Origin: Rufibacter hautae
GTDB taxonomy: Bacteria; Bacteroidota; Bacteroidia; Cytophagales; Hymenobacteraceae
DNA: 64,000 nt
Direction: 5' to 3'
Assembly (NCBI RefSeq): GCF_008271695.1
Contig: NZ_VKKY01000002.1
Location: 1 to 64,000, forward strand
In this document: piece after piece, positions 1-64,000 of the stretch
How positions within the stretch are numbered: the first letter of the stretch is position 1
How the letters are laid out: every line of letters starts with the position of its first letter
Position numbers and translations under genes: made by a program
The notes under the pieces: model-generated
Database searches by the model: none
Told to the model about the DNA's origin: nothing
The model's input: only the letters and a program-made list of their open reading frames with translations

Positions 1-12
1 GGATCCCAAGAT

Positions 13-122
<110 letters not shown>

Positions 123-136
123 CCCCACTTTTTAGT

Positions 137-166
137 CAGCCCCCCTTCAGAGATGGAGGGGGGCTG
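137..166 (+). terminator. Terminator after the 5S rRNA gene
   Basis: A perfect 10-bp stem (137-146 with 157-166, CAGCCCCCCT/AGGGGGGCTG) with a 10-nt loop lies 15 bp after the 5S gene. The T tract after it is weak (TCTCGTTTAT). Its position suggests it ends the rRNA operon transcript. Confidence 0.75.
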
Positions 167-594
167 TCTCGTTTATAAGCGGGCAGGGGGAGTGTGATGC
201 AGGGGCTTTCTCTCTATCTCCCTTAGTCAATGAGGTTCCTCTAAGGGCTGCATTACCCTTTTCCAGCTGCTGTTTCTTGCCTCTATTCCCGTTCACTCTA
301 TATAGTATTAAGTGGAAGTAAGCCCGGGAGTTTAGGATCGCAAACTCTCTTATCACGATAAACAATATATAAAGCCCATCCTGCAAATCTTATTCGACAA
401 GCCTCCAGGCTTGCCTCGTTCTGGGTCTGTATCCAAATACCAAGCCCTAAACTGGAATATCAATCCCAAATTGTTATCAGGCATAATCTGACCTTGATTA
501 TCTTGCTGTTTATACTCCTTTTCTAAAAAAGAGCCTTAAATCGAAACTTATCTACCTAGACTAGTTTCCTTTCTTTAAAGTATATTAAATGTAA
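167..594. other. Gap without a supported gene
   Basis: This stretch lies between the rRNA terminator and the purB terminator. The only open frame of note (147-386, minus) begins in the rRNA terminator region and encodes no recognisable motif. I see no tRNA, repeat or structured RNA here. Confidence 0.6.
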
Positions 595-624
595 AGGCCT
601 ACTTTCTTACTTGAAGGTAGGCCT
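595..624 (-). terminator. Probable purB terminator
   Basis: AGGCCTAC (595-602) pairs perfectly with GTAGGCCT (617-624) around a 14-nt loop, 26 bp downstream of the purB stop on the minus strand. The following T run is short, so termination may be inefficient. Confidence 0.55.
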
Positions 625-650
625 CTGCAATTGATATACTTTTTATGGTT

Positions 651-2003
651 TTAATAAAGAGTAATCCCGGTGAAAGTGAAAGGAGAAATCAACTTTAGCT
701 CATCTTTTATCTCATCTGGAACATCTAGAGCATTTATGAACTCCTTAATGGATGCCTCTGTGATTTTTAAATTGGTTCTAGTCAAAGCCTTCAATGCTTC
801 ATAAGGTGCAGGGTAGGCTTCTCTTCGGAGGACAGTTTGGATGGCCTCGGCTACTACTGCCCAGTTTTCCTCTAAGTCATTGTTTAAGGCTTCTCTATTT
901 AATTGTAGTTTGCCTATTCCTTTTTCTAGAGACCTTAGGGCTAGTAAAGAATGGGAGATAGGAACTCCAATGTTCCTGAGAACAGTTGAATCTGTTAAAT
1001 CTCTTTGTAGTCTGGAAATGGGCAGTTTCTCTGAAAGGTATGCGAAAATAGCATTGGCCATACCAAGGTTACCTTCTGCATTTTCGAAATCAATAGGGTT
1101 AACTTTATGTGGCATAGCCGAAGATCCGATTTCTCCCTCTTTAATCTTTTGCTTGAAATAGCCCATAGAGATATACTGCCATATATCACGAGCAAAATCC
1201 ATCAGAATGGTGTTGATCCTTTTGATGTTGTCAAAGAGGGCAGCTAGATGGTCATAATGCTCTATTTGAGTAGTCACCTGACTTCTTTTCAGATTGAGTT
1301 TATCCTGCAGGAATTTATTTCCAAAATTGATCCAGTTAATGGAGGGGTAGGCTACAAAATGTGCGTTGAAGTTACCGGTAGCACCACCAAACTTACCAGC
1401 AAAAGGAATTTGATTAAACAAAAGAAGTTGTTGCTCTAGGCGTTCTACAAATACCTGGATCTCTTTACCTAAACGGGTAGGGGAAGCTGGTTGTCCGTGG
1501 GTATGGGCCAACATTGGAATTTCTTTCCACTCTACTGCCAGAGTAGCCAGAGTTTCTTTTACCTGATTTAGGAGAGGTAGGTACTCCTTTTGAACAGCTT
1601 CTTGCAGAGAAACCGGAATAGCAGTGTTGTTGATGTCTTGTGAAGTTAGGCCGAAATGCACAAACTCCTTTGTTTCTCCAATACCCAGCTTCTCAAGTTT
1701 GTCCTTCAGGAAATACTCAACTGCTTTTACGTCATGGTTTGTGACTTTCTCAGTATCCTTAATGGCTTGGGCATCTTCCAGCGAAAAGTCTTCGTAGATT
1801 TTTCGCATACCGGCATAAAGGTTGCTATCAAAGTCTTTAAGCTGAGGCAAAGGAAGTTCACAGAGGGAGATAAAGTATTCTACCTCTACTAAAAGGCGGT
1901 AACGGATAAGGGCAAATTCAGAGAAGTAAGCGGCAAGCGGCGCCACCTGATTACGGTAGCGTCCATCTATAGGAGAAATAGCGGTAAGTGCTGTTAAATT
2001 CAT
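651..2003 (-). CDS. purB: Adenylosuccinate lyase
   Basis: PurB cleaves adenylosuccinate to AMP and fumarate, and SAICAR to AICAR, in cytoplasmic purine synthesis. The 450-residue length fits the family. The fumarase/aspartase-superfamily signature GSSAMPHKVNP is clear at about residues 286-296, the N-terminus reads LTALTAISPIDGRY as in other PurB proteins, and the HTHGQPASPT substrate-site block is at about residues 163-172. The ATG start sits directly before the conserved N-terminus. A perfect TANNTTTG box lies 17 bp upstream, and a hairpin follows the stop. It is transcribed away from the following transglycosylase gene and appears to be a single-gene unit. Confidence 0.96.
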   Translation of the reverse strand: MNLTALTAISPIDGRYRNQVAPLAAYFSEFALIRYRLLVEVEYFISLCELPLPQLKDFDSNLYAGMRKIYEDFSLEDAQAIKDTEKVTNHDVKAVEYFLKDKLEKLGIGETKEFVHFGLTSQDINNTAIPVSLQEAVQKEYLPLLNQVKETLATLAVEWKEIPMLAHTHGQPASPTRLGKEIQVFVERLEQQLLLFNQIPFAGKFGGATGNFNAHFVAYPSINWINFGNKFLQDKLNLKRSQVTTQIEHYDHLAALFDNIKRINTILMDFARDIWQYISMGYFKQKIKEGEIGSSAMPHKVNPIDFENAEGNLGMANAIFAYLSEKLPISRLQRDLTDSTVLRNIGVPISHSLLALRSLEKGIGKLQLNREALNNDLEENWAVVAEAIQTVLRREAYPAPYEALKALTRTNLKITEASIKEFINALDVPDEIKDELKLISPFTFTGITLY

Positions 2004-2019
2004 AAATACAGATTTTACT

Positions 2020-2027
2020 CAAAGATA
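2020..2027 (-). promoter_or_regulatory. Candidate -7 promoter box for purB
   Basis: On the minus strand this reads TATCTTTG, a perfect match to the Bacteroidota -7 consensus TANNTTTG. It places transcription start near 2015, about 12 bp before the purB ATG. No good -33 TTTG lies 19-21 bp further upstream. Confidence 0.4.
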
Positions 2028-2162
2028 TAAAGGAAGATGAGAACCTCTAGCTACCTGAACCTAAACCCAGTTCTTAATCGTTTCTTTTCATAAACCTTGT
2101 ACTTTACACACCGTATTTACCCAGTTGCGATGCCAAGAATTTTTAGGTATCGGGGATTGCGT

Positions 2163-2170
2163 TACTTTTG
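2163..2170 (+). promoter_or_regulatory. Candidate -7 promoter box for the GT51 gene
   Basis: TACTTTTG matches TANNTTTG perfectly and lies 57 bp before the proposed TTG start of the transglycosylase gene. A convincing -33 box is not visible. Confidence 0.4.
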
Positions 2171-2227
2171 CAAGTTGGAGCAGGAAAAATGTAGGGCTCT
2201 GGATTAAAACTAACTATACAAAGCACC

Positions 2228-4240
2228 TTGTCAAGATTCACAGATTTTTTTGTCAGGAATAAGAAGAAGCTATTGATTGGGATTGGGGGATTCGCCTCGG
2301 TCATTATGATTGGCTTTGTGGTGTTCCTGCTTAACCGGGAAAGGATTCTGAAGTATGCGGTGGCCAAAGCCATCCAGAAAGTTGAGAATAAGTATCCAGC
2401 CAAGCTCAAGATTGGGAATGCCCGGTTTTTGGACCTAAACACCGTATTGGTCACGGATATTGCTTTATTGCCCAATGACCGCCCTAAACTTATGCAGATT
2501 GATACTGTAGAGGCAACGGTGAGTTTTAGATCGCTCTTTTTGGGCCGGATGGTGTTCAAGCAGTTTGATATGGCGCAGGGCGCTATCACCGCTTTTAAGC
2601 AGGATAGCGTAGACAATTTCTCTTTCTTGTACAAAAAGCAAGCTGCCGGAGAAACTGTAGATTCTACCGCTAAGAAAACCTCTAACTATGGTACATTGCT
2701 CAACAGGCTCATTGAAACGGCTTTTGAAAATGTGCCGGATGGGGTGAATTTCAGAAACCTGGCCGTGCTGTTCAAGAACGATGGCCGTACCATCAACATG
2801 AACCTGCCTACTATGTTAGTAGAGGATGGGGAGATCAATGCACGCATGACCATCACCACCGAGGCGCTCACCAACACCATGTACGTCAAAGGGGTTATAG
2901 ACCCCGATAACTACCTGCTTGCGGCTAAGTTCTATGGTGATAACCAATCCAAAAGCATTGAGGTACCCTATATTCAGCAGAAGTTCGGGGCTACCATGCG
3001 GTTTGATACGCTAAGCCTCAGTATCACCAATAAGGTGTACAAGAACAACCAGTTGACTATAAGCGGTGAGTCTAGTGCATATGGACTTGTGCTGAACCAC
3101 CCTAAGATTGCGGATGAGAATGTGACTGTGCAGAATGGGGCCATGAAGTACGTCCTCACCTTGGGAGATCATTACTACGCTCTTGAGCCAGAGTCTGAGG
3201 TGCGCATCAACAAAGCCATTTTCTACCCCGAGGCAACGTACGAGACCCGCCCTAAACGCAAAATCGGAATCAAGATAAACTCACCGGATATTCCGGCCAA
3301 CGACCTTTTTGCTTCGCTGCCTCCTGGTTTGTTTGATACTTTCCAAGGCGTGCAAGCCACCGGTACGTTCAAGTACCGCATGAACTTCTTCGTGGACATG
3401 GCCCAGGTAGACAGCCTTAAGTTTGACTCTGACTTAGATGCCTCTCCAGATTTCAACATCACTCAGTTTGGCCCGGTAGACTTAAGAAAACTGAACCAGG
3501 AGTTCACGCACACGGTCTACGAGAAAGACAAAGTGGTAAGAACTTTCCAGGTAGGTCCCTCTAACCCAAACTTCACGCCTTACAATCAGATTCCAAACCA
3601 TCTCAAGTATGCCATCCTTACAGCCGAAGACCCGCGTTTCTTGACGCACAAAGGTTTCCATGAAGGGGCATTTAGACATTCACTGATTACCAACATCAAG
3701 GAGAATTCCTTTGTGCGGGGAGGTAGTACGGTGTCTATGCAGTTGGTAAAAAACGCTTTCCTTACCAGAAAGAAAACTATTACCAGGAAAGTGGAGGAGG
3801 CGCTTATTGTCTGGATTATCGAGAACCTGAGGCTTACCAACAAGGAGCGGATGTTTGAGGTGTACCTCAACATTATTGAGTGGGGGCCAAACGTCTACGG
3901 CATCAGGGAAGCGGCCCGTTTCTATTTCTCCAAAGAACCAAGCCAGTTAACCTTAGAAGAAAGCCTTTTCCTGGCCAGCATCGTACCTAAGCCTAAACAG
4001 TACCGCACTTATTTTGATGCTTACGGTGGGCTACGGGCCTATCCGAGGTACTTCTTCAAGCTCATAAGCGGGAACATGCTTAAACGCGGGCTGATCTCCC
4101 CATCGCAGGCGGCCAGCGTCTCCACGTATGTGAATTTGAGCGGCCGGGCTGGTAGCTTTATTATCCCTAAACCAGATACCACTCACGTTCAGCTAATGGA
4201 TACCCTTCAACTAGCGCCTATTGATTTACTAGATTTCTAA
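2228..4240 (+). CDS. Monofunctional peptidoglycan transglycosylase (GT51) with a large N-terminal region
   Basis: The C-terminal third is a family 51 glycosyltransferase, which polymerises lipid II into glycan strands at the outer face of the inner membrane. The catalytic block YAILTAEDPRF (Glu467) and the second block GGSTVSMQLVKNAFL are both present. There is no penicillin-binding transpeptidase domain. The 670-residue protein starts with a basic stretch and one membrane anchor (about residues 14-35). Residues of about 50-430 resemble AsmA-type periplasmic repeats (for example KIGNARFLDLNTVLVTDIAL), an assignment made from general appearance only. The start is TTG, chosen because it gives the basic NKKK flank before the anchor; an ATG about 26 codons later would cut into the anchor. 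A 24-bp terminator stem follows. Confidence 0.85.
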   Translation: MSRFTDFFVRNKKKLLIGIGGFASVIMIGFVVFLLNRERILKYAVAKAIQKVENKYPAKLKIGNARFLDLNTVLVTDIALLPNDRPKLMQIDTVEATVSFRSLFLGRMVFKQFDMAQGAITAFKQDSVDNFSFLYKKQAAGETVDSTAKKTSNYGTLLNRLIETAFENVPDGVNFRNLAVLFKNDGRTINMNLPTMLVEDGEINARMTITTEALTNTMYVKGVIDPDNYLLAAKFYGDNQSKSIEVPYIQQKFGATMRFDTLSLSITNKVYKNNQLTISGESSAYGLVLNHPKIADENVTVQNGAMKYVLTLGDHYYALEPESEVRINKAIFYPEATYETRPKRKIGIKINSPDIPANDLFASLPPGLFDTFQGVQATGTFKYRMNFFVDMAQVDSLKFDSDLDASPDFNITQFGPVDLRKLNQEFTHTVYEKDKVVRTFQVGPSNPNFTPYNQIPNHLKYAILTAEDPRFLTHKGFHEGAFRHSLITNIKENSFVRGGSTVSMQLVKNAFLTRKKTITRKVEEALIVWIIENLRLTNKERMFEVYLNIIEWGPNVYGIREAARFYFSKEPSQLTLEESLFLASIVPKPKQYRTYFDAYGGLRAYPRYFFKLISGNMLKRGLISPSQAASVSTYVNLSGRAGSFIIPKPDTTHVQLMDTLQLAPIDLLDF

Positions 4241-4249
4241 TAGAAATAC

Positions 4250-4308
4250 AGTATATAAAAGGAAGAGGCTGCGCTCCAATGGAACGCAGCCTCTTCCTTT
4301 TATATACT
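4250..4308. terminator. Long bidirectional terminator between convergent genes
   Basis: A perfect 24-bp inverted repeat (4250-4273 with 4285-4308, 11-nt loop) lies 9 bp after the transglycosylase stop and about 110 bp from the terC stop. The GC-rich core GAGGCTGCG is flanked by A-rich and T-rich arms, so it could end transcription from either side. Confidence 0.85.
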
Positions 4309-4335
4309 TTAGTGATCTTGGTTCTGAGGATTCTT

Positions 4336-4372
4336 GTTTTAAGGTTGTTTTAGCAGAATCAGCCCAAAAACG
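4336..4372. repeat. P element copy 1
   Basis: Imperfect palindrome running from GTTTTAAGG to CCCAAAAACG. It lies 48 bp beyond the terC stop, next to the long terminator. It belongs to the dispersed family described in the summary. Confidence 0.65.
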
Positions 4373-4419
4373 AAATTGATCTAAAGGTTTAGATTCGAGC
4401 AAAAAGAACCTGGAACTTG

Positions 4420-5382
4420 CTAGGCCCTTGTCTCTTCTTCCTGCTCCTGGATAGGAACCACAGGACCTTCTTTCTTAGGGAACAACAGCGAGAGCAGCAC
4501 AGAGGCCGTCAGGATGAAGGCTACCACACCCAGGGCCACCATCATGTTAATCTCATAGTACCCTGAAATCAGCAGCTTTACCCCGATGAAGACCAGGATG
4601 AGGGACAAGCCATAGTGCAGGTAATGGAAGAGCTGCATGATACCCGAAAGCGCGAAATACAGGGCCCTTAATCCTAGCAACGCAAACACATTGGAGGTAT
4701 ACACAATGAACGGATCTTTGGAAATGGCTAGGATGGCAGGGATTGAATCGGCGGCGAAGACAATATCGGTGGTCTCCACCATGATCAGCACCAGGAACAG
4801 CGGCGTAGCAAAAACCGTTTTATCCAGCTTCACAAAGAAGTTACCCTCATAGTGACGGTTGGTCACAGGCATGTACCGGCTCACGAATTTCACCACGGGA
4901 TTTGCCTCCGGGTCAATGTCTTCATCACCGGAGGAGGTGGCCATCTTGATCCCGGTGAATACCAGGAAACCGCCCAAGATGTAGACGATGAAGTGGAATT
5001 TGGCAAGCAAAGTAACGCCTACCAGAATGAACACTGCCCGGAAGAACAGTGCGCCCAGTACTCCCCAGAAAAGGATTTTATGCTGGAATTTAGGCGGTAC
5101 CTTGAAGAAGTTGAAGATAAGGATAAACACAAAGAGGTTGTCCACGCTCAGGGACTTCTCAATGAGGTAGGCCGTAAGGAACTCCAGGGCCGGACCACTG
5201 CCCTTCCAATAATAAATGAACACGTTGAAGGCCAAAGAGAGAATGATCCAGAAGGCACTCCACAGCAGGGCCTCTTTTATCTTTACAACGTGTGTTTTCC
5301 GGTGGAATACAAAGAGGTCTAACGCTAGCAAGATCAGCACAAATGCGTTGAACCCCACCCAAAATAAGATATCTGTTTTCAC
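4420..5382 (-). CDS. TerC/Alx family integral membrane protein
   Basis: This is a TerC-family membrane protein. Members (Alx, TerC, YgbE-like proteins) are linked to manganese or other metal export and to tellurite or pH responses; the substrate here is unknown. The 320 residues hold about eight or nine hydrophobic segments. The family core is clear: EKSLSVDNLFVFILIF near residues 76-91 and ETTDIVFAADSIPAIL near 204-219, both with conserved acidic residues inside membrane segments. The C-terminal tail is charged and short. The ATG start precedes the first membrane segment directly. It is convergent with the transglycosylase gene and has no obvious operon partner. Confidence 0.9.
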   Translation of the reverse strand: MKTDILFWVGFNAFVLILLALDLFVFHRKTHVVKIKEALLWSAFWIILSLAFNVFIYYWKGSGPALEFLTAYLIEKSLSVDNLFVFILIFNFFKVPPKFQHKILFWGVLGALFFRAVFILVGVTLLAKFHFIVYILGGFLVFTGIKMATSSGDEDIDPEANPVVKFVSRYMPVTNRHYEGNFFVKLDKTVFATPLFLVLIMVETTDIVFAADSIPAILAISKDPFIVYTSNVFALLGLRALYFALSGIMQLFHYLHYGLSLILVFIGVKLLISGYYEINMMVALGVVAFILTASVLLSLLFPKKEGPVVPIQEQEEETRA

Positions 5383-5526
5383 GGTATCAGGTTAATGACA
5401 AGGTGCAGACAGTATCCTTTGAGAAGCAATTATTTAGCCCCTTATAAGAAATACCATCATATAATAGAAAATGAAAGATACAGCTAAACAACCGCAAAAC
5501 CATGGAAAAGGGGCTGAGCGGTTTCG

Positions 5527-5563
5527 GTTTTAAGCGGTTTTTAGGAAAACGGGCCCTAAACGG
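5527..5563. repeat. P element copy 2, containing a stop codon
   Basis: Palindrome from GTTTTAAGCGG to GGGCCCTAAACGG. The TAG stop of the neighbouring glycosyltransferase (minus strand, 5556-5558) is the CTA of its right arm, so the element supplies the end of that gene. Confidence 0.7.
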
Positions 5564-6305
5564 CCACCAATTCGCGGCGTTTGAATTGCTTGAAATAGCT
5601 ACTCAGCTTCATCTGGATGACCCCGATAAATGCTTCCTTGATGATGCCTTTGCTCATTTTAGACTGGCCCTTGGTGCGGTCTGTGAAGATGATGGGCACC
5701 TCTTTTATCTTGAACCCAAACTTATAGGTGAGGAACTTCATCTCAATCTGGAAGGCATACCCAATAAAGCGGATCTTGTCCAGGTTAATGGTTTCCAGTA
5801 CCTGCCGGTGATAACACTTGAAACCGGCGGTGGCGTCATGGATGGGCATGCCCGTGATCAGGCGCACGTAGCGGCTGGCAAAGTAGGAGAGAAGCACCCG
5901 GCTCATGGGCCAGTTCACCACATTTACCCCGCTGCTGTAGCGGCTCCCGATGGCCAGATCGTAGCCTTCCACCGCACAGGTGTTGTAAAGGCTCATCAAA
6001 TCATTAGGATTGTGCGAGAAATCGGCGTCCATCTCAAAGATGAACTTGTAGCCAGCCTGCAAGGCGTATTTGAAGCCGTGGATGTAGGCCGTGCCCAAGC
6101 CAAGCTTGCCTTTGCGCTGCTCCAGTAACAGCCGATCTGGGAATTCTGTCTGCAGATGCATCACCACCTCGGCGGTGCCGTCCGGGGAGTTGTCGTCTAC
6201 AATGAGCACATGGAAAGGGTGGGGCAATGAAAAGACCTTACGGATTATTGCTTCAATGTTTTCTATTTCATTGTAGGTCGGGATGACCACCACGGACTCT
6301 TTCAT
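5556..6305 (-). CDS. Polyprenol-phosphate mannosyltransferase-like GT2 enzyme
   Basis: This cytoplasmic, membrane-associated family 2 glycosyltransferase probably transfers a sugar from a nucleotide donor to polyprenyl phosphate, like dolichol-phosphate mannose synthase. Evidence: VVIPTYNEIENIE at the N-terminus (residues 5-17), DDNSPDGT (37-44), DADFSHNP (92-99, metal-binding DxD-like) and the downstream GFKCYHRQVLE block. The 249-residue length is typical for the form without C-terminal membrane segments. The donor and acceptor sugars cannot be read from the sequence. The last codons and the TAG stop lie inside P element copy 2. The hemG-like gene ends 24 bp before its start on the same strand, so the two may be cotranscribed. 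Confidence 0.88.
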   Translation of the reverse strand: MKESVVVIPTYNEIENIEAIIRKVFSLPHPFHVLIVDDNSPDGTAEVVMHLQTEFPDRLLLEQRKGKLGLGTAYIHGFKYALQAGYKFIFEMDADFSHNPNDLMSLYNTCAVEGYDLAIGSRYSSGVNVVNWPMSRVLLSYFASRYVRLITGMPIHDATAGFKCYHRQVLETINLDKIRFIGYAFQIEMKFLTYKFGFKIKEVPIIFTDRTKGQSKMSKGIIKEAFIGVIQMKLSSYFKQFKRRELVAV

Positions 6306-6329
6306 TCCCCAAATATAACCTATATGGTT

Positions 6330-7670
6330 TTATGGGAGGGAAGGGCGCTGGGAAAAAATTTTCTGGGCCAGCTGTTTGGCAAAGCGCACACAGTCTGGAA
6401 TGGCAGGTCCCGCAACCCAGTTGGTGCAGGCGTACAGTTGGTCTTGTTCCAGCAAACCCAGCATGAGGTGCACATCAGTGATAAAGATATCGGCCTGGGG
6501 CAGGGCCGAGGGCCAGCGGTAGCAGTGCTGAAAAACCGGCAGTTTGGCAGAGATGGCGTAGTTCTCCGTGAGTTCCTCGTGGACCCGCAGCAGAATCTCG
6601 GCCTCCGGAAGGCTAGCAAACTCGGCGGCCTGGCTGCCTCCTACATACGAAGAGAACAACACCTCATCGTCTGGGCAGATGCGGGGAAAAAGCGCGCTGC
6701 TCCAGACCGTACCTGAGCTGAAAGGCTGTTCTTTCTGCGGATGCATAGCCCCGAGGCCATCCAACGGAAACCCGATGGTATGTTTACGGTAGGCGGTGTG
6801 CACCACGGTCATGGGCGCGTAGGAGACGTTGTGCAGGGCGGCAGCGAGGCCAGGGGTGGTGAAGTCCAGCAGTTCAGCGGCGGCATGGGCCGGTAAGGCC
6901 ACTACCACCGCGTCAAATTCCTCATCGGCTAGGCCTTCCACGTCGTGCCTGATGCTGAGCAGGTATTTTCCCTTTGTCTTATGGATCATCTCCACTTTAT
7001 GGTCTACGTGCAGCGACACCAGTTTAGAGGCGATGGCCTCAGGTAGGGTCTGCAAGCCATTAAGGAGCGAGATTACCTGTTTACGCGGAAGGTCTACCTG
7101 CAGGTCCAGGGCTTTGAGCACAGAACCGTGCTTGCGCTCCATCTCCTTGAGCGCCGGAAAGGTTTTCTCCAATAAGAGTTTATCGGGGTCACCGCCGTAC
7201 ATACCGGCCACCATGGGTTTCACCAGGTAGTCCACCACCTCCTGGCCGAAGCGACGCTTGAAGAAGTGGCTCACGGTTTCCTCAGGTACCTCCTGCGGCG
7301 GCAGTTTCACCTCTTGCGTAATCTTCAGTTTGGTGCGCCAATGGAAAAAAGAGTCCAAAAGCAGTCGCCGGGGCGAGGAGGGTAGGCAGTGGTATTCTCC
7401 GTCCTTCCTGATGTAACGGTCCTGGCTACGGGTAGCAGGCCTGATGACCTCATCCTCCAGTTTGAGTTCCTGCAGTAATTCTTCCAGCTCCTCGTTCATT
7501 TGCAGCGAGTGCGGCCCCAGTTCTAAGTGGTAAGCACCCTTCTGCACGCTTTTGATTACGCCGCCTACCTGGGGCTCGCTTTCAAAAAGGTCATAGCGTA
7601 CCCCTAGCTTCTGCAGATAGTAAGCCAATGCCAATCCTGAAATTCCGGCGCCTATGATTGCTACTCGCAT
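6330..7670 (-). CDS. hemG: Protoporphyrinogen/coproporphyrinogen oxidase (HemG/HemY type)
   Basis: This flavoprotein oxidises protoporphyrinogen IX (or coproporphyrinogen III in the coproporphyrin pathway) late in haem synthesis. The N-terminal dinucleotide fold GAGISGLALAYYL follows the start directly, then comes FESEPQVGGVIKS. The C-terminal half has the GLQTLPEAIA and FAD-contact segments typical of the family. I place the start at the ATG at 7670 (446 residues); an upstream in-frame TTG at 7682 would add only four residues. No other haem gene lies in the window. Whether the substrate is proto- or coproporphyrinogen cannot be decided here. Confidence 0.88.
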   Translation of the reverse strand: MRVAIIGAGISGLALAYYLQKLGVRYDLFESEPQVGGVIKSVQKGAYHLELGPHSLQMNEELEELLQELKLEDEVIRPATRSQDRYIRKDGEYHCLPSSPRRLLLDSFFHWRTKLKITQEVKLPPQEVPEETVSHFFKRRFGQEVVDYLVKPMVAGMYGGDPDKLLLEKTFPALKEMERKHGSVLKALDLQVDLPRKQVISLLNGLQTLPEAIASKLVSLHVDHKVEMIHKTKGKYLLSIRHDVEGLADEEFDAVVVALPAHAAAELLDFTTPGLAAALHNVSYAPMTVVHTAYRKHTIGFPLDGLGAMHPQKEQPFSSGTVWSSALFPRICPDDEVLFSSYVGGSQAAEFASLPEAEILLRVHEELTENYAISAKLPVFQHCYRWPSALPQADIFITDVHLMLGLLEQDQLYACTNWVAGPAIPDCVRFAKQLAQKIFSQRPSLP

Positions 7671-7788
7671 GAGGGGGGACAATTAGAGATGTTCTTTCGT
7701 ACGCAGAAGTGCGTCTCCAGTTTGTGCCTACTTTGGATAAAATAAGGCAAAAATCCATTTTCCTGCGAAAAGCCTCATATGTTCTGCC

Positions 7789-7796
7789 TATTTTTG
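7789..7796 (+). promoter_or_regulatory. Candidate -7 promoter box for the GmhB-like gene
   Basis: TATTTTTG matches TANNTTTG perfectly and ends only 5 bp before the preferred ATG at 7802. If it is used, the transcript would have almost no leader. Confidence 0.35.
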
Positions 7797-7801
7797 GACG
7801 A

Positions 7802-8338
7802 ATGGAGAATCAGAAACAGCATTTGAAAAGGAAAGCAGTCTTCCTGGACCGTGATGGGGTCTTGAACGTGGAAAGGGGAGACTATACCTGGCGCACCCAA
7901 GACTTTGAGGTCTGCGCCGGGGTGCCCCAGGCGTTGGCGCTGCTCAAGGAAATGGGCTATTTGCTACTTGTGGTCACAAACCAGGCGGGTATTACCAAAG
8001 GTCTGTACACAAAGGCCGATGTGCTGGCCTGCCATCAAAAACTGCAGGACGCCTGCGGCCAGCTTCTGGATGATCTTTATATGGCGCCCGGCCATCCGTC
8101 CGTCTCTGAGTCCCTGTCCCGTAAACCAAACAGCCTCATGCTGGAGCGCGCCATCTCTAAGTACAATTTAGATCCGGCAGCCTGTTGGCTTGTGGGAGAC
8201 CAGCCCCGTGATCTCCAGGCCGCTGCAAAATGCGGAATTTCAGGAGTATTGGTGGGCCTGCATCCTGTAGGAACGCACGTGCACCAGGAAAAGGATTTGC
8301 TTGCCGCCGCGCAATGGATTGCGGGTCAAACTAAATAG
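7802..8338 (+). CDS. gmhB: HAD phosphatase, GmhB-like (D,D-heptose 1,7-bisphosphate 7-phosphatase)
   Basis: This HAD-IIIA phosphatase probably removes the 7-phosphate of D-glycero-D-manno-heptose 1,7-bisphosphate for lipopolysaccharide core synthesis; a histidinol-phosphatase-like role is possible. Motif I is AVFLDRDGVLNVERGDY, with the DxD nucleophile pair. Motif II is LLVVTNQAGI. Motif IV appears as WLVGDQPRDLQAA. The usual GmhB zinc loop with several Cys/His is not obvious (APGHPSVSESLSRKPN lies in its place), so substrate assignment is cautious. I chose ATG 7802 (178 residues) because the extra 31 residues of the longer frame are not conserved-looking and overlap a promoter-like box. The gene is divergent from hemG. 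Confidence 0.78.
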   Translation: MENQKQHLKRKAVFLDRDGVLNVERGDYTWRTQDFEVCAGVPQALALLKEMGYLLLVVTNQAGITKGLYTKADVLACHQKLQDACGQLLDDLYMAPGHPSVSESLSRKPNSLMLERAISKYNLDPAACWLVGDQPRDLQAAAKCGISGVLVGLHPVGTHVHQEKDLLAAAQWIAGQTK

Positions 8339-8355
8339 GAGAATAAGGGAATTCT

Positions 8356-8393
8356 GTTTTAAGGCCGCTTTTACGAAAACAGCCGGAAAATGG
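8356..8393. repeat. P element copy 3
   Basis: Imperfect palindrome from GTTTTAAGGCCGC to AGCCGGAAAATGG, 18 bp after the gmhB stop. Confidence 0.65.
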
Positions 8394-8443
8394 TACTAAT
8401 AAAAAGCTAGTTAAAATCAGCTTGTAGTTGCGCTTAGAAAAAG

Positions 8444-8473
8444 GAAGGCCCGGAAGATAGCTTCCGGGCCTTC
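8444..8473 (-). terminator. Terminator of the small lipoprotein gene
   Basis: A perfect 13-bp stem (8444-8456 with 8461-8473, GAAGGCCCGGAAG arm, ATAG loop) is followed on the minus strand by CTTTTTCT. It lies 28 bp past the small lipoprotein stop and may also stop transcripts arriving from gmhB. Confidence 0.8.
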
Positions 8474-8501
8474 AATAAGATTATATTAAATCAGAAGAAC
8501 G

Positions 8502-8666
8502 TTATCCGTTCACTTTGTTAGTTTCTGGAGTCTTGGCAACAGCTTTCGCCATTACTTTTTGCTCCACCGAGCGATCAGATTTCTGTGAATAGGCGGGGCA
8601 AGTAGACGATTTGCAGGATGCAAAGCCCAACATACAGATAGAAGCGAATAAGAAAAGGTTCTTCAT
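8502..8666 (-). CDS. Small putative lipoprotein
   Basis: This is a 54-residue predicted lipoprotein of unknown function. It starts MKNLFLFASICMLGFASC: a short hydrophobic signal followed by a lipobox-like FASC, with Cys18 as the likely lipidation site. The mature part begins KSSTCPAYS, an arrangement I recall from other short Bacteroidota proteins, then a charged, lysine-rich tail. I rejected the longer frame from 8768 because its extra 34 residues do not look like a signal peptide and would overlap the next gene. A TANNTTTG box lies upstream and a strong terminator downstream, which supports an independent gene. Confidence 0.7.
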   Translation of the reverse strand: MKNLFLFASICMLGFASCKSSTCPAYSQKSDRSVEQKVMAKAVAKTPETNKVNG

Positions 8667-8701
8667 ATTTTTAGTTATACAACATATAAGGTATTCTACT
8701 T

Positions 8702-8709
8702 CAAAACTA
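8702..8709 (-). promoter_or_regulatory. Candidate -7 promoter box for the small lipoprotein
   Basis: The minus strand reads TAGTTTTG, a perfect TANNTTTG match, 35 bp before the proposed ATG at 8666. No clear -33 box is visible. Confidence 0.4.
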
Positions 8710-8751
8710 CTGTTTTTGTTTAGGATTATTATCCTTTTGCAGAAATATTTC

Positions 8752-10152
8752 TTAATCCTTATATCCAAGTATTTGAAGCATGGAATCTACGTCCTGCTCC
8801 TCGGCAAAAACCCAAGACTTTAACTCGCCATTTGCCTCGCGGTCAATGATGATATGCTTGGGCGATGGGATGAGGCAATGCTTGATTCCGCCGTATCCGC
8901 TGAGGCTTTCCTGGTAGGCACCCGTATGGAAGAATCCAATGTATTGCGGCTCTGGTTGCTCTTTCTGGATCTTGGGCAAAAACACTTGGAAAGAGTGCAT
9001 CTCAGAGTTGTAGTAGTCCTGGCTGTCGCAGGTAAGGCCGCCAATGTTCAGGCGCTGGTAATTCTTGTCCCAGTTGTTCAAAGCCAACAGGATGTAGCGC
9101 TGGTTCAAGGCCCAGGTATCCGGCAGGTTGGTGATGAATGAACCGTCAATCATGTACCAGAGCTCTTTGTCGTTCTGCAGTTTGGTATCCAGGATGGAGT
9201 ACACGTGCGCGCCGCTTTCGCCCACGGTATAGATCCCGAACTCGGTGAAGATATTCGGCTCCGGCACTCCCTCTGCTTTGCAGATATTTTGGATGGTGCG
9301 CAGAATCTCCTCAATCATGTACCGGTAGTTGTAATCAAACTGGATAGAGGTCTTGATGGGGAAACCACCGCCAATATCAATGGTGTCCAGCTCAGGGCAC
9401 AACTTCTTCATCTCGCAGTACTTGTGCACAAATCGGCTCAGTTCTGACCAATAGTACGATGTATCCTTGATGCCTGTATTGATGAAATAGTGAAGCATCT
9501 TCAGCTTGAACTTGGGATTATTCGCTATCTTGTTTTTATACAGGTCTACTACGTCATTGTAGTTAATGCCCAGGCGCGAGGTGTAGAACTGGAACTTAGG
9601 CTCCTCATCTGAGGCCAACCTGATGCCCACCTGGCACTCGCCGTTTACGTGTTGCTCATAGTGGTCAATCTCGCCCAGATGGTCCAGTACCGGGGTTACG
9701 TTCTTGAAGCCATCGTTGAGCATGGACGTGATATGGTCACGGTAAAGCTCGCGCTTGAAACCGTTGCAGACCACAAACACGTCTTTGTTTACCTTGCCTT
9801 TCTCGTACAGCGCCCTGATGATGGGCATGTCAAAGGAAGAGGAGGTCTCAATATGGATGTCATTCTTCAGGGCCTCTTCCAGTACAAAAGAGAAGTGCGA
9901 TGACTTGGTGCAATAGCAATAGGTGTACGTTCCCTGGTAATTCAGCTTCTCCATAGATTCCCGGAAAAGGATTTTCGCCTTCTGAATCTGGGAGCTGATT
10001 TTAGGTAAATAGGTGAGGCGCAGCGGGGTGCCGTATTGCTTCACCAGTTCCATCATAGGGATGCCGTTGAAAAAGAGTTCGTTATCGTGAACGGTGAATT
10101 CCTCGGTGGGGAAATCAAAGGTTTGGTGTATGAGGTCTGTGTATTTATCCAT
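8752..10152 (-). CDS. speA: Arginine decarboxylase (PLP-dependent)
   Basis: This enzyme decarboxylates arginine to agmatine, the first step of one polyamine route, using pyridoxal phosphate. It resembles the compact Bacteroidota arginine decarboxylase of the Orn/DAP/Arg decarboxylase group (466 residues, far shorter than the E. coli SpeA of about 650). The likely PLP lysine is Lys83 in YCYCTKSSHF. The substrate/PLP face shows ELDTIDIGGGFPIK and, near the C-terminus, HTGAYQESLSGYGG. I start it at the ATG at 10152 (MDKYTDLIHQ); the frame extends eight codons upstream. It is divergent from the arginase-like gene with only 85 bp between, so the two probably share a control region. Confidence 0.85.
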   Translation of the reverse strand: MDKYTDLIHQTFDFPTEEFTVHDNELFFNGIPMMELVKQYGTPLRLTYLPKISSQIQKAKILFRESMEKLNYQGTYTYCYCTKSSHFSFVLEEALKNDIHIETSSSFDMPIIRALYEKGKVNKDVFVVCNGFKRELYRDHITSMLNDGFKNVTPVLDHLGEIDHYEQHVNGECQVGIRLASDEEPKFQFYTSRLGINYNDVVDLYKNKIANNPKFKLKMLHYFINTGIKDTSYYWSELSRFVHKYCEMKKLCPELDTIDIGGGFPIKTSIQFDYNYRYMIEEILRTIQNICKAEGVPEPNIFTEFGIYTVGESGAHVYSILDTKLQNDKELWYMIDGSFITNLPDTWALNQRYILLALNNWDKNYQRLNIGGLTCDSQDYYNSEMHSFQVFLPKIQKEQPEPQYIGFFHTGAYQESLSGYGGIKHCLIPSPKHIIIDREANGELKSWVFAEEQDVDSMLQILGYKD

Positions 10153-10237
10153 TATAATGTAAAGGGCTATCCCCAACGGATAGCGTGCGAAATTGCTTGT
10201 ATTTTACCATCTTTGCAAAAACTAGTTTCCGTTTTGC

Positions 10238-11218
10238 ATGAAAAAAATCAGACTGATAGAAGTGAAATCTGAGCTAGGTGCGGGCACACGCGGAGCTAGT
10301 TTGGGCATTGACGCCCTCAAGATCGCGTGCCTGAACAAACAGTCCGATTATTTTAAACGGTTCACCGCCGTAGAGGTGCCCAACCTCAACGATGTGCTGT
10401 TTGAAAAGAACCTGTTTCCCTATGCCAAATACATTGACAGTGTGCTGCAGACGTACAAACGCATCAGTAACACTGTTGAACAAACATTAGAGCTTGGAAT
10501 GTTCCCGCTGCTGCTGGCCGGCGACCATTCCAATGCCGGGGGTACCATTGCCGGCATTAAGGCCGCGTACCCAGACAAAACCCTGGGCGTGATCTGGGTA
10601 GACGCGCACGCCGACATCCACTCACCGTACACCACGCCTTCCGGCAACATGCACGGCATGCCGCTGGCCGCCTCCCTGGCCGAGGACAACCTGGACTGCA
10701 AAGTGAACGAACCAGACCAGGAAACTATTTTCTTCTGGGAGTCGCTGAAGAAGGTAGGCACAGACCAGCCCAAGATCAAACACCAGCACATTGTCTACAT
10801 TGTGACCCGCAGCTACGAGAAGCCCGAGGTGTACCTGTTTGACAAGCACAACATCAAGAACTTCACGTACCCCGAGGTGATGGCCAAAGGCATGGAGCAG
10901 GTGGCCGAAGAAGCCCTGAACCGCCTGCGGGACTGCGACATCATCTACGTCTCCTTTGACGTGGACAGCCTGGACTCTAAGTTTTCCAAGGGTACCGGCA
11001 CTCCGGTAGAGGTGGGCTTGAACGTGGCGCAGGCCAAAGAGCTGTGTTACCTGCTGGTGAGTAACCCAAAGGTGATTTGCTTTGAGATGGTGGAGATAAA
11101 CCCCACCCTGGACGCGGAGAATACCATGGCGCAGAACGCCTTTGAAATTTTAGAACACACTACAGAAGCTATTCAGGACCGGTTGGCCAAAGAGGCGCAG
11201 TCAGTACCTATGGCTTAA
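10238..11218 (+). CDS. Arginase/agmatinase family hydrolase, probably arginase
   Basis: This is a binuclear-manganese ureohydrolase. It probably hydrolyses arginine to ornithine and urea. Metal-binding motifs are GDHSNAGG (about residues 94-101), DAHADIHSP (about 122-130) and SFDVDSLD (about 235-242). The DAHADIHSPYTTPSGNMHG region resembles the TTxSGNxHG loop of arginases more than agmatinases, but the divergent arginine decarboxylase would make an agmatinase role logical, so both are possible. Length (326) fits the family. The next gene, argS, begins 6 bp after its stop, so the two are very likely cotranscribed. Confidence 0.82.
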   Translation: MKKIRLIEVKSELGAGTRGASLGIDALKIACLNKQSDYFKRFTAVEVPNLNDVLFEKNLFPYAKYIDSVLQTYKRISNTVEQTLELGMFPLLLAGDHSNAGGTIAGIKAAYPDKTLGVIWVDAHADIHSPYTTPSGNMHGMPLAASLAEDNLDCKVNEPDQETIFFWESLKKVGTDQPKIKHQHIVYIVTRSYEKPEVYLFDKHNIKNFTYPEVMAKGMEQVAEEALNRLRDCDIIYVSFDVDSLDSKFSKGTGTPVEVGLNVAQAKELCYLLVSNPKVICFEMVEINPTLDAENTMAQNAFEILEHTTEAIQDRLAKEAQSVPMA

Positions 11219-11224
11219 AGACAG

Positions 11225-13021
11225 ATGAAACAACTTGAAACCCAGATTGCCCAGGCGCTGAGCCAGGCGTTACAAGATACGTTCCAGCACGCGCTTCCCG
11301 CAGAGCAGATTAACCTGCAGCCTACGCGTAAGGAGTTTGCCGGCACTTTCACGTTTGTGACTTTCCCGCTTACCAAAGCCTTGGGCAAAGGCCCTGAGCA
11401 GATTGGGCAGGCCTTGGGCGAGGCGCTTACGCAAGGAGCCCCGCAGGTCGCCGGCTACAACGTGGTCAAAGGCTTCCTCAACATCGAGATCAAAGACAGC
11501 GTGTGGCTGCAGCAGTTCTCTGAGCAGGTTTCTGGTTTAGGGGCTGGTTTTTCAGAAACAGGCCCTAAACAGAAAGTGGTGGTAGAATACTCTTCGCCGA
11601 ACACAAACAAGCCGCTGCACCTAGGCCATTTGCGCAACAACTTCCTGGGCTACTCCGTGGCCGAGATCCTGAAAGCGGCGGGCCGCGAGGTGGTGAAAGC
11701 CAACCTGGTGAACGACCGTGGCATCCACATCTGCAAGTCCATGATCGCCTATGAGAAATTCGGGCAGGGCGAGACGCCGCAGAGCGCCGGCATCAAGGGC
11801 GACCACCTGGTGGGCAAGTACTACGTGGAGTTCGACAAGGCCTACAAGCAGGAGATTGACCAGCTGGTGGCGCAGGGCGTAGACAAGGAGCAGGCCAAAA
11901 AGCAGGCTCCCCTTATGCTGGAAACCCAGGAAATGCTCCAGAAATGGGAGCAGCACGACCCTGCCACCATCGCCCTTTGGGAGAAGATGAACGGCTGGGT
12001 GTACGAGGGCTTCACGGCCACTTACCAGAATATTGGGGTGGACTTTGACAAGTTCTACTATGAGTCTGGTACCTACCTCTTAGGCAAAGACCGCGTGGAG
12101 GAAGGCCTGGAAAAAGGCGTCTTTTTCAAGAAGCCCGACGGCTCCGTGTGGATTGATTTGACCGAGGAAGGTCTGGACGAGAAACTGGTGCTCCGCGCCG
12201 ACGGTACCTCGGTGTACATCACCCAGGATCTCGGCACCGCCGAACTCAAATACCAGGATTTCCACTACGACCAGTCTGTGTACGTGGTGGCCGATGAGCA
12301 GAACTACCACTTCCAGGTTTTAAAGGCGATTTTAAAGAAACTGCAGAAACCCTACGCCGACGGCATCTATCACCTTTCCTACGGCATGGTGGACCTACCC
12401 AGCGGTAAGATGAAGTCCCGCGAAGGGACCGTGGTAGACGCCGATGAACTGGTGGAGGAGATGATTGACACTGCCCGCCAGAAAACCGATGAACTGGGCA
12501 AGATTGAGGGTTTCACCCCTGAGGAGGCGCAGAAACTCTACCATACACTGGCCATGGGCGCGCTCAAGTACTTCCTTCTGAAGGTAGACCCCAAGAAACG
12601 GATGCTGTTCAACCCCGAGGAGTCCATCGACTTTAAAGGCAACACCGGTCCGTTCATCCAGTACACCCACGCGCGTATTGCAGCCATCCAACGCAAAGCG
12701 AACGAACTAGGCATCTCGGCCACTGCCGATGCGTTTGCTGGCGTAGAGGGATTGCACGAGACGGAGCGCGAGGTGTTGGTGCTGCTGAACTACGCAGACT
12801 CCATCATTGACGAGGCGGCCCGCAACTTCGCGCCGTCTATTATTGCGCAGTACGCGTTTGACGTAGCCAAGGCCTACAACCGTTTCTACACTGAGGTTCC
12901 TATTTTCCAGGAGACCAACCCTCAGGTCCTGAGTTTCCGGATTGCCTTGTCTGCGCAGGTGGCCAAGACCCTGAAACTGGTCATGGGCTTGCTGGGCATC
13001 ACGGTGCCAGAGCGGATGTAA
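11225..13021 (+). CDS. argS: Arginyl-tRNA synthetase
   Basis: ArgS attaches arginine to tRNA-Arg in the cytoplasm. The class I HIGH signature appears as HLGH in KPLHLGHLRNN (about residues 130-140), the KMSKS-like loop as GKMKSREGT (about 397-405), and the C-terminal anticodon-binding DALR domain ends in LLGITVPERM. Length (598) is normal. The junction between the N-terminal Add-1 domain and the catalytic core, about residues 104-115, is encoded by a P element copy (11535-11570) read in frame as GLGAGFSETGPKQ. It follows the arginase-like gene by 6 bp, tying arginine supply, breakdown and charging together in one region. Confidence 0.96.
   Translation: MKQLETQIAQALSQALQDTFQHALPAEQINLQPTRKEFAGTFTFVTFPLTKALGKGPEQIGQALGEALTQGAPQVAGYNVVKGFLNIEIKDSVWLQQFSEQVSGLGAGFSETGPKQKVVVEYSSPNTNKPLHLGHLRNNFLGYSVAEILKAAGREVVKANLVNDRGIHICKSMIAYEKFGQGETPQSAGIKGDHLVGKYYVEFDKAYKQEIDQLVAQGVDKEQAKKQAPLMLETQEMLQKWEQHDPATIALWEKMNGWVYEGFTATYQNIGVDFDKFYYESGTYLLGKDRVEEGLEKGVFFKKPDGSVWIDLTEEGLDEKLVLRADGTSVYITQDLGTAELKYQDFHYDQSVYVVADEQNYHFQVLKAILKKLQKPYADGIYHLSYGMVDLPSGKMKSREGTVVDADELVEEMIDTARQKTDELGKIEGFTPEEAQKLYHTLAMGALKYFLLKVDPKKRMLFNPEESIDFKGNTGPFIQYTHARIAAIQRKANELGISATADAFAGVEGLHETEREVLVLLNYADSIIDEAARNFAPSIIAQYAFDVAKAYNRFYTEVPIFQETNPQVLSFRIALSAQVAKTLKLVMGLLGITVPERM
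11535..11570. repeat. P element copy 4, in frame inside argS
   Basis: GTTTAGGGGCTG pairs with CAGGCCCTAAAC (11 of 12 positions) around TTTTTCAGAAA-like sequence. It encodes a Gly/Ser/Pro-containing linker in ArgS without disturbing the frame. Confidence 0.6.
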
Positions 13022-13089
13022 TTTGCCAGAAAAGCAAAGGCGGGAGAATCAGAAGGGAAGCAGGACACGTTAAAGGAAGAACCCCGTGG

Positions 13090-13126
13090 ATTTTAGGCCG
13101 GTTTTATCAAAAATTGGCTCAAAACG
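13090..13126. repeat. P element copy 5
   Basis: Imperfect palindrome from ATTTTAGGCCGG to TGGCTCAAAACGG, 69 bp after the argS stop and 85 bp before the glutathione peroxidase gene. Confidence 0.6.
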
Positions 13127-13210
13127 GAGAAGCTTTCTTCCAATGTTTGATTTAGAAGTAACAGAACATATTTTACCCAGAACGGTTAAGGAAATAAAAC
13201 CCATTGCATT

Positions 13211-13798
13211 ATGCTACAGCTTGTAACCCTATTCTCGCTCTCTCTCATGATGGCCTGCTCTTCGCCGGCTGCCAAGACGCCTGAGACACCAACCGCTACC
13301 AACATGAATACAGCCACCGCCTCTTCCTCTATCTATGAAATTCCGTTGAAGACCATTGACGGAAAAGACACCAGCCTGAAGCAGTACAAAGGCAAAAAGG
13401 TACTCATCGTGAACGTGGCTTCTGAGTGTGGTTTCACGCCGCAGTACGCAGACCTGGAGAAACTCCACAAACTGCACGGCGACAAAGTGGTAGTACTGGG
13501 TTTCCCGGCCAATGACTTTGGCGGCCAGGAAAAAGGCTCCAACGAGGAAATCGCCCAGTTCTGCCAGAAGAACTTCGGGGTGTCGTTCCCCATGTTCCAG
13601 AAAGCCTCGGTGATAGGGGCGGAGCAGCAGCCGTTGTACAAATGGCTCACCAGCAAGGATGCCAACGGCAGCAATGCCAGCGCGCCAAGCTGGAACTTCT
13701 GCAAGTACCTCATCAGCGAAAACGGCCAGATCATCAAATTCTATCCTTCCAAAGTGTCTCCTCTGAGCGAGGAGTTGCTGCGTGACATCAATAGCTAA
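13211..13798 (+). CDS. Glutathione peroxidase family lipoprotein
   Basis: This thiol peroxidase probably reduces hydroperoxides in the periplasm, more likely with thioredoxin-like than glutathione donors (family inference). A signal peptide ends in a lipobox-like MACS (Cys16), then a Thr/Ala-rich linker leads to the fold. The peroxidatic residue is Cys, not Sec, in NVASECGFTPQY; the GPx tetrad partners are visible as Gln in GGQEKG, and Trp and Asn in WNFCKYL. The 195-residue length equals a standard 160-residue GPx plus an export segment. The stop codon lies 9 bp before the menA start, so the two genes may be cotranscribed. Confidence 0.88.
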   Translation: MLQLVTLFSLSLMMACSSPAAKTPETPTATNMNTATASSSIYEIPLKTIDGKDTSLKQYKGKKVLIVNVASECGFTPQYADLEKLHKLHGDKVVVLGFPANDFGGQEKGSNEEIAQFCQKNFGVSFPMFQKASVIGAEQQPLYKWLTSKDANGSNASAPSWNFCKYLISENGQIIKFYPSKVSPLSEELLRDINS

Positions 13799-13800
13799 CA

Positions 13801-13837
13801 GTTTTAAGTGGATTTAGAAATATCGGCCCCAAAACGG
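13801..13837. repeat. P element copy 6, carrying the menA start
   Basis: Runs from GTTTTAAGTGGATTT to ATCGGCCCCAAAACGG, beginning 3 bp after the peroxidase stop. The GTG at 13808 inside its left arm is the only usable start for menA. Confidence 0.65.
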
Positions 13838-14746
13838 CCAACAGCGGGCACGTGGGTATCGGCTTTCCGGTTACGCACGCTGCCCCTTTCTTTGTCTTGT
13901 ATTGGCATGGGCGGTTTCCTGGCGGCCGCCGACCATCTTTCCAGGTGGCCGGTGCTCTTGCTCTGCGTCCTGACCACCCTTTTCCTGCAGATTCTCTCCA
14001 ACCTCGCCAATGATTACGGAGACACCAAACACGGCGCCGACAGCCAACACCGTGAAGGTCCGCAACGGGCGGTGCAGGCTGGGCAGATCTCTCCCGGCCA
14101 GATGCGAACGGCCATCATTGTATTCAGCCTTTTGTCGCTGGCTTCTGGTGTAGGCTTGCTGTGGGTGGCCTTGGGGACCTCGGGGCTTTACCTGTTCTTG
14201 TTTTTCCTTTTACTGGGGATTGGCGCTATCTGGGCGGCCATCGGCTATACCAACGGCGGCAAGCCTTACGGGTACGCCGGTTTGGGTGATATCTCCGTTT
14301 TCTTTTTCTTTGGCTGGGTAGGGGTGTTGGGGACTTACTTTCTGCAGACCGAGCGCATTTTCTCAGAACTGCTGCTGCCTGCCTCCAGTCTGGGCTTTTT
14401 TTCAGCGGCCGTGTTGAACGTGAACAACATTAGAGACATCAAGTCAGATGAACTGGCGGGGAAGCGGTCGGTGCCGGTGCGGTTGGGTGCCCTGCGGGCC
14501 CGGCGCTACCATTGGGTGTTGCTGCTGGCTGGTATTCTTTGCACGGTGGTGTTTGTCTGGGTGCGGGTGAACGCCACGTTCTGGCCTTGGCTCTTTTTGG
14601 GTTCCCTGCCGCTTTTGCTCTTCAACGGCCGCGAAGTGAAACGTCGTCAAACCCCTGCGCAACTTGATCCGCTCCTGAAACAAATGGCGCTTTCCACGCT
14701 TTGCTTTGTCGTACTCTTGGGAATTGGATTGCTGTTGGATAGGTAA
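13808..14746 (+). CDS. menA: 1,4-dihydroxy-2-naphthoate polyprenyltransferase
   Basis: MenA is an inner-membrane UbiA-family prenyltransferase that joins the polyprenyl tail to dihydroxynaphthoate in menaquinone synthesis. The first family block, SAFRLRTLPLSL, is near residue 18. The magnesium/diphosphate motif is NDYGDTKHGAD, followed by GPQRAV, and the second Asp motif is NNIRDIKSDELAGKRSVPVRLG. About eight membrane segments fill the 312 residues. The GTG start at 13808 is forced: the in-frame codon before it is TAA, and no other ATG/GTG/TTG precedes the conserved block. The start and first ten codons come from a P element. A P-containing hairpin lies just after the stop. Confidence 0.93.
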   Translation: MDLEISAPKRPTAGTWVSAFRLRTLPLSLSCIGMGGFLAAADHLSRWPVLLLCVLTTLFLQILSNLANDYGDTKHGADSQHREGPQRAVQAGQISPGQMRTAIIVFSLLSLASGVGLLWVALGTSGLYLFLFFLLLGIGAIWAAIGYTNGGKPYGYAGLGDISVFFFFGWVGVLGTYFLQTERIFSELLLPASSLGFFSAAVLNVNNIRDIKSDELAGKRSVPVRLGALRARRYHWVLLLAGILCTVVFVWVRVNATFWPWLFLGSLPLLLFNGREVKRRQTPAQLDPLLKQMALSTLCFVVLLGIGLLLDR

Positions 14747-14768
14747 ATTCTAGCTGAGTAATATAAAG

Positions 14769-14823
14769 AAGCGCCTATGTTTTAAGGTCGATTTCACAAA
14801 ATCGACCTTAAAACAGAGGCGCT
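14769..14823. terminator. Bidirectional terminator built around a P element
   Basis: Outer arms AAGCGCCT (14769-14776) and AGGCGCTT (14816-14823) pair perfectly and enclose the 16-bp perfect arms of P element copy 7, separated from them by only 2 nt (left) and 1 nt (right). The hairpin lies between the convergent menA and helicase genes, and the minus side continues CTTTATAT. Confidence 0.8.
14779..14814. repeat. P element copy 7 (most symmetrical copy)
   Basis: GTTTTAAGGTCGATTT (14779-14794) and AAATCGACCTTAAAAC (14799-14814) are perfect complements with a 4-nt loop. This is the best-preserved palindrome of the family in the window. Confidence 0.8.
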
Positions 14824-14853
14824 TAACTTTCCAGAATGTTCTGCTAGAATAAA

Positions 14854-16356
14854 TTATTCTGCTGATGCTGCAGCTGGTGGCGCTTGGGTGGTTTGGCCGC
14901 CCTCAGTGGCTCTTGGGCCAGCTGGTTTCTTGCGGCGCTTCTTCTTGCGCTTTATTGCCTCGCCTTCCACTCTGGGGGCTTGCGGTTGCCCTTCTGTCCG
15001 TGGGGGACGGGGCGTAGCGCCTTCGGTAGGGGAGGTGCCGGCTGGTTTCTCGCCGCGCGGTTTGCCGTCTCTTCTTCGGGTATTGTCACGGGTTCCGCTG
15101 CCTTCCCGGCGTCTGCCCTCGGGGCGGCCGCTTTCTGGTCTGGCGCTTCTTCCTTCTGGTCTGCCTCCTCTGCCACGGCCACCGCCTCTTTTGCTGTTCC
15201 CCACCGGGTCAAACGCCGGGCTCTCGCCCAGACCTTCTGGCAAAGTAAGTTTGGGCAGTTCGCGCTCAATCAGTTTCTCAATCTTCACCAGGCGCTCCTG
15301 GTCTTGCTCGTTCACAAACGTGATGGCGGTACCAGAGGTCTCGGCGCGGGCCGTACGGCCGATGCGGTGTACGTAATCCTCAGCATCCTGGGGCACGTCA
15401 AAGTTCACCACATGGCTGATGCCTTCCACGTCAATGCCGCGGGACATCACATCCGTGGCTACCAATACCTGTAGTTGCTTGTTCCGGAAACGCTGGAGGG
15501 TAGCTTCGCGCTCGTCCTGGGTTCGGTCAGAGCTGATGCCCTCGGCCTCAAAACCCATTTTTTGCAGGGAGCGCACAATGTCGTTCACGGCGTTCTTCCG
15601 GGACGTGAACAGAATCATGGTCTGGATCTGCTCGTCCTTTAGTATGTGCTGCAATACCCGCAGTTTCTGGTTGTCATACACCAGGTAAATGCGCTGGTCA
15701 ATGTTAGCGGCCGGCTTGGAGATAGAAAGGCTGATTTCCTCTGGGGTTTGCAGGATCTGCTTCGCGAAGTTCCTGATCTTGGGCGGCATGGTAGCCGAGA
15801 ACATGAGGGTTTGGCGCTCTTTCGGTAGTTGGGAGATGATCTTCATGAGATCGTCCATAAAACCCATGTCCAGCATTTTATCGGCCTCGTCCAGGATAAG
15901 GTACTTCAGTTGGTCTAACTTCACGTAGCCCATCTGCATGTGGGCAATCAGGCGCCCTGGCGTGGCCACTATGATGTCTGCGCCACTGGTGAGGGCCTTC
16001 TTCTGCTGGTCCCAGTTCTGGGCGTTGTTGCCTCCGTAAATGGCAATAGAGGTGGCGCCGGTGAAATAGCTCAAGCCCTCTACCTGATCATCTATCTGCT
16101 TGGCCAGCTCGCGGGTAGGTACCAACACCAGGGTGCTGGTGAAATCATACTTGGCCTCGGTGATCTTGCTGAGCGTAGGCACCAGGAATGCTGCGGTTTT
16201 ACCGGTCCCGGTCTGGGCGCAGGCAATCAGATCCTTTGATTCTAATATGTGCGGAATGGCCTGGGCTTGGATGGGAGTTGCCTGTTTATAACCCATGGAC
16301 CGAATACCTTCCAGTAAGTCGGGCTGTAGGTTGAAATCATCAAATGTAACACTCAT
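14854..16356 (-). CDS. DEAD-box RNA helicase, RhlE-like
   Basis: This ATP-dependent RNA helicase probably acts in RNA turnover, ribosome assembly or cold adaptation. All core motifs are present: Q motif GYKQATPIQ, Walker A AQTGTGKT, PTRELA, DEAD as LILDEADKML, SAT in MFSATMP, and HRIGRTAR. After about residue 370 the protein becomes a basic Arg/Gly/Pro-rich tail (GGGRGRGGRPEGR and many RPE/RRR units) of roughly 110 residues, likely an RNA-binding disordered tail. I start it at the ATG at 16356 (MSVTFDDFNL, 500 residues) rather than 11 codons upstream. A long upstream gap would allow a long 5' leader, common for cold-induced helicases, but no structure is obvious. Confidence 0.92.
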   Translation of the reverse strand: MSVTFDDFNLQPDLLEGIRSMGYKQATPIQAQAIPHILESKDLIACAQTGTGKTAAFLVPTLSKITEAKYDFTSTLVLVPTRELAKQIDDQVEGLSYFTGATSIAIYGGNNAQNWDQQKKALTSGADIIVATPGRLIAHMQMGYVKLDQLKYLILDEADKMLDMGFMDDLMKIISQLPKERQTLMFSATMPPKIRNFAKQILQTPEEISLSISKPAANIDQRIYLVYDNQKLRVLQHILKDEQIQTMILFTSRKNAVNDIVRSLQKMGFEAEGISSDRTQDEREATLQRFRNKQLQVLVATDVMSRGIDVEGISHVVNFDVPQDAEDYVHRIGRTARAETSGTAITFVNEQDQERLVKIEKLIERELPKLTLPEGLGESPAFDPVGNSKRGGGRGRGGRPEGRSARPESGRPEGRRREGSGTRDNTRRRDGKPRGEKPAGTSPTEGATPRPPRTEGQPQAPRVEGEAIKRKKKRRKKPAGPRATEGGQTTQAPPAAASAE

Positions 16357-16950
16357 TGTTCTGTATCTTCTTGTAAGCCAGCGGTGCAATTAGGCTGGCC
16401 ATTGTATAAGGTCTGTAAAGATAACCTTTTCTGCCGTTTGGTTTGGTGTTGTTTCTAAACAAAGCGCTTCAAAACAGAAGTAATTAATCATTTCTATATA
16501 CCTGTTTAGTTGTATACAAATTGCACTATATAGAATTTACAGATAAGATTTTTAAAGGAAGGTTGTTGTAAGAATACAATAAGCAAAACTGCGTATTTGG
16601 GCCGTAAAACCGTTGAATATAGGTTTTTTGGCTTAAAATTGGTTAAATAATATGAAATTATAAAGAACATATTTGTAACATTTTTTTAAAATACAATTGC
16701 GTGAAACCGCAAGTGTAAGCCTCCGTTAAAGCGTGTATAGAAAGAAATTGAAGATAACTAAGTTTACAAACCTTACCTACACTATGAAGCAAGCTTTACT
16801 AACCCCTCCCCTTAAATCTGATTAAGCTTAGGCAGTAAATAAAATTATTGCCAACGGAGCTAAAAAAAATAATACCCGCCTAAATGAGAATTTAGGTTCA
16901 CGGGACAACTACGTCTAATCTACATCCAATTTACCTTAATTCCTCCTATC
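16357..16950. other. Intergenic control region between the helicase and secreted protein 1
   Basis: This 594-bp AT-rich gap separates two divergent genes. It holds the ECF-like promoter of secreted protein 1 (16702-16728) and a leader of about 215 nt. On the minus strand TATCTTTA (16416-16423) is a 7-of-8 match to TANNTTTG, a possible helicase promoter. I see no small gene. Confidence 0.6.
16702..16728 (+). promoter_or_regulatory. ECF-sigma-like promoter of secreted protein 1
   Basis: TGAAACC (16702-16708), a 15-bp spacer, then CGTTA (16724-16728). The paralogous gene downstream has TGCAACC, 15 bp, CGTTA at the same distance from its start. The form fits the AAC-containing -35 and CGT-containing -10 of ECF sigma factors. 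Conservation between paralogs is the main evidence. Confidence 0.5.
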
Positions 16951-18933
16951 ATGAAAAGAACTGTACTTTCATGGGCCAGCACCCTTATGCTTATACTTTT
17001 CGGTTTAATCACTCAGGCGCAAGCCCAGTGTGCCGGAACCAAATCTGACGAATGCTTTGACTTCAACTTCAAAGGCGTTACCAAAAACACCGATGGAACG
17101 GTTACCCTTTCCTTCGGGGTGAAAGTGAACTGCAACCGTGACCTCAGCCATGCCTCTTTTGAGTTGCCAAGCGGCGCCAAAGCCATCTCTGCCACAGGAC
17201 CTACCAACGGGTACGAGAACGGAACCAACAATCCTTTCTACTCTGTGAAATTCAACACCGGCTCAGGCTATAAGAACGGCAGAACCGCCGATTTCTCTTA
17301 CACCATCTCCGCTGCTGATTTCAGCCGGATGACTACCCTGAGAGCAGAAGCGAAAGCCTCCACCACTGTTGGGATGGTTACCTTTGACCTGAAAAATTGT
17401 TCCCCTACTGGCGGCGGAAACAATGGCGGTGACAACTGCAAAGATTCACAGCCAAGACCCATCATTGGTGAGCAGCACCCATGCGCCGGCGACGTGGTCA
17501 CCTACTGCATTGAGAATGACCGTAACTACACCTCCTTTGAATGGGATGTGCCAAGAGCCCACGCTGGTGAGCCACCAGTAGGCTGGGAAATCATCTCTGG
17601 CCAGGGTACAAGCTGCGTGACGGTAAGAGTAGGTCAGAAAAGCGGTACCATGAAAGTGAAAGTGAATGACCCTATCTGCGGTACTAAAGTGGCTACCCTG
17701 CCTGTGAAACCAGGAAAGAACTTTGAAGTGGCTATCTCCGGACCAGATTCAATCTGTGTAAAACAAGCACAAGCGTATACTGCCTCAGTTAAGAAAACAA
17801 ACGGTAATGGCAACGGAAACGGCAACGCCAAAGGCGAATTCAAATTCACCTGGACTGTTCCGGCAGACTGGACCATTCAAAGCGGACAAGGCACTGACAA
17901 GATTGTAGTGATCCCTGGTGCTACTGACGGTGAAGTGAACGTTTATGTAACTGATGAAACCAAACCAAGCGGCAACGGAAACAACGGAAACGGAGTGGGA
18001 GGTTCTAAAAACGGATACTGCGGTACGGCCTCTGACCAATTGCTGGTAGAAACGAACGAGAACTGCGGCGGCGGCGGAGTTTGCCAAGTACCAACCGTGA
18101 GACTGGTTGCCCCAGACACCATCTGTAACTTAGCCGATGAGCCAACGACCATCAGAGTAGCTGAAATGCAGGAAGGCGTTACCTACACCTTCACCGTGCC
18201 AGAAGGATTCATCGTGCTGGAAGAAGGTGCAGGATTCGTGACCGTGGTAGCAGTGTTTGAAGAAGCCCAGTTAGGTCAGGCACAAACCATCTCTGTAACT
18301 GCCACCAATGAGTGCGGCACACAGACAGCAAACGCTTCAATTGTAGTTGCAGACTGCGGAATTGGTAACCCACTTCCGGTAACGCTAACCAGATTTGAAG
18401 GTGCTTCCCGCAGCGGAGCCGTAGTACTGGCCTGGAGCACTGCCTCAGAGAAAAACAACGACCGCTTTGAGATTGAGCGCAGCATCAACGGCAAAGACTT
18501 CAAGAAAGTAGGCGAGGTGAAAGGTAACGGAAACTCCTCTGCCACTGTGGACTATTCTTACACAGACCGCAACGCAGCTTCCGGCACCGTGTACTACCGC
18601 CTGAGACAAGTTGACTTTGACAACGCCTTTGAATATTCAAAAGTGATTGCCGTGAGCCACGCCGCTACCGCCAGCAACAACGCAGCAGTAAGTGTGTACC
18701 CTAACCCGGTATCCGATGGCAGAGTGAGCATCCGCTTCCAGGATCAAGTAAAAGGCAGCGCTACAGTTCGCCTGGTAGATGTAAGCGGCAGAGTGCTTCA
18801 CACCCAAGAGGTAGCCAGCGTGGAAGGCGAGATTGCCCTTAACCTGACTAGCCTTAACCTGAAAGCTGGTATCTACCTGATCTCAGTAAATGCCAACGGC
18901 CAGAACACTACCCAGCGTGTAGTGGTTAGATAA
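16951..18933 (+). CDS. T9SS-secreted protein 1 with PKD-like domains
   Basis: This is a 660-residue exported protein of unknown function. A signal peptide ends at AQAQC (about residue 26). The first domain (about residues 27-150, from GTKSDECFDFNFKGV) is nearly identical to that of the paralog 700 bp downstream and is unfamiliar to me. It is followed by PKD-like repeats (pattern WEIISGQGTSCVTVRVG, then KVATLPVKPG), a Gly/Asn-rich hinge and a fibronectin-like stretch (PVTLTRFEG to YYRLRQVDFDN). The end is a typical T9SS type A sorting domain: VYPNPVSDG, VRLVDVSGRVL, LKAGIYLISV, QRVVVR. It is probably cell-surface anchored or released. It has its own promoter, leader and terminator. Confidence 0.88.
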   Translation: MKRTVLSWASTLMLILFGLITQAQAQCAGTKSDECFDFNFKGVTKNTDGTVTLSFGVKVNCNRDLSHASFELPSGAKAISATGPTNGYENGTNNPFYSVKFNTGSGYKNGRTADFSYTISAADFSRMTTLRAEAKASTTVGMVTFDLKNCSPTGGGNNGGDNCKDSQPRPIIGEQHPCAGDVVTYCIENDRNYTSFEWDVPRAHAGEPPVGWEIISGQGTSCVTVRVGQKSGTMKVKVNDPICGTKVATLPVKPGKNFEVAISGPDSICVKQAQAYTASVKKTNGNGNGNGNAKGEFKFTWTVPADWTIQSGQGTDKIVVIPGATDGEVNVYVTDETKPSGNGNNGNGVGGSKNGYCGTASDQLLVETNENCGGGGVCQVPTVRLVAPDTICNLADEPTTIRVAEMQEGVTYTFTVPEGFIVLEEGAGFVTVVAVFEEAQLGQAQTISVTATNECGTQTANASIVVADCGIGNPLPVTLTRFEGASRSGAVVLAWSTASEKNNDRFEIERSINGKDFKKVGEVKGNGNSSATVDYSYTDRNAASGTVYYRLRQVDFDNAFEYSKVIAVSHAATASNNAAVSVYPNPVSDGRVSIRFQDQVKGSATVRLVDVSGRVLHTQEVASVEGEIALNLTSLNLKAGIYLISVNANGQNTTQRVVVR

Positions 18934-18958
18934 AAGGAAAAAGTGATAGGATGTTAGG

Positions 18959-18985
18959 CAGGCAGCGACCAAAAGTCGCTGCCTG
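18959..18985 (+). terminator. Terminator of secreted protein 1
   Basis: A perfect 11-bp stem, CAGGCAGCGAC (18959-18969) with GTCGCTGCCTG (18975-18985), is followed by TTTCCTTTTAT. The paralogous gene ends in a related hairpin (GTAGGCAGCGA), so the terminator was duplicated with the gene. Confidence 0.88.
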
Positions 18986-18989
18986 TTTC

Positions 18990-19635
18990 CTTTTATAATT
19001 TTAGGGACTTACACAAGCATTAGCGCAAAGGGCACGGTTCGAATGCAAAAGATATGGGATACCTAAAAGAAGAACCAACCTAGGTTAACCAAGAAGTTGC
19101 ATATAAGGTAGCAGCAGGGGGGATAGTGCCTGTGAACTTCTTCTTTCTAATTATTTGCAGGTTGATAAGGTGTCTGGATGATAATTGTATTGAAAGCATT
19201 TGAAGAATGAGTCACCATTGCCTTTGAAAGGGTTTGTGTTCCATTAGAAGTGTTATATATTGTTGAAAGCAGATTTAAAAGAAATTTGCTTTAAATCTTC
19301 TATAAGTCACAAAAAGCATTTATGCACATTGTGTTTTGTCAAGAAAAGTTTTGTGATATTAACTGAAAGTGCAATTTAGGTGCAACCGCAATCAATGGGT
19401 GTCGTTAAAGAGGATAGATTGTATTTAAGCCAAATATACTAAGTTTCAAACTGTTAATGATTGAGGCGATGACAAAACCTGTACTTTCCCCCTGATTTCT
19501 TCTCATTAAGCCCAGCACTGTAGACACTTTACGGTAAAACTGGCTTTCCCTTTTTCTCTTCCCCTCCTTGCTAGCCAAGGATATTGAATACCTGTGTCCT
19601 AGTTGCATCCTTTTACTATCCTTTATTCTCCTATC
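18990..19635. other. Intergenic region before secreted protein 2
   Basis: This 646-bp AT-rich gap contains the second ECF-like promoter at 19381-19407 and a leader of about 225 nt. Short stretches (CAATT, GTTAAAG, TACTAAGTTT) match the leader of secreted protein 1. No open frame here looks coding. Confidence 0.6.
19381..19407 (+). promoter_or_regulatory. ECF-sigma-like promoter of secreted protein 2
   Basis: TGCAACC (19381-19387), a 15-bp spacer, CGTTA (19403-19407). Box form and spacing match the element before secreted protein 1, and the distance to the ATG is nearly the same (about 230 versus 220 bp). Confidence 0.5.
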
Positions 19636-21990
19636 ATGAAAAGAACTTTACTTTCATGGGCTGGTACCTTATTGTTTTTACTTTTTGGTTTAATTACCCA
19701 GGTACAGGCTCAGTGCTCCGGATCCAAATCTGACGAATGCTTCGATTTTAATTTCAAAGGTGTTACCAAAAACGCCAATGGAACAGTTACCCTTTCCTTC
19801 GGGTTGAAAGTAAACTGCAACCGCGACCTCAGCCATGCCTCTTTTGAACTACCCGCCGGCGCTAAAGCTATCTCTGCTAATGGTCCATCTAACGGGTACG
19901 AGAACGGAACCAACAATCCTTTCTACTCTGTAAAGTTCAACACCGGCTCAGGCTATAAGAACGGCAGAACCGCTGATTTCTCTTACACCATCTCCGCTGC
20001 TGATTTCAGCCGGATGTCTACCCTGAGAGCGGAGGCAAAAGCCTCCACTACCGTTGGGATGGTTTCCTTTGACGTGAAAGGCTGTACATCTGGCGGTGGC
20101 TCAAATGGTGGCGATAACGGCAACGGCGGCAATAATGGCGGCGGAAACGGCAATGGCGGAAACGGAAACGGTGGTGGAAACAACGGCGGCGGAAATGGTA
20201 ACGGCGGTGGCAATAATGGAGGAGGTAACGGAGGTGGCAATGGCGGCAACAACTGCAACGAGTCCCAGCCAAGACCGATAGAAGGCCCTACCAGCCCTTG
20301 CCCTGGTGAAACTGTTGAATACTCCATCGCCAATAATTATACTTCCTACGCCTGGGATGTGCCAAGAGCACAAGACAATACCCCAATCAAAGGTTGGGAA
20401 ATAGTAAGCGGCCAAGGCACCAACAAGGTGAAGGTGAAAGTGGGGATGAAAAACGGTACCATGAAAGTGACCGTGAACCATGCAGCCTGCGGCACCAAAG
20501 TGGCTACCCTGCCTGTGAAACCAGGCAAAGCAGTGGCAGTGTCTATCCAGGGTGATGCTAATTTCTGTGCCGGAGACGTGCTGGTTTACAGGGCCTCCGC
20601 CGGTAAAGTGAACGGAAATGGCAACGGCAACGGAAACAATAGATCATACGATTTCTCCTGGACTGTGCCCACTGGTTGGGTTATTGTGTCTGGTCAGAAT
20701 ACTAACACCCTTATTGTGAAAGCGGGATCAGCAGCCGGCGATGTTGCTGTCTCTGTAGCCAGTAACCCTAAAAAGAACAAAGCCATCTGTGAGGCCGGCG
20801 ATGCAACTGTGGCCGTTAGGCCTAAGGCAAACTGCGGCTCCTGCGCCAAACCTGACCTTACTGTGACTTCTCCATCAATCGTGTGCTCCTCCGGCGAGAA
20901 AATCTATAAGATTGCGGTAGAAGACAGAGATCCGCTGGGTAAAGTAAAATACCAGTTCTTCCTGCCAGAAGAATTCAAGATTGTGTCTCAGGGGTATGGC
21001 TACGTGAACATCATGGTGAACAACGCCAAACCAGATTCAACCCTCTTTGTGACGGTAGTAGCCGTGAACGGAAACAACTGTGGCGCTGAGGCGGTTTGCA
21101 AACCGGTGAACGTAGAAGATTGCGGCACAAACGGTGGCTGTATCAAACCAACCGTTGCCCTGGTAGCCCCAGATTCTATCTGCAACTTAGCCGATGAGCC
21201 AACTACCATCCGTGTAGCTCAGATGCAGAATGGCGTAACCTACACCTTTGATGTGCCGGAAGGATTCATAGTTCTGGATGAAGGTCCTGGGTACGTAACC
21301 GTGGTAGCCGTGTTTGAAGAGTCTCAGTTGGGCCAACCGTACACCTTCAGGGTAACCGCCACCAATGAGTGCGCCAGCGGCGTGGCAGAAGAGTCCATCG
21401 TAGTGAAAGACTGCGGTAATGGTAACCCGCTGCCGGTAACGCTCACCAGATTTGATGGCGACTCCCGCAACGGGGCGGTAGAACTGGCCTGGAGCACAGC
21501 CTCTGAGATCAACAACGACCGCTTTGAGATTGAGCGCAGCGCCAACGGCAAAGACTTCAAGAAAGTAGGCGAGGTAAAAGGGAACGGCAACTCCTCCGCG
21601 CTGGTAGACTACGCGTACACAGACCGCGGCGCAGCCTCCGGAACCGTGTACTACCGCCTGAGACAAGTGGACTTTGACAACGCCTTTGAATACTCTAAAG
21701 TAATTGCGGTGAGCCACAATGCCGGAGCGGCAAGCCAGGCAGCGGTGAGCGTGTTCCCTAACCCGGTAACCGACGGCAGGGTAGGCATCCGCTTCCAGGA
21801 AGAAGTGAATGGCAGGGCCACCATCCGGTTAGCCGATCTGAGCGGACGGGTGCTACACAGCCAGCAACTGAGCAACGTGGCCTCAGACGTAAACTTGAAC
21901 TTAACAGGATTGAACCTGAGAGCGGGTATCTACACCCTCTCCATCACCGCCAACGGTAGAAGCACCACCCAGCGGATTGTGATCAGGTAA
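19636..21990 (+). CDS. T9SS-secreted protein 2, paralog of protein 1
   Basis: This 784-residue paralog of the preceding gene has the same signal peptide (MKRTLLSWAGT to VQAQC), the same N-terminal domain (KSDECFDFNFKGV) and the same T9SS tail (FPNPVTDG, LADLSGRVL, LRAGIYTLSI). It differs by a run of about 50 residues made of Gly and Asn after the first domain (about residues 152-205) and by an additional PKD-like unit (PDLTVTSPSIVCSSGEK to CKPVNVEDCG). I chose ATG 19636 because it aligns with protein 1; the frame extends 11 codons upstream. Ig/PKD-like repeats and a glycine-rich linker suggest an adhesive or structural surface protein. Function is unknown. Confidence 0.88.
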   Translation: MKRTLLSWAGTLLFLLFGLITQVQAQCSGSKSDECFDFNFKGVTKNANGTVTLSFGLKVNCNRDLSHASFELPAGAKAISANGPSNGYENGTNNPFYSVKFNTGSGYKNGRTADFSYTISAADFSRMSTLRAEAKASTTVGMVSFDVKGCTSGGGSNGGDNGNGGNNGGGNGNGGNGNGGGNNGGGNGNGGGNNGGGNGGGNGGNNCNESQPRPIEGPTSPCPGETVEYSIANNYTSYAWDVPRAQDNTPIKGWEIVSGQGTNKVKVKVGMKNGTMKVTVNHAACGTKVATLPVKPGKAVAVSIQGDANFCAGDVLVYRASAGKVNGNGNGNGNNRSYDFSWTVPTGWVIVSGQNTNTLIVKAGSAAGDVAVSVASNPKKNKAICEAGDATVAVRPKANCGSCAKPDLTVTSPSIVCSSGEKIYKIAVEDRDPLGKVKYQFFLPEEFKIVSQGYGYVNIMVNNAKPDSTLFVTVVAVNGNNCGAEAVCKPVNVEDCGTNGGCIKPTVALVAPDSICNLADEPTTIRVAQMQNGVTYTFDVPEGFIVLDEGPGYVTVVAVFEESQLGQPYTFRVTATNECASGVAEESIVVKDCGNGNPLPVTLTRFDGDSRNGAVELAWSTASEINNDRFEIERSANGKDFKKVGEVKGNGNSSALVDYAYTDRGAASGTVYYRLRQVDFDNAFEYSKVIAVSHNAGAASQAAVSVFPNPVTDGRVGIRFQEEVNGRATIRLADLSGRVLHSQQLSNVASDVNLNLTGLNLRAGIYTLSITANGRSTTQRIVIR
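20092..20250 (+). repeat. Coding Gly/Asn simple-sequence run
   Basis: Irregular repeats of GGNGGN codons (units such as GGCGGAAACGGCAATGGC) encode the flexible Gly/Asn linker of secreted protein 2. Protein 1 has only a short GGGNNGGDN remnant at the same place, so the run probably expanded or contracted by slippage. Confidence 0.75.
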
Positions 21991-22019
21991 GAATTTAAAT
22001 TGGATTGATAGGATGCTAA

Positions 22020-22048
22020 GTAGGCAGCGATCTTTGGTCGTTGCCTAC
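22020..22048 (+). terminator. Terminator of secreted protein 2
   Basis: GTAGGCAGCGA (22020-22030) pairs with TCGTTGCCTAC (22038-22048), with one G-U pair, followed by TTTTTTTAT. This is a textbook intrinsic terminator. Confidence 0.92.
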
Positions 22049-22127
22049 TTTTTTTATAGGCCTACCAGAGCAGGTTGGTTTCCTTTGTTCTTTTTTGCCC
22101 ATTTTTGGAAAAACAGCAACAAAACCG

Positions 22128-23348
22128 ATGGATTCAGAGAAAGGCCTTTTTCACGATTTGATGGTAGTGGAGTTTGCAAGCGTGCTGGCCGGACCTAGTG
22201 TGGGGCAGTTCTTTGCCGAACTAGGCGCCGAGGTGATAAAGGTGGAGAGCCCCAAAACCCACGGTGACGTGACCCGCCGCTGGAAACTGACTTCAGAAAA
22301 TCCGTCTGCCTCCGTGTCGGCGTATTTTGCCTCAGCTAACTGGGGAAAGAAATCGGTGGCTCTGGACTTGTCCAGTGAAGAAGGGAAACAACTGGCGTAC
22401 AAAATCATCGCTAAGGCCGATGTGGTGCTGGTTAGTTTTAAGCCCGGCGATGCCGAAAAGCTGCAAATGGATTACGATACGTTGTCACAGTTGAACCCCA
22501 GGCTTCTGTACGGCCACATCACCGGGTACGGGAGTGAGGTGCCCAGGGCGGGGTATGATGCCGTACTGCAGGCCGAGGCCGGCTTTATGTTCCTCAACGG
22601 AGAGCCAGACGGTCCGCCTGTGAAAATGCCGGTTGCCTTGATTGACCTATTGGCCGCCCACCAGTTAAAAGAAGGACTCCTGGCAGGTCTTTACCGAAGA
22701 GAAAAAACCGGGTTAGGCCAGTACATAGAGGTTTCGCTCCTTGCCTCAGCGGTCGCCTCACTGGCCAACCAGGCCACCAATTACCTGGTAACGGGCGTGG
22801 CTCCGCAGAGAATGGGCTCTGAGCACCCTAACATCGTACCCTACGGAACCATCTACCGCACCAGTGACGGCAAAGAAGTGGTGCTGGCTATTGGAGATGA
22901 CCGGCAGTTTCAGGTGCTTTGCCAAATTTTGAGCGAGCCGGAACTGGCCCAAGATGCTAGATTTCGGACCAACCGGCAGCGGGTTTCCAACCGGGATGCC
23001 CTCCATCCTAAGCTGCAGGAACTAGTGTCTAGGCTGCCGCAGAAAGAATTGTTAAAGGCTCTGGTGGCGCAGCATGTTCCGGCCGGGGCGGTGCATTCCG
23101 TGCCTGAGGCGTTGGCCCAGCCCTTGGTGCAAAATCAGTTGTTGGCAAACGGAGAAGGAAAGCCCCAGGGAGTACGCCAGGTTGCATTTTCGGGACCAGC
23201 TTCTAGGCATTTTTCTATTTCTGAACCACCAGAACTGGGGCAGCATACCTGGCAGGTGTTGGAGGAAAAAACTGGTGTTTCTTCAGCTGAAATGCAGGAA
23301 TTAGCTCAAAAGGACCTTATCTTCCCGGTCAAATCAGGAAATTTATAA
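22128..23348 (+). CDS. CaiB/BaiF (family III) CoA-transferase
   Basis: This cytoplasmic enzyme probably moves CoA between carboxylic acids (family III mechanism, with an aspartyl-CoA intermediate). The N-terminus LMVVEFASVLAGPSVGQFFAELGAEVIKVE is typical, followed by NWGKKSVALDLSSEEG and YGHITGYGSEVPRAGYDAVLQAEAG; the catalytic Asp is probably in the YDAVLQA segment. The substrate cannot be inferred, because neighbours give no pathway. The start at ATG 22128 (406 residues) leaves a short lead-in; the frame extends 29 codons upstream into the preceding terminator region. The upstream CATTTTTG (22100-22107) is a 7-of-8 match to the -7 box and may be the promoter. Confidence 0.88.
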   Translation: MDSEKGLFHDLMVVEFASVLAGPSVGQFFAELGAEVIKVESPKTHGDVTRRWKLTSENPSASVSAYFASANWGKKSVALDLSSEEGKQLAYKIIAKADVVLVSFKPGDAEKLQMDYDTLSQLNPRLLYGHITGYGSEVPRAGYDAVLQAEAGFMFLNGEPDGPPVKMPVALIDLLAAHQLKEGLLAGLYRREKTGLGQYIEVSLLASAVASLANQATNYLVTGVAPQRMGSEHPNIVPYGTIYRTSDGKEVVLAIGDDRQFQVLCQILSEPELAQDARFRTNRQRVSNRDALHPKLQELVSRLPQKELLKALVAQHVPAGAVHSVPEALAQPLVQNQLLANGEGKPQGVRQVAFSGPASRHFSISEPPELGQHTWQVLEEKTGVSSAEMQELAQKDLIFPVKSGNL

Positions 23349-23428
23349 CCTAAAGGCCTTGCGGAAAGTACTATTAAAGATACATTGCCCAGGCTGGCGC
23401 AGCAATATGTCTTACGAAACGGTGTACT

Positions 23429-24109
23429 ATGGAAGATAGAATTGAGACCATTTTTGAGGGGTTACGGCAGAAGTCTACCACCAAGCAAGCTATTTTCAGA
23501 AATACCCGCACCATCTTTGAGCAACTCAGAGCCTGCTCAATTGAACTGGTGGAGAACCTTAGAAAACGGATCAACGAGGTAGATTCCAACGTGGTCATTG
23601 AATACCGAAGCGTCAATGACTTTGAATTCCATATTAAGTTCTCCGGCGACCTGCTCATGTTTGTGATGCACTCCAACGTAATCACGCTGCCCGATGACCA
23701 TGAACTCATGAAGAGCCGCTACGTGGACGAGGATTTCCGGCGCCGATTCTTCGGGCACATCATGGCCTACAATTTCATGGCAGACTCCATCAAATACAAC
23801 CGCCTGAACGATCCCGGGTACCTGTTGGGTCGCGTGCTCATCAACATTGAGAACCACTTCTACCTGGAAGGCGTGAAGCAGCTGGACCTCACTTACAACG
23901 ACATGGCCAAAAACGTGATCACTGAGGAAACCCTGCGGGTCTTCATTGAAAGCGCTATGGTAGCCTCGGTGAACAATGACCTCATTGCCCCGGATGTGGA
24001 GGAGATCAGGAAAATCACCGTAAAACAGAAACTTGAAGAGCAGCAGGTAAGCACCCCGCAAAAAGTCGGATTCTCCTTCAGCTACCAGCGCAAGCCCAAT
24101 GTGTATTAG
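23429..24109 (+). CDS. Conserved-looking protein of unknown function
   Basis: I do not recognise this 226-residue protein. It has no signal peptide or membrane segment, and it is rich in charged residues and apparently mostly helical. It begins MEDRIETIFEGLRQKSTTKQ, has a middle section with VNDFEFHIKFSGDLLMFVMHSN and GHIMAYNFMADSIKYNRLND, and ends in a basic tail (FSYQRKPNVY). Such regular composition and a clear terminator after it indicate a real gene. It lies 80 bp after the CoA-transferase on the same strand, so they could be cotranscribed, though nothing links their functions. Confidence 0.75.
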   Translation: MEDRIETIFEGLRQKSTTKQAIFRNTRTIFEQLRACSIELVENLRKRINEVDSNVVIEYRSVNDFEFHIKFSGDLLMFVMHSNVITLPDDHELMKSRYVDEDFRRRFFGHIMAYNFMADSIKYNRLNDPGYLLGRVLINIENHFYLEGVKQLDLTYNDMAKNVITEETLRVFIESAMVASVNNDLIAPDVEEIRKITVKQKLEEQQVSTPQKVGFSFSYQRKPNVY

Positions 24110-24150
24110 TAGCAGGTAGCACGAATCAGGTAGAAAGACGAACCCTAAAA

Positions 24151-24200
24151 AAAGCAACTCGGCCCGCATGGAATAAAAACCATCCGGGCCGAGCTGCTTT
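24151..24200. terminator. Bidirectional terminator hairpin
   Basis: A near-perfect stem of about 20 bp (24151-24171 with 24180-24200; core CTCGGCCCG/CGGGCCGAG) with A-rich 5' and T-rich 3' flanks lies 41 bp after the 226-residue gene, facing the convergent ABC-F gene. Confidence 0.82.
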
Positions 24201-24251
24201 TGCTCGTATCAGTATAATATGATGTCCTTCTCTTGTTAAGTTAAGTATCCT

Positions 24252-24289
24252 GTTTCAGAGCCGATTTTGTAAAACCAGCCTTGAAACAG
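24252..24289. repeat. P element copy 8
   Basis: GTTTCAGAGCCGATTTT to ACCAGCCTTGAAACAG, 44 bp beyond the ABC-F stop and 50 bp from the preceding hairpin. Confidence 0.7.
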
Positions 24290-24332
24290 AGGCCTTCATC
24301 GTGAAACTTGATACGCGCTACTTGATACCGTA

Positions 24333-26234
24333 TTAAACGATCTCAGCAAGTTCAAGCCAGCGCTCCGTTTTTGTTTCCACGGCGGTGTTGATGTCCTTGA
24401 TGCGTTGGGCCAGTTCTGCCAGGCGTTTGTGGTCGGCCGCGCCGGAATTCATTTCTTCTGCTAAGGTGTCCTTTTCGGCTTCCAGGTTTTCTATTTCTTT
24501 CTCCAGTTGCTCGTATTCCTGTTTTTCCTTGAAAGAGGCTTTCCGTTTAGGCGCCGCATCAGCCGCAGGGGCAGCAGCTACGGGTGTCGGGGCAGGTGCT
24601 GCTGGGGCTTCTTTCACGATGGGTTTCACCTCATCCAGTTTCATGTTCTCGCGCTCTTTGGCCCACTCGCGGTAATCGGTGTAGTTGCCCGGGAAATCGC
24701 GGAGTTGGCCGCTTTCCTCAAACACGAACAAGTGCTCTACCAACCGGTCCATGAAGTAACGGTCGTGGGAAACGATGAGCAGCGAGCCCCCGAAATTCAG
24801 CAGAAAATCCTCCAGGATGTTCAGCGTCTGAATGTCTAGGTCGTTCGTAGGCTCGTCCAGGATGAGGAAGTTGGGGTTTTTGATGAGCACGCGCAGCAAC
24901 TGCAGGCGCCGTTTCTCACCGCCGCTCAGTTTGCTTACAAACGTGTACTGCTGGGCCGGCGGGAACTGGAAATGCTGCAGGAATTGGCTGGCGGTAATCA
25001 CCTCGCCGTTGCCGGTTTCCACTACCTCGGCTACTTCCTTTACCACGTCAATCACGCGCTGGTTCTCATTGAACGTGAGCTCAGACTGGGTGTAATAACC
25101 AAACACGGTGGTTTGGCCGGCGATGATCTCGCCGCTGTCCGGCGCCAATCGGCCGGTGAGCATGTTCAGGAACGTGGTTTTGCCAGCGCCGTTCGGGCCC
25201 ACAATGCCTACGCGGTCTTTTTTTCGGAAGATGTAGCTGAAGTCATTCAATACGACTTTCTCCCCGAAACTTTTGCTTAGGTGGTCTATCTCCAGGATCT
25301 GGTTTCCCTGGCGGGTGCTCTTCACAGACAGTTCCAGGGAAGTGCGGGTGTCTTTCTGCGAGGTCTTGTCTTTGAGGTCATAGAACGCGTCTACCCGTGA
25401 TTTGGACTTGGTGCCCCGGGCGCGCGGTTGCTTGCGCATCCACTCCAATTCTTTCTTGAGAAGTTGCTTGGCCTTACCCATCTCGGCGGCGTTGGCTTCT
25501 TCCTGCTCGGCTTTTTTCTCTACGTAATAGCTGTAGTTTCCTTTGTAGGTGTAGACCTGTCCGCGGTCCAGCTCCGCGATCTCGTTCGCCACCTGGTCCA
25601 GGAAGTAACGGTCGTGGGTCACCATGAGCAAGGTGGTCTGCTCAGTGGTCAACAGGTTCTCAAACCATTCAATGGTTTCCAGGTCTAAATGGTTGGTAGG
25701 CTCATCCAGGATCAACAAATCTGGTTCCTCAATCAAGACCCGGGCCATGGCCACGCGTTTCTTCTGTCCGCCGGAAAGGTGCTCCACTTGTACGTCCAGG
25801 TTCTGGATGCCCAGTTTGCCCAAGATTTGTTTGGTGCGCACTTCATACTCCCAGGCGTGCAGGGTTTCCATGCGCTCCATTACCTGCTGCATGCGTTTGT
25901 CAGACGTGTTGGGGTCTTCTAAACAGGCTTCGTAGTCCCTGATAGCGTCCAGTACCTCGGTTTGGCCCGAGAAAATGGCCTCTTGCACGGTGGCGCCCGC
26001 CGGAAATTCTGGTTGTTGCCAGAGGTAGCCCACTCTAATGCCTTTGCGTACGCTTACGCTGCCGTTGTCTGGCGGAACGGTGCCCGCTAAAATCTGGAGA
26101 AGGGTGGTCTTGCCGGCTCCGTTGGCGCCAATTAGCGCAATGCGCTGCCCCCGGTTAATGCCAAATATAAGATTCTGAAAAAGCCAGCGGTCGCCGTAGC
26201 TTTTAGAGATAGAGTCTGCTGAAAGGTAATTCAT
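24333..26234 (-). CDS. ABC-F family ATPase (Uup/EttA-like)
   Basis: This soluble tandem-ATPase protein acts on ribosomes or nucleic-acid structures rather than in transport. Two ABC domains are visible: Walker A GANGAGKTT with signature LSGGQKKRVAMAR, then GPNGAGKTT with LSGGEKRRLQLLR; both Walker B segments read LLILDEPTNHLD/FLILDEPTNDLD. The linker between them holds the charged KKELEWMRKQPRARGTKSK region. The C-terminus, after an Ala/Pro hinge, is a coiled coil (EQLEKEIENLEAEKDTL), as in Uup. I start at the ATG at 26234 (MNYLSADSIS, 633 residues); the frame extends 22 codons upstream without conserved sequence. Confidence 0.92.
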   Translation of the reverse strand: MNYLSADSISKSYGDRWLFQNLIFGINRGQRIALIGANGAGKTTLLQILAGTVPPDNGSVSVRKGIRVGYLWQQPEFPAGATVQEAIFSGQTEVLDAIRDYEACLEDPNTSDKRMQQVMERMETLHAWEYEVRTKQILGKLGIQNLDVQVEHLSGGQKKRVAMARVLIEEPDLLILDEPTNHLDLETIEWFENLLTTEQTTLLMVTHDRYFLDQVANEIAELDRGQVYTYKGNYSYYVEKKAEQEEANAAEMGKAKQLLKKELEWMRKQPRARGTKSKSRVDAFYDLKDKTSQKDTRTSLELSVKSTRQGNQILEIDHLSKSFGEKVVLNDFSYIFRKKDRVGIVGPNGAGKTTFLNMLTGRLAPDSGEIIAGQTTVFGYYTQSELTFNENQRVIDVVKEVAEVVETGNGEVITASQFLQHFQFPPAQQYTFVSKLSGGEKRRLQLLRVLIKNPNFLILDEPTNDLDIQTLNILEDFLLNFGGSLLIVSHDRYFMDRLVEHLFVFEESGQLRDFPGNYTDYREWAKERENMKLDEVKPIVKEAPAAPAPTPVAAAPAADAAPKRKASFKEKQEYEQLEKEIENLEAEKDTLAEEMNSGAADHKRLAELAQRIKDINTAVETKTERWLELAEIV

Positions 26235-26302
26235 GGCGCAAAGGTACGCAAACAGAAAAGCGTAAACCAGAGACAGTTCAGGGAAATATGGAGCGCACAA
26301 AA

Positions 26303-26324
26303 AAGGCCGGGTTTTCCCGGCCTT
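26303..26324 (-). terminator. Terminator of the SPW-repeat gene
   Basis: AAGGCCGGG (26303-26311) and CCCGGCCTT (26316-26324) form a perfect 9-bp stem with a TTTT loop; on the minus strand TTTTTTG follows. It separates the SPW gene from the ABC-F gene. Confidence 0.85.
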
Positions 26325-26360
26325 CTCTGCTTTCTTTTTAACTCAATTTCAGCACTACCC

Positions 26361-26753
26361 TTAGTGGGTGTGTCCGTGGTGCATTCTAGCGTTGGTAACG
26401 GCCCCGTGGGCTGGTACTACGCGCGTCATCATGGCTTGCAATAAGATCATGATACCTACAATCAGGTGCGGCAGGTATACATACTCGTCAAAATTGAAGA
26501 TCCAGGGAGAGGCGGCTAAGAAAATACCAATCAGGTAGTCCATGTTCAAGTGCATGTTAGCAGACAGGGCTCTGAAAACGCCTACTTCCCAGTTGGTCAT
26601 GAGGTTCTGTAGAATAATCACGGCACCCACAATGATAGGTACCCAAGTCTCTGCTCCGCCACGGTCAAAATCAAGGATAAATGGAGCAGCAATTAAGAGT
26701 AGACCCACCAGATAATCCATGATCCCGTGGGCACGGGTTGACATTACTTTCAT
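26361..26753 (-). CDS. SPW-repeat membrane protein
   Basis: This is a 130-residue inner-membrane protein with four hydrophobic segments in two related halves. Each half carries an SPW-type motif: AAPFILDFD (about residues 22-30) and AASPWIFNFDE (about 80-90). The second half starts MDYLIGIF, echoing MDYLVGLL of the first, so it is an internal duplication. The C-terminus is His-rich (MHHGHTH), a possible metal-binding tail. Function is unknown for the family. The gene has an unusually strong Shine-Dalgarno (AGGAGG, 26761-26766 on the minus strand, 7 bp before the ATG), notable in Bacteroidota where such sites are rare. Confidence 0.85.
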   Translation of the reverse strand: MKVMSTRAHGIMDYLVGLLLIAAPFILDFDRGGAETWVPIIVGAVIILQNLMTNWEVGVFRALSANMHLNMDYLIGIFLAASPWIFNFDEYVYLPHLIVGIMILLQAMMTRVVPAHGAVTNARMHHGHTH

Positions 26754-26833
26754 TTTTATTCCTCCTTTTTTAGTTTCAACTTGTATGGTCTTTTACGCCC
26801 ATTTATTTTGGGTTGTTGCAGTAAAATGCATTT

Positions 26834-26841
26834 TAGATTTG
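26834..26841 (+). promoter_or_regulatory. Candidate -7 promoter box for murI
   Basis: TAGATTTG matches TANNTTTG perfectly, with a GTTG 18 bp upstream (26812-26815) as a possible -33. A second, weaker match (TAACTTTT) lies nearer the ATG at 26909. Confidence 0.45.
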
Positions 26842-26908
26842 TATTTTATGAATATAGGTGTTTTTACGGATGGCTGGTATTTACCCCATTCTGCGTAACT
26901 TTTCACAC

Positions 26909-27727
26909 ATGACGAAACCTGAGAACTGGGCCCGTCCCATTGGTATTTTTGATAGTGGTATTGGCGGATTAACCGTTGCTAAAGCCATTAAAGCCCATTT
27001 ACCCGAAGAACAACTGGTCTATTTTGGCGATACCGCCCACCTGCCGTACGGCGATAAATCCACGGCCGCCATCCAGGCGTACTCCGTCAAAATCTGCGAC
27101 CTGTTGATTAAACAAAATTGTAAAATAATTCTCATTGCGTGCAATTCTGCCTCAGCGGCGGCCTATGAGTTGGTGCGTGAATACGTGGGCAGCAAGGCCC
27201 ATGTCTTGAATGTCATAGACCCGGTGGTGCAGTATGTGGGTGAAAGATTCTCTGAGAAAACCGTGGGCTTGATTGGTACCAAACAAACCGTGAACTCCAA
27301 CGTCTACAAAAAGAAGATTGATGACCTCAACGCCGGCGTGCAACTCAAGTCGGTGGCCACGCCGCTGCTGGCGCCCATGATTGAGGAAGGCTTCTTCAAC
27401 AACACCATCTCAGAGAGCGTGATACAGACGTATTTGTCAGAACCTGGGCTTTCCAACATTGAGGCCTTGATTCTGGGCTGCACGCATTACCCCTTGATCA
27501 AAGAGCAGATCACCGATTTTTACCAGGGCAGGGTAGAAGTGCTGGACGCCTCAGAGCTGGTGGCCCGCCACGTGGGCAAAGTGCTGACAGAAACCGGCAT
27601 TGCCTCCAGCCGTCTGCCCGGCGAGGCCCATTTCTACGTTTCAGACTACACGGTGTCTTTTGAGGCATCCACCCAAATCTTCTTTAACCAAAAAGTCCAC
27701 CTGGAGCATTATCCGCTTTGGGAGTAA
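26909..27727 (+). CDS. murI: Glutamate racemase
   Basis: MurI converts L-glutamate to D-glutamate for the peptidoglycan stem peptide. The N-terminal motif PIGIFDSGIGGLTVAKA, the first catalytic cysteine in IACNSASAA and the second in LGCTHYPLI are all present. At 272 residues from ATG 26909 the length is typical. Longer frames reach a GTG at 26858, but the family normally begins only about ten residues before PIGIFDSG, so ATG 26909 (MTKPENWARP) is preferred. The gene lies divergent to the SPW-repeat gene and is followed by a P element and the ygiB-like gene. Confidence 0.95.
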   Translation: MTKPENWARPIGIFDSGIGGLTVAKAIKAHLPEEQLVYFGDTAHLPYGDKSTAAIQAYSVKICDLLIKQNCKIILIACNSASAAAYELVREYVGSKAHVLNVIDPVVQYVGERFSEKTVGLIGTKQTVNSNVYKKKIDDLNAGVQLKSVATPLLAPMIEEGFFNNTISESVIQTYLSEPGLSNIEALILGCTHYPLIKEQITDFYQGRVEVLDASELVARHVGKVLTETGIASSRLPGEAHFYVSDYTVSFEASTQIFFNQKVHLEHYPLWE

Positions 27728-27764
27728 GAAAAAGCCTAATTCAGCGACCAATACTATGGTTTGA

Positions 27765-27801
27765 GTTTTAAGCCGATTTTACAAAAACTAGCCCTAAACG
27801 G
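27765..27801. repeat. P element copy 9
   Basis: GTTTTAAGCCGATTTT to ACTAGCCCTAAACGG, 38 bp after the murI stop and 17 bp before the next start. Confidence 0.7.
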
Positions 27802-27817
27802 CTGCGTATCCATACTT

Positions 27818-28468
27818 ATGAAAAAGCGCTATTTCCTCATTGGTGATTTCTCACGCAACGTGCTGTTGGTGAGTGCCGCCGCCTGCCTGGGGTTATCTTC
27901 CTGTTCAGATAACCGCTCGGCCCAGAATGAAGCCTCCACGGAGTGGAACGCCGATGAGGCCGCCCCTAAATACAGCCAGGGCGTGATCACCGAGATGACC
28001 GAGGTGAGCCCCGATAACTGGCGCATCACTGATGAGCGCCCCGCCGGCCCAGGCCAGGTGATGGCCATCCTCAAGCATAACAACGGACAGGTAGATACTT
28101 TGAAAGGTCTGGAACTGGAGCGCCAGATGCAGCAATACACCCAGGCCAATCCGGTGAACGGCTCTGGTTTCAGCATGATGAACGTGCTGATGTGGAGCAG
28201 CATTGGGTATATGGCGGGCCGTATGATGAACCCCAACCCGGCGTATTATTCCAATCCGGCTACCATGCGCCGTAACGATGCCTGGCGCCAGCAAACCTAC
28301 GCCGAAAGAAGCAGGGGAGCCCAGGCTTTCAGGGGAACCACCGGCACGTACAGCCGTCCGTCCACCTCATCGGGTACCGTGCGGTCTACCCGTCCCAGCA
28401 GCAGCCGTTCCGGTACCTTCGGCAGAAGCTCAGGTGGCTTCGGCGGAAGATCTGGCTTCGGCGGTTAA
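27818..28468 (+). CDS. YgiB-like lipoprotein (DUF1190/UPF0323-like)
   Basis: This is a 216-residue predicted lipoprotein. Its signal peptide ends LGLSSC, with the lipid-bearing Cys at about residue 29. The middle is acidic and soluble. A Met-rich hydrophobic segment, MMNVLMWSSIGYMAGRMM, is followed by a basic Ser/Arg/Gly tail ending in FGRSSGGFGGRSGFGG. This order (lipoprotein signal, GYMxGRMM segment, Ser/Gly tail) matches E. coli YgiB, and the next gene is a YgiC-like ligase, the same pairing as in E. coli. Function is unknown. I chose ATG 27818, directly before the signal peptide; the frame extends 19 codons upstream through P element copy 9. Confidence 0.75.
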   Translation: MKKRYFLIGDFSRNVLLVSAAACLGLSSCSDNRSAQNEASTEWNADEAAPKYSQGVITEMTEVSPDNWRITDERPAGPGQVMAILKHNNGQVDTLKGLELERQMQQYTQANPVNGSGFSMMNVLMWSSIGYMAGRMMNPNPAYYSNPATMRRNDAWRQQTYAERSRGAQAFRGTTGTYSRPSTSSGTVRSTRPSSSRSGTFGRSSGGFGGRSGFGG

Positions 28469-28504
28469 TCTGCTGGCCGTGCCTGTTTCTCTTTTTGACT
28501 TATG

Positions 28505-28540
28505 GTTTCAGGGCTGATTTCTGCAAAACGGCCCTGAAAC
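28505..28540. repeat. P element copy 10
   Basis: GTTTCAGGGC and GCCCTGAAAC (10-bp perfect outer arms) around TGATTTCTGCAAAACG, 37 bp after the ygiB-like stop. Confidence 0.75.
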
Positions 28541-28591
28541 GCTTTGCCATCAAACTTTCTTTGTCATTCATTAACCAAGCTATATCCTGTT

Positions 28592-29773
28592 ATGCCAGAA
28601 TCCGCTCTTCCTGTAAAACTGATGCCGCACCACGGCGACGTGACGAAAATGGTCCACCAGATGGGGTGGGAGTGGGTAGTGGAGGAAGAATGCCAGACCT
28701 ACCTGTCCGGCGAAGCTGTGGTGCTGACCCAGGCGGCCGCCGATGAACTGTTAGAAGCCGCCTCGGCGGTGTACCAGATGATGGTGGAAGCCGTGCCGGA
28801 TGATCTGCCCGATGATTTCCTGCGCAAGATCGGGATTCCGGAGAAACTGTGGCGCGCGGTGCGGCACTCCTGGAACGATGAACGCCACTGGCACATCTAC
28901 GGCCGTTTTGACTTCGCGCAAACCCCGGAGGGCGTGAAGCTGCTGGAGTTCAACGCTGATACTGCCACGGCCATCCCCGAGACGGCAGTGGTGCAATGGG
29001 CCAGCCTGGCCGCCGCTGGCAAGAACGAAAGCCAACAGGCCAACGGGCTGTATGAAGGGCTGGTGGAGCAGTTCCGCACCTGGCAGGGCCTGAACCCCGA
29101 GCTGGAACCTGCCCTCCTGTTTATTTACATGCCTGATAGCAAGGAGGATTACACCAACTGCGAGGTGCTGGCGCAGGCCGCCCACGAGGCCGGTTTTGAT
29201 ACCTACATTTGCGCCGCCCACGAGATGCAAGTCTCTACCCTGGGCGCCGAGCGCGGCGTCTGGGCCCAGATAGGCGCCGAGCAGTGGCGTAAGTTCCCTT
29301 TCCTGTTCAAACTGGTGCCTTGGGAGCTGTTCCTGGAACTGGAGCCGGAACTCTGCACCGATCTCATTGACCTGCAGTATTCCCGCAGCGTGCTGGTTGC
29401 CAACCCGGCGTACTCGCTCCTTTTCCAGAGCAAAGGCATGTTGGCTTGGCTTTGGCAGCAGTTTCCGTACCATCCGCTGTTGTTAAGAACCGAGTTTACC
29501 TCATTTTCTGGCAAAGCCGTGGAGAAACCCATCTTCGGGCGCGAAGGCCAGAACATTCAGGTCCACGAGAACACCGATGTCTCTTCCACCACGGGTGATT
29601 ACGGCTACCAACCGCACATTTACCAGGCCTGGGCCGAGCTGCCGCAGGATGCCCAAGGGTACCGCTACCAGGCCGGCGTCTTCTGGGCCGGAGAGGGAAG
29701 CGCCATCGGGTTCCGGCGTGAGCGCGGCATCATAACCAATCTTTCCCAGTTCGTGGCCCACGTGGTGGAGTAA
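28592..29773 (+). CDS. ygiC: Glutathionylspermidine synthase-family ATP-grasp ligase (YgiC/YjfC-like)
   Basis: This is a member of the family of the C-terminal ATP-grasp domain of glutathionylspermidine synthetase. Homologues such as YgiC form C-N bonds with an unidentified substrate and have no proven GspS activity. Visible family segments are HIYGRFDFA, LLEFNADTATAIPETAVVQW (substrate/metal site), PWELFLEL and KPIFGREGQNI. The 393-residue length fits. I start at ATG 28592 (MPESALPVKL), because the frame upstream runs through P element copy 10. The partner is the ygiB-like lipoprotein 123 bp upstream. The window's arginine decarboxylase makes polyamine-related substrates thinkable, but this is inference. 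Confidence 0.85.
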   Translation: MPESALPVKLMPHHGDVTKMVHQMGWEWVVEEECQTYLSGEAVVLTQAAADELLEAASAVYQMMVEAVPDDLPDDFLRKIGIPEKLWRAVRHSWNDERHWHIYGRFDFAQTPEGVKLLEFNADTATAIPETAVVQWASLAAAGKNESQQANGLYEGLVEQFRTWQGLNPELEPALLFIYMPDSKEDYTNCEVLAQAAHEAGFDTYICAAHEMQVSTLGAERGVWAQIGAEQWRKFPFLFKLVPWELFLELEPELCTDLIDLQYSRSVLVANPAYSLLFQSKGMLAWLWQQFPYHPLLLRTEFTSFSGKAVEKPIFGREGQNIQVHENTDVSSTTGDYGYQPHIYQAWAELPQDAQGYRYQAGVFWAGEGSAIGFRRERGIITNLSQFVAHVVE

Positions 29774-29811
29774 CTAAAGGTTCTTAGTACAACTTATCTC
29801 AAAAAGGAAGC

Positions 29812-30435
29812 ATGACCGTGAGGCGATTATCTGGACTGCTGCTGCTGGTGCTGGTTTTAAGCGGGTGTGGGCATGCCGCTCAGGAACCAAAAGGACAAAC
29901 ATCGGAACCACCGGTAGCATTGGTGAGTACGGCTGCCCCTGCAAGCCCAGATTCCGTGGCGGCAACCCCCGGAAAGAAGAAGGCTTTTCCCGCCTACTGG
30001 GCGAAGCAGTTTGCGGGTTTGCAGTTAGACACCCTGTACCAATTGGCAGATTTTACCTCGCCCTCTTTTCTGGAAGGTGATTTCAACGGAGACAATCAGC
30101 AAGACATCGCCTTTCTGGTAAGTCATAAAAGAACCGGTGAAAAAGGGATTCTCCTTCTTCACCAAAAAACCAAGGAGTACTTTGTTTTTGGGGCGGGCCG
30201 GGAAATAGACGGAATGACCAATCTGGATTGGATTGAGGTTTTCGAGAAAATACCCAAAGGTGAAAGCGTGGCCCAAACCCTGGTAGATGAGGAAACAGGG
30301 GACATCATCGGGCCAGATTCTTTACATGCGGTTACTTTGAAAGGTGAAGGAATCGCCACCCACCTCCTGGAGGCGTGCGGAGGCGGAATCATCTATTGGA
30401 ACAAGAACAAATATGCCTGGCTTCATCAGGAGTAA
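29812..30435 (+). CDS. Hypothetical lipoprotein
   Basis: This is a 207-residue predicted lipoprotein of unknown role. The signal LLLLVLVLSGC gives a clear lipobox (LSGC), followed by a Thr/Ser/Pro-rich linker to about residue 62. The soluble part contains FLEGDFNGDNQQDIAFLVSH, a DxDxDG-like acidic loop as in VCBS/FG-GAP calcium-binding repeats, but only one copy is visible. The C-terminus GGGIIYWNKNKYAWLHQE is aromatic. It starts 38 bp after the YgiC-like gene, and the flavoprotein gene follows after 21 bp, so the three may form one transcript. Confidence 0.72.
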   Translation: MTVRRLSGLLLLVLVLSGCGHAAQEPKGQTSEPPVALVSTAAPASPDSVAATPGKKKAFPAYWAKQFAGLQLDTLYQLADFTSPSFLEGDFNGDNQQDIAFLVSHKRTGEKGILLLHQKTKEYFVFGAGREIDGMTNLDWIEVFEKIPKGESVAQTLVDEETGDIIGPDSLHAVTLKGEGIATHLLEACGGGIIYWNKNKYAWLHQE

Positions 30436-30456
30436 AGCTATTGACGTACTACTAAC

Positions 30457-30987
30457 ATGAACCAGCTTCCGCTCATTTTGCTGGCCAGTGCCCGCCGGGA
30501 AAGCGACACGAAATTGTTTCTGGAGAAGGTCTTCCAGGAGACCCCGCACCAATTGGTGGACCTGCTAGATTACACCGTGGGCTACTACCGCTATGAGCAT
30601 GACTATCCGGCGGAGGACGAGTTCAACACCCTCATCAACCTGATGTTGCAGCACCAGGTGATTGTGTTGGCCACGCCGGTGTATTGGTACGCCATGAGCG
30701 CGCAGCTGAAAACCTTCTTCGACCGCCTCACCGATCTGGTCACAATGCAGAAACCTCTGGGGCGCAAACTGAAAGGCAAGACCCTTTTCCTGGTGGCTGT
30801 AGGTGCCGACGATGCGCTCCCCGATGGGTTTGAGGTGCCCTTTAAACTCACCGCCAAATACCTGGACATGAAGTACGGCGGCAGCCTTTACGCCTCTACC
30901 GAGGAGGTGGAAACGGACATTTACCACCTGGGCGACCACCGCGAGTTTCTGCGCGATATGGAGGAAGCCCAGAAGGAGACTAGCTGA
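30457..30987 (+). CDS. Flavodoxin-like NAD(P)H-dependent oxidoreductase
   Basis: This is a 176-residue flavodoxin-fold protein, probably an FMN-dependent NAD(P)H reductase (quinone or azo reductase type). The phosphate-binding start is LILLASARRESDTKLFLE. The FMN-contact loop ATPVYWYAMSAQLKTFFDRLTDL is strongly typical of the family. The C-terminal LVAVGADDALPDGFE segment fits the second flavin loop. The physiological electron acceptor is unknown. Its end overlaps the convergent YdeI-like gene by 8 bp (30980-30987), leaving no terminator between them. Confidence 0.82.
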   Translation: MNQLPLILLASARRESDTKLFLEKVFQETPHQLVDLLDYTVGYYRYEHDYPAEDEFNTLINLMLQHQVIVLATPVYWYAMSAQLKTFFDRLTDLVTMQKPLGRKLKGKTLFLVAVGADDALPDGFEVPFKLTAKYLDMKYGGSLYASTEEVETDIYHLGDHREFLRDMEEAQKETS

Positions 30988-31582
30988 ATTTCTTGCCCTC
31001 CGTAATACGCTCCACGGTTTTCTGGATGCGGGAGTCACGGGTCTCGGCGCGTTTGGCTTCGTTCACCCAGCGCACATATTCCTTGCGGTGCGTGTAGGCC
31101 ATTCCTTCAAACTTCTCAAGTTGCCCCGCTCCGGTTAGCGCCTGCTTCAGGTCCTCGGGGATTTCAACCACGCTGCGCTCGGTAGATTTGGCCGCGGTAC
31201 CGGCCTGCAGTTGGGTGGCAGCCCGCACGTATTCCACCAGTTGGTCTTCGTTAACCTGTGCGTCTTGGGTGAACCTGATGGTGCGCATGGCCTTGGCATC
31301 CTCGCTGCTGGAGAACAACCCATGCGGATCTGGCAACAACGCCCCCTGGAAAAAAGACAGATTCACGTGCTGTTTATGCGCGCTCACGGCACACACCAAC
31401 CCTGGGCCGGCTTTCTCATACACCGGCGTATTCCATTTCCAGGTGGGGGTCAAGCCCGAATCTGCGGTGGCGATGGCGTTCCTTATTTTCTCACAGATGG
31501 GTTGGGCAAACGCCGGAACCGTGGCGAAAAAGGTTTCTATTTTCTGCTCGTGCTGTTCCGGGGTCATTTTGGAAGTGGCCAT
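30980..31582 (-). CDS. YdeI/OmdA family protein with DUF1801 domain
   Basis: This cytoplasmic 200-residue protein has two recognisable parts. Residues of about 10-120 look like DUF1801 (MTPEQHEQKIETFF, then TPTWKWNTPVYE and AHKQHVNLSFFQGALL). Residues of about 135-200 look like the OmdA/YdeI C-terminal domain (VVEIPEDLKQAL, FEGMAYTHRKEYVRWVNEAKRAETR). Members have been linked to protection from antimicrobial peptides or bacteriocins in some bacteria, but the mechanism is unclear. The gene is convergent with the flavodoxin-like gene and overlaps it by 8 bp. Confidence 0.85.
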   Translation of the reverse strand: MATSKMTPEQHEQKIETFFATVPAFAQPICEKIRNAIATADSGLTPTWKWNTPVYEKAGPGLVCAVSAHKQHVNLSFFQGALLPDPHGLFSSSEDAKAMRTIRFTQDAQVNEDQLVEYVRAATQLQAGTAAKSTERSVVEIPEDLKQALTGAGQLEKFEGMAYTHRKEYVRWVNEAKRAETRDSRIQKTVERITEGKKFS

Positions 31583-31632
31583 GTGGTGGTGGATGAAGGG
31601 TGTTTAATATTGGAAGTAATAAGGTGATTCGA

Positions 31633-31666
31633 TTGAAGGCTGTTTTCTGAAAATCAGGGCAAAAAG
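31633..31666. repeat. P element copy 11 (degenerate)
   Basis: TTGAAGGCTGTTTTC to AAATCAGGGCAAAAAGG, ending 3 bp before the stop of the LolA-like gene. The outer arms are poorly matched. Confidence 0.5.
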
Positions 31667-31669
31667 GAC

Positions 31670-32407
31670 TTACCAGCGGGCTGCTTTGAAACCGGCCACG
31701 GTAAACAGGTTGGCAGGCAAGGTCTTGGGGAATTTTATGTTGTAGTAGACCTCGTGCATGGTGGTTTTGCCGTTGAGCGAGAAGGTGAGGTCTGTGGCTA
31801 CCCAGTTGCCTTTCACGTTCTGGTAGCCTTTCAGGTCCACCACGTTGCGGCGGTCACCGGTTTGCCGAACGGTCTGCAGCACCCAGAGTTTTTCCTGGTC
31901 AATGATGAAGTGGCTGGCTTTCTCCTCCAGGCTATTCACGCCTACCACGTAGACTTTTCGGCTCTGCCAAACTGTGGCGAAGGCTTTGGAGAGGTCAATG
32001 CCGGCCTCTTGCAACTGGGCCGCGCTGCGGTCTACCGGCTGATGGTACACATCAAAGCCCAGCACCAAGACCTCGTGCACCCGGCGGGTGCGGGTTTGCA
32101 ACGTGTTATCCTTGAACACAAACTGGCTGTCCTGGGCGTAGATGGCGCCATTGCCTTTCTCAAAATCCTCGAACTTGATGACCAGTCTTCCGGGCAGCGC
32201 AAGGGCTTCGTGCCAAACCTGCTCGGTAGAGTCCTGGGCGCTTTTATAGATGATGGCTTTCTGGTCAAAGGTGAAATACGGGTTGAACTTGCCCTGGTAC
32301 TTGGCATGCATCTTCCTGAGGACCTCTTGGCCGGTGAGCGCCGGTGCGTTGGGCGCAAAGAGGCTGGCAAAAGAAAGAAGAAAAGGCAGCAGCAAGTGCA
32401 ACAGCAT
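31670..32407 (-). CDS. LolA-like outer-membrane lipoprotein-sorting family protein
   Basis: This exported 245-residue protein resembles the LolA/LolB-like fold that carries lipids or lipoproteins across the periplasm. It starts with a hydrophobic signal (LLHLLLPFLLSFASLF, with cleavage near APA) and then TGQEVLRKMHAKYQGK, a common opening of Bacteroidota 'outer membrane lipoprotein-sorting' proteins. Alternating beta-strand patterns follow (LVIKFEDFEKGNGAIYAQ, VYVVGVNSLEEKASHFIIDQE). The typical end DLTFSLNGKTTMHEVYYNIKFPKTLP is present. It is not proven to act in lipoprotein sorting, and no lol partner genes are near. Confidence 0.72.
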   Translation of the reverse strand: MLLHLLLPFLLSFASLFAPNAPALTGQEVLRKMHAKYQGKFNPYFTFDQKAIIYKSAQDSTEQVWHEALALPGRLVIKFEDFEKGNGAIYAQDSQFVFKDNTLQTRTRRVHEVLVLGFDVYHQPVDRSAAQLQEAGIDLSKAFATVWQSRKVYVVGVNSLEEKASHFIIDQEKLWVLQTVRQTGDRRNVVDLKGYQNVKGNWVATDLTFSLNGKTTMHEVYYNIKFPKTLPANLFTVAGFKAARW

Positions 32408-32732
32408 AAACCAGGGCTTTAGTGGAACCCGAAAATAGAAAGATTATTCGGTTTCCGGAAAGCCTGTTTCCCGTTCGTTTTGGGTAAAACCCTCCAAAAT
32501 AAGAAGCGCCGCGGTTACACCTTTGCTTTCGGGTATTTTACAGAACCCCGGCAACAGGACGGACCAGGGAAGTTCTATTCTCTGAGTGCAGCTCTGGGCC
32601 TTTTCTATGCTTCTGGCGCCTTGTTCTGTTCAGAAGAAATTAACCAAAAAACGGGCTTAAAACGGCACTATGTTTTTTGAAACTGTGATGGGTCAAAGTA
32701 TCTTCTACCTTTGCTGCCGCAAACAAGCATAC
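32408..32732. other. Divergent intergenic region before the TauE gene
   Basis: This 325-bp region contains the promoter box for the TauE gene (32706-32713) and a right-half remnant resembling a P element (GGGCTTAAAACGGC, 32654-32667). No gene is supported here. Confidence 0.5.
32706..32713 (+). promoter_or_regulatory. Candidate -7 promoter box for the TauE gene
   Basis: TACCTTTG is a perfect TANNTTTG match. It predicts a transcript starting near 32718, which supports ATG 32733 as the start and rules out the in-frame ATG 63 bp upstream. Confidence 0.5.
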
Positions 32733-33527
32733 ATGGAAATACTGGGGTACATTTCGGCAGTGTTCATAGGGCTGTCTCTGGGGCTTACCGGAAGCGGAGG
32801 CTCTATCTTAACGGTGCCCATTTTAGTGTACCTCATCGGGTTGAACCCGGTCTTGGCCACGTCTTACTCGCTGTTTGTGGTAGGGGCTACCAGTTCGGTG
32901 GGCGGTATCCGGTTTTACCGGCAGGGGCTGGTGCACCTGAGAACCTTGCTTACCTTCGGGCTGCCCTCGCTGCTGACCATTTACCTTACCCGCCTGTTCC
33001 TGTTGCCCGCGCTGCCCAACCACCTGTTGCAGCTAGGCGGGGTGGTGATCACCAAAGGTGTGGCCGTGATGGTGCTGTTTGCCTTGCTCATGGTCATTGC
33101 CGCGTACCGCATGATTCAACACAAAGAGGTGGTTTGTCCCTTAGGGCGAGAGGAGCGGGTGGGCTATGCCAAAGTCCTCACGCAGGCGGTGTTGGTAGGC
33201 CTCATCTCTGGGTTGGTGGGCGCGGGCGGCGGCTTCCTGATTATCCCCGCCCTGGTGCTGTTGCTGCGCCTGGACATGAAAACCGCCGTAGGCACCTCGT
33301 TGGTGCTCATCGCGGGGAACTCGCTGGTGGGTTTCCTGGGCGATGTGTACCAGTACCGCATTGACTGGGCTTTCCTGCTCACGTTTTCGGCCTTGTCGGT
33401 AGCGGGGATTTACGCGGGCGCGGCCTTCGCCCATAAAGTAAACAGCCGGATTTTGAAGAAGGGCTTCGGGTGGATTGTGCTGGCCATGGGTATTTTTATC
33501 CTAGGTAAGGAGTTATTGTTGAAGTAG
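32733..33527 (+). CDS. TauE/SafE family anion exporter
   Basis: This is a 264-residue inner-membrane protein with about eight membrane segments, of the TauE/SafE (sulfite/organosulfonate exporter) family. Both halves of the internally duplicated fold carry the signature glycine-rich loop: LSLGLTGSGGSILTVPIL near the N-terminus and LISGLVGAGGGFLIIPAL near residue 160. The proposed start at ATG 32733 puts the first membrane segment right at the N-terminus. The next gene, 82 bp downstream on the same strand, is a persulfide dioxygenase/rhodanese protein. That pairing is known in sulfide-detoxification (cst-like) operons, so export of sulfite or thiosulfate is the likely job. Confidence 0.87.
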   Translation: MEILGYISAVFIGLSLGLTGSGGSILTVPILVYLIGLNPVLATSYSLFVVGATSSVGGIRFYRQGLVHLRTLLTFGLPSLLTIYLTRLFLLPALPNHLLQLGGVVITKGVAVMVLFALLMVIAAYRMIQHKEVVCPLGREERVGYAKVLTQAVLVGLISGLVGAGGGFLIIPALVLLLRLDMKTAVGTSLVLIAGNSLVGFLGDVYQYRIDWAFLLTFSALSVAGIYAGAAFAHKVNSRILKKGFGWIVLAMGIFILGKELLLK

Positions 33528-33559
33528 CCCGCAGGGACGGGAGTCCTTACCTTGGGTCC

Positions 33560-33594
33560 GTTTTGGCCCCGATTTTGTAAAAAGAAGTAAAAAC
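33560..33594. repeat. P element copy 12 (degenerate, opposite orientation)
   Basis: CCGTTTTGGCCCCGATTTT, then AAAAAGAAGTAAAAAC. It starts 33 bp after the TauE stop. Its left end resembles the usual right end in reverse. Confidence 0.45.
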
Positions 33595-33608
33595 AAGTTC
33601 ATCTTGCT

Positions 33609-35018
33609 ATGAAAGTAGAACAGATTTATACCGGTTGCCTGGCGCAGGGAGCGTATTACATTGAAAGCAACGGCGAGGCCGCCATCATTGACCCGCTGCG
33701 CGAGATAAAGCCTTACCTGCTCAAAGCCGAGAAAGACCAGGCCCAGATCAAATACGTGCTGGAAACCCATTTTCACGCCGATTTCGTCTCGGGGCACGTG
33801 GATCTGGCGCAGGCCACCGGAGCCCAGATTGTGTTCGGTGCCGCCGCCCAGCCCAACTTTGCCGCCCACCTGGCCCAGGATGGCGAGGAACTGACTCTTG
33901 GCAAGGTCACCATCAAAGTGCTGCACACGCCCGGCCATACACTGGAATCTGTCACCTATTTGCTGCGCGACGAAACCGGTAAAGACTACGCCCTTTTCAC
34001 CGGCGATACCCTGTTCATTGGGGATGTGGGCCGTCCGGACCTGGCCGCTAAATCTGACCTGAACCAGGAGCAACTGGCCGGCATCCTGTTCCACTCCCTG
34101 CGCACCAAGATCATGCCGCTGGCGGATGATATTTTGGTGTACCCTGCGCACGGGGCCGGATCGGCTTGCGGCAAGAACATGAGCAAGGAAACTTTTGACA
34201 CGCTGGGCAACCAGAAAAGAACCAACTACGCCCTGCGCCCCGATATGACCGAAGCTGAATTCATCAAAGAGGTCACCGATGGCTTGTTGGCGCCGCCCAG
34301 CTATTTTCCGTTAAACGTGCAGCTGAACAAGCAAGGCTACGCCAACATTGAGACCGTCCTGCACCAAGGCCTGCAGGCCCTTTCCCCCGAGACGTTCGAA
34401 GCCCTGGTGAACGAGACCGGCGCTCTGGTGCTGGATACCCGAAAAGCCGCTGATTTTTCGCTGGGGCACATTCCCAACGCCATCAACATCGGGCTGGACG
34501 GCAGCTTTGCGCCTTGGGTAGGAGAACTCATCCCCGATATCCAGCAACCCATCGTTTTCCTGGCAGATGCTGGCCGAGAGGAAGAAGTCGTGACCCGGCT
34601 GGCCCGCGTAGGTTATGACAACACCTTGGGTTACCTGCAGGGCGGTTTTGCCTCCTGGCAAGCCGCCGGAAAAGAAACAGACATCTTGCCTTCTATCTCC
34701 GCCGCAGAATTTGCCCAGCGTCTGAAGAATGGTGCCGCTGTCGTGGTGGATGTCCGGAAACCTAGCGAGTTCTCCGCTGAGCACGTGGAAGGTGCCCTCA
34801 ATATTCCCTTAAGCTCCCTGAATGAGCACCTGGCCCAAATTCCCAAAGAAGAAAGCGTGTACGTGCACTGCGCAGGTGGTTACCGCTCCATGGTAGCTGC
34901 CTCCATCCTGAAAGCCCGTGGTTTTGACAACCTGGTAGACGTAGCTGGCGGCTTCAAAGCCATCGCTGAGACAGACGTTCCCAAAACCTCGTTTGTGTGC
35001 CCGTCTACTTTGGGGTAG
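33609..35018 (+). CDS. Persulfide dioxygenase-like MBL protein with two rhodanese domains (CstB-like)
   Basis: This is a 469-residue three-domain enzyme, probably for sulfide/persulfide detoxification. Residues of about 1-190 are a metallo-beta-lactamase fold of the ETHE1/persulfide dioxygenase type: THFHADFVSGH (metal ligands His54, His56, Asp58), HTPGHTLES, and GDTLFIGDVGRPDL. Residues of about 260-355 form a rhodanese fold whose catalytic cysteine is absent (VFLADAGREEE in its place). Residues of about 365-469 form an active-looking rhodanese with Cys421 in HCAGGYRS. Staphylococcal CstB has a comparable fusion. It follows the TauE gene by 81 bp and is probably cotranscribed. Confidence 0.9.
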   Translation: MKVEQIYTGCLAQGAYYIESNGEAAIIDPLREIKPYLLKAEKDQAQIKYVLETHFHADFVSGHVDLAQATGAQIVFGAAAQPNFAAHLAQDGEELTLGKVTIKVLHTPGHTLESVTYLLRDETGKDYALFTGDTLFIGDVGRPDLAAKSDLNQEQLAGILFHSLRTKIMPLADDILVYPAHGAGSACGKNMSKETFDTLGNQKRTNYALRPDMTEAEFIKEVTDGLLAPPSYFPLNVQLNKQGYANIETVLHQGLQALSPETFEALVNETGALVLDTRKAADFSLGHIPNAINIGLDGSFAPWVGELIPDIQQPIVFLADAGREEEVVTRLARVGYDNTLGYLQGGFASWQAAGKETDILPSISAAEFAQRLKNGAAVVVDVRKPSEFSAEHVEGALNIPLSSLNEHLAQIPKEESVYVHCAGGYRSMVAASILKARGFDNLVDVAGGFKAIAETDVPKTSFVCPSTLG

Positions 35019-35049
35019 AAGTTACCTTAAGAAGTTGGGGTATCTGATT

Positions 35050-35221
35050 GTCCCCCTTTGAAGGGGGTAGGGGGATGATTACTCGTGCTGGTTAAATCAT
35101 TCCTGAACTGTAGGGGCAATCCCTTGTGGTTGCCCTTGCGTGAGAAACGGATTACTCTGTAGTAAAATCAATCGGTACTAAACGCTGCCTTATCATCCCC
35201 CTACCCCCTTCAAAGGGGGAC
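35050..35221. repeat. R-A inverted repeat pair (35050-35079, 35192-35221)
   Basis: The two 30-bp copies are perfect reverse complements. The first starts GTCCCCCTTTGAAGGGGG and ends TAGGGGGATGAT. Each arm is itself a small palindrome (CCCCCTTTGAAGGGGG). A related fragment (CCCCTCCTGGGAGGGG) occurs near 50436-50451. Confidence 0.8.
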
Positions 35222-35301
35222 GGTATACGTGTGTCTTGTCGGAGTGATTATCAACCATCCAAACTACAAGCGTAAGGGCAACCACAAGGGATTGCCCCTA
35301 C
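35110..35301. repeat. R-B inverted repeat pair (35110-35137, 35274-35301)
   Basis: Two 28-bp copies in opposite orientation, GTAGGGGCAATCCCTTGTGG with TTGCCCTT after it, and its exact reverse complement. A second inverted pair with the same sequence lies at 37330-37400. The R-B pair interleaves with the R-A pair in the order A, B, A', B'. Confidence 0.82.
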
Positions 35302-35320
35302 ATTGACGTGCAGGAGTAGT

Positions 35321-35351
35321 AGGGCTGATTTTCTAGAAACAGCCTTAAAAT
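35321..35351. repeat. P element copy 13 (short)
   Basis: AGGGCTGATTTTC to GAAACAGCCTTAAAAT, 23 bp before the stop of the minus-strand membrane protein gene. The left outer GTTT arm is missing. Confidence 0.5.
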
Positions 35352-35374
35352 AGAAGCTTCAAACTTCAGGATTT

Positions 35375-35800
35375 TTAGTTAGTCTCTCTCCTGGCCAGGA
35401 GATACCCGGCACCCAAAGCCGCCAGCATTACCAGGGAAAAAGGCCCTTCGTTGAGGCGGATTCTACCTACGGAGGGGATTTTCTCCGGGAACTCGGCATC
35501 CATGCCTTTAGCGCCGGGAAAGGTGAAGCTGCCGGCCTGCGCCAGGTAAAAGATGGCCGGTAGAAAAGCCGCGGTTTTTAGGTTGGTGGCAGCGTCTCCG
35601 TCTTTCTTATTAAGCAGATAGAGGCTGCTAGCGCCCAGCAAAGTCCCGGATAGGATGGTCATGGCGTCATGGAACTTGGCATGTGGAGTCCATCTGGGAT
35701 TGAACAGGTGGGTTTTGTTCCAATCCATCAGGAAGCCGCCTATGGTGGTAAAGGCTGCCACAGATTGAAGGATGGTGCGTCCGGCTACAGCAGTTTTCAT
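35375..35800 (-). CDS. Small membrane protein of unknown function
   Basis: This is a 141-residue predicted inner-membrane protein with about four hydrophobic segments (for example AVAGRTILQSVAAFTTIGGFLMDW in two parts near the start, AMTILSGTLLGASSLYLL, and LVMLAALGAGYLLA at the end). The stretch NKTHLFNPRWTPHAKFHD between the first and second segments is distinctive, with several His and Trp residues, and I recall similar blocks in uncharacterised membrane proteins. The ATG at 35800 is chosen over the longer frame (from 35866) because the extra residues are polar and not conserved-looking. It converges with the persulfide dioxygenase gene. Confidence 0.68.
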   Translation of the reverse strand: MKTAVAGRTILQSVAAFTTIGGFLMDWNKTHLFNPRWTPHAKFHDAMTILSGTLLGASSLYLLNKKDGDAATNLKTAAFLPAIFYLAQAGSFTFPGAKGMDAEFPEKIPSVGRIRLNEGPFSLVMLAALGAGYLLARRETN

Positions 35801-35946
35801 CTTTGTCTGGTTTTCATGGCAGGAACCCTGCGGTAGAAGATACGCAGTCCAGGCACGCTGGTTCAAGGGTAGTCAGATACAATCCTTTAACACAAAGAGA
35901 AGAATCAGCAGGACTACTATCCGGTAGGCAACCATCCGGGAAGCCG

Positions 35947-35982
35947 CTTTCAGGCCATTTTCTGAAAATCAGCCAGGAAACA
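35947..35982. repeat. P element copy 14
   Basis: CTTTCAGGCCATTTTC to AAAATCAGCCAGGAAAC, in the divergent gap before rarA. This is one of two copies not placed near a stop codon. Confidence 0.55.
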
Positions 35983-36055
35983 GTGGCAGAAAGAAAGTAA
36001 ATTGCCCTTCGGTTTCCTGCGTATACAGCCAGGCAAATAACCCAAACTGCTTTCC

Positions 36056-37330
36056 ATGTTCCAAACCACCAAAGCCCCCCTGGCGGAGCGCATGCGCCCG
36101 CTCAACCTGGATCAATACGCCGGTCAGAAGCACCTGGTAGGCCCCACAGGAGTGCTGCGCCGCTACATTGAGGCCGGTATGGTGCCGTCCATGATTTTCT
36201 GGGGACCACCGGGCGTAGGCAAAACCACCTTGGCGGGCATCATTGCCGGGCAACTGAAGGTGCCGTTTGTGGCCATGAGCGCCATCAACGCGGGGGTAAA
36301 AGACATCAGGGAGGTGATTGACCAGGCCCGTCGCCGGCAAGGGACGGTGCTGTTCATTGACGAGATCCATCGGTTCAACAAGTCACAGCAGGATGCGCTG
36401 TTGGGCGCGGTGGAGAAAGGCATTGTAACGCTTATTGGGGCTACAACGGAGAACCCGTCTTTTGAGGTGATTCCCGCCTTGCTGTCCCGGTGCCAGGTCT
36501 ACATCTTGAAGTCCCTGGAGAAGCAAGAGCTTACGGATTTGGTGCAGAAAGCCCTGACCGAGGACGAGATCCTGAAAAAGCAGAACATTGAGGTAAAGGA
36601 GTATGAGGCGCTGCTCACCATTTCGGGCGGCGATGCCCGCAAGTTGCTCAACCTGCTGGAGATTGTGATTGACGGCAGCGGCCTGACGGATAAACTGGAA
36701 ATCACCAACGAGCTGGTAAAACAGATTGCCCAGCAGAACCTGGCCTTGTATGACAAAGGCGGCGAAGCACATTATGATATCATCTCGGCGTTCATCAAAT
36801 CCATGCGGGGCTCAGACCCAAATGCCACCATTTACTGGCTTGCGCGCATGATTGAAGGGGGCGAGGACCCTAAGTTTATTGCCCGCCGGATGCTCATCAT
36901 GGCTTCGGAGGACATAGGCAACGCCAACCCTACGGCTATCATCATGGCCAACGAGTGTTTCCAGGCGGTGAACGTGATTGGCTACCCCGAGTGTGACATC
37001 ATTCTGTCGCAGTGCGCTATTTACCTGGCTACCTCGCCTAAAAGCAATGCAGCGTACAAGGCCATCAGAAGCGCCCGGGCCATGGTGCGGGAGCAGGGGA
37101 GTCCGCCGGTACCCTTGCATCTGCGCAATGCGCCCACCAAGCTCATGAAAGAAATCGGTTACGGAAACGAGTACAAGTACGCCCATGACTACGAAGGCAA
37201 CTTCGTGCCGCAGGATTTCCTGCCGGATGATCTAAAGGGCACCATTTTCTTCAACCCCGGTAACAACGCCCGCGAAAACGAGATGCGCAAGAACCTGCGT
37301 AACCAGTGGGGCGAATGGTATAACTATTAG
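36056..37330 (+). CDS. rarA: Replication-associated recombination protein A (AAA+ ATPase)
   Basis: RarA (MgsA) is a clamp-loader-like AAA+ ATPase of the cytoplasm that acts at stalled replication forks. Walker A GPPGVGKTT is at residues 50-58 and Walker B with sensor IDEIHRFNKSQQD at 101-113. The sensor-1 segment is ATTENPSFEVIPALLSRCQVY, with the arginine finger in LLSRC. The C-terminal MgsA tetramerisation region contains YDIISAFIKSMRGSDPNA and MASEDIGNANP. Length (424) is typical. The TAG stop touches the first R-B repeat, and a strong terminator and P element follow. Confidence 0.95.
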   Translation: MFQTTKAPLAERMRPLNLDQYAGQKHLVGPTGVLRRYIEAGMVPSMIFWGPPGVGKTTLAGIIAGQLKVPFVAMSAINAGVKDIREVIDQARRRQGTVLFIDEIHRFNKSQQDALLGAVEKGIVTLIGATTENPSFEVIPALLSRCQVYILKSLEKQELTDLVQKALTEDEILKKQNIEVKEYEALLTISGGDARKLLNLLEIVIDGSGLTDKLEITNELVKQIAQQNLALYDKGGEAHYDIISAFIKSMRGSDPNATIYWLARMIEGGEDPKFIARRMLIMASEDIGNANPTAIIMANECFQAVNVIGYPECDIILSQCAIYLATSPKSNAAYKAIRSARAMVREQGSPPVPLHLRNAPTKLMKEIGYGNEYKYAHDYEGNFVPQDFLPDDLKGTIFFNPGNNARENEMRKNLRNQWGEWYNY

Positions 37331-37400
37331 TAGGGGCAATCCCTTGTGGTTGCCCTTTGCTTCAAAATTGTTAAGGGCAACCACAAGGGATTGCCCCTAC
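37330..37400. repeat. Second R-B inverted repeat pair
   Basis: Copies at 37330-37357 and 37373-37400 in opposite orientation, identical to the pair at 35110/35274 and only 15 bp apart, so the transcript could fold into a 28-bp hairpin. The first G is also the last base of the rarA stop. Confidence 0.82.
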
Positions 37401-37410
37401 AAAGGCGAAT

Positions 37411-37453
37411 AAAACAGAAGCGGGCATTCCATCAGATTGCCCGCTTCTGTTTT
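37411..37453. terminator. Terminator between rarA and the receiver gene
   Basis: AAAACAGAAGCGGGCA (37411-37426) and TGCCCGCTTCTGTTTT (37438-37453) form a perfect 16-bp stem with an 11-nt loop. The last five bases are also the GTTTT that opens P element copy 15. Confidence 0.85.
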
Positions 37454-37482
37454 AGAGCTGTTTTTGTAAAACTAGGCCAAAA
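37449..37482. repeat. P element copy 15, containing a stop codon
   Basis: GTTTTAGAGCTGTTTT to ACTAGGCCAAAAG. The CTA at 37472-37474 is the TAG stop of the minus-strand receiver protein, and the left end overlaps the terminator arm. Confidence 0.6.
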
Positions 37483-37903
37483 GATTCAGCAGAACTTCTT
37501 TGGTAACCGGTTTGGTGAGGAAACCCGCAATGGGGTATTTGGCGGACCGTTCTTTGTCGGCGGGGTTAAGGGAGCTGCTGCACATGTACACTTTGCTTTG
37601 GCCCAGGTCAATCTTACCCGTTTGGGAAATTTGCTCCAGAAACTCAAAGCCGTCCATGACGGGCATTCTAATGTCCACAAAGATCAGGGCGGGGAGTTTT
37701 TTCTCACCGGTGGCAGCGAGTTCCTCTAGTTTGTCTATGGCTTCGCGGCCGTTGCGGGCGGTGATGATCTCTTTTCCTAAGCCGGCTTTCTTCAGGTTTA
37801 TCTTGGAGATAAAGATCCAGTTGTCGTCATCATCTACCACCATGACGCTTTCAATGTGTTGCAATTTGTCCGGGTTTGCGCCCGTTGCTTTCCGCTCCTC
37901 CAT
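37472..37903 (-). CDS. Stand-alone response regulator receiver 1
   Basis: This 143-residue CheY-like receiver has no output domain. The acidic pocket is VVDDDDNW, the phosphoacceptor is Asp77 in LIFVDIRMPVMDG, the switch Ser/Ser is in MCSSSLNP, and the conserved Lys131 is in FLTKPV. It is paired with the kinase immediately upstream (51-bp gap). A second receiver with the same layout and identical key positions lies at 40439-40870, so the pairs are duplicates. Without an output domain it probably signals through protein contacts or a phosphorelay. Its stop codon lies in a P element. Confidence 0.88.
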   Translation of the reverse strand: MEERKATGANPDKLQHIESVMVVDDDDNWIFISKINLKKAGLGKEIITARNGREAIDKLEELAATGEKKLPALIFVDIRMPVMDGFEFLEQISQTGKIDLGQSKVYMCSSSLNPADKERSAKYPIAGFLTKPVTKEVLLNLLA

Positions 37904-37953
37904 CTTTTAGGGGGGTAATGGTAACCTATTTGTTCAACAAAGATAGTAAGGTT

Positions 37954-40269
37954 TTAGTCAGCTACCGGCAGGTACACCCTGAACTCGGTGCCTTGGCCTT
38001 CTTTGCTATCAACCTCAATCCTGCCCTTATTGTTTTCCACTATGCGCTTCACCATGAACAGCCCTACGCCGGTGCCCTCCACGTGGTCATGGAAACGCCG
38101 GAACATGGTGAACAGCTGTTCCTGCTGGTGCGCGGGCAAGCCTAACCCGTTGTCTTTCATCTCTAAGACAACATGCTGCTCTTCTAACCGCGTCTGAATC
38201 TGGATGCTGCATTCCCGGTCTGGGGATTGGTATTTGAGGGCATTGCTGAGCAGGTTGTACAAGATGCTTCTGAAGTTCTTCTTAGAAAACCGGAGCTGCG
38301 GCACCTGGAAATTAGTGTGGATGTGGCAGGGTTGGGTGCTGTTGGAGGCCACCAGGTCTGCCTTGATGTCTTCGTACACCTCCTGCACGTTTATGGATTC
38401 TTCCAGCAGGTTCTCAGGGTTCGTGTTCTGCAGTCTGCTGATGTTAGTGAGGTCCTGGATGGTGCGTTGCAGGCGGCTCATGGAGGTGATGACCCGGTTC
38501 AAAATGCTTTCTGTCTCAGAATTCAAGCAATCTGTGTCGGTTAGTTCGTCTTTCAGGAAGCCTATCAGGGCTTCAATGGTGGTGATGGGGGAGCGCAGGT
38601 CATGCGAGGCGGTATAGACAAAGTTATCCAGGTCGGTGTTGGTCCTGACCAGCTGGGTGTTCTTCTGGGCCAGGGCTTCTTCGGCCTGTTTCAGGTCAGT
38701 GATGTCAATGGAAGAACCGATGTAGCTGTAAATGTCACCATTAGGCAGATAGCTGGGCGCACCCTGTGAAAGCAGCCACCGGTACACGCCGTCTTGCCGG
38801 CGCATGCGGTGTTCAATGGTGAAAATGCCTTGGTTCTGGATAGCCCCACCCAGGGTTTTTATGGCTATGTTTACGTCATCTGGGTGCACATACGGTATCC
38901 AGTTGTCCCGGAGTGCGGTCTCATACCCAATGCCTAAGAAAGATAAAAAGGAGGTATTGACATACGTGAGTTCAGCCTCTGGGCTAATGGCCCACACCAT
39001 GTTAGGGGCGGCGTCTGCCATAATCCTGAACCGTTCTTCGCTCTCTTTTAAGGCCGCTTCCATTTCTTTGCGGACCGTAATGTCTCTGGTGATGGCCAAC
39101 AGATGGGGTTCCCCATCCAGCAGTAGCCCCACTACCCTGGCTTCTACCGGAAAAATGTGCCCATCTTTTCTTCTGTGCAGAGTTTCAAACTGCGGAATGG
39201 TTTCTTTCTGCGCTTTGGCGAAAAGCTGCTTGAACATGTCCTCCTGGTACACCGGGTCTACCGCAGGCACCCGCAAACCTGGGGCTTCTTTTTCTGAGTA
39301 ACCCCAGATTTCCAGGGCATTTTTATTCAAGTAGGCAAATGAACCGTCTTCCCGCATCAACACAAAGGAATCCTGGGCCTGGTCTGCCATGAACTTGAAC
39401 CGCCTTAATTCTTCCTGGCTGGCTTCTACCTTTTGGCGGGCCAGTACCTGCTCGGTTACGTCCTGGGCTACATGAATTACCCCGGTTATTTTCCCGGCTT
39501 CAATTAGCGGGGTATAGGATACATTTACGTAATGCTTTTTCAGGATATCGCCCTCCTGTAAGTCTACCGGCACTTCATTGCCTCTGAAAGCGTCACCAGT
39601 TTGTACCACGTTTTTGGCAATGGCCAGAATGGGTTGGTTTTCTACCTCGGGCAAAACGTCTATCATCTTCTTGCCAAGCACCTCCTCTGTTTTCTCTTTG
39701 CCCATGAGGCGCACCATGGGGGCATTGACACTTTCAATCACCACATCGGCGCCCCGGGTTAACGCAAAGGCCACCGGCGCCTGTTCTACCATGTGCCGGA
39801 AACGTGATTCTGTTTCTTCTATTTTATGGCTGGTAAGTACCTGATCGGTGATGTCTGAGGTGGAGTGAATCAGGTAGCGTACTTCTCCTTCTTCATTTAG
39901 AACCGGCTTGTTGCAGGCAGCCCAGTACCGCTCCTCAAATTGGCCGTCTATGTTGGGTACGTCATAGCGCACAATGGGCATATGGTCTGGCTTCTTTGAA
40001 GCCAAGGCTTTATGGAAAGACTCTTTTAACGTAGAAGGTCCTGTGGCCGCATTTTCCTGGGGGTTTTCAGGAAATACCTCAAAAACACTTCTGCCTATTA
40101 CGTGATGCCTTTCTTTGCCCGCGGTGTGGAGAAAATCATCACTTACTTCCAGAATGGTGAAATGCGGAGGATTGGGCTGTGCTACCAGAAAACTGCCCGG
40201 CATGGCTTTAAATATCGTTTTATAGTCTAATGCATTTTCTGGCCGGGCACTTGAATCTTCTAAGGACAT
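37954..40269 (-). CDS. Multi-PAS sensor histidine kinase
   Basis: This 771-residue kinase has no membrane segment, so it probably senses a cytoplasmic signal. It carries about four PAS domains: residues of about 12-140 (starting YKTIFKAMPGSFLVAQPNPP), 155-280 (FRHMVEQAPVAFALTRGADV), 285-400 (ELRRFKFMADQAQDSFVLMREDG) and 405-530 (ERFRIMADAAPNMVWAISPE). The histidine box is YTASHDLRSPITTIEA, with phosphoaccepting His556; the N box is LYNLLSNALKYQSPDRE, the G1 box MKDNGLGLP and the G2 box GTGVGLFMVKRI. The receiver gene follows after 50 bp. The kinase core is closely similar to that at 40915-42051. Confidence 0.9.
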   Translation of the reverse strand: MSLEDSSARPENALDYKTIFKAMPGSFLVAQPNPPHFTILEVSDDFLHTAGKERHHVIGRSVFEVFPENPQENAATGPSTLKESFHKALASKKPDHMPIVRYDVPNIDGQFEERYWAACNKPVLNEEGEVRYLIHSTSDITDQVLTSHKIEETESRFRHMVEQAPVAFALTRGADVVIESVNAPMVRLMGKEKTEEVLGKKMIDVLPEVENQPILAIAKNVVQTGDAFRGNEVPVDLQEGDILKKHYVNVSYTPLIEAGKITGVIHVAQDVTEQVLARQKVEASQEELRRFKFMADQAQDSFVLMREDGSFAYLNKNALEIWGYSEKEAPGLRVPAVDPVYQEDMFKQLFAKAQKETIPQFETLHRRKDGHIFPVEARVVGLLLDGEPHLLAITRDITVRKEMEAALKESEERFRIMADAAPNMVWAISPEAELTYVNTSFLSFLGIGYETALRDNWIPYVHPDDVNIAIKTLGGAIQNQGIFTIEHRMRRQDGVYRWLLSQGAPSYLPNGDIYSYIGSSIDITDLKQAEEALAQKNTQLVRTNTDLDNFVYTASHDLRSPITTIEALIGFLKDELTDTDCLNSETESILNRVITSMSRLQRTIQDLTNISRLQNTNPENLLEESINVQEVYEDIKADLVASNSTQPCHIHTNFQVPQLRFSKKNFRSILYNLLSNALKYQSPDRECSIQIQTRLEEQHVVLEMKDNGLGLPAHQQEQLFTMFRRFHDHVEGTGVGLFMVKRIVENNKGRIEVDSKEGQGTEFRVYLPVAD

Positions 40270-40438
40270 ATATTTCCGTAAGCTGCAGTAAAAGACGGGG
40301 TATTTAGGTTTCCTTCCTATTCTATGGGGAAGATAGCGACAAGGAAGAACCTACTCTCTACAGAAGAGCCCGCTTATGAACCGTACGGGCAATTAGAAAG
40401 CAACGATGCAGCGCCGGGCAGGTAGCTCGTTTCTGGGC

Positions 40439-40870
40439 TTATCCTATTATTCCTTGTAAGATCTCTTTGGAAAGGGGTTTTGTAAGAAAACCGGCCACAG
40501 GGTAGAGGGCGGCTTTCTCTTTGTCTCCGGGGTTAAGGGAACTGCTGCAGATATACACCTTGGTTTGGCTCAGGTCTATAGGATCTGTTTTAGTGGTCCT
40601 TTCCAGAAACTCAAAGCCATCCATCACGGGCATACGGATGTCCAGGAAGATAAGGTCAGGTAGCTTTTTATCTTCGGCAGAAACCAACTCCTGTAATTTG
40701 GTGAAGGCCTCCAGGCCATTTTTGGCGGTAATGATTCCGTTTTGAATACCGGCCTTTTTCAAGAGAAGCTTAGACACGAAAATCCAGCTTTCGTCATCGT
40801 CTACTATCATCACAGATAGCATCTTTTGTGCGTTATCTGCCTGTGCGTCTGCTGCGTGCTGCTCCTGCAT
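40439..40870 (-). CDS. Stand-alone response regulator receiver 2
   Basis: This 143-residue receiver-only protein is a paralog of the receiver at 37472-37903, with the same length and the same key positions: acidic pocket IVDDDESW, phosphoacceptor Asp77 in LIFLDIRMPVMDG, Lys131 in FLTKPL, and CSSSLNPGDKEK. It follows the smaller PAS kinase by 44 bp on the same strand and is probably its phosphate acceptor. Its stop is followed by a 169-bp gap before the next kinase gene. No P element lies here. Confidence 0.88.
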   Translation of the reverse strand: MQEQHAADAQADNAQKMLSVMIVDDDESWIFVSKLLLKKAGIQNGIITAKNGLEAFTKLQELVSAEDKKLPDLIFLDIRMPVMDGFEFLERTTKTDPIDLSQTKVYICSSSLNPGDKEKAALYPVAGFLTKPLSKEILQGIIG

Positions 40871-40914
40871 TTCTGTTGGGTACTAATTTACGTAAGTCTG
40901 TTAGGTAGGAGGGG

Positions 40915-42051
40915 TTACATCGCCTCTTGAAAGTACACCCTGAATTCAGTACCTTCTCCTTCTTTGCTTTCCACCTCAATCTTGCCGTCTGCGTTGTCTA
41001 CTATTCTCTTCACCATGTAAAGGCCAACGCCGGTGCCTTCTACGTGGTCATGGAAGCGCCGGAACATGCCGTATAACTGCTCTTGCTGTTTAGGGTTCAT
41101 GCCTAGGCCATTGTCTTTTGCCCGTAAAACCACATAAGGTTCTTCTAAACGGGTGGTTACCCGGATAATGCAATCGCGGTCTGGCGCCTGGTATTTGATG
41201 GCGTTGCTTAGGAGGTTGTACAAGATGCTCCGGAAGTTCTTCTTGGAGAAGTTGAGCTGTGACACTTGAAAATCAGTTTGGATGAAGCAGGCTTTTTGTT
41301 TGGAGGGATAGTTCAGGTCGGCCATGATGTCTTCGTACACGTCTTTGATATTGGTGACGATGTCTGTGGCGTCTTGGGTGCTGTCTTTTTGCACCCTGCT
41401 TATTTCGGCTAGATCTTCAATAGTGCGCTTAAAACGGTCTACCGAGTCCAGTACCCGCTGCAAAACCTCCTGCGTCTCTGGCGTAAGGGCATTTTCTTCC
41501 TTGAGCTTTTCTTCCAGGTACAGCATCAACGCCTCTATGTTGGTGATAGGCGAGCGCAGGTCATGCGAGGCCGTGTAAATGAAATTGTCCAGGTCATTGT
41601 TCGTGCGCTGGAGCTCAGAGTTTTTGCGCTCCAGGGCATTTTGCTGCCGTTCGGCTAGTTTGTCCTGCAGTTCTTTCTGTTTGGTAAGGTCTCCCGTGAT
41701 TTTGGTAAAGCCAATGTGCTGGCCGCTCTCATCATAGATAGGAGTGAGGGTAACGGTGGCCCAGAACAGAGAACCGTCTTTCTTTTTGCGCCAGTCTTCG
41801 TTTTCAAAAGAGCCGTTATCCAGGGCTTTCTGTAATTCTTTTTCGGGGTAACCGACCTGCTGGTATTCGTCTGGGTGCAGGATGCCGTAAAATTGGCCCA
41901 CAATTTCTTCTTCGGTGTAGCCTTTCAGCCGTTCCGCTCCCTTGTTCCAAGCCGTGATAATGCCGTTGGTATCAGTGGCGAAGATCGCATAGTCCTTTAC
42001 CTGGTTTACAAAAAAGGAGTTGATGCTTTCTGCAGAATAGATAGGGGCCAT
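40915..42051 (-). CDS. PAS sensor histidine kinase
   Basis: This 378-residue soluble kinase has a single PAS domain (residues of about 10-130, with FVNQVKDYAIFATDTNGIITAWNKGAE, a form common in energy- or light-sensing PAS domains). A coiled-coil helix leads into the HisKA domain, with His163 in YTASHDLRSPITNIEA. The ATPase domain has the N box LYNLLSNAIKYQAPDRD, G1 AKDNGLGMN and G2 GTGVGLYMVKRIVDN. It is followed by a receiver gene with a 44-bp gap. Kinase core and receiver both resemble the next pair downstream, indicating tandem duplication with loss or gain of PAS domains. Confidence 0.9.
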   Translation of the reverse strand: MAPIYSAESINSFFVNQVKDYAIFATDTNGIITAWNKGAERLKGYTEEEIVGQFYGILHPDEYQQVGYPEKELQKALDNGSFENEDWRKKKDGSLFWATVTLTPIYDESGQHIGFTKITGDLTKQKELQDKLAERQQNALERKNSELQRTNNDLDNFIYTASHDLRSPITNIEALMLYLEEKLKEENALTPETQEVLQRVLDSVDRFKRTIEDLAEISRVQKDSTQDATDIVTNIKDVYEDIMADLNYPSKQKACFIQTDFQVSQLNFSKKNFRSILYNLLSNAIKYQAPDRDCIIRVTTRLEEPYVVLRAKDNGLGMNPKQQEQLYGMFRRFHDHVEGTGVGLYMVKRIVDNADGKIEVESKEGEGTEFRVYFQEAM

Positions 42052-42251
42052 AGGTTGTCTATACAGGTATGAACACAGGAATAATTCTTTTACTAAAAGA
42101 AGAATTAAAGGTTAGCCTGCCTTTATGGGCTGGTATAAACACTAGTCTTTTGAGAAGTAATACAAGTTTTCAAACTCTGGCAGTCCTTTTCTTGTATATT
42201 TAGGTAATTGAAACGGCCTTTCAGGATAACAGCGTTTCAGAAGACGTTGTT

Positions 42252-43331
42252 ATGATTAACTCCCACGAGTTTTGCAAAGCCTTACTAGAACAAACCGGTT
42301 TGAGTTTGTTCGGCTACGACACAGGCTCACATAAATTCGTGTACCTGAGCCCTGCTTTCAAAGAGATTTTCAAGTTTCAAGAGGATCAGTCAGACATTGC
42401 TGCCCTGCTGAGCAAGGTTCACCCAGATGACCAGGAGCACGTCATTAAAAACCTGACCGAAGCCCAGGAACCAGGCATTTGTCCGGAAATTGAGTTCCGG
42501 ATCAGGTTCACCGGTCAGTCAGAGCAGTGGGTGTGCCTTCGGCCTACTTTGCTGGAGCAAAGCACCGGTGAGCGCTTGATCATTGGGCACGCAGAAGACA
42601 TCTCTATCCGACGCCAATACAACGACAACCTCAAGAAGTACTCCAACAAGAAAAACTCCGTCCTGAACATCCTTTCCCATGACCTGGCCGGGCCAATGGG
42701 CATGATCCATAACCTGGCAGAAATCCTGGTAGAGCAATTAGGCGATAGAGCCGATGAAGATGCCTTGGAAATCATTCAGCTGATTGACAAAAGCAGCCAG
42801 AACGGTACCCGCCTCATCCAGGAGTTTATGAAAAAAGAATTTCTGGAGTCTGCCCAAACAGAGGTCATTACCCGGCGGGTGAATCTGGTGGAGAAGTTCA
42901 GGGAGGCCATTGTGGAGTACCAGAGAGCCGAGGGAAAGGTGCTGCACGTGCAGGTTGATTTCACACCGGCCCAGGAGGAAGTCTACGCCCAAATAGATGA
43001 CATCAAATTTCTGCAAGCCATCAGCAACCTGATCTCTAATGCCCTGAAGTTTACGCCAGACGGGGGAAGCATCACTGTTGGCTTGGAGGAGAAAAACGAC
43101 CAGATTCTGATCACCGTCTCTGATACCGGGGTAGGTATTCCTAAAAAGTACCATGCCACGCTGTTTGATGAGTTCACCAAGGCCCGCCGCCCCGGTCTCA
43201 AAGGAGAGCCATCGGTGGGGTTGGGCATGTCCATTATCAAGACCATTGTAGAATGGCACCACGGACAAATCTCGTTTGAGAGCGCAGAAGGCAAGGGCAC
43301 CACCTTCTACATCACCCTTCCCAAAGCTTGA
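42252..43331 (+). CDS. PAS sensor histidine kinase, divergent member of the cluster
   Basis: This 359-residue soluble kinase is transcribed away from the two kinase/receiver pairs. The N-terminal PAS domain (residues of about 10-125) begins LLEQTGLSLFGYDTGSHKFVYLSPAFK and includes KVHPDDQEHV. The histidine box is VLNILSHDLAGPMGMI with His143, and the catalytic domain includes ISNLISNALKFTPDGG, DTGVGIP and GLGMSIIKTIVEWHHG. It is only distantly related to the other two kinases (different His box). No receiver gene follows it, so it may use one of the neighbouring receivers. A P element begins 6 bp after its stop. Confidence 0.88.
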   Translation: MINSHEFCKALLEQTGLSLFGYDTGSHKFVYLSPAFKEIFKFQEDQSDIAALLSKVHPDDQEHVIKNLTEAQEPGICPEIEFRIRFTGQSEQWVCLRPTLLEQSTGERLIIGHAEDISIRRQYNDNLKKYSNKKNSVLNILSHDLAGPMGMIHNLAEILVEQLGDRADEDALEIIQLIDKSSQNGTRLIQEFMKKEFLESAQTEVITRRVNLVEKFREAIVEYQRAEGKVLHVQVDFTPAQEEVYAQIDDIKFLQAISNLISNALKFTPDGGSITVGLEEKNDQILITVSDTGVGIPKKYHATLFDEFTKARRPGLKGEPSVGLGMSIIKTIVEWHHGQISFESAEGKGTTFYITLPKA

Positions 43332-43336
43332 TTCCT

Positions 43337-43372
43337 GTTTTTAAAGCATTTTCTGAAAACTAGCCTCAAAGC
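43337..43372. repeat. P element copy 16
   Basis: GTTTTTAAAGCATTTTC to AACTAGCCTCAAAGC, 6 bp after the kinase stop. Confidence 0.55.
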
Positions 43373-43994
43373 TTAGTTTGCCTTGGTATGGCCTATGTTT
43401 TTTTGATTCCTTCCCTCTGTTTGTATTCACACGCCACTTTCTTAAAAGCATACGAAGCGTTAGGTTTGTATTCAAGCCTATTTCGGGGCTTAATTGGTTT
43501 AATTGCTTCAAATGTATACAGCAGAGTGGCCGTATAAGATTTTGTTATTCTCGTCTCATCTCAGGTAAATACTTGTAATAAAAGGTTCTATAAGCCTAAA
43601 GTTAGCCTTCTTTCTTTTTAACTATTTAAATAGGTTGATTCTGTCATTAAGTCACTTGATTTTAAGCTATTTATCTAAAACAAGGCGAAAAACACCATGC
43701 GTATAGCGTAATTACGAAGCTAATTTGCAGTAAATACGGTTTTTTAAGTGCATACCCTTAAATTTCACCTGTTCTTCAACTCTCTTTTTTAGGCTCGCGT
43801 ATTTCTCCAAAACTGGTAAATTATTTAGAACAATTACCAGAACAGTTTTCTTAAACATCACGGAGCCTTTTGAGCATTGCCCCCTAATCTTTAGTGCTCT
43901 ACTAAGGAATAAAGTACCTGTTTTACTGTCATGAATATGCCTAAATCCATGATAGATAAAGCATTGCTTTGCTCTGGTTCAAACGTTTATACGA
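43373..43994. other. Long gap upstream of the GH1/RmlD fusion gene
   Basis: This 622-bp AT-rich stretch has no supported gene; an open frame at 43378-43578 has no motif and no start context. No perfect TANNTTTG box with a -33 partner was found. The length suggests a long leader or complex control of the downstream gene, but nothing specific can be read. Confidence 0.5.
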
Positions 43995-46343
43995 ATGGAG
44001 AAAAGCGAAAATCTGAACCCTTGTTTCCCAGAAGTTTGGGCAGGTTTAGAGTGTACCGTAAACCGGGTAGGAGATGAATACCTGGACCAGATGCAATTGA
44101 ACGGCCATGCCCTGCGCGAAGAAGACATTGCCTTGTTTGGCTCCATCGGGGTGAAGAAGATGCGCTATCCGCTGCTGTGGGAATTAACCGCCCCCAACGG
44201 ACCCGCTACCGCTGACTGGACTTGGGGCGACCGCCGCATGCAGTTGCTGCAGGAACATAACATCACGCCCATTCTTGGACTCGTGCACCACGGCAGCGGC
44301 CCCATGCACACTAACCTGGCAGACCCGTCCTTCCCCGAGGGAGTAGCCGAATACGCCCGTGCGGTGGCAGAACGCTATCCCTGGGTGGAGTACTTTACCC
44401 CGGTTAATGAACCACTTACCACCGCCCGCTTCAGCGGACTGTACGGGCACTGGTACCCGCACGGCAGAGACGGCAAGACCTTCGGGTTAACCTTGCTGCA
44501 CCAATGCAAAGCCACGGTGTTGGCCATGCGCGCCATCCGGGAAGTCATTCCGCATGCCAAACTGGTGCAAACCGAGGATTTAGGCAAAACCTACAGCACC
44601 CCGCTGCTGGCCTACCAGGCCAAACTGGACAATGACCGCCGTTGGACCAGCCTGGACCTGCTCACCGGCACCCTTACCCCAGAGCATTCCATGTGGCAGT
44701 ACTTCGTGAACAACGGCATCCCGGAAGAAGACCTGCAATGGTTCAGAGACAATCCGTGCCCGCCAGACATCATCGGGATCAACCATTATCCCACCAGTGA
44801 GCGCTACCTGGATGAAAACTTGGCTGGTTTCCCTGAGTGGACGCACGGCGGGAACGGTATCCATGAGTACGCCGATGTGGAGGCCCTGCGCGTGAAAACC
44901 GAAGATCCGGCCGGCTTTTACTCAGGCCACAAGGTCTTGCTGCGCGAAGCCTGGGAACGCTACGGTTTGCCTATCTCGGTGACCGAGGTGCACATCTGCG
45001 GCGCCCGCGAAGAGCAGGTGCAATGGTTCAAGCACGTCTGGGATTCCTGCACCAATTTGAAAAAAGAAGGTGTAAACGTGGTAGGCGTAGCTGCTTGGTC
45101 CTTACTGGGCACCTTTGACTGGGTGAACCTGGTGACCCGCGCCGACGGCTACTATGAACCCGGCGTGTTTGACGTACGCGGACCGGTGCCAAGACCAACC
45201 GCCCTGGCCAAAATGCTGACCAAACTGGCTAAAGGAGAGGAGTACAACCATCCCTTGTTCCATCTGCCCGGCTGGTGGCAACGCCCAGACCGCTATTTCT
45301 ACCCGTTCACGGACGAAGCCAAACACGCCGAGTTGTTCCTGAACCGCGAAGAAAACCGGTTTGGCCGGGGCACCAAGTCGGTGTGGCGCCTGAACTGGAA
45401 CCCCATCTATGAAACCGAGACCATCCCAGACGGCGACGGCTTGACGGAGAAAGAGGTACTCCATCTGGAAGACACCACGCGACCTATCCTCATCACAGGT
45501 GCCACCGGTACGCTGGGGAGTGCGTTTGCCCGGCTCTGCGGAGACCGCCACATTCCGTACCGGTTGGTGGGTCGCAAGCAGCTGAACATCGCTGATCCGT
45601 TCTCCATCGAGCGGGCCATGAACTACTACAACCCCTGGGCGGTAATCAACGCGGCCGGGTACGTGAAAATTGACGAAGCCGAAGAAGACTGCGAAGCCTG
45701 CCATCTGGTGAACGCGCACGGCGCCATGCTGCTGGCCGCTACCTGCCAGAAAAGAGGCGTCCAGTACCTAACCTTCTCGTCTGACCTGGTGTTTGACGGC
45801 TTGAAACAGGAGCCTTACCTGGAAAGCGATGCCGTGAACCCCCTGAACGTGTATGGCAAAAGCAAAGCGCAGGCCGAGAAATACGTGCAGGACATGAACC
45901 CCGAGGCGTTGATCGTGCGCACCAGTTCGTTTTTCGGGCCTTGGGACGAGTTCAATTTCCTGACCCTCATGATCAACCAACTGGCCAAAGGAAATACCTT
46001 CCTGGCCCCCGAGGACATCATTATCTCGCCCACCTACGTGCCCGATCTGGTAAATGCCTGCCTTGACCTGTTGGTAGACGAAGAATCAGGAATCTGGCAC
46101 TTGACCAATGAAGGTGAGTTGTCCTGGGCAGACCTGGCCCGGAAAGCCGCCGAGATCACCGGCCTGGACCCTAACCTGGTGCAAGGGTTCTCCGCGAATG
46201 AGTGGCAAGGGCACCAAGCCCCTCGGCCAAGGTACAGTGCCTTGAGCAGTGAGCGCGGCCAGATCCTGCCTCAGTTAGAAGATGCTTTGATGCGCTACGC
46301 CAACCGCATGAAGTGGGCCAACCGAATTACCGTTTCCGCCTGA
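43995..46343 (+). CDS. Fusion of a GH1 glycosidase-like domain and an RmlD-like sugar-nucleotide reductase
   Basis: This 782-residue cytoplasmic protein (no signal peptide) joins two enzyme domains. Residues of about 12-430 form a family 1 glycosidase-like barrel: the acid/base Glu139 is in FTPVNEPLTT and the nucleophile Glu331 in ISVTEVHICG, so both catalytic glutamates appear intact, although overall similarity to beta-glucosidases seems low. Residues of about 496-775 resemble dTDP-4-dehydrorhamnose reductase (RmlD): the NAD(P) motif TGATGTLGSAF (501-511), FSSDLVFDG and the YxxxK pair Tyr620/Lys624. RmlD makes dTDP-rhamnose; whether this domain does so is unknown. There is no rml cluster around it. 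The last four codons and the TGA stop lie in a P element. Confidence 0.85.
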   Translation: MEKSENLNPCFPEVWAGLECTVNRVGDEYLDQMQLNGHALREEDIALFGSIGVKKMRYPLLWELTAPNGPATADWTWGDRRMQLLQEHNITPILGLVHHGSGPMHTNLADPSFPEGVAEYARAVAERYPWVEYFTPVNEPLTTARFSGLYGHWYPHGRDGKTFGLTLLHQCKATVLAMRAIREVIPHAKLVQTEDLGKTYSTPLLAYQAKLDNDRRWTSLDLLTGTLTPEHSMWQYFVNNGIPEEDLQWFRDNPCPPDIIGINHYPTSERYLDENLAGFPEWTHGGNGIHEYADVEALRVKTEDPAGFYSGHKVLLREAWERYGLPISVTEVHICGAREEQVQWFKHVWDSCTNLKKEGVNVVGVAAWSLLGTFDWVNLVTRADGYYEPGVFDVRGPVPRPTALAKMLTKLAKGEEYNHPLFHLPGWWQRPDRYFYPFTDEAKHAELFLNREENRFGRGTKSVWRLNWNPIYETETIPDGDGLTEKEVLHLEDTTRPILITGATGTLGSAFARLCGDRHIPYRLVGRKQLNIADPFSIERAMNYYNPWAVINAAGYVKIDEAEEDCEACHLVNAHGAMLLAATCQKRGVQYLTFSSDLVFDGLKQEPYLESDAVNPLNVYGKSKAQAEKYVQDMNPEALIVRTSSFFGPWDEFNFLTLMINQLAKGNTFLAPEDIIISPTYVPDLVNACLDLLVDEESGIWHLTNEGELSWADLARKAAEITGLDPNLVQGFSANEWQGHQAPRPRYSALSSERGQILPQLEDALMRYANRMKWANRITVSA

Positions 46344-46366
46344 TTTTGAAAAAACAGGCGGTAAAC
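46332..46366. repeat. P element copy 17, containing a stop codon
   Basis: GTTTCCGCCTGATTTTG to AACAGGCGGTAAAC; CCGCCTG pairs with CAGGCGG. The TGA in GCCTGATTTT is the stop of the GH1/RmlD fusion. Its orientation appears opposite to most copies (CCGTTT at the left end). Confidence 0.65.
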
Positions 46367-46404
46367 CAGGAAGATAGATATTTGGGTTTGTTGGTGTGTA
46401 GAGG

Positions 46405-46435
46405 AGAACACCCTTCTGTAGCAGGAGGGTGTTCT
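46405..46435 (+). terminator. Terminator of the fusion gene
   Basis: AGAACACCCT (46405-46414) pairs with AGGGTGTTCT (46426-46435) and is followed by TTTATTTC, 61 bp after the stop. Confidence 0.85.
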
Positions 46436-46490
46436 TTTATTTCAATCCAAGGCACCACCAGTGTTCCCAAAACAGGAAGTCCAAATCTCT

Positions 46491-46527
46491 GTTTTAAAGC
46501 TGATTTGAGAAAAGCGGACCTTAAACG
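46491..46527. repeat. P element copy 18
   Basis: GTTTTAAAGCTGATTT to GCGGACCTTAAACG, 12 bp before the stop of the minus-strand outer-membrane protein gene. Confidence 0.65.
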
Positions 46528-46539
46528 CGCAAGGCACTT

Positions 46540-47139
46540 TTAGGGAGCAATGGTTTTGTCTTTCTCTTTAAGCCAGTAGCGCACGCCAAAAGACAGCGTC
46601 ATGATGTTGGGGTAACCGGGCACAAACGAGGTGGAGAAATCGGCGCGGTCAGAGAGGCGGTAATTGTACTCAAACTCGCCGGCGTACCACACCATCTTGT
46701 ACTGCCATTTGTCATTGGGGTCACCCCCAAAGAAGGAAGTGGAAAAATTATAGCCAGGCAGGTCAGACCAGTTGCGGCGGTAGACCAGGGTAGGGCCCAT
46801 CCCGCCGTTCAGCGAATGGCGGCCAATCTGGAACACCACCGCCCGCAGCCCCAGATGGGTAAACCCCGCGAACTGCATGGCGCAGTCGGCATACAGGGCC
46901 TGGATGGCTTTGAAAGACAGTTTATCAGGGATGATGAACTGCTCATAGCCCACGCTGGCGCCAACATTCAACACCAGATAGCCTTTGCCATCGGGGTTCA
47001 GGGGCATCAGTTCGGCATTGTCGTCGCCTTTGGGATGCAGGGTAAGCCCGAAGTACTTGAAATTAAGGTTCCGCTTGTATTGCGCCTGGGCCAGGAAAGA
47101 ACCCAAGACCAGGAACGCAAGTAGTGTCCATTTTTTCAT
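46540..47139 (-). CDS. Probable outer-membrane beta-barrel protein
   Basis: This exported 199-residue protein has a signal peptide ending LAQAQ (about residue 20) and a mature part of alternating polar and hydrophobic beta-strand segments. Examples are LVLNVGASVGYEQF, HLGLRAVVFQIG, WQYKMVWYAGEFEYNYRL and IMTLSFGVRYWL. The last strand ends close to the C-terminus with aromatic residues, as expected for an outer-membrane barrel. I do not recognise the family. The gene is convergent with the GH1/RmlD fusion and has a 419-bp gap upstream. Confidence 0.7.
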   Translation of the reverse strand: MKKWTLLAFLVLGSFLAQAQYKRNLNFKYFGLTLHPKGDDNAELMPLNPDGKGYLVLNVGASVGYEQFIIPDKLSFKAIQALYADCAMQFAGFTHLGLRAVVFQIGRHSLNGGMGPTLVYRRNWSDLPGYNFSTSFFGGDPNDKWQYKMVWYAGEFEYNYRLSDRADFSTSFVPGYPNIMTLSFGVRYWLKEKDKTIAP

Positions 47140-47558
47140 TGTAAGGCTATATACGGCAATTGGGGCAATTTGCTAAAATCAGGTGGAAAACGCCGCCCCG
47201 CTACAACTAAGAATTGCCCTATGGGTAAAAGATAATAGCACCTGAAAAGTACCAAATCACCCACAAACCTTTGTCTAATTTGCGTTTTTCAGACGATTGT
47301 CCTCTTGTTTCATGGTGGTGGTTTCTCCAAAGAAAATGAACCATCAGGTAGCTAGCAGAAGAGACGATGTAATGTGCTGGTGATGAGAAATCTACAGCTT
47401 GAATTTGCAGGTGATGATCCTTGCGTTTGGTGCTTCCCTATGAACCTGTTTTGGCAAGATGAAGAAGAGAAAGACGTTTTTGTAAGTATTCTGCCTATTT
47501 TACGACTAATGTAGAGACATTGCAGGCCAGCTTAAGGTCCTGAATTGATTCATTTATT
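47140..47558. other. Divergent gap before sppA
   Basis: This 419-bp stretch lies between divergent genes. It contains a right-half remnant of a P element (AAAATCAGGTGGAAAACGCC, 47174-47193) but no left half. No gene or clear promoter is visible. Confidence 0.5.
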
Positions 47559-49328
47559 ATGCGACAGTTTTTAAAGTTTGTACTGGCCACCGTGGTTGGC
47601 TTGTTTTTATTTGGCGTGGTGAGTTTCCTCATCGTGTTGGGCATTGCCGCGGCGGCGTCCTCAGGTGACGAGGTGAGCATTGCAGAGGGATCTGTGCTGG
47701 AGCTCAAGTTGGGCCAGCCAGTGGTGGAGCGGGCGCCCCGAAGTCCGTTCGCCGATCTGGGCATGGAGGAGGTGTTTGGGCAGGAGGGCATCGGGTTAGA
47801 TGAGATCAAAGCCTCCATCAAGAAGGCCAAAGCCGATGACAACATCAAAGGTATTTTCCTGAACCTGGATCTGCTGCAGGCGGGCATGGCTTCGGTAGAG
47901 GAAATCCGCAACGCGCTGCTGGACTTCAAGAAATCAAAGAAGTTTGTGGTGGCTTACAGCGAGTTCTCCACCGAGAAAGCCTATTACCTGGCCTCCGTGG
48001 CCGATAGATTCTACCTGAACCCACAGGGAACCATGGAACTGAACGGCCTCAGCTCTGAGGTGATGTTCTTCAAGGGCACCCTGGAGAAACTGGACCTGCA
48101 GCCGTACATCTTCAAAGTAGGGGAGTACAAGAGTGCCGTAGAACCTTTCATCCTGGACAAGATGAGCGAACCCAGCCGCGAGCAGACGCAGTCTTTCCTG
48201 AACTCTTTGAATGATTTCATGCTGCAGAACATAGCCACCGCGCGCAAGAAAAGCCTGGCAGAGATGAAAAACCTCTCAGATTCCATGCTGGTGCACAACG
48301 CCAAAGATGCCCTGCGGTACGGTTTGGTGACCCACCTGGGCTACTATGACGAGGCCACCGATTTCATGAAGTCCAAAACCGGCGTGAAGAAGGATAAAGA
48401 ACTGAAACTGGTGAACCTGGGTACCTACAAAAAAGCCACCGACCCAGAGAAGAAATCGGGCTCGTCTTCGAATAAAATTGCGATAATCTACGCCTCCGGC
48501 GATATTGTGGGCGGTAAAGGCGATGATGAGTCCATTGGCGGCCAGGGCATGTCAGAAGCCATCCGGAAAGCGCGCCTGGATAAAAACGTGAAGGCGGTGG
48601 TGCTGCGCATCAACTCGCCCGGCGGCAGTTCCCTGGCCTCAGACGTGATCTGGCGCGAGGTCATGCTCACCAGAAAAGTGAAGCCCATCATTGCCTCCAT
48701 GTCTGACGTGGCCGCTTCGGGCGGATATTACATCGCCATGGCCTGCGATACCATTGTGGCGCACCCTACCACCATCACCGGTAGCATCGGGGTGTTTGGC
48801 ATGATGGTCAACTCAGAGAACTTCCTCAAAAACAAACTGGGCATCACCACCGACCGCGTGAAAACCGGTAAGTTCTCAGACGTGCCCACTGTGACCCGCG
48901 CCATGACGCCGTACGAGAAAATGCACATTCAACGCGAGGTAGAGCGCATTTACGATGACTTCACCACCAAAGCCGCCCAGTCACGGCACATGCCTGTGGC
49001 CGATCTGCGGAAAGTGGCCTCCGGCCGCGTTTGGTCGGGCATCGAGGCGAAGCAGAGAGGGCTGGTGGACGTGATGGGCGGGCTGGACCAGGCCATTGCC
49101 ATTGCCGCCAGAAAAGCCAAACTGAAGGAAGGCGACTACCGCCTGCGCACACTACCCGCGCAGAAATCGTTTATGGACAACCTGTTCTCAGACACCGAGT
49201 CCCAGATGAAGGCGTACTTCCTGCGCAATGAACTGGGCGATATGCTGCCGTATTACCAGCAATACCAACGGGTGATGCAGATGCAGGGTATTCAGGCGCG
49301 TCTGCCGTTTGAGATTGAGATCAACTAA
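47559..49328 (+). CDS. sppA: Signal peptide peptidase SppA, long form
   Basis: SppA is an inner-membrane serine peptidase that degrades released signal peptides. The 589-residue length matches the two-domain (67K) type. A membrane anchor covers residues of about 6-32. The catalytic Lys191 is in GEYKSAVEPF in the N-terminal half and the nucleophile Ser387 in DVAASGGYYIA in the C-terminal half, the dyad layout of E. coli SppA. The segment TGSIGVFGMM follows. The start ATG follows a TTATT-rich stretch. A strong terminator lies 22 bp after the stop. Confidence 0.94.
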   Translation: MRQFLKFVLATVVGLFLFGVVSFLIVLGIAAAASSGDEVSIAEGSVLELKLGQPVVERAPRSPFADLGMEEVFGQEGIGLDEIKASIKKAKADDNIKGIFLNLDLLQAGMASVEEIRNALLDFKKSKKFVVAYSEFSTEKAYYLASVADRFYLNPQGTMELNGLSSEVMFFKGTLEKLDLQPYIFKVGEYKSAVEPFILDKMSEPSREQTQSFLNSLNDFMLQNIATARKKSLAEMKNLSDSMLVHNAKDALRYGLVTHLGYYDEATDFMKSKTGVKKDKELKLVNLGTYKKATDPEKKSGSSSNKIAIIYASGDIVGGKGDDESIGGQGMSEAIRKARLDKNVKAVVLRINSPGGSSLASDVIWREVMLTRKVKPIIASMSDVAASGGYYIAMACDTIVAHPTTITGSIGVFGMMVNSENFLKNKLGITTDRVKTGKFSDVPTVTRAMTPYEKMHIQREVERIYDDFTTKAAQSRHMPVADLRKVASGRVWSGIEAKQRGLVDVMGGLDQAIAIAARKAKLKEGDYRLRTLPAQKSFMDNLFSDTESQMKAYFLRNELGDMLPYYQQYQRVMQMQGIQARLPFEIEIN

Positions 49329-49350
49329 ATACCGGACCTTTGTTTCCCAG

Positions 49351-49376
49351 AAAAGACCGCCCCACGGCGGTCTTTT
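49351..49376 (+). terminator. Terminator of sppA
   Basis: AAAAGACCGCC (49351-49361) and GGCGGTCTTTT (49366-49376) form a perfect 11-bp stem with a 4-nt loop, followed by TCGTTTT. Confidence 0.92.
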
Positions 49377-49447
49377 TCGTTTTAAGAAAAAGCGAGCGTC
49401 TCCTTTTCCTAATTTTTTCCGACCTTGCGCCTCCCCCAAATGAACCT

Positions 49448-49483
49448 GTTTTATGGTCCTTTTCTTCAAATAAGGCTTAAAAC
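49448..49483. repeat. P element copy 19
   Basis: GTTTTATGGTCCTTTTC to AATAAGGCTTAAAAC, 119 bp after sppA (beyond its terminator) and 21 bp before the purine phosphorylase gene. Confidence 0.55.
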
Positions 49484-49504
49484 ACCTGACCAAACCCTAA
49501 AACT

Positions 49505-50323
49505 ATGATGAAGACCCTGCAAGAAGCCGCTGAGTACATTCGCCAGCAAACCTCCCAGTTTCAGCCCGATTTCGGGATTGTGCTGGGCACCGGCCTGGGC
49601 GCCCTGGTGCAAGACATTGACACAGCCTTTAGCCTTGACTACGCAGACATTCCGAATTTTCCGGTTTCCACCGTAGAGAGCCACTCCGGTAAACTGATCT
49701 TCGGGGAGCTGGGTGGCCGCAAGGTGGTGGTGATGCAAGGCCGGTTCCATTACTACGAGGGCTACACCATGGAGCAAGTGGTGTTCCCCATCCGGGTGAT
49801 GAAGTTGCTGGGCATCCAGAAGCTGTTTGTGAGCAACGCCGCCGGAGGCCTGCACCCAGACTTCAACACCTCAGACCTGATGGTCATCACCGACCACATC
49901 AACCTGCTGCCTTCGAACCCGCTCATCGGCAAAAACCTGGAGGATCTGGGCCCCCGCTTCCCCGATATGAGCGAGCCTTACAGTGACCATCTGGTGCAGC
50001 AAGCGCTGGAGATCTCGGCGGCACACGGCCTGCACGTGAGAACCGGTGTGTACGCCAGCGCTCCAGGACCCATGCTGGAAACCAAAGCCGAGTACCACTT
50101 CATCAGAACCATCGGCGCCGATGCCGTGGGCATGAGCACCGTCCCCGAGGTGATTGCCGCCGTGCACATGGACCTGCCAGTTTTCGCCGTCTCCGTCATC
50201 ACCGACCTCTGCGTGCCCGGCAAAATCAAGAAAGTAGTTCTACTGGACATCCTGGAAGCCGCCGCCAAAGCCGAACCCAACATGACGCTGCTCATCACCG
50301 AACTGATCAAGCGGCAGGAGTAA
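49505..50323 (+). CDS. Purine-nucleoside phosphorylase (class I)
   Basis: This enzyme splits purine nucleosides with phosphate to base and ribose 1-phosphate, for purine salvage. The 272-residue length is that of trimeric class I PNPs. Visible blocks are FGIVLGTGLGALV (phosphate loop), VVMQGRFHYYEGY, VSNAAGGLHPDFNTSDLMVITDHINL, ETKAEYHFIRTIGADAVGMSTVPE (base-binding Glu and Met) and VITDLCVPG. A second ATG directly follows the first; either could serve. No purine operon partner is adjacent. Confidence 0.93.
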   Translation: MMKTLQEAAEYIRQQTSQFQPDFGIVLGTGLGALVQDIDTAFSLDYADIPNFPVSTVESHSGKLIFGELGGRKVVVMQGRFHYYEGYTMEQVVFPIRVMKLLGIQKLFVSNAAGGLHPDFNTSDLMVITDHINLLPSNPLIGKNLEDLGPRFPDMSEPYSDHLVQQALEISAAHGLHVRTGVYASAPGPMLETKAEYHFIRTIGADAVGMSTVPEVIAAVHMDLPVFAVSVITDLCVPGKIKKVVLLDILEAAAKAEPNMTLLITELIKRQE

Positions 50324-50480
50324 AATAGTCCTGAGTTCTGAGTCTTAAGTCCTGAGTTATGAGTCATCATAGGGTGAGGACGATTTTCACGCCTACTTTG
50401 TGGAAGACCTTTACAAACAGCAGAGCGGAATTCCCCTCCTGGGAGGGGTAGGGGTGGGTTTACAACTTCCCACAAACCAC

Positions 50481-50528
50481 AAAAGCAGAACCGGCGTCAG
50501 AAAATCCTCTGGCGCCGGTTCTGCTTTT
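50481..50528. terminator. Terminator between convergent genes
   Basis: AAAAGCAGAACCGGCG (50481-50496) pairs perfectly with CGCCGGTTCTGCTTTT (50513-50528), continuing after a one-base bulge with CAG/CTG. It is followed by GTTTTTA on the plus strand. Confidence 0.9.
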
Positions 50529-50570
50529 GTTTTTACTGCAGGTTAAGATCTGGTAAGACAGCTTCTACGT

Positions 50571-50600
50571 GCAGATTCTCCCCTCAAGGGGAGAATCTGC
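50571..50600. repeat. Perfect 14-bp inverted repeat
   Basis: GCAGATTCTCCCCT (50571-50584) and its exact complement (50587-50600) are separated by only CA. It has no T tract, so it need not be a terminator. Confidence 0.75.
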
Positions 50601-50673
50601 CTTGAACACACGGATTTGATGTTGATGAGGGGTTGTGCACCTAAAAGCTTTTTTGCTTCCTGATCACAACGGC

Positions 50674-50710
50674 TATTTCTCGGCCTATTTCCTAAAATCA
50701 GCCTTGAAAC
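50674..50710. repeat. P element copy 20 (left arm degenerate)
   Basis: CGGCCTATTTCC, then AAAATCAGCCTTGAAAC; the left outer arm is poorly kept. It ends 7 bp before the stop of the DUF4249 gene. Confidence 0.5.
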
Positions 50711-50717
50711 GCCCTGC

Positions 50718-51554
50718 TCACTTGATGATAATCTCCTTGCTGTGGTAATTCAAGTGCGTGAAGATACCGAAGCCGCCAGCCACGGTAGATTTTATGGTGA
50801 CGGGTTGAGCAAATGGGTTGCCGTTGGCGCGGCGGGCGTCTTCTACGCTGCTGATGAAGTCATAGTAAGCTTTGTCTACGTGGAAGAGTTTAACGGTTAA
50901 GGTATCATCGCGGTCAAAGCGGTAGGTGGTGGTATAGGTGATCTTTTGGCCGTTGCGCAATTGGTCGTCTACTTCCGCGTCTAGTTGGCTGTCTATGCCG
51001 GTGCTGTCTTTTTTATGGGCCAGCAGGCGGTAAAAGTTCTTCTGTTCGGCGGGGTCCTGCCAGCGGGCCATGAGGTAAGCTTCCTGGCTTTGCTCTGGTT
51101 TGCTGTTGAATTTATAACCTACACTGTCTAGGAGAACTGGGGCCAACACCGTGGTGGAACCGGTGATGCGACGGCCTTTGGGATCGGTGATGAGGAGCTT
51201 GAACACGTCGCCGGGCTCGGCGGTGATTCTTCTGGGGTTGTAGTGGGTGTAGACTTTCTCGTTTTCCTCGTCAATGATCAAGGTATCTTTCAGGACTATG
51301 GGTGCCTCGTTGTTCTTGGTGATGGTCACGTTGGCACCGGTCACAATGAGGGCCTCAGGAGCATCAAAATACCCCGAGGATTCCGATAAAGCCAACCGAA
51401 TGGGCTCACCATTTTCTAAGTAACATTCTACCACCATCTGCGGCGGCAACTTAGGCAATTCCACCACAATCTCCTGCTCCATGTCACAGGCAGACACTAG
51501 GCCAGCCAACAGAAGCAAAGACAGAAAAGGGCGTATGTAAAAGGGAGTACCCAT
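50718..51554 (-). CDS. DUF4249 lipoprotein
   Basis: This is a 278-residue predicted lipoprotein of the DUF4249 type, a family usually encoded beside TonB-dependent receptors and probably a surface or periplasmic accessory of the receptor. The signal peptide ends LAGLVSAC (lipid Cys23), followed by DMEQEIVVELPKLPPQMVVECYLENGEP, the typical opening. Later features are ITGSTTVLAPVLLDS and a C-terminus GGFGIFTHLNYHSKEIIIK. The ATG start overlaps the receptor stop in a TAATG arrangement, so translation is probably coupled. Function beyond the association is unknown. Confidence 0.85.
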   Translation of the reverse strand: MGTPFYIRPFLSLLLLAGLVSACDMEQEIVVELPKLPPQMVVECYLENGEPIRLALSESSGYFDAPEALIVTGANVTITKNNEAPIVLKDTLIIDEENEKVYTHYNPRRITAEPGDVFKLLITDPKGRRITGSTTVLAPVLLDSVGYKFNSKPEQSQEAYLMARWQDPAEQKNFYRLLAHKKDSTGIDSQLDAEVDDQLRNGQKITYTTTYRFDRDDTLTVKLFHVDKAYYDFISSVEDARRANGNPFAQPVTIKSTVAGGFGIFTHLNYHSKEIIIK

Positions 51555-53905
51555 TAGAATTTAAAGTTATAAGTCACAGACGGAATCACCGGGAACAAGG
51601 AAACCTGCTTGGCCACAAAGCCCGTGATCTGGTTGTTTTCCTCGTCTTTGATGGTCTCAAAATACACGAAGTACGGGTTGCGGCGGTTGTAGGCATTGTA
51701 CACGCTGAACGTAAGGTCAGAGGAGCCGCGTTTCGGGCGCAGTCTCCAGACCAATCCTAAATCCAGGCGGTGGTAAGCGGCCAACCGGAAGGAGTTGCGC
51801 TCTGGATACACCGGGATCACGGTATAGTCCTCGCCGTTCACATCCTGGAAAACGAAACGCTGTACCGGAAGGGAATAGGCGTTGCCGGTTCCGTACACAA
51901 AGGTAGCGGTGGCGCTTAGGCGTTTGTGCACCTCTTGGATGGCCACTACGGAGAGATCGTGGCGGCGATCAAAGCGGGTAGGGAAGGTCTTGCCGTTGTT
52001 CAGGTCGGGGAAGGTGCGGTTGCTCCAGGAAAGTGTGTAGCCGATCCAGCCGGTAGTTTTGCCCTCCTTTTTCTCCACGTAGAACTCCTGGCCGTAGCTG
52101 TCGCCGGTGCCAAAGACAAACTCCTGCTCCAGTTCCTCTGTCCCGAAAATCTGCGCCCCGTCGCGGAGGTCCAGTTGGCGGTTCATCTTCTTGTAATAGG
52201 CCTCGGTGCTGAACAGGTATTTGTCTTTGTAAAGCTTGGTCAAGCCCACCGTGAACTGGTCTGAGCGCTGCGGCTTCACACCTGGACTGGACGGATACCA
52301 GATATCGGTGGGGAGGGAGGCCCCGGTATTGGAGATAAGGTGCACGTACTGGAACATGCGCGTGTAGTTGGCCTTGAGGGTGAGCGTCTCAGTGAAGCGG
52401 TAACTGGCGGCCGCCCGTGGCTCCAGCCCCAGGAAGTTCTTGCCGTTGTTCAGGAAACCCGAGAGGCGCAAGCCATAACTCAGCGTGAACACCGGGCTCA
52501 AAGCCCAGTCATCTGAGGCATACACGCCGTATTCCTGCCCTCGGTAGTTGTTTCCCGCACCCACGTTTACCGTTCCGTCCTGGCTGTTGGCTTCCAGCCT
52601 TCCCACGGTAAACCGGTGGTCAATCGCGGAGCCTCCAAATCGCAGGTGGTGATGCTCCGAGGAAATGTACTCAAAGTCAGACTTCAGGGTGAGGTCTGTG
52701 ATGTGGGAAGTGAGGCTGAAGGAGTAGATGTCCAGCTGGTTTTTGATCTGGTACTGGTAGTTGGAGGCTGAAAAAGTGGTGTTTACGAAAAAACGGGGCG
52801 AAAACTGGTGCGCCCACCTTGCCGAGCCCACGCGGTTTCCCCAGTTGAAATTGAAATCGAAATCCTCGTCGTTGAATTTGAAGAAATCGCGGCCGTAGTA
52901 ACCGCTCAGGAAAAGGCGGTCGTTGGGGCCCAATTCAAAGGTGGCCTTCGCGTTGAAATCATAGAAGTAATAGTCTGGGATAGGGCTCCAATCTGGGTCG
53001 CTTTCCTTGGCCTTGTTGATCATGCGGGTGAAGACATCCACATACGTGCGGCGCCCCGAGACCAGGAACGAAGACTTGTCTTTCTGGATAGGGCCTTCCA
53101 CCGTGAGCCTGGAGGCGATCAAGCCTATCCCGCCGGAAACGTCATTCTCTTTGCGGTTGCCCTCGCGCAGTTTCACGTCCAGCACACTGGATAACCGCCC
53201 CCCGAACTGCGCCGGGAATCCGCCTTTGTACAGTTCCACGCCGCGCACCGCGTCTGGGTTGAACACACTGAAAAACCCGAACAAGTGGCTGGGGTTGTAC
53301 ACCAGGGCATCGTCCAGGAGCACCAGGTTCTGGTCAGAGCTGCCGCCCCGCACAAACAGACCGCTGCTGCCCTCGCCGCCGCTCTGGATGCCCGGTTTCA
53401 GCTGCAGGGTTTTGATGATGTCCACCTCGCCAAACAGCGCCGGCAAGAGCTTGGCCTCCCGGGACGAAAGTGTTTCCATGCTCATCTGCGGCGTGGTCAG
53501 GCGTTCCTGAAAGGTATTGCGCTCAGATTCCACCACCACTTCGCCCAGCTGGTTTGAGTTCTCCAGCAACTCCACGTTCAGGCGCGTGTTTGTGGTCAGG
53601 ACTACTTCTCTGGTCAAGGTCTGGAACCCGATGTACGAAAACTGGATCTGGTACGTGCCCGGGTTCAGCGGCAAAGCGTAGACGCCGTTGGTGTTGGTCT
53701 CTACGCCCGTGGTGGTGCCCGCCACCGAGACGCTGGCCCCAATCAGTACCTCGCCGGTTACTGCCGAGCGGAGCGTTCCGTTCAGCGTGACCCGGTCCTG
53801 GGCCTGGGCAAAGGAAATGGGCAGAAAAAGCAAAAGCAGCAGGAATAATCCCATTTGCCACTGAACGGCCCTGGGAAACGGAATATGTCTGGAGGATTGA
53901 AGCAC
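51554..53905 (-). CDS. TonB-dependent receptor with carboxypeptidase-like N-terminal domain
   Basis: This 783-residue outer-membrane receptor uses TonB energy to import a substrate, here unknown. A signal peptide ends FAQAQ. Residues of about 37-115 form a carboxypeptidase-D-like regulatory domain (TLNGTLRSAVTGEVLIGASV, FSYIGFQTLTREVVL). The plug lies at about 140-250 (ALFGEVDIIKTLQLKPGIQ, GLFVRGGSSDQNLVLLDDA, FNPDAVRGVELYKGGFPAQFGGR). The remainder is a beta barrel ending in VIPSVTYNFKF. There is no SusD gene; the partner is the DUF4249 lipoprotein, overlapping by one base (TAATG). The size is in the normal range for receptors without a long extension. Confidence 0.93.
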   Translation of the reverse strand: MLQSSRHIPFPRAVQWQMGLFLLLLLFLPISFAQAQDRVTLNGTLRSAVTGEVLIGASVSVAGTTTGVETNTNGVYALPLNPGTYQIQFSYIGFQTLTREVVLTTNTRLNVELLENSNQLGEVVVESERNTFQERLTTPQMSMETLSSREAKLLPALFGEVDIIKTLQLKPGIQSGGEGSSGLFVRGGSSDQNLVLLDDALVYNPSHLFGFFSVFNPDAVRGVELYKGGFPAQFGGRLSSVLDVKLREGNRKENDVSGGIGLIASRLTVEGPIQKDKSSFLVSGRRTYVDVFTRMINKAKESDPDWSPIPDYYFYDFNAKATFELGPNDRLFLSGYYGRDFFKFNDEDFDFNFNWGNRVGSARWAHQFSPRFFVNTTFSASNYQYQIKNQLDIYSFSLTSHITDLTLKSDFEYISSEHHHLRFGGSAIDHRFTVGRLEANSQDGTVNVGAGNNYRGQEYGVYASDDWALSPVFTLSYGLRLSGFLNNGKNFLGLEPRAAASYRFTETLTLKANYTRMFQYVHLISNTGASLPTDIWYPSSPGVKPQRSDQFTVGLTKLYKDKYLFSTEAYYKKMNRQLDLRDGAQIFGTEELEQEFVFGTGDSYGQEFYVEKKEGKTTGWIGYTLSWSNRTFPDLNNGKTFPTRFDRRHDLSVVAIQEVHKRLSATATFVYGTGNAYSLPVQRFVFQDVNGEDYTVIPVYPERNSFRLAAYHRLDLGLVWRLRPKRGSSDLTFSVYNAYNRRNPYFVYFETIKDEENNQITGFVAKQVSLFPVIPSVTYNFKF

Positions 53906-54064
53906 GCTTGCGGTGGTCAGATTTAAAACATAACGCCTAAACCCCTGATATGTTTTTACAGGATAGACTTGGCGAAGAAGCTACTTTAAATATAGTATTT
54001 AATTCTACTGTTAGAACAGATAAGATTGATGAAGAAGGCCACCGGGAGGATGACCTGTGGGTGT

Positions 54065-54337
54065 TTAATAGTGTAAGCGACATTGGACGATGAGGCAGGT
54101 CTGATCCAAGCCTTTGGTGCCTATTATCTTGTAGACCAACCGGTGCTCATGGGTGATGCGCCTGGACCAATAGCCTTTTAGGTCATACTTTAACGGCTCC
54201 GGCTTTCCCAGCCCTCCAAAGGGTTCCTTCCGGATCGCTTCCAGCAACTCGTAGATGCGCTTAACGGTGGTGAAGTCGCCTTTCTGTATAAAGTAAAAGA
54301 TGTCCTCGTGCGCATGTTGGGTGTAGTTAAATTGCAT
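54065..54337 (-). CDS. yoeB: YoeB/Txe family ribosome-dependent mRNA interferase toxin
   Basis: This 90-residue toxin is an mRNA endonuclease that acts at the ribosome. The family signature EPLKYDLKGYWSRRITHEHRLVYKI is at residues 47-71. Candidate catalytic residues are Glu47, Arg59/Arg60, His65 and the C-terminal His89-Tyr90, matching the Glu/Arg/His/Tyr set of E. coli YoeB. The start overlaps the antitoxin end by 11 bp, the usual order antitoxin then toxin, so translation is coupled. The protein appears complete and the active site intact. Confidence 0.93.
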   Translation of the reverse strand: MQFNYTQHAHEDIFYFIQKGDFTTVKRIYELLEAIRKEPFGGLGKPEPLKYDLKGYWSRRITHEHRLVYKIIGTKGLDQTCLIVQCRLHY

Positions 54338-54614
54338 TTTCTCCTTTCGCTATCTCCTTTTGCAGATCCTCTAGGGAGAAAGAAATGGTTTGGCCTTTTT
54401 CCGCCTGCGTGATGGACTCATCAAGGCGTTGGCGGTTGGCGGGAGTAGAGAGAAGGTGAGCCGTTTCCATAATTGAGTTATACTCGCTCAAGGGCATAAG
54501 TACGACTGCCTCTTCATTTTCCCTGGGAATCACTAATGTGTCCAGAGATTTGGTAACCATGTCAAGGTATTTTTTGATGTTGCCTCTGAAAGCGCTAACG
54601 GTCAATGATAACAT
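54327..54614 (-). CDS. yefM: YefM/Phd family antitoxin
   Basis: This 95-residue antitoxin neutralises the YoeB-like toxin and represses its own operon. The N-terminal Phd/YefM DNA-binding fold is visible (MLSLTVSAFRGNIKKYLDMVTK, then TLVIPRENEEAVVLMPLSEYNSIMET). The C-terminal part (SITQAEKGQTISFSLEDLQKE) is the likely toxin-wrapping tail. The first gene of a two-gene operon, it overlaps the toxin by 11 bp. A perfect 18-bp palindrome with two TGTACA boxes lies 27 bp upstream of the ATG, exactly the operator type known for yefM in E. coli. Confidence 0.93.
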   Translation of the reverse strand: MLSLTVSAFRGNIKKYLDMVTKSLDTLVIPRENEEAVVLMPLSEYNSIMETAHLLSTPANRQRLDESITQAEKGQTISFSLEDLQKEIAKGENAI

Positions 54615-54640
54615 AACAGTAAAGTTTATTGCTTAACGAA

Positions 54641-54658
54641 TGTACATAATTATGTACA
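54641..54658 (-). promoter_or_regulatory. Probable YefM operator (TGTACA palindrome)
   Basis: TGTACATAATTATGTACA is a perfect 18-bp palindrome with two TGTACA half-sites, 27 bp before the antitoxin start. The E. coli yefM-yoeB operator uses the same TGTACA core, so this is the likely autoregulation site. Confidence 0.85.
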
Positions 54659-54710
54659 ATATAGTTGCATCAAGTGTAAAAATGCTACCTACCCTTTGTA
54701 AGCCTAAAAA

Positions 54711-54764
54711 GTGGCGCCCGTTTCAAAGCTGTTTCAAAGAAAACAACCCCAAAACGGGCGCCAC
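54711..54764 (-). terminator. Terminator of the M61 peptidase gene, enclosing P element copy 21
   Basis: Outer arms GTGGCGCCCGTTT (54711-54723) and AAACGGGCGCCAC (54752-54764) are perfect complements; on the minus strand CTTTTTAGG follows. The inside (GTTTCAAAGCTGTTTC to ACAACCCCAAAAC, 54720-54755) is a P element, so this hairpin has the same nested build as that at 14769-14823. Confidence 0.8.
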
Positions 54765-54781
54765 AAAAATCAACTAATAGT

Positions 54782-56647
54782 CTACAGGCTAGAATACAGC
54801 CAAGCTTCCCGTAAGGTCAACTGCGCCGGGGTGGCGTTAGGGTCTGGGGTAAGCAGGTGTGATACGTTTTCCTCAGCGGCTACCAGTTTGCCTTTGAGCT
54901 CTACCGGTTTTACCGTTCCGGAGGCATCTTTCCGGCCGACGGTGATGGAAATTGGCGTACCTTCTTTCGCGCTCATCACGTGTTTGTTGATGAGATCGGT
55001 GGCGTTGCGCAGGTTCAGGTCCTCGCCGTTGATCTGCCATAACTGGTCGCCGGCTTTGTAGCCCAGCTGCTTCCCGAAGGAAGTGAGGTTCTCGGTACTG
55101 GCCACCATCAAATGCCCCGAGGCCTGGTCATAGCCAATGGTAGGACGGCCCAAGGAAATGCGTTTCTGAGTGCCGGTAGGCTGATAGGTGATGCCTACTT
55201 TCCTGAAAATCTCAGAATAGGGCAGGGGCTCATTGCCTTCCACGTGGCGCTTGAAGAAGTCACGCACCTCTGGGTAAGTAAGCGCGGTGATCTTGTCAAA
55301 CAGCTCCTCGTCTTTGAACGACTGATTTTTGCCGTAGGTCTGGCTCAGGTCCTTCATCAGATTCCGGATGCCGTATTTTCCGCCCGAGAGCTCGCGCAGC
55401 CTGATGTCTAAGGCCATGCCGATGAGTGCGCCTTTCTGGTACACGTTGCCGTATTCTTTCTCATGCTTGTCCAGGGCGCCCAGGCTCAGTTCAGTAAAGG
55501 CCAGCGCGTCGTTGTACTCCTGCTGCGAGGCGATGATCTTGTTGCGCAACTCCGTCAGGAAATCAGGCAGCTCTTTCAGGCGCTGGTTTATCTGCACGTG
55601 GTGGGCAAAATACTCGGTCACGCCCTCGTACATCCAAAGGTGCTTAGACATCTTGGGATTGCTGAAGTCAAAATTCCCGATCTCCTCTGAGTGGATGTTC
55701 AGCGGGGTCACGATGTGGAAGAACTCGTGCGCCGAGATGTTCCGGACCTGCTCAGCCAGCATGGTAGGCGGCATCTCGGGGAAGTAGTACACCGAAGAGT
55801 AGGAGTGCTCCAAGGCCCCGTAGGCGCCGGTGCGGTTCGGTTTGTTGTCTATGTACACCAGGAAAGCGTATTTGTCTACCGGCAGCGTGCCGCCCAGGTA
55901 GTTTTTCTGCGCCTCCAGAATGGTTTTGATGTTCTCGGCCAGGTTTTTAGAGCGGGCCCCGCCCCCTGCGGCGTACGTGGAGATCAGCACATCGGCGTTG
56001 CCTACTTTGAGCATGGCCGTGTCTGGGCGGCTGTACAGCATAGGCGAGTCTACCAGGTCATTGTAGCTCTGCAACAGGTACGTGTCTGAGGTAGGCGTGG
56101 AACTGGTGGTGCGCAGCGGCGTGGCGCCGTAGAAATCTTGCGGCTTGTTCACCGTGATCTGGTACGGCACCTTGGTCAGGTTGGCGAAGTACCCGAAGAA
56201 GCCGTGCGTGTTGAGTAGGAATACCTTGCCTTCCTCAATGTCCGTAGCGGCCGGCTCAAACACGATGTCTTCTTTCTTGGGCGTGTCCCAGGTGTCATCT
56301 ACCAGGTAGGTGAGGCGGGCCAGTTTCTTGGCTTTCTTGATTTTCCAGGTGTTCTGGTCCAGGCGCTCTACGCTCAGTTTTTTGCCCTTTTTATCAAAGG
56401 CGTTGAAGTCAGAGACAAACTTCCCGAAATTATACACGGCATAGGTGCCGGGCACCATTTTGGGCATGTGGTAGAGGACTTCGTCTTCTTTTAACTCTGG
56501 GGTGATCAGGGTTACCTGCAGTTTATCGTCTTTGGCCTGAGCCAAGTCCAGAGAAAACTTGTAGGCAGGTGTGGCGTTGTTTTGCGCCAGCAAGGGGGAG
56601 TGCAGGAGAGCGGCAAACGCCAGCGCCGCCAATGATTTTTTCAACAT
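54782..56647 (-). CDS. M61 family metallopeptidase (glycyl-aminopeptidase type)
   Basis: This exported 621-residue zinc peptidase resembles the glycyl/alanyl aminopeptidase family M61. The signal peptide ends LLAQ (about residue 22). The N-terminal beta domain (about 30-230) is followed by the zinc site HEFFH at residues 307-311, with the third ligand Glu in WMYEGVTEYFAHH. A C-terminal PDZ-like domain (about 490-600) includes FGKQLGYKAGDQLWQINGEDL. Length and domain order are normal. Its transcript ends in a hairpin containing a P element. It probably acts in the periplasm on peptides. Confidence 0.9.
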   Translation of the reverse strand: MLKKSLAALAFAALLHSPLLAQNNATPAYKFSLDLAQAKDDKLQVTLITPELKEDEVLYHMPKMVPGTYAVYNFGKFVSDFNAFDKKGKKLSVERLDQNTWKIKKAKKLARLTYLVDDTWDTPKKEDIVFEPAATDIEEGKVFLLNTHGFFGYFANLTKVPYQITVNKPQDFYGATPLRTTSSTPTSDTYLLQSYNDLVDSPMLYSRPDTAMLKVGNADVLISTYAAGGGARSKNLAENIKTILEAQKNYLGGTLPVDKYAFLVYIDNKPNRTGAYGALEHSYSSVYYFPEMPPTMLAEQVRNISAHEFFHIVTPLNIHSEEIGNFDFSNPKMSKHLWMYEGVTEYFAHHVQINQRLKELPDFLTELRNKIIASQQEYNDALAFTELSLGALDKHEKEYGNVYQKGALIGMALDIRLRELSGGKYGIRNLMKDLSQTYGKNQSFKDEELFDKITALTYPEVRDFFKRHVEGNEPLPYSEIFRKVGITYQPTGTQKRISLGRPTIGYDQASGHLMVASTENLTSFGKQLGYKAGDQLWQINGEDLNLRNATDLINKHVMSAKEGTPISITVGRKDASGTVKPVELKGKLVAAEENVSHLLTPDPNATPAQLTLREAWLYSSL

Positions 56648-56795
56648 AGAATTTTAAATGTCTTGGAATGCTAAGAAAACGAAAGTTATCGGGTTTAGGT
56701 GTCTGGACCGGAAGAATCCTGTGCCGTCTTCTCAGGAGGAAACCATTTTTCCTCTACGTGTTAGTCGCGGGGCATGTCTAAAACTTACAGGAAGC

Positions 56796-56831
56796 GATTT
56801 AGGGCCTGTTTCAGTAAACAAGCCCCAAAAG
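56796..56831. repeat. P element copy 22
   Basis: GATTTAGGGCCTGTTTC to ACAAGCCCCAAAAG, ending 4 bp before the stop of the FtsX-type permease. Confidence 0.6.
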
Positions 56832-56835
56832 GGAT

Positions 56836-59256
56836 TTACTCACTCCTCAGCGACTTCACCGGGTCCAGCAACGCCGCCTTGGCCGCCTGGAAACTGACGG
56901 TAGCCACCGCGATGACCAGCGAGGCCAAACCCGCCGAGAAAAATAGCCATGGACTCAGGTTCACCTGGTAGGCGAAATCCTGGAGCCAGTTCTTCATGCC
57001 GTACCAGGCCACCGGCGAGGCGATCAAAATAGCCAGCAACACCAGCAACGCGAAGTCCTTGGACAGCAGCAGCACAATCTCTACCACCGTAGAGCCCAGC
57101 ACCTTTCTTATGCCGATCTCTTTGGTGCGCTGCTCGGCGGTGAAAGAAGCCAGCCCGAACAAGCCCAGGCAAGCGATGAGAATGGTTAACCCCGCGAAAT
57201 ACCCGAAAACCGTCAGCATCTTTTCCTCGGCCTGGTACTGCCGGTTGAAGTAATCGTCCAGGAAGAAGTATTCCATGGGGTGCTTGGGCGCAAAGGCTTT
57301 CCATTTCTGCTCCAGAAAGGTAAGCGTATTTTGGGCATTTTCCGGGCTGATTCTGGCCAGCAGGAACCGGTTCCCTTCGGGGACGGGCACAATCATGAGC
57401 GGCTCAATGGGCTTGTGCAGCGAGGTGTAGTTGAAGTTTTTGGCCACGCCAATCACCTGGGCGTCATAGTCGGTCACCTGTACGCGCTTGCCAATGGGGT
57501 TTTTCCAGCCCAGCCACTTGGCCCCGGCCTCGTTCACAATCACCGCTCCTTTTGCATCCGTCGGGATACCTTTCTGGAACGTACGGCCTTCTTTGAGGTC
57601 AATGCCCATCAGTTCCAGGGCATTGTAGCTCACGAACATCACGTTCATGGTCTTGTCTATTTCGGCGCCGTTTTCGTCCTCCACCAGCATCAGCAGCCGT
57701 GACAGTTTTTCTCCCGGAATATCGTTCAAGGTGGCTACTTGCAAAACGTCCGGGTTCTGGGTCAGTTCCTGCATGACCACCGGCAGTTTACCCAAGGTAG
57801 TAGAATCTGCTTTGGGCATTTCAATGGCTACCACCTGCTCTTTGTTGAACCCCAGGTTCTTGTTTTTCAGGAACTGCAACTGGCTGTACACCACCGCCGT
57901 GCCGATGATCAAGACCAGCGAAATGGTGAACTGTAGTACCACCAGGCTCCGCCGCAGCCAGGCATTGCTACCCCGGGGGCTCTTGTCAGATTTGAGCACA
58001 TCTACCGGCTTAAACCCGGACAGGAAGAAGGCCGGGTAGCTGCCCGCCACCAAACCCACAAACAGCAGAATGGCCAACACTAGCAAACCAAAATTAAGGT
58101 TCAGGAAAGAGGAGAGGGCAAACTCGTTTCCGGTGAGTTGGTTGAAAAGGGGCAGCGATAACTCCACCATGGCCAAGGCTAGGATCAGGGCCAAAAGCGT
58201 GATCAGGATGGATTCGCCCAGGAACTGGCCCATGATCTGGCTTCGGTGCGCCCCCACTACTTTGCGCAAACCCACCTCGCGGGACCGGTTGACCGAGCGG
58301 GCGGTGGCCAGGTTCATGTAGTTGATGCAGGCAATGAGCAGAATAAACACCGCCACCAAAGAGAAAATGTACACATAGGCGCGGTTCCCCGAGGGACTGA
58401 GATCGGTCTGGAAATCATTGTTGAGGTGAATGTCCGTGATGGGCTGCACCGTCAATTCCATGGAGGCCGTGATCTGGTTTTCCTTCATCCAGGGCACCGC
58501 CCGCTGCTGCACCAAGTCGGCCAGTTTCTGCTCAAACGTGGGCAACGCAGCCGGGCTGTGGAGGGTGACATAGGTGTAGTAGGCAAAGTAAATCCACTCG
58601 TTTTGTTCCTGGGCAATGGTCTCGGCATCTTTCCCGGCCCTTTCCGCTTCTTCGCGGGTGACCATGGAGAGAAAGGCATCGGCCTCCAGGTGCGAGTGCT
58701 TTTCGGGTTGGAAGATGCCCGTAACGGTGTATTGGTTTTTGCTGAACTGCAGCGGTTTGCCCAGTGCCTGCTCGGTTCCCCCGAAATACTTCTGGGCCAG
58801 TTCGGCAGAGATCACGATGGTTCTGGGAGCTTTGAGCGCATTTTCCGGATTTCCGGCCAAAAACGTGTAGGGCACCACCTGGAAGAACGTGCTATCGGCG
58901 AAGAACAGCTTGTCTTCCAGGAAAGGTACCTGGTCTTTCCAGATGGTCTGTTTGGAGGAAGGCGCCAGGCGAGCCACTTTTTTCACCTCTGGAACTTCGC
59001 GCCGCAGATGGTCGGCGAGGGGTTTGGGGGAAAGCGAGAACAGGTCATTGTTGCCATGGAAATTCACGCGGCTCACCACCCGGTAAATATGCTCGGCATC
59101 AGCAAAGTTGCGCTCGTAGGTAAGCTCGTGGCCCACATACAGGAAAATAAGCAGGCACGCCGAAATGCCGGTCGCCAGCCCGATGATGTTGATAAACGAG
59201 TACGCTTTGTGCCGCAGCAGATTCCGCCACGCTATTTTGAGGTAATTCCTGAGCAT
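56836..59256 (-). CDS. MacB/FtsX-type ABC permease 1
   Basis: This 806-residue inner-membrane protein has two MacB-like periplasmic core domains and two FtsX domains. Its N-terminal block is YLKIAWRNLLRHKAYSFINI, followed by a membrane helix and a large periplasmic domain (about 45-280). The FtsX segments include the coupling-helix motifs EVGLRKVVGAHRSQ (middle) and EIGIRKVLGS (near residue 700). It ends ALLDPVKSLRSE. Such proteins usually work as mechanotransmission exporters with a separate ABC ATPase, but none is in the window. It is a paralog of the permeases at 59351 and 62340, with 95 bp between this gene and the next. Confidence 0.9.
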   Translation of the reverse strand: MLRNYLKIAWRNLLRHKAYSFINIIGLATGISACLLIFLYVGHELTYERNFADAEHIYRVVSRVNFHGNNDLFSLSPKPLADHLRREVPEVKKVARLAPSSKQTIWKDQVPFLEDKLFFADSTFFQVVPYTFLAGNPENALKAPRTIVISAELAQKYFGGTEQALGKPLQFSKNQYTVTGIFQPEKHSHLEADAFLSMVTREEAERAGKDAETIAQEQNEWIYFAYYTYVTLHSPAALPTFEQKLADLVQQRAVPWMKENQITASMELTVQPITDIHLNNDFQTDLSPSGNRAYVYIFSLVAVFILLIACINYMNLATARSVNRSREVGLRKVVGAHRSQIMGQFLGESILITLLALILALAMVELSLPLFNQLTGNEFALSSFLNLNFGLLVLAILLFVGLVAGSYPAFFLSGFKPVDVLKSDKSPRGSNAWLRRSLVVLQFTISLVLIIGTAVVYSQLQFLKNKNLGFNKEQVVAIEMPKADSTTLGKLPVVMQELTQNPDVLQVATLNDIPGEKLSRLLMLVEDENGAEIDKTMNVMFVSYNALELMGIDLKEGRTFQKGIPTDAKGAVIVNEAGAKWLGWKNPIGKRVQVTDYDAQVIGVAKNFNYTSLHKPIEPLMIVPVPEGNRFLLARISPENAQNTLTFLEQKWKAFAPKHPMEYFFLDDYFNRQYQAEEKMLTVFGYFAGLTILIACLGLFGLASFTAEQRTKEIGIRKVLGSTVVEIVLLLSKDFALLVLLAILIASPVAWYGMKNWLQDFAYQVNLSPWLFFSAGLASLVIAVATVSFQAAKAALLDPVKSLRSE

Positions 59257-59311
59257 CCGGTTGTAACATATCGCCCCGCCGTGGGCCGTACTAAGTTCTG
59301 AAATAGTTTTC

Positions 59312-59347
59312 GTTTAGGGGCCTTTTTCCCGAAATCAGCCCCTAAAC
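59312..59347. repeat. P element copy 23
   Basis: GTTTAGGGGC and GCCCCTAAAC are perfect 10-bp outer arms around CTTTTTCCCGAAATCA. It ends 3 bp before the stop of permease 2. Confidence 0.78.
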
Positions 59348-59350
59348 GGC

Positions 59351-61750
59351 TTACTCGCTTCTGAGGGCTTTGATGGGGTCCAGCAACGCCGCCTTGGCCG
59401 CCTGCACACTCACCGTAGCCACCGCAATCGCCAACGCCACCACAGCCGCTCCCACAAACAGCCACGGGCTCAAAGGCACGCGGTAAGCAAATTCCTGCAG
59501 CCACTTCTGCATGCCGTACCAGGCCAGCGGCGAAGCCAGTACAATGGCAATGACCACCAGCAACGCAAAATCCTTGGTCAGCAGCATGACAATGCCCATC
59601 ACCGAGGAACCCAGCACCTTCCGGATGCCGATCTCGCGGGTGCGCTGCTCGGCCATGAAAGAAGTGAGCCCGAACAAGCCCATGCAGGCGATCATGATGG
59701 TCAGAATAGAGAAGTACCCGAAGATCTTGAGCATCTTCTCCTCGCTCTGGTATTGTTGGTTGAAGCTTTCGTCCAGGAACGTGAGGTCAATAGGGCGGTT
59801 AGGGTCAAAGCGGGCCCAGGTGGTTTTCACGTGCGCCAGAGCTTCCTCAAAGTTATCGCCGGAGAGCCGCGCCAGCAGGTAGCCCGAGGTTCTGGGCCGC
59901 ACCCGCAGCACCACCGGGGCAATCTTATCGTGCAAAGAGGTGTAGTTGAAATCCTTGACCACCCCAATGACTTTGCCGCTGGTAGTGTCACTGAACCCGA
60001 TGCGTTTGCCCACGGCGTCCGGCCAACCTAGCAGGTTGGCCGCTGCCTCGTTGATGATGAAGCCCGCGCTTTGGTCGGTGCCCATATCTTGGGAGAAGTT
60101 GCGGCCGGCTTTAAGTTTGATGCCCATCAACTCCAGAAAGTCATAGTCCACGGTCATCATGTTCATGGTTTTCTCCACCATGGCGTTGTTGCGCTCTACC
60201 ATAAAGATGAGTACCCCCGCACCCTGGCCCGGAATCTGAGCCGAGGCCGAGACCTGCGTCACGTTCGGGTTAGCCAGCAGCTCGCTCTTGATCAAAGGCA
60301 GCTTGGCCGTGAGCGTGGTGTCTCCGCTGGGAATGTCAATCACGGCCACCTGCTCTTTGTTGAAGCCCAAATCAGCCTTCTTCAGGAAATCCATCTGGCT
60401 GTAGACAACCACCGTCCCGATGATGAGCACCAGTGAGATAGTAAACTGCAGAATCACCAGCCCTTTGCGCAGGGTAGCCCCGCTGCCCCGCGGCGCTTTA
60501 TCAGACTTGAGCACATCTACCGGCTTAAAGCCCGACAGGAAGAACGCCGGGTAACTGCCCGCTACCAAACCAATTAACAGTATAATGCCCAGCAACGTAA
60601 GCCCGAACACCGGGTTGAGCAGGTACGAAGAACCAATGTCTTTATTCGTGAGGCCATTGAACGTAGGCAACAGCAGTTCCACCAGCGCCAACGCCAGCAA
60701 CACCGCCAGCAGCGTAATCACCAGAGACTCGCCCAGGAACTGACCTACCAACTGTGAGCGGTGTGCGCCCACCACTTTGCGTAGGCCCACTTCCTTCGCG
60801 CGTTTCGCGGAGCGGGCCGTGGCCAGGTTCATGTAGTTGATGGAAGCGATGAGTAGCACAAAAATGGCCACCGCCGAGAAAATGAAAATGTAAGACCGGT
60901 TGCCCGAGGGCGAGAGTTCATACAGCCAGTCGTTGGTGAGGTGAACATCGGTCAGCGGCTGAATCTTGTAGTCTACCCGGCCGGTGGACTGCATCTGGTC
61001 ATAGGCTGGTTTTACCCTCCTTTGAAATAAATCGCCCATTTTCGCCTGCAAAGAAGCCATTTGCGAGGGGTTGCGCAGCACCACATACGTGTACGTGTTG
61101 GTGTTGCCCCATTCCCCTTCCATCATCTGCATGAACTCGTTGCCCAGCGAACTCAAGGAGGCATAGAAATCCGGCGTGAGGTGCGAAGGGCCGGAAGGAG
61201 CCAGTACGCCCGTCACCTTAAACGACTCGCCCTGGATTTTCACCAACTGCCCCTGCGCCGCCGCCGCGCTCCCGAAAAGCTTCTCGGCAGTAGCCTGGGT
61301 GAGGACCATGGAAAAAGGCGCCGCCAAGGCCGTGGCCGGATCGCCGCTCTGGAACTCGTAATCAAAAACAGAGAAAAAGGTGCTGTCTGCAAAGTAGGAA
61401 TTGTTGAGGTAAAAGACCTTGTCATCGCTCACGCTTACAGCCTGCTTGTCGCCGTTGACCAGGCGTACAGCGGATTCCACCTCGGGGTAATCGGCTTTGA
61501 GGGCCGGAGCCAGGCCGCCGGTGGTGAGAGAGGCTTTCTCAATCTCGTCATCTACAATCAGGTCGTTCACCACCCGGTACGTGCGGTCGGCTTTGGCGAA
61601 ATGCTTCTCGTAACTCAGCTCGTGCTGCACAAACAGAAAGATGAGCAGACACGCGGAGATGCCCGTCGCCAACCCGATGATGTTGATGGCCGAGTACGCT
61701 TTCTGCCGAAGCAGATTCCGCCAGGCTATTTTAAAGTAGTTTTTTATCAT
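59351..61750 (-). CDS. MacB/FtsX-type ABC permease 2
   Basis: This 799-residue paralog of permease 1 has the same architecture: N-terminal YFKIAWRNLLRQKAYSAINI, periplasmic MacB-like core, middle FtsX motif EVGLRKVVGAHRSQLVGQFLGE, a second periplasmic domain, and a final FtsX domain with EIGIRKVLGSSVMGIVMLL. It ends ALLDPIKALRSE. The substrate is unknown; macrolide, lipoprotein or peptide export are family possibilities. It is in line with the DoxX gene and the third permease on the minus strand (33-bp gap to the DoxX stop), with a P element between it and permease 1. Confidence 0.9.
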   Translation of the reverse strand: MIKNYFKIAWRNLLRQKAYSAINIIGLATGISACLLIFLFVQHELSYEKHFAKADRTYRVVNDLIVDDEIEKASLTTGGLAPALKADYPEVESAVRLVNGDKQAVSVSDDKVFYLNNSYFADSTFFSVFDYEFQSGDPATALAAPFSMVLTQATAEKLFGSAAAAQGQLVKIQGESFKVTGVLAPSGPSHLTPDFYASLSSLGNEFMQMMEGEWGNTNTYTYVVLRNPSQMASLQAKMGDLFQRRVKPAYDQMQSTGRVDYKIQPLTDVHLTNDWLYELSPSGNRSYIFIFSAVAIFVLLIASINYMNLATARSAKRAKEVGLRKVVGAHRSQLVGQFLGESLVITLLAVLLALALVELLLPTFNGLTNKDIGSSYLLNPVFGLTLLGIILLIGLVAGSYPAFFLSGFKPVDVLKSDKAPRGSGATLRKGLVILQFTISLVLIIGTVVVYSQMDFLKKADLGFNKEQVAVIDIPSGDTTLTAKLPLIKSELLANPNVTQVSASAQIPGQGAGVLIFMVERNNAMVEKTMNMMTVDYDFLELMGIKLKAGRNFSQDMGTDQSAGFIINEAAANLLGWPDAVGKRIGFSDTTSGKVIGVVKDFNYTSLHDKIAPVVLRVRPRTSGYLLARLSGDNFEEALAHVKTTWARFDPNRPIDLTFLDESFNQQYQSEEKMLKIFGYFSILTIMIACMGLFGLTSFMAEQRTREIGIRKVLGSSVMGIVMLLTKDFALLVVIAIVLASPLAWYGMQKWLQEFAYRVPLSPWLFVGAAVVALAIAVATVSVQAAKAALLDPIKALRSE

Positions 61751-61783
61751 GAGGTTAGGTTTGTTTTAAAGAAGCAGGGTTCG

Positions 61784-62251
61784 TTAGAAGGAAGCTTGCC
61801 GCTTAGGTACAGGCGTGGCCCGATCCGTTCGCCGCTGGTGCAGGTAGTGGTCCAAAGACAAGGCGCCGGCGCCGTGCAGCAGGAAAAACACGCCTACCGC
61901 CATCAGCTGTACCGGCTGGAAAAACTGCTCGTAACTCTGCCCGCGGTGCGCAATGAGGAAAGCCAGAATAAAATTCACCAGGATGAAAAAGCCCGCCACC
62001 CGCACCTGCCAACCCACGATCAGGAAAATGCCACACAGAAACTGAACCGCCACCGAGACAATCGCCCCTACCAACGGAAATGGCACGCCTCGCACCTCTA
62101 AAAAATCCCGGAACTCCAGCATGCGCACATAACTGAACACATTGTCCTGCGTGAAATAAATGAGGTGAAACCCAAACGCCAGGCGCAGCAAAACCGCCGC
62201 GTACGGTTTGTACCGGTCCAGAAAGTCGGAAAGCGCCAGTTGGTCTGCCAT
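61784..62251 (-). CDS. DoxX family membrane protein
   Basis: This is a 155-residue inner-membrane protein with four hydrophobic segments, of the DoxX/DoxD type. Characteristic parts are VLLRLAFGFHLIYFT near the start, VGAIVSVAVQFLCGIFLIVGW in the middle and MAVGVFFLLHGAGALSLD near the end. Family members are often linked to redox or sulfur metabolism, but many are uncharacterised. I start at ATG 62251 (MADQLALSDF) since the longer frame (to 62320) runs through a P element. Its place between FtsX-type permeases on the same strand suggests cotranscription. Confidence 0.82.
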   Translation of the reverse strand: MADQLALSDFLDRYKPYAAVLLRLAFGFHLIYFTQDNVFSYVRMLEFRDFLEVRGVPFPLVGAIVSVAVQFLCGIFLIVGWQVRVAGFFILVNFILAFLIAHRGQSYEQFFQPVQLMAVGVFFLLHGAGALSLDHYLHQRRTDRATPVPKRQASF

Positions 62252-62292
62252 ACAAAGGATAAGTAAGGGGTTGAGGTGGTACAAGAAGCTCT

Positions 62293-62328
62293 GTTTCGGG
62301 GCCGATTTCCCATAACCCACCCCGAAAC
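62293..62328. repeat. P element copy 24
   Basis: GTTTCGGGG and CCCCGAAAC are perfect 9-bp outer arms; the inner right part (ATAACCCA) is degenerate. It lies 11 bp from the stop of permease 3 and upstream of the DoxX start. Confidence 0.68.
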
Positions 62329-62339
62329 GGAAGCATAGT

Positions 62340-64000
62340 TTATTCTGTCCGAAGGGCTTTCACAGGGTTGAGGAAAGCGGCTTTGGCGGCATGGAAACTT
62401 ACGGTGAGCATGGCAATGGTCATAGCAATCAAACCCGTCAGGATGAAGGTGCTCCAGTTCAGCGGCACACGGTAGGCGAAATCCTCCAGCCAGCGGTCCA
62501 TGCTGAACCAGGCAATCGGCGAAGCCAGGGCAATGGCGATGATCACCAGCAGGGCGAAATCTTTGGACAGGAGCAGGATGATTTCCCGTACAGAAGACCC
62601 CAGCACTTTTCTTATGCCGATCTCCTTCGTGCGCTGCTCTGCGGTGTAGGACGCCAATCCGAACAGCCCCAGGCATGCGATGAAGATGGCGATAGCCGCG
62701 AAAATGGTGAAGATCTGCTGTTTCAGGACCTCGGCCTCGTAGAGCTTGCCAAACAGGTCGTCCATAAACTGGTATTCAAACGGGGTGCTGGGCAGGAATT
62801 TCTTCCAGGTGGCCTGGATATGCGCCAATGCCTCCTGCGGATCTCCCTTGAACTTCACGGTAATGTTGCTGTAGTTTCTGTTGTTGGGCGGCAGAAGGTA
62901 CACCATAGGCGAAATGGCCTCGTGCATGGACTCAAAGTGGAAATCCCGCACCACCCCAATGACGTGGCCTTTGGTATCGCCGTACTTAAAGATTTGCCCA
63001 ATGGCCTCCTGCGGGCTCTTCCACCCAATCATGCGCACCGAGGATTCATTGAGGATAAAGGAGGAGGTATCGGTAGGGTGGTCTTTGAGGAAGTTTCGGC
63101 CCGCCGCCAGTTTCACTCCGTAGGTAGGGAACAGGTCATGGTCCACGTTCACGAACCGGATGGTCAGATTGGTGCCTTGCAGGGAATCGCCCCGCTGCAC
63201 GGCGGCACCCGAGGAGTTGAGCAACCGGTCTGAGGGCACCAGCAGCGAGCGCCCCACGTTCTGGATGTTGGCCGAAGCCACTAGATCGTTCCGGAATGCC
63301 TCGTATTTGTCGGTGAGCTCGTTGTCAAAGTCAAGCACCACCAGCCGCTCCTTGTCAAAGCCCAGCGCCTTGTTCTGCATGTAATTCAACTGCTGCGAGA
63401 TGACGCCCGTGGCGATGATGAGCACGATGGAAATGGAGAACTGCGCCACCACCAGCGTCTTGCGCAGGAAGGGGTTACGGACGCTGCTACCAAGCGAGCC
63501 TTTCAACACCAACACCGGCCTGAACTTGGAGAGGTACACCGCGGGGTACAAACCGGCCATGCCGCCAATCACCAACGGCAGTAGCAGGATGATGCCCAGC
63601 AGGTAAGGCTTGGAGAACAAATCCAGGGCAAGCGTTTTACCCGTGAAATTATTCAACCAGGGCAAAAGCGCCTCGGCTAGGCCCAAGGCCAGGAAAGTAG
63701 ACAAAATCGCCACCAGGATAGACTCCATCAGAAACTGCCCCACCAAGGTCTGCTGGTGCGCGCCTACTACTTTTCTAATGCCTATTTCCTTCGCACGGCT
63801 GGTGGACCGGGCGGTGCACAGGTTAATGTAGTTGATGCAGGCAATAAGCAAAATGAACAAGGCTACTGCACTCAAAATCAGAACCGTGTTGATGTCGCCG
63901 TTGGGTTCCTCCTCAGAGTCCAGGTGGGAGCGAAGGTGCACATCGGTAACTTTCTGCAGGTGCAGCGTGGTGAACGCAGAAGGTTTGCGGGAACGGGCGT
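62340..64000 (-). CDS. MacB/FtsX-type ABC permease 3, N-terminus beyond the window
   Basis: This gene is cut by the right window edge. The visible 553 residues match the C-terminal two-thirds of permeases 1 and 2 (VTDVHLRSHLDSEEE, first FtsX motif EIGIRKVVGAHQQTL, periplasmic domain, second FtsX motif EIGIRKVLGSSVREI, end AFLNPVKALRTE). The frame stays open to base 64000, and the in-frame GTG at 63941 is internal because VTDVHL aligns with the middle of the other permeases. About 250 residues should lie to the right. It is the first gene of the minus-strand series permease 3, DoxX, permease 2, permease 1 within the window. Confidence 0.9.
   Translation of the reverse strand, partial: ARSRKPSAFTTLHLQKVTDVHLRSHLDSEEEPNGDINTVLILSAVALFILLIACINYINLCTARSTSRAKEIGIRKVVGAHQQTLVGQFLMESILVAILSTFLALGLAEALLPWLNNFTGKTLALDLFSKPYLLGIILLLPLVIGGMAGLYPAVYLSKFRPVLVLKGSLGSSVRNPFLRKTLVVAQFSISIVLIIATGVISQQLNYMQNKALGFDKERLVVLDFDNELTDKYEAFRNDLVASANIQNVGRSLLVPSDRLLNSSGAAVQRGDSLQGTNLTIRFVNVDHDLFPTYGVKLAAGRNFLKDHPTDTSSFILNESSVRMIGWKSPQEAIGQIFKYGDTKGHVIGVVRDFHFESMHEAISPMVYLLPPNNRNYSNITVKFKGDPQEALAHIQATWKKFLPSTPFEYQFMDDLFGKLYEAEVLKQQIFTIFAAIAIFIACLGLFGLASYTAEQRTKEIGIRKVLGSSVREIILLLSKDFALLVIIAIALASPIAWFSMDRWLEDFAYRVPLNWSTFILTGLIAMTIAMLTVSFHAAKAAFLNPVKALRTE

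Follow-up and report, generated by a model that had tools for sequence, protein, structure and literature searches.

A GH1-RmlD fusion protein of Rufibacter hautae from a family linked to glycosyltransferase and UGM genes

The GH1 family is known to contain beta-glucosidases and 6-phospho-beta-glycosidases, and the RmlD family contains the dTDP-4-dehydrorhamnose reductases. Loci of bacterial UDP-galactopyranose mutase (UGM), such as that of Deinococcus radiodurans and the pam galactan locus of Kingella kingae (PMC12269835), were found to contain UGM next to a glycosyltransferase, and the galactofuranose (Galf) transferases reported there are GT2 or GT111. The linked glycosyltransferase (GT) of the family described here is instead of the group-1/GT-B kind, and the module has a third partner, a cytosolic protein of GH1 type. 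A fusion of RmlD with a different enzyme of sugar metabolism is reported from Prymnesium parvum (PMC6556577), where the partner is RmlC of the rhamnose pathway, whereas the partner here is a glycosidase. No description of the GH1-RmlD fusion or of the three-gene module was found in the literature searched, most subscription papers lying outside the search. No characterised homologue with an already known simple function, which an earlier note on this DNA had named as grounds for abandoning its proposal, turned up in the searches made.

The window is the whole stretch of 64,000 nucleotides that was analysed. The fusion gene (43995-46343, + strand) was found to contain an ATG-initiated open reading frame of 782 codons encoding 782 amino acids, with a GH1-fold (beta/alpha)8 domain (residues 13-430, 44031..45284, +) followed by a linker (residues 431-494, 45285..45476, +) and an RmlD-fold short-chain reductase domain (residues 495-774, 45477..46316, +). 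The GH1 domain was delimited by Pfam, a structure match and a conserved block, the linker by the model, which is of low confidence (disordered) at residues 442-475, and the reductase domain by Pfam (498-755) and the match to structure 1vl0. Glyco_hydro_1 (PF00232) was found over residues 41-378 with 48.7 bits, above the Pfam gathering cut-off of 22.6, followed by RmlD_sub_bind (PF04321) over residues 498-755 with 207.1 bits, above the cut-off of 27. The AlphaFold model of the protein, made with 43 sequences, had a pLDDT of 87.3 and a pTM of 0.89. In VIA-align, residues 7-417 were superposed on 2cet, a beta-glucosidase of T. maritima (Z 36.0, rmsd 3.2, 379 aligned), GH1 being the predominant family among the matches listed, and residues 495-774 were superposed on the RmlD orthologue 1vl0 (Z 36.4, rmsd 1.7, 276 aligned); Foldseek likewise placed the halves on GH1 beta-glucosidases and on 1vl0. 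No hydrophobic N-terminal stretch was seen in the translation when read by eye, and the protein appears to be a cytosolic two-domain enzyme. The earlier note had described GH1-like and RmlD-like domains in one cytoplasmic protein, which the single frame, the Pfam matches and the model bear out, and its statement that an export signal is absent agrees with the reading by eye. A chance or artefactual fusion was rejected because the frame is intact and the same domain order, sought in other genomes as the earlier note had proposed, recurs in 79 loci. These loci were taken from the best 80 by similarity of at least 578 confirmed stretches, are not a random sample and include several truncated contigs.

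The catalytic residues were compared in an alignment of 43 fusions, comprising the window protein and 42 of the 79 loci (best 80 of at least 578) picked for spread; one locus (L054) was left out, the coordinates given for it having overrun its stop. The GH1 half was found to contain Glu139 (44409..44411, +), aligned with the acid/base Glu (NEP) of GH1 structures, in 42 of the 43 fusions, and Glu331 (44985..44987, +), aligned with the nucleophile Glu (ITE), in all 43. The reductase half contained the dinucleotide-binding loop GATGTLG (residues 502-508, 45498..45518, +), with Gly502 and Gly505 conserved in 43/43 and Gly508 in 42/43 fusions, followed by the presence of the YxxxK pair Tyr620/Lys624 (45852..45866, +) in 43/43. 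The two glutamates, the NAD(P) loop and the YxxxK pair had all been read as kept in the earlier note, which would have given way to their loss in most homologues; they were found to be retained in nearly all of the aligned fusions. Two fusions (L034:7983-10184 and L125:7539-9833) have a fast-evolving RmlD half. In the Caballeronia p4 fusion the Tyr and Lys of the YxxxK pair are replaced by Phe and Met, so that this copy may have lost its reductase.

The fusion shares with GH1 enzymes the fold (Z about 36), the acid/base and nucleophile Glu, the NxY motif and the last Trp positions, but differs from them in the glycone-binding part of the pocket. His-His-Gly was found in 43/43 fusions where the four aligned GH1 structures contain His-Trp-Asp, and position 375, occupied in those structures by the glycone-recognising Glu before the last catalytic-pocket Trp, contained Asp in 39, Gly in 3 and Glu in 1 of the 43. 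As judged from these replacements in the sequence, the glycone of the GH1 half is probably not glucose. The score of the window protein against the beta-glucosidase equivalog TIGR03356 was 53.4, far under the cut-off of 478.5, and, unlike GH1 enzymes, proteins of this family carry a fused reductase and are encoded in linkage with GT and UGM. The other half shares with RmlD the 1vl0 fold, the GxxGxxG loop, the YxxxK pair and the RmlD_sub_bind match (207 bits), whereas its score against the rmlD equivalog TIGR01214 was 214.4 (217.7 in the whole-genome search), narrowly below the cut-off of 224.05. The pocket Tyr of STDYVF, present in 4/4 aligned RmlD structures, was replaced by Leu in 42/43 fusions, and the Trp of RTxW, also present in 4/4, was replaced by Ala (35/43) or Ser (8/43); no rml genes were found alongside.

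The fusion gene is preceded by a gap of 663 bp (43332..43994), close to the 650 bp of the earlier note. Neither a sigma-70-like sequence nor an Rfam family was matched in this gap. Scans of the region for promoters, terminators and Rfam families did not exceed chance, 4 terminator-like sites being found where 5.1 were expected, and the upstream region was conserved only in patches in an alignment of 7 Rufibacter orthologues. Further upstream (window 37954-43331) lie genes for three histidine kinases with PAS domains and for one response regulator. Regulation by these kinases was not supported, similar kinase genes being present beside the loci L037 and L055 but absent from L038 and L039. No GT, Glf or gal gene was found near the window copy, and the window contained no rml operon, GT or Glf. 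The absence of an rml operon nearby had been recorded in the earlier note, and a profile search of the own genome placed rmlB (476.7 bits, cut-off 365.1) and rmlC (220 bits, cut-off 155.75) on contig C1. GT and Glf had one match each in the genome, both on contig C3, where GT (337580), Glf (339489) and a second fusion (340255-342504) lie in a row with the fusion last. The window copy is thus not adjacent to GT and UGM, in contrast to the C3 paralogue, and both partners are present in the same genome.

The GH1-RmlD fusion was found in at least 8 phyla. GT and Glf (UGM) were counted by tblastn because simple longest-frame/GC3 gene calling missed genes in GC-rich loci. Among the 79 loci (best 80 of at least 578), GT and/or Glf was found within 8 kb of the fusion in 53; GT and Glf were each present in 47 (for Glf, 45 of them with at least 55% identity), and both occurred in 41. 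The partner was upstream on the same strand in 46 of these 53 loci, no more than 600 bases away in 41 of the 46, and among the 41 loci having both, 25 contained GT and Glf as a single frame. Neither was found within the stretch searched in the other 26 of these best-matching 79, which include L040, the window type and the majority of the Massilia loci. The annotated plasmid loci examined, with the fusion or a GH1-only relative, contained GT and/or glf in 8/8 cases. Neighbours over 88 loci, grouped into single-linkage clusters with family names taken from representatives, included GH2 (21), GalE-like (16), PhyH-like (15), GalT (13), GH43 (11), GalK (10) and M24-like (10) proteins. No constant transporter or polymerase was found in the module, and no dehydratase cluster was recognised when the representatives of the 40 largest clusters listed were read. 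The M24-peptidase-like protein (L066:14972-16066, cluster c9, 10 loci) recurs close to GalT and GH2 genes belonging to the module; in L149, judged by its sequence, one also precedes the GH2 gene and the GT-FAD gene.

The two Rufibacter copies were found to be distinct. A fusion 52-54% identical to the window protein was present in 16/16 Rufibacter genomes searched, and glf adjoined this operon paralogue in 10/10 Rufibacter loci examined (L009, L020-L028). The window-type copy (87-100% identity) was present in 7/16 genomes, and its Rufibacter orthologues (87-93% identity) were syntenic (neighbour clusters c24-c29); the window copy is a separate paralogue of the operon fusion, lying apart from that operon. 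The median dN/dS of the window type was 0.036 in the GH1 half and 0.055 in the RmlD half (15 pairs, 6 genomes), and that of the operon type was 0.096 and 0.110, respectively (21 pairs, seven copies), at dS values of 0.6 to 2.9, where synonymous sites are partly saturated. Because dN/dS is low, both halves are read as under strong purifying selection in most lineages keeping the window copy, with two exceptions, an R. immobilis orthologue with E139K (L038) and an orthologue with an in-frame TGA (genome G004), which is the seventh window-type orthologue (L019) and is omitted from the dN/dS set. In trees made by a quick method, the operon copy clustered with Adhaeribacter (SH-aLRT 96 in the GH1 tree and 95 in the RmlD tree) and apart from the window copy. 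In the GH1 tree the window clade grouped with L040 (100) and weakly with cyanobacteria (83); in the RmlD tree its position was not resolved and L040 was not kept with it. A recent duplication of the operon copy into the window copy is not favoured, because the trees part the two. The window copy was possibly acquired by transfer from another phylum.

The partners were also found to co-occur with the fusion across genomes. A sample of 148 genomes of the phylum contained the fusion in 3 (the own genome included), GT in 8 and Glf in 30, and all 3 fusion genomes contained both GT and Glf. Among 30 fusion genomes taken from the fusion loci, mostly from those without an adjacent Glf, GT was present in 29 and a PF03275 Glf in 24; a Nostoc draft (L061) contained neither. 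Two Massilia without a PF03275 Glf contained GT fused to an FAD domain (L148:6934-9717 and L149:6574-9339), and the FAD domain of L148 resembles eukaryotic-type UGM structures (1e-42), among them 3ukl, the UGM of A. fumigatus (PMC3624792). Since the Massilia GT carries this domain, the mutase appears to be joined to GT in two unrelated ways. The other Glf-less fusion genomes contained GT in frames of 883-925 aa (two genomes) or 931 aa (one). The Glf of the own genome is closely related to UGM structure 3hdq (630.6 bits), that of D. radiodurans solved with UDP-Galp (PMC3624792). No PDB relative of GT was found at E<=0.001, one match being at 0.37. The UGM gene dr_A0367 of D. radiodurans is listed among the genes lowered in a dsr11 mutant in another report (PMC7022480), which is taken only as a lead.

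GT-UGM pairs were also found beside GH1-like proteins lacking the reductase. In the 148-genome sample, 4 of the 5 GT-positive, fusion-negative genomes contained a different GH1-like protein beside GT-Glf, of 378-399 aa, with a 'GGFEC' start and 34-40% identity to a D. actinosclerus protein. The latter likewise adjoins GT and glf. The proteins with the GGFEC start are also relatives of a GH1 protein encoded on contig C2 of Rufibacter, and the same arrangement of GT-Glf with a GH1-like protein was found in A. brasilense and M. ciceri. Proteins of this type (about 380 aa) lie beside GT-UGM at L145:8569-9717, L147:8421-9587 and L130:5902-7101, and further ones at L131:5353-6549, L132:5545-6696 and L133:9035-10171. 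No Pfam match at 0.001 was found in four scanned of these six, and the Rufibacter relative matched GH1 in Pfam at 33.3 bits. This relative, itself of the GGFEC type (L122:6200-7444, G000:C2:650199-651440), was found in 6/16 Rufibacter genomes, away from GT and glf. Ensifer and Mesorhizobium contained a fusion-type GH1 in the GT-Glf row, in which no RmlD domain was found. GT-UGM pairs with no GH1-like gene in the stretch shown were those of D. radiodurans, D. deserti, S. meliloti and L129, and no D. radiodurans record was present among the matches listed, which was counted against a Galf module as the setting of the fusion. Because some GT-UGM pairs adjoin the shorter, reductase-less protein, the GH1-type protein looks to be a frequent, though not constant, partner of GT-UGM, with the reductase apparently added in a single branch.

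The recurrent partners of the family are GT, UGM and GalE/GalT/GalK, which point to galactofuranose and not to a deoxysugar. The window protein is a probable uncharacterised enzyme of a Galf-glycosylation module. The fuller proposal, that the family is a tailoring partner of a UDP-galactofuranose glycosylation module in which the window copy works in trans or on a variant product, is held at slightly better than even confidence. Under this proposal, GalK/GalT/GalE would supply UDP-galactose, from which UGM would form UDP-Galf, and the linked GT would transfer Galf onto an acceptor. The GH1 half may act as a retaining beta-glycosidase or transglycosidase using Glu139 and Glu331, by which a sugar of the Galf product would be trimmed, transferred or recycled, and the RmlD-like half may act as an NAD(P)H-dependent reductase, using the GxxGxxG loop and Tyr620/Lys624, on a keto-sugar arising in that route. 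As the second, unlinked copy, the window gene would cooperate with the one GT-UGM pair that the genome has, or act on a variant product. The annotation 'family 1 glycosylhydrolase' suggests a scavenging beta-glucosidase; the genomic company suggests the biosynthesis of Galf conjugates.

The earlier note had suggested an unusual deoxysugar glycoside or a novel sugar-modification step. Some modification step is plausible; a deoxysugar substrate is not supported, given the partners of the family and a reductase half that falls below the rmlD cut-off and lacks the pocket Tyr and Trp. The nearest alternative to that note, in which the host uses the RmlD half as its true dTDP-4-dehydrorhamnose reductase and the GH1 half acts on a glycoside of rhamnose or another deoxysugar, was kept because the genome contains rmlB and rmlC, no rmlD candidate in it reaches 224.05, and its two fusions score highest against TIGR01214 (223.2 and 217.7, against 210.9 for the stand-alone RmlD-like gene). 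It is nevertheless improbable, given the Leu (42/43) and Ala/Ser (43/43) at positions that are Tyr and Trp in 4/4 RmlD structures, the UGM and Leloir genes as neighbours, and the Ensifer and Mesorhizobium rows with the GH1 part and no RmlD domain found. The Fcf1/Fcf2 route of E. coli O52 provides the model for a module making a 6-deoxy-furanose such as fucofuranose, with a dehydratase, the RmlD-like protein as 4-ketoreductase and Glf as a 6-deoxyhexose mutase. Such a route would account for an RmlD-like reductase paired with a Glf-like mutase and for pocket residues differing from those of the rhamnose reductase, and a dTDP-glucose dehydratase is present in the genome. The Glf is closest, however, to the UGM reported as solved with UDP-Galp (PMC3624792), GalE, GalT and GalK recur near the module, and the 40 largest neighbour clusters listed contained no dehydratase; a 6-deoxy-furanose product is accordingly given a similarly low probability.

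One half of the window protein might instead serve only as a scaffold, with a non-catalytic GH1 or reductase domain binding a sugar or NAD(P). E139K and the TGA in the two Rufibacter orthologues, the loss of the YxxxK pair in the Caballeronia p4 fusion, the His replacing the HWD Trp and the Asp (39/43) replacing the Glu that precedes the last Trp are consistent with this. The window copy, however, retains all catalytic residues, and its dN/dS values (0.036 and 0.055) lie below those of the operon copies (0.096 and 0.110), so that a scaffold is unlikely.

If the preferred reading of a Galf tailoring partner is true, a widespread Galf product awaits discovery in cyanobacteria, Deinococcus, Acidobacteria, Bacteroidota and Proteobacteria, and GH1 gains an unusual biosynthetic role, coupled to a reductase in one chain. 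The gene set of GT, UGM and GH1-RmlD makes this testable in laboratory strains. Many fusion-bearing bacteria come from dry or irradiated habitats. A wider proposal, in which at least 8 phyla share an undescribed intracellular Galf pathway of GT and UGM (often fused, with two unrelated UGM versions), a cytosolic GH1-type transglycosidase and an NAD(P)H reductase confined to one branch, leading to a Galf glycoside or glycolipid that protects against stress and contains a reduced sugar or a polyol, is speculative and rather doubtful.

Two minor arrangements were found in related loci. An FRG-domain protein gene follows GT-glf, in the place of GH1, in D. radiodurans (L143:7151-8862) and D. deserti (L146:7148-9168). 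A third GH1 branch, 30-33% identical to the fusion GH1, was found beside an SDR in Hymenobacter and beside a Gfo/Idh/MocA oxidoreductase in Deinococcus (L127:7142-9122 and L126:6758-9197), so that GH1 next to an oxidoreductase recurs.
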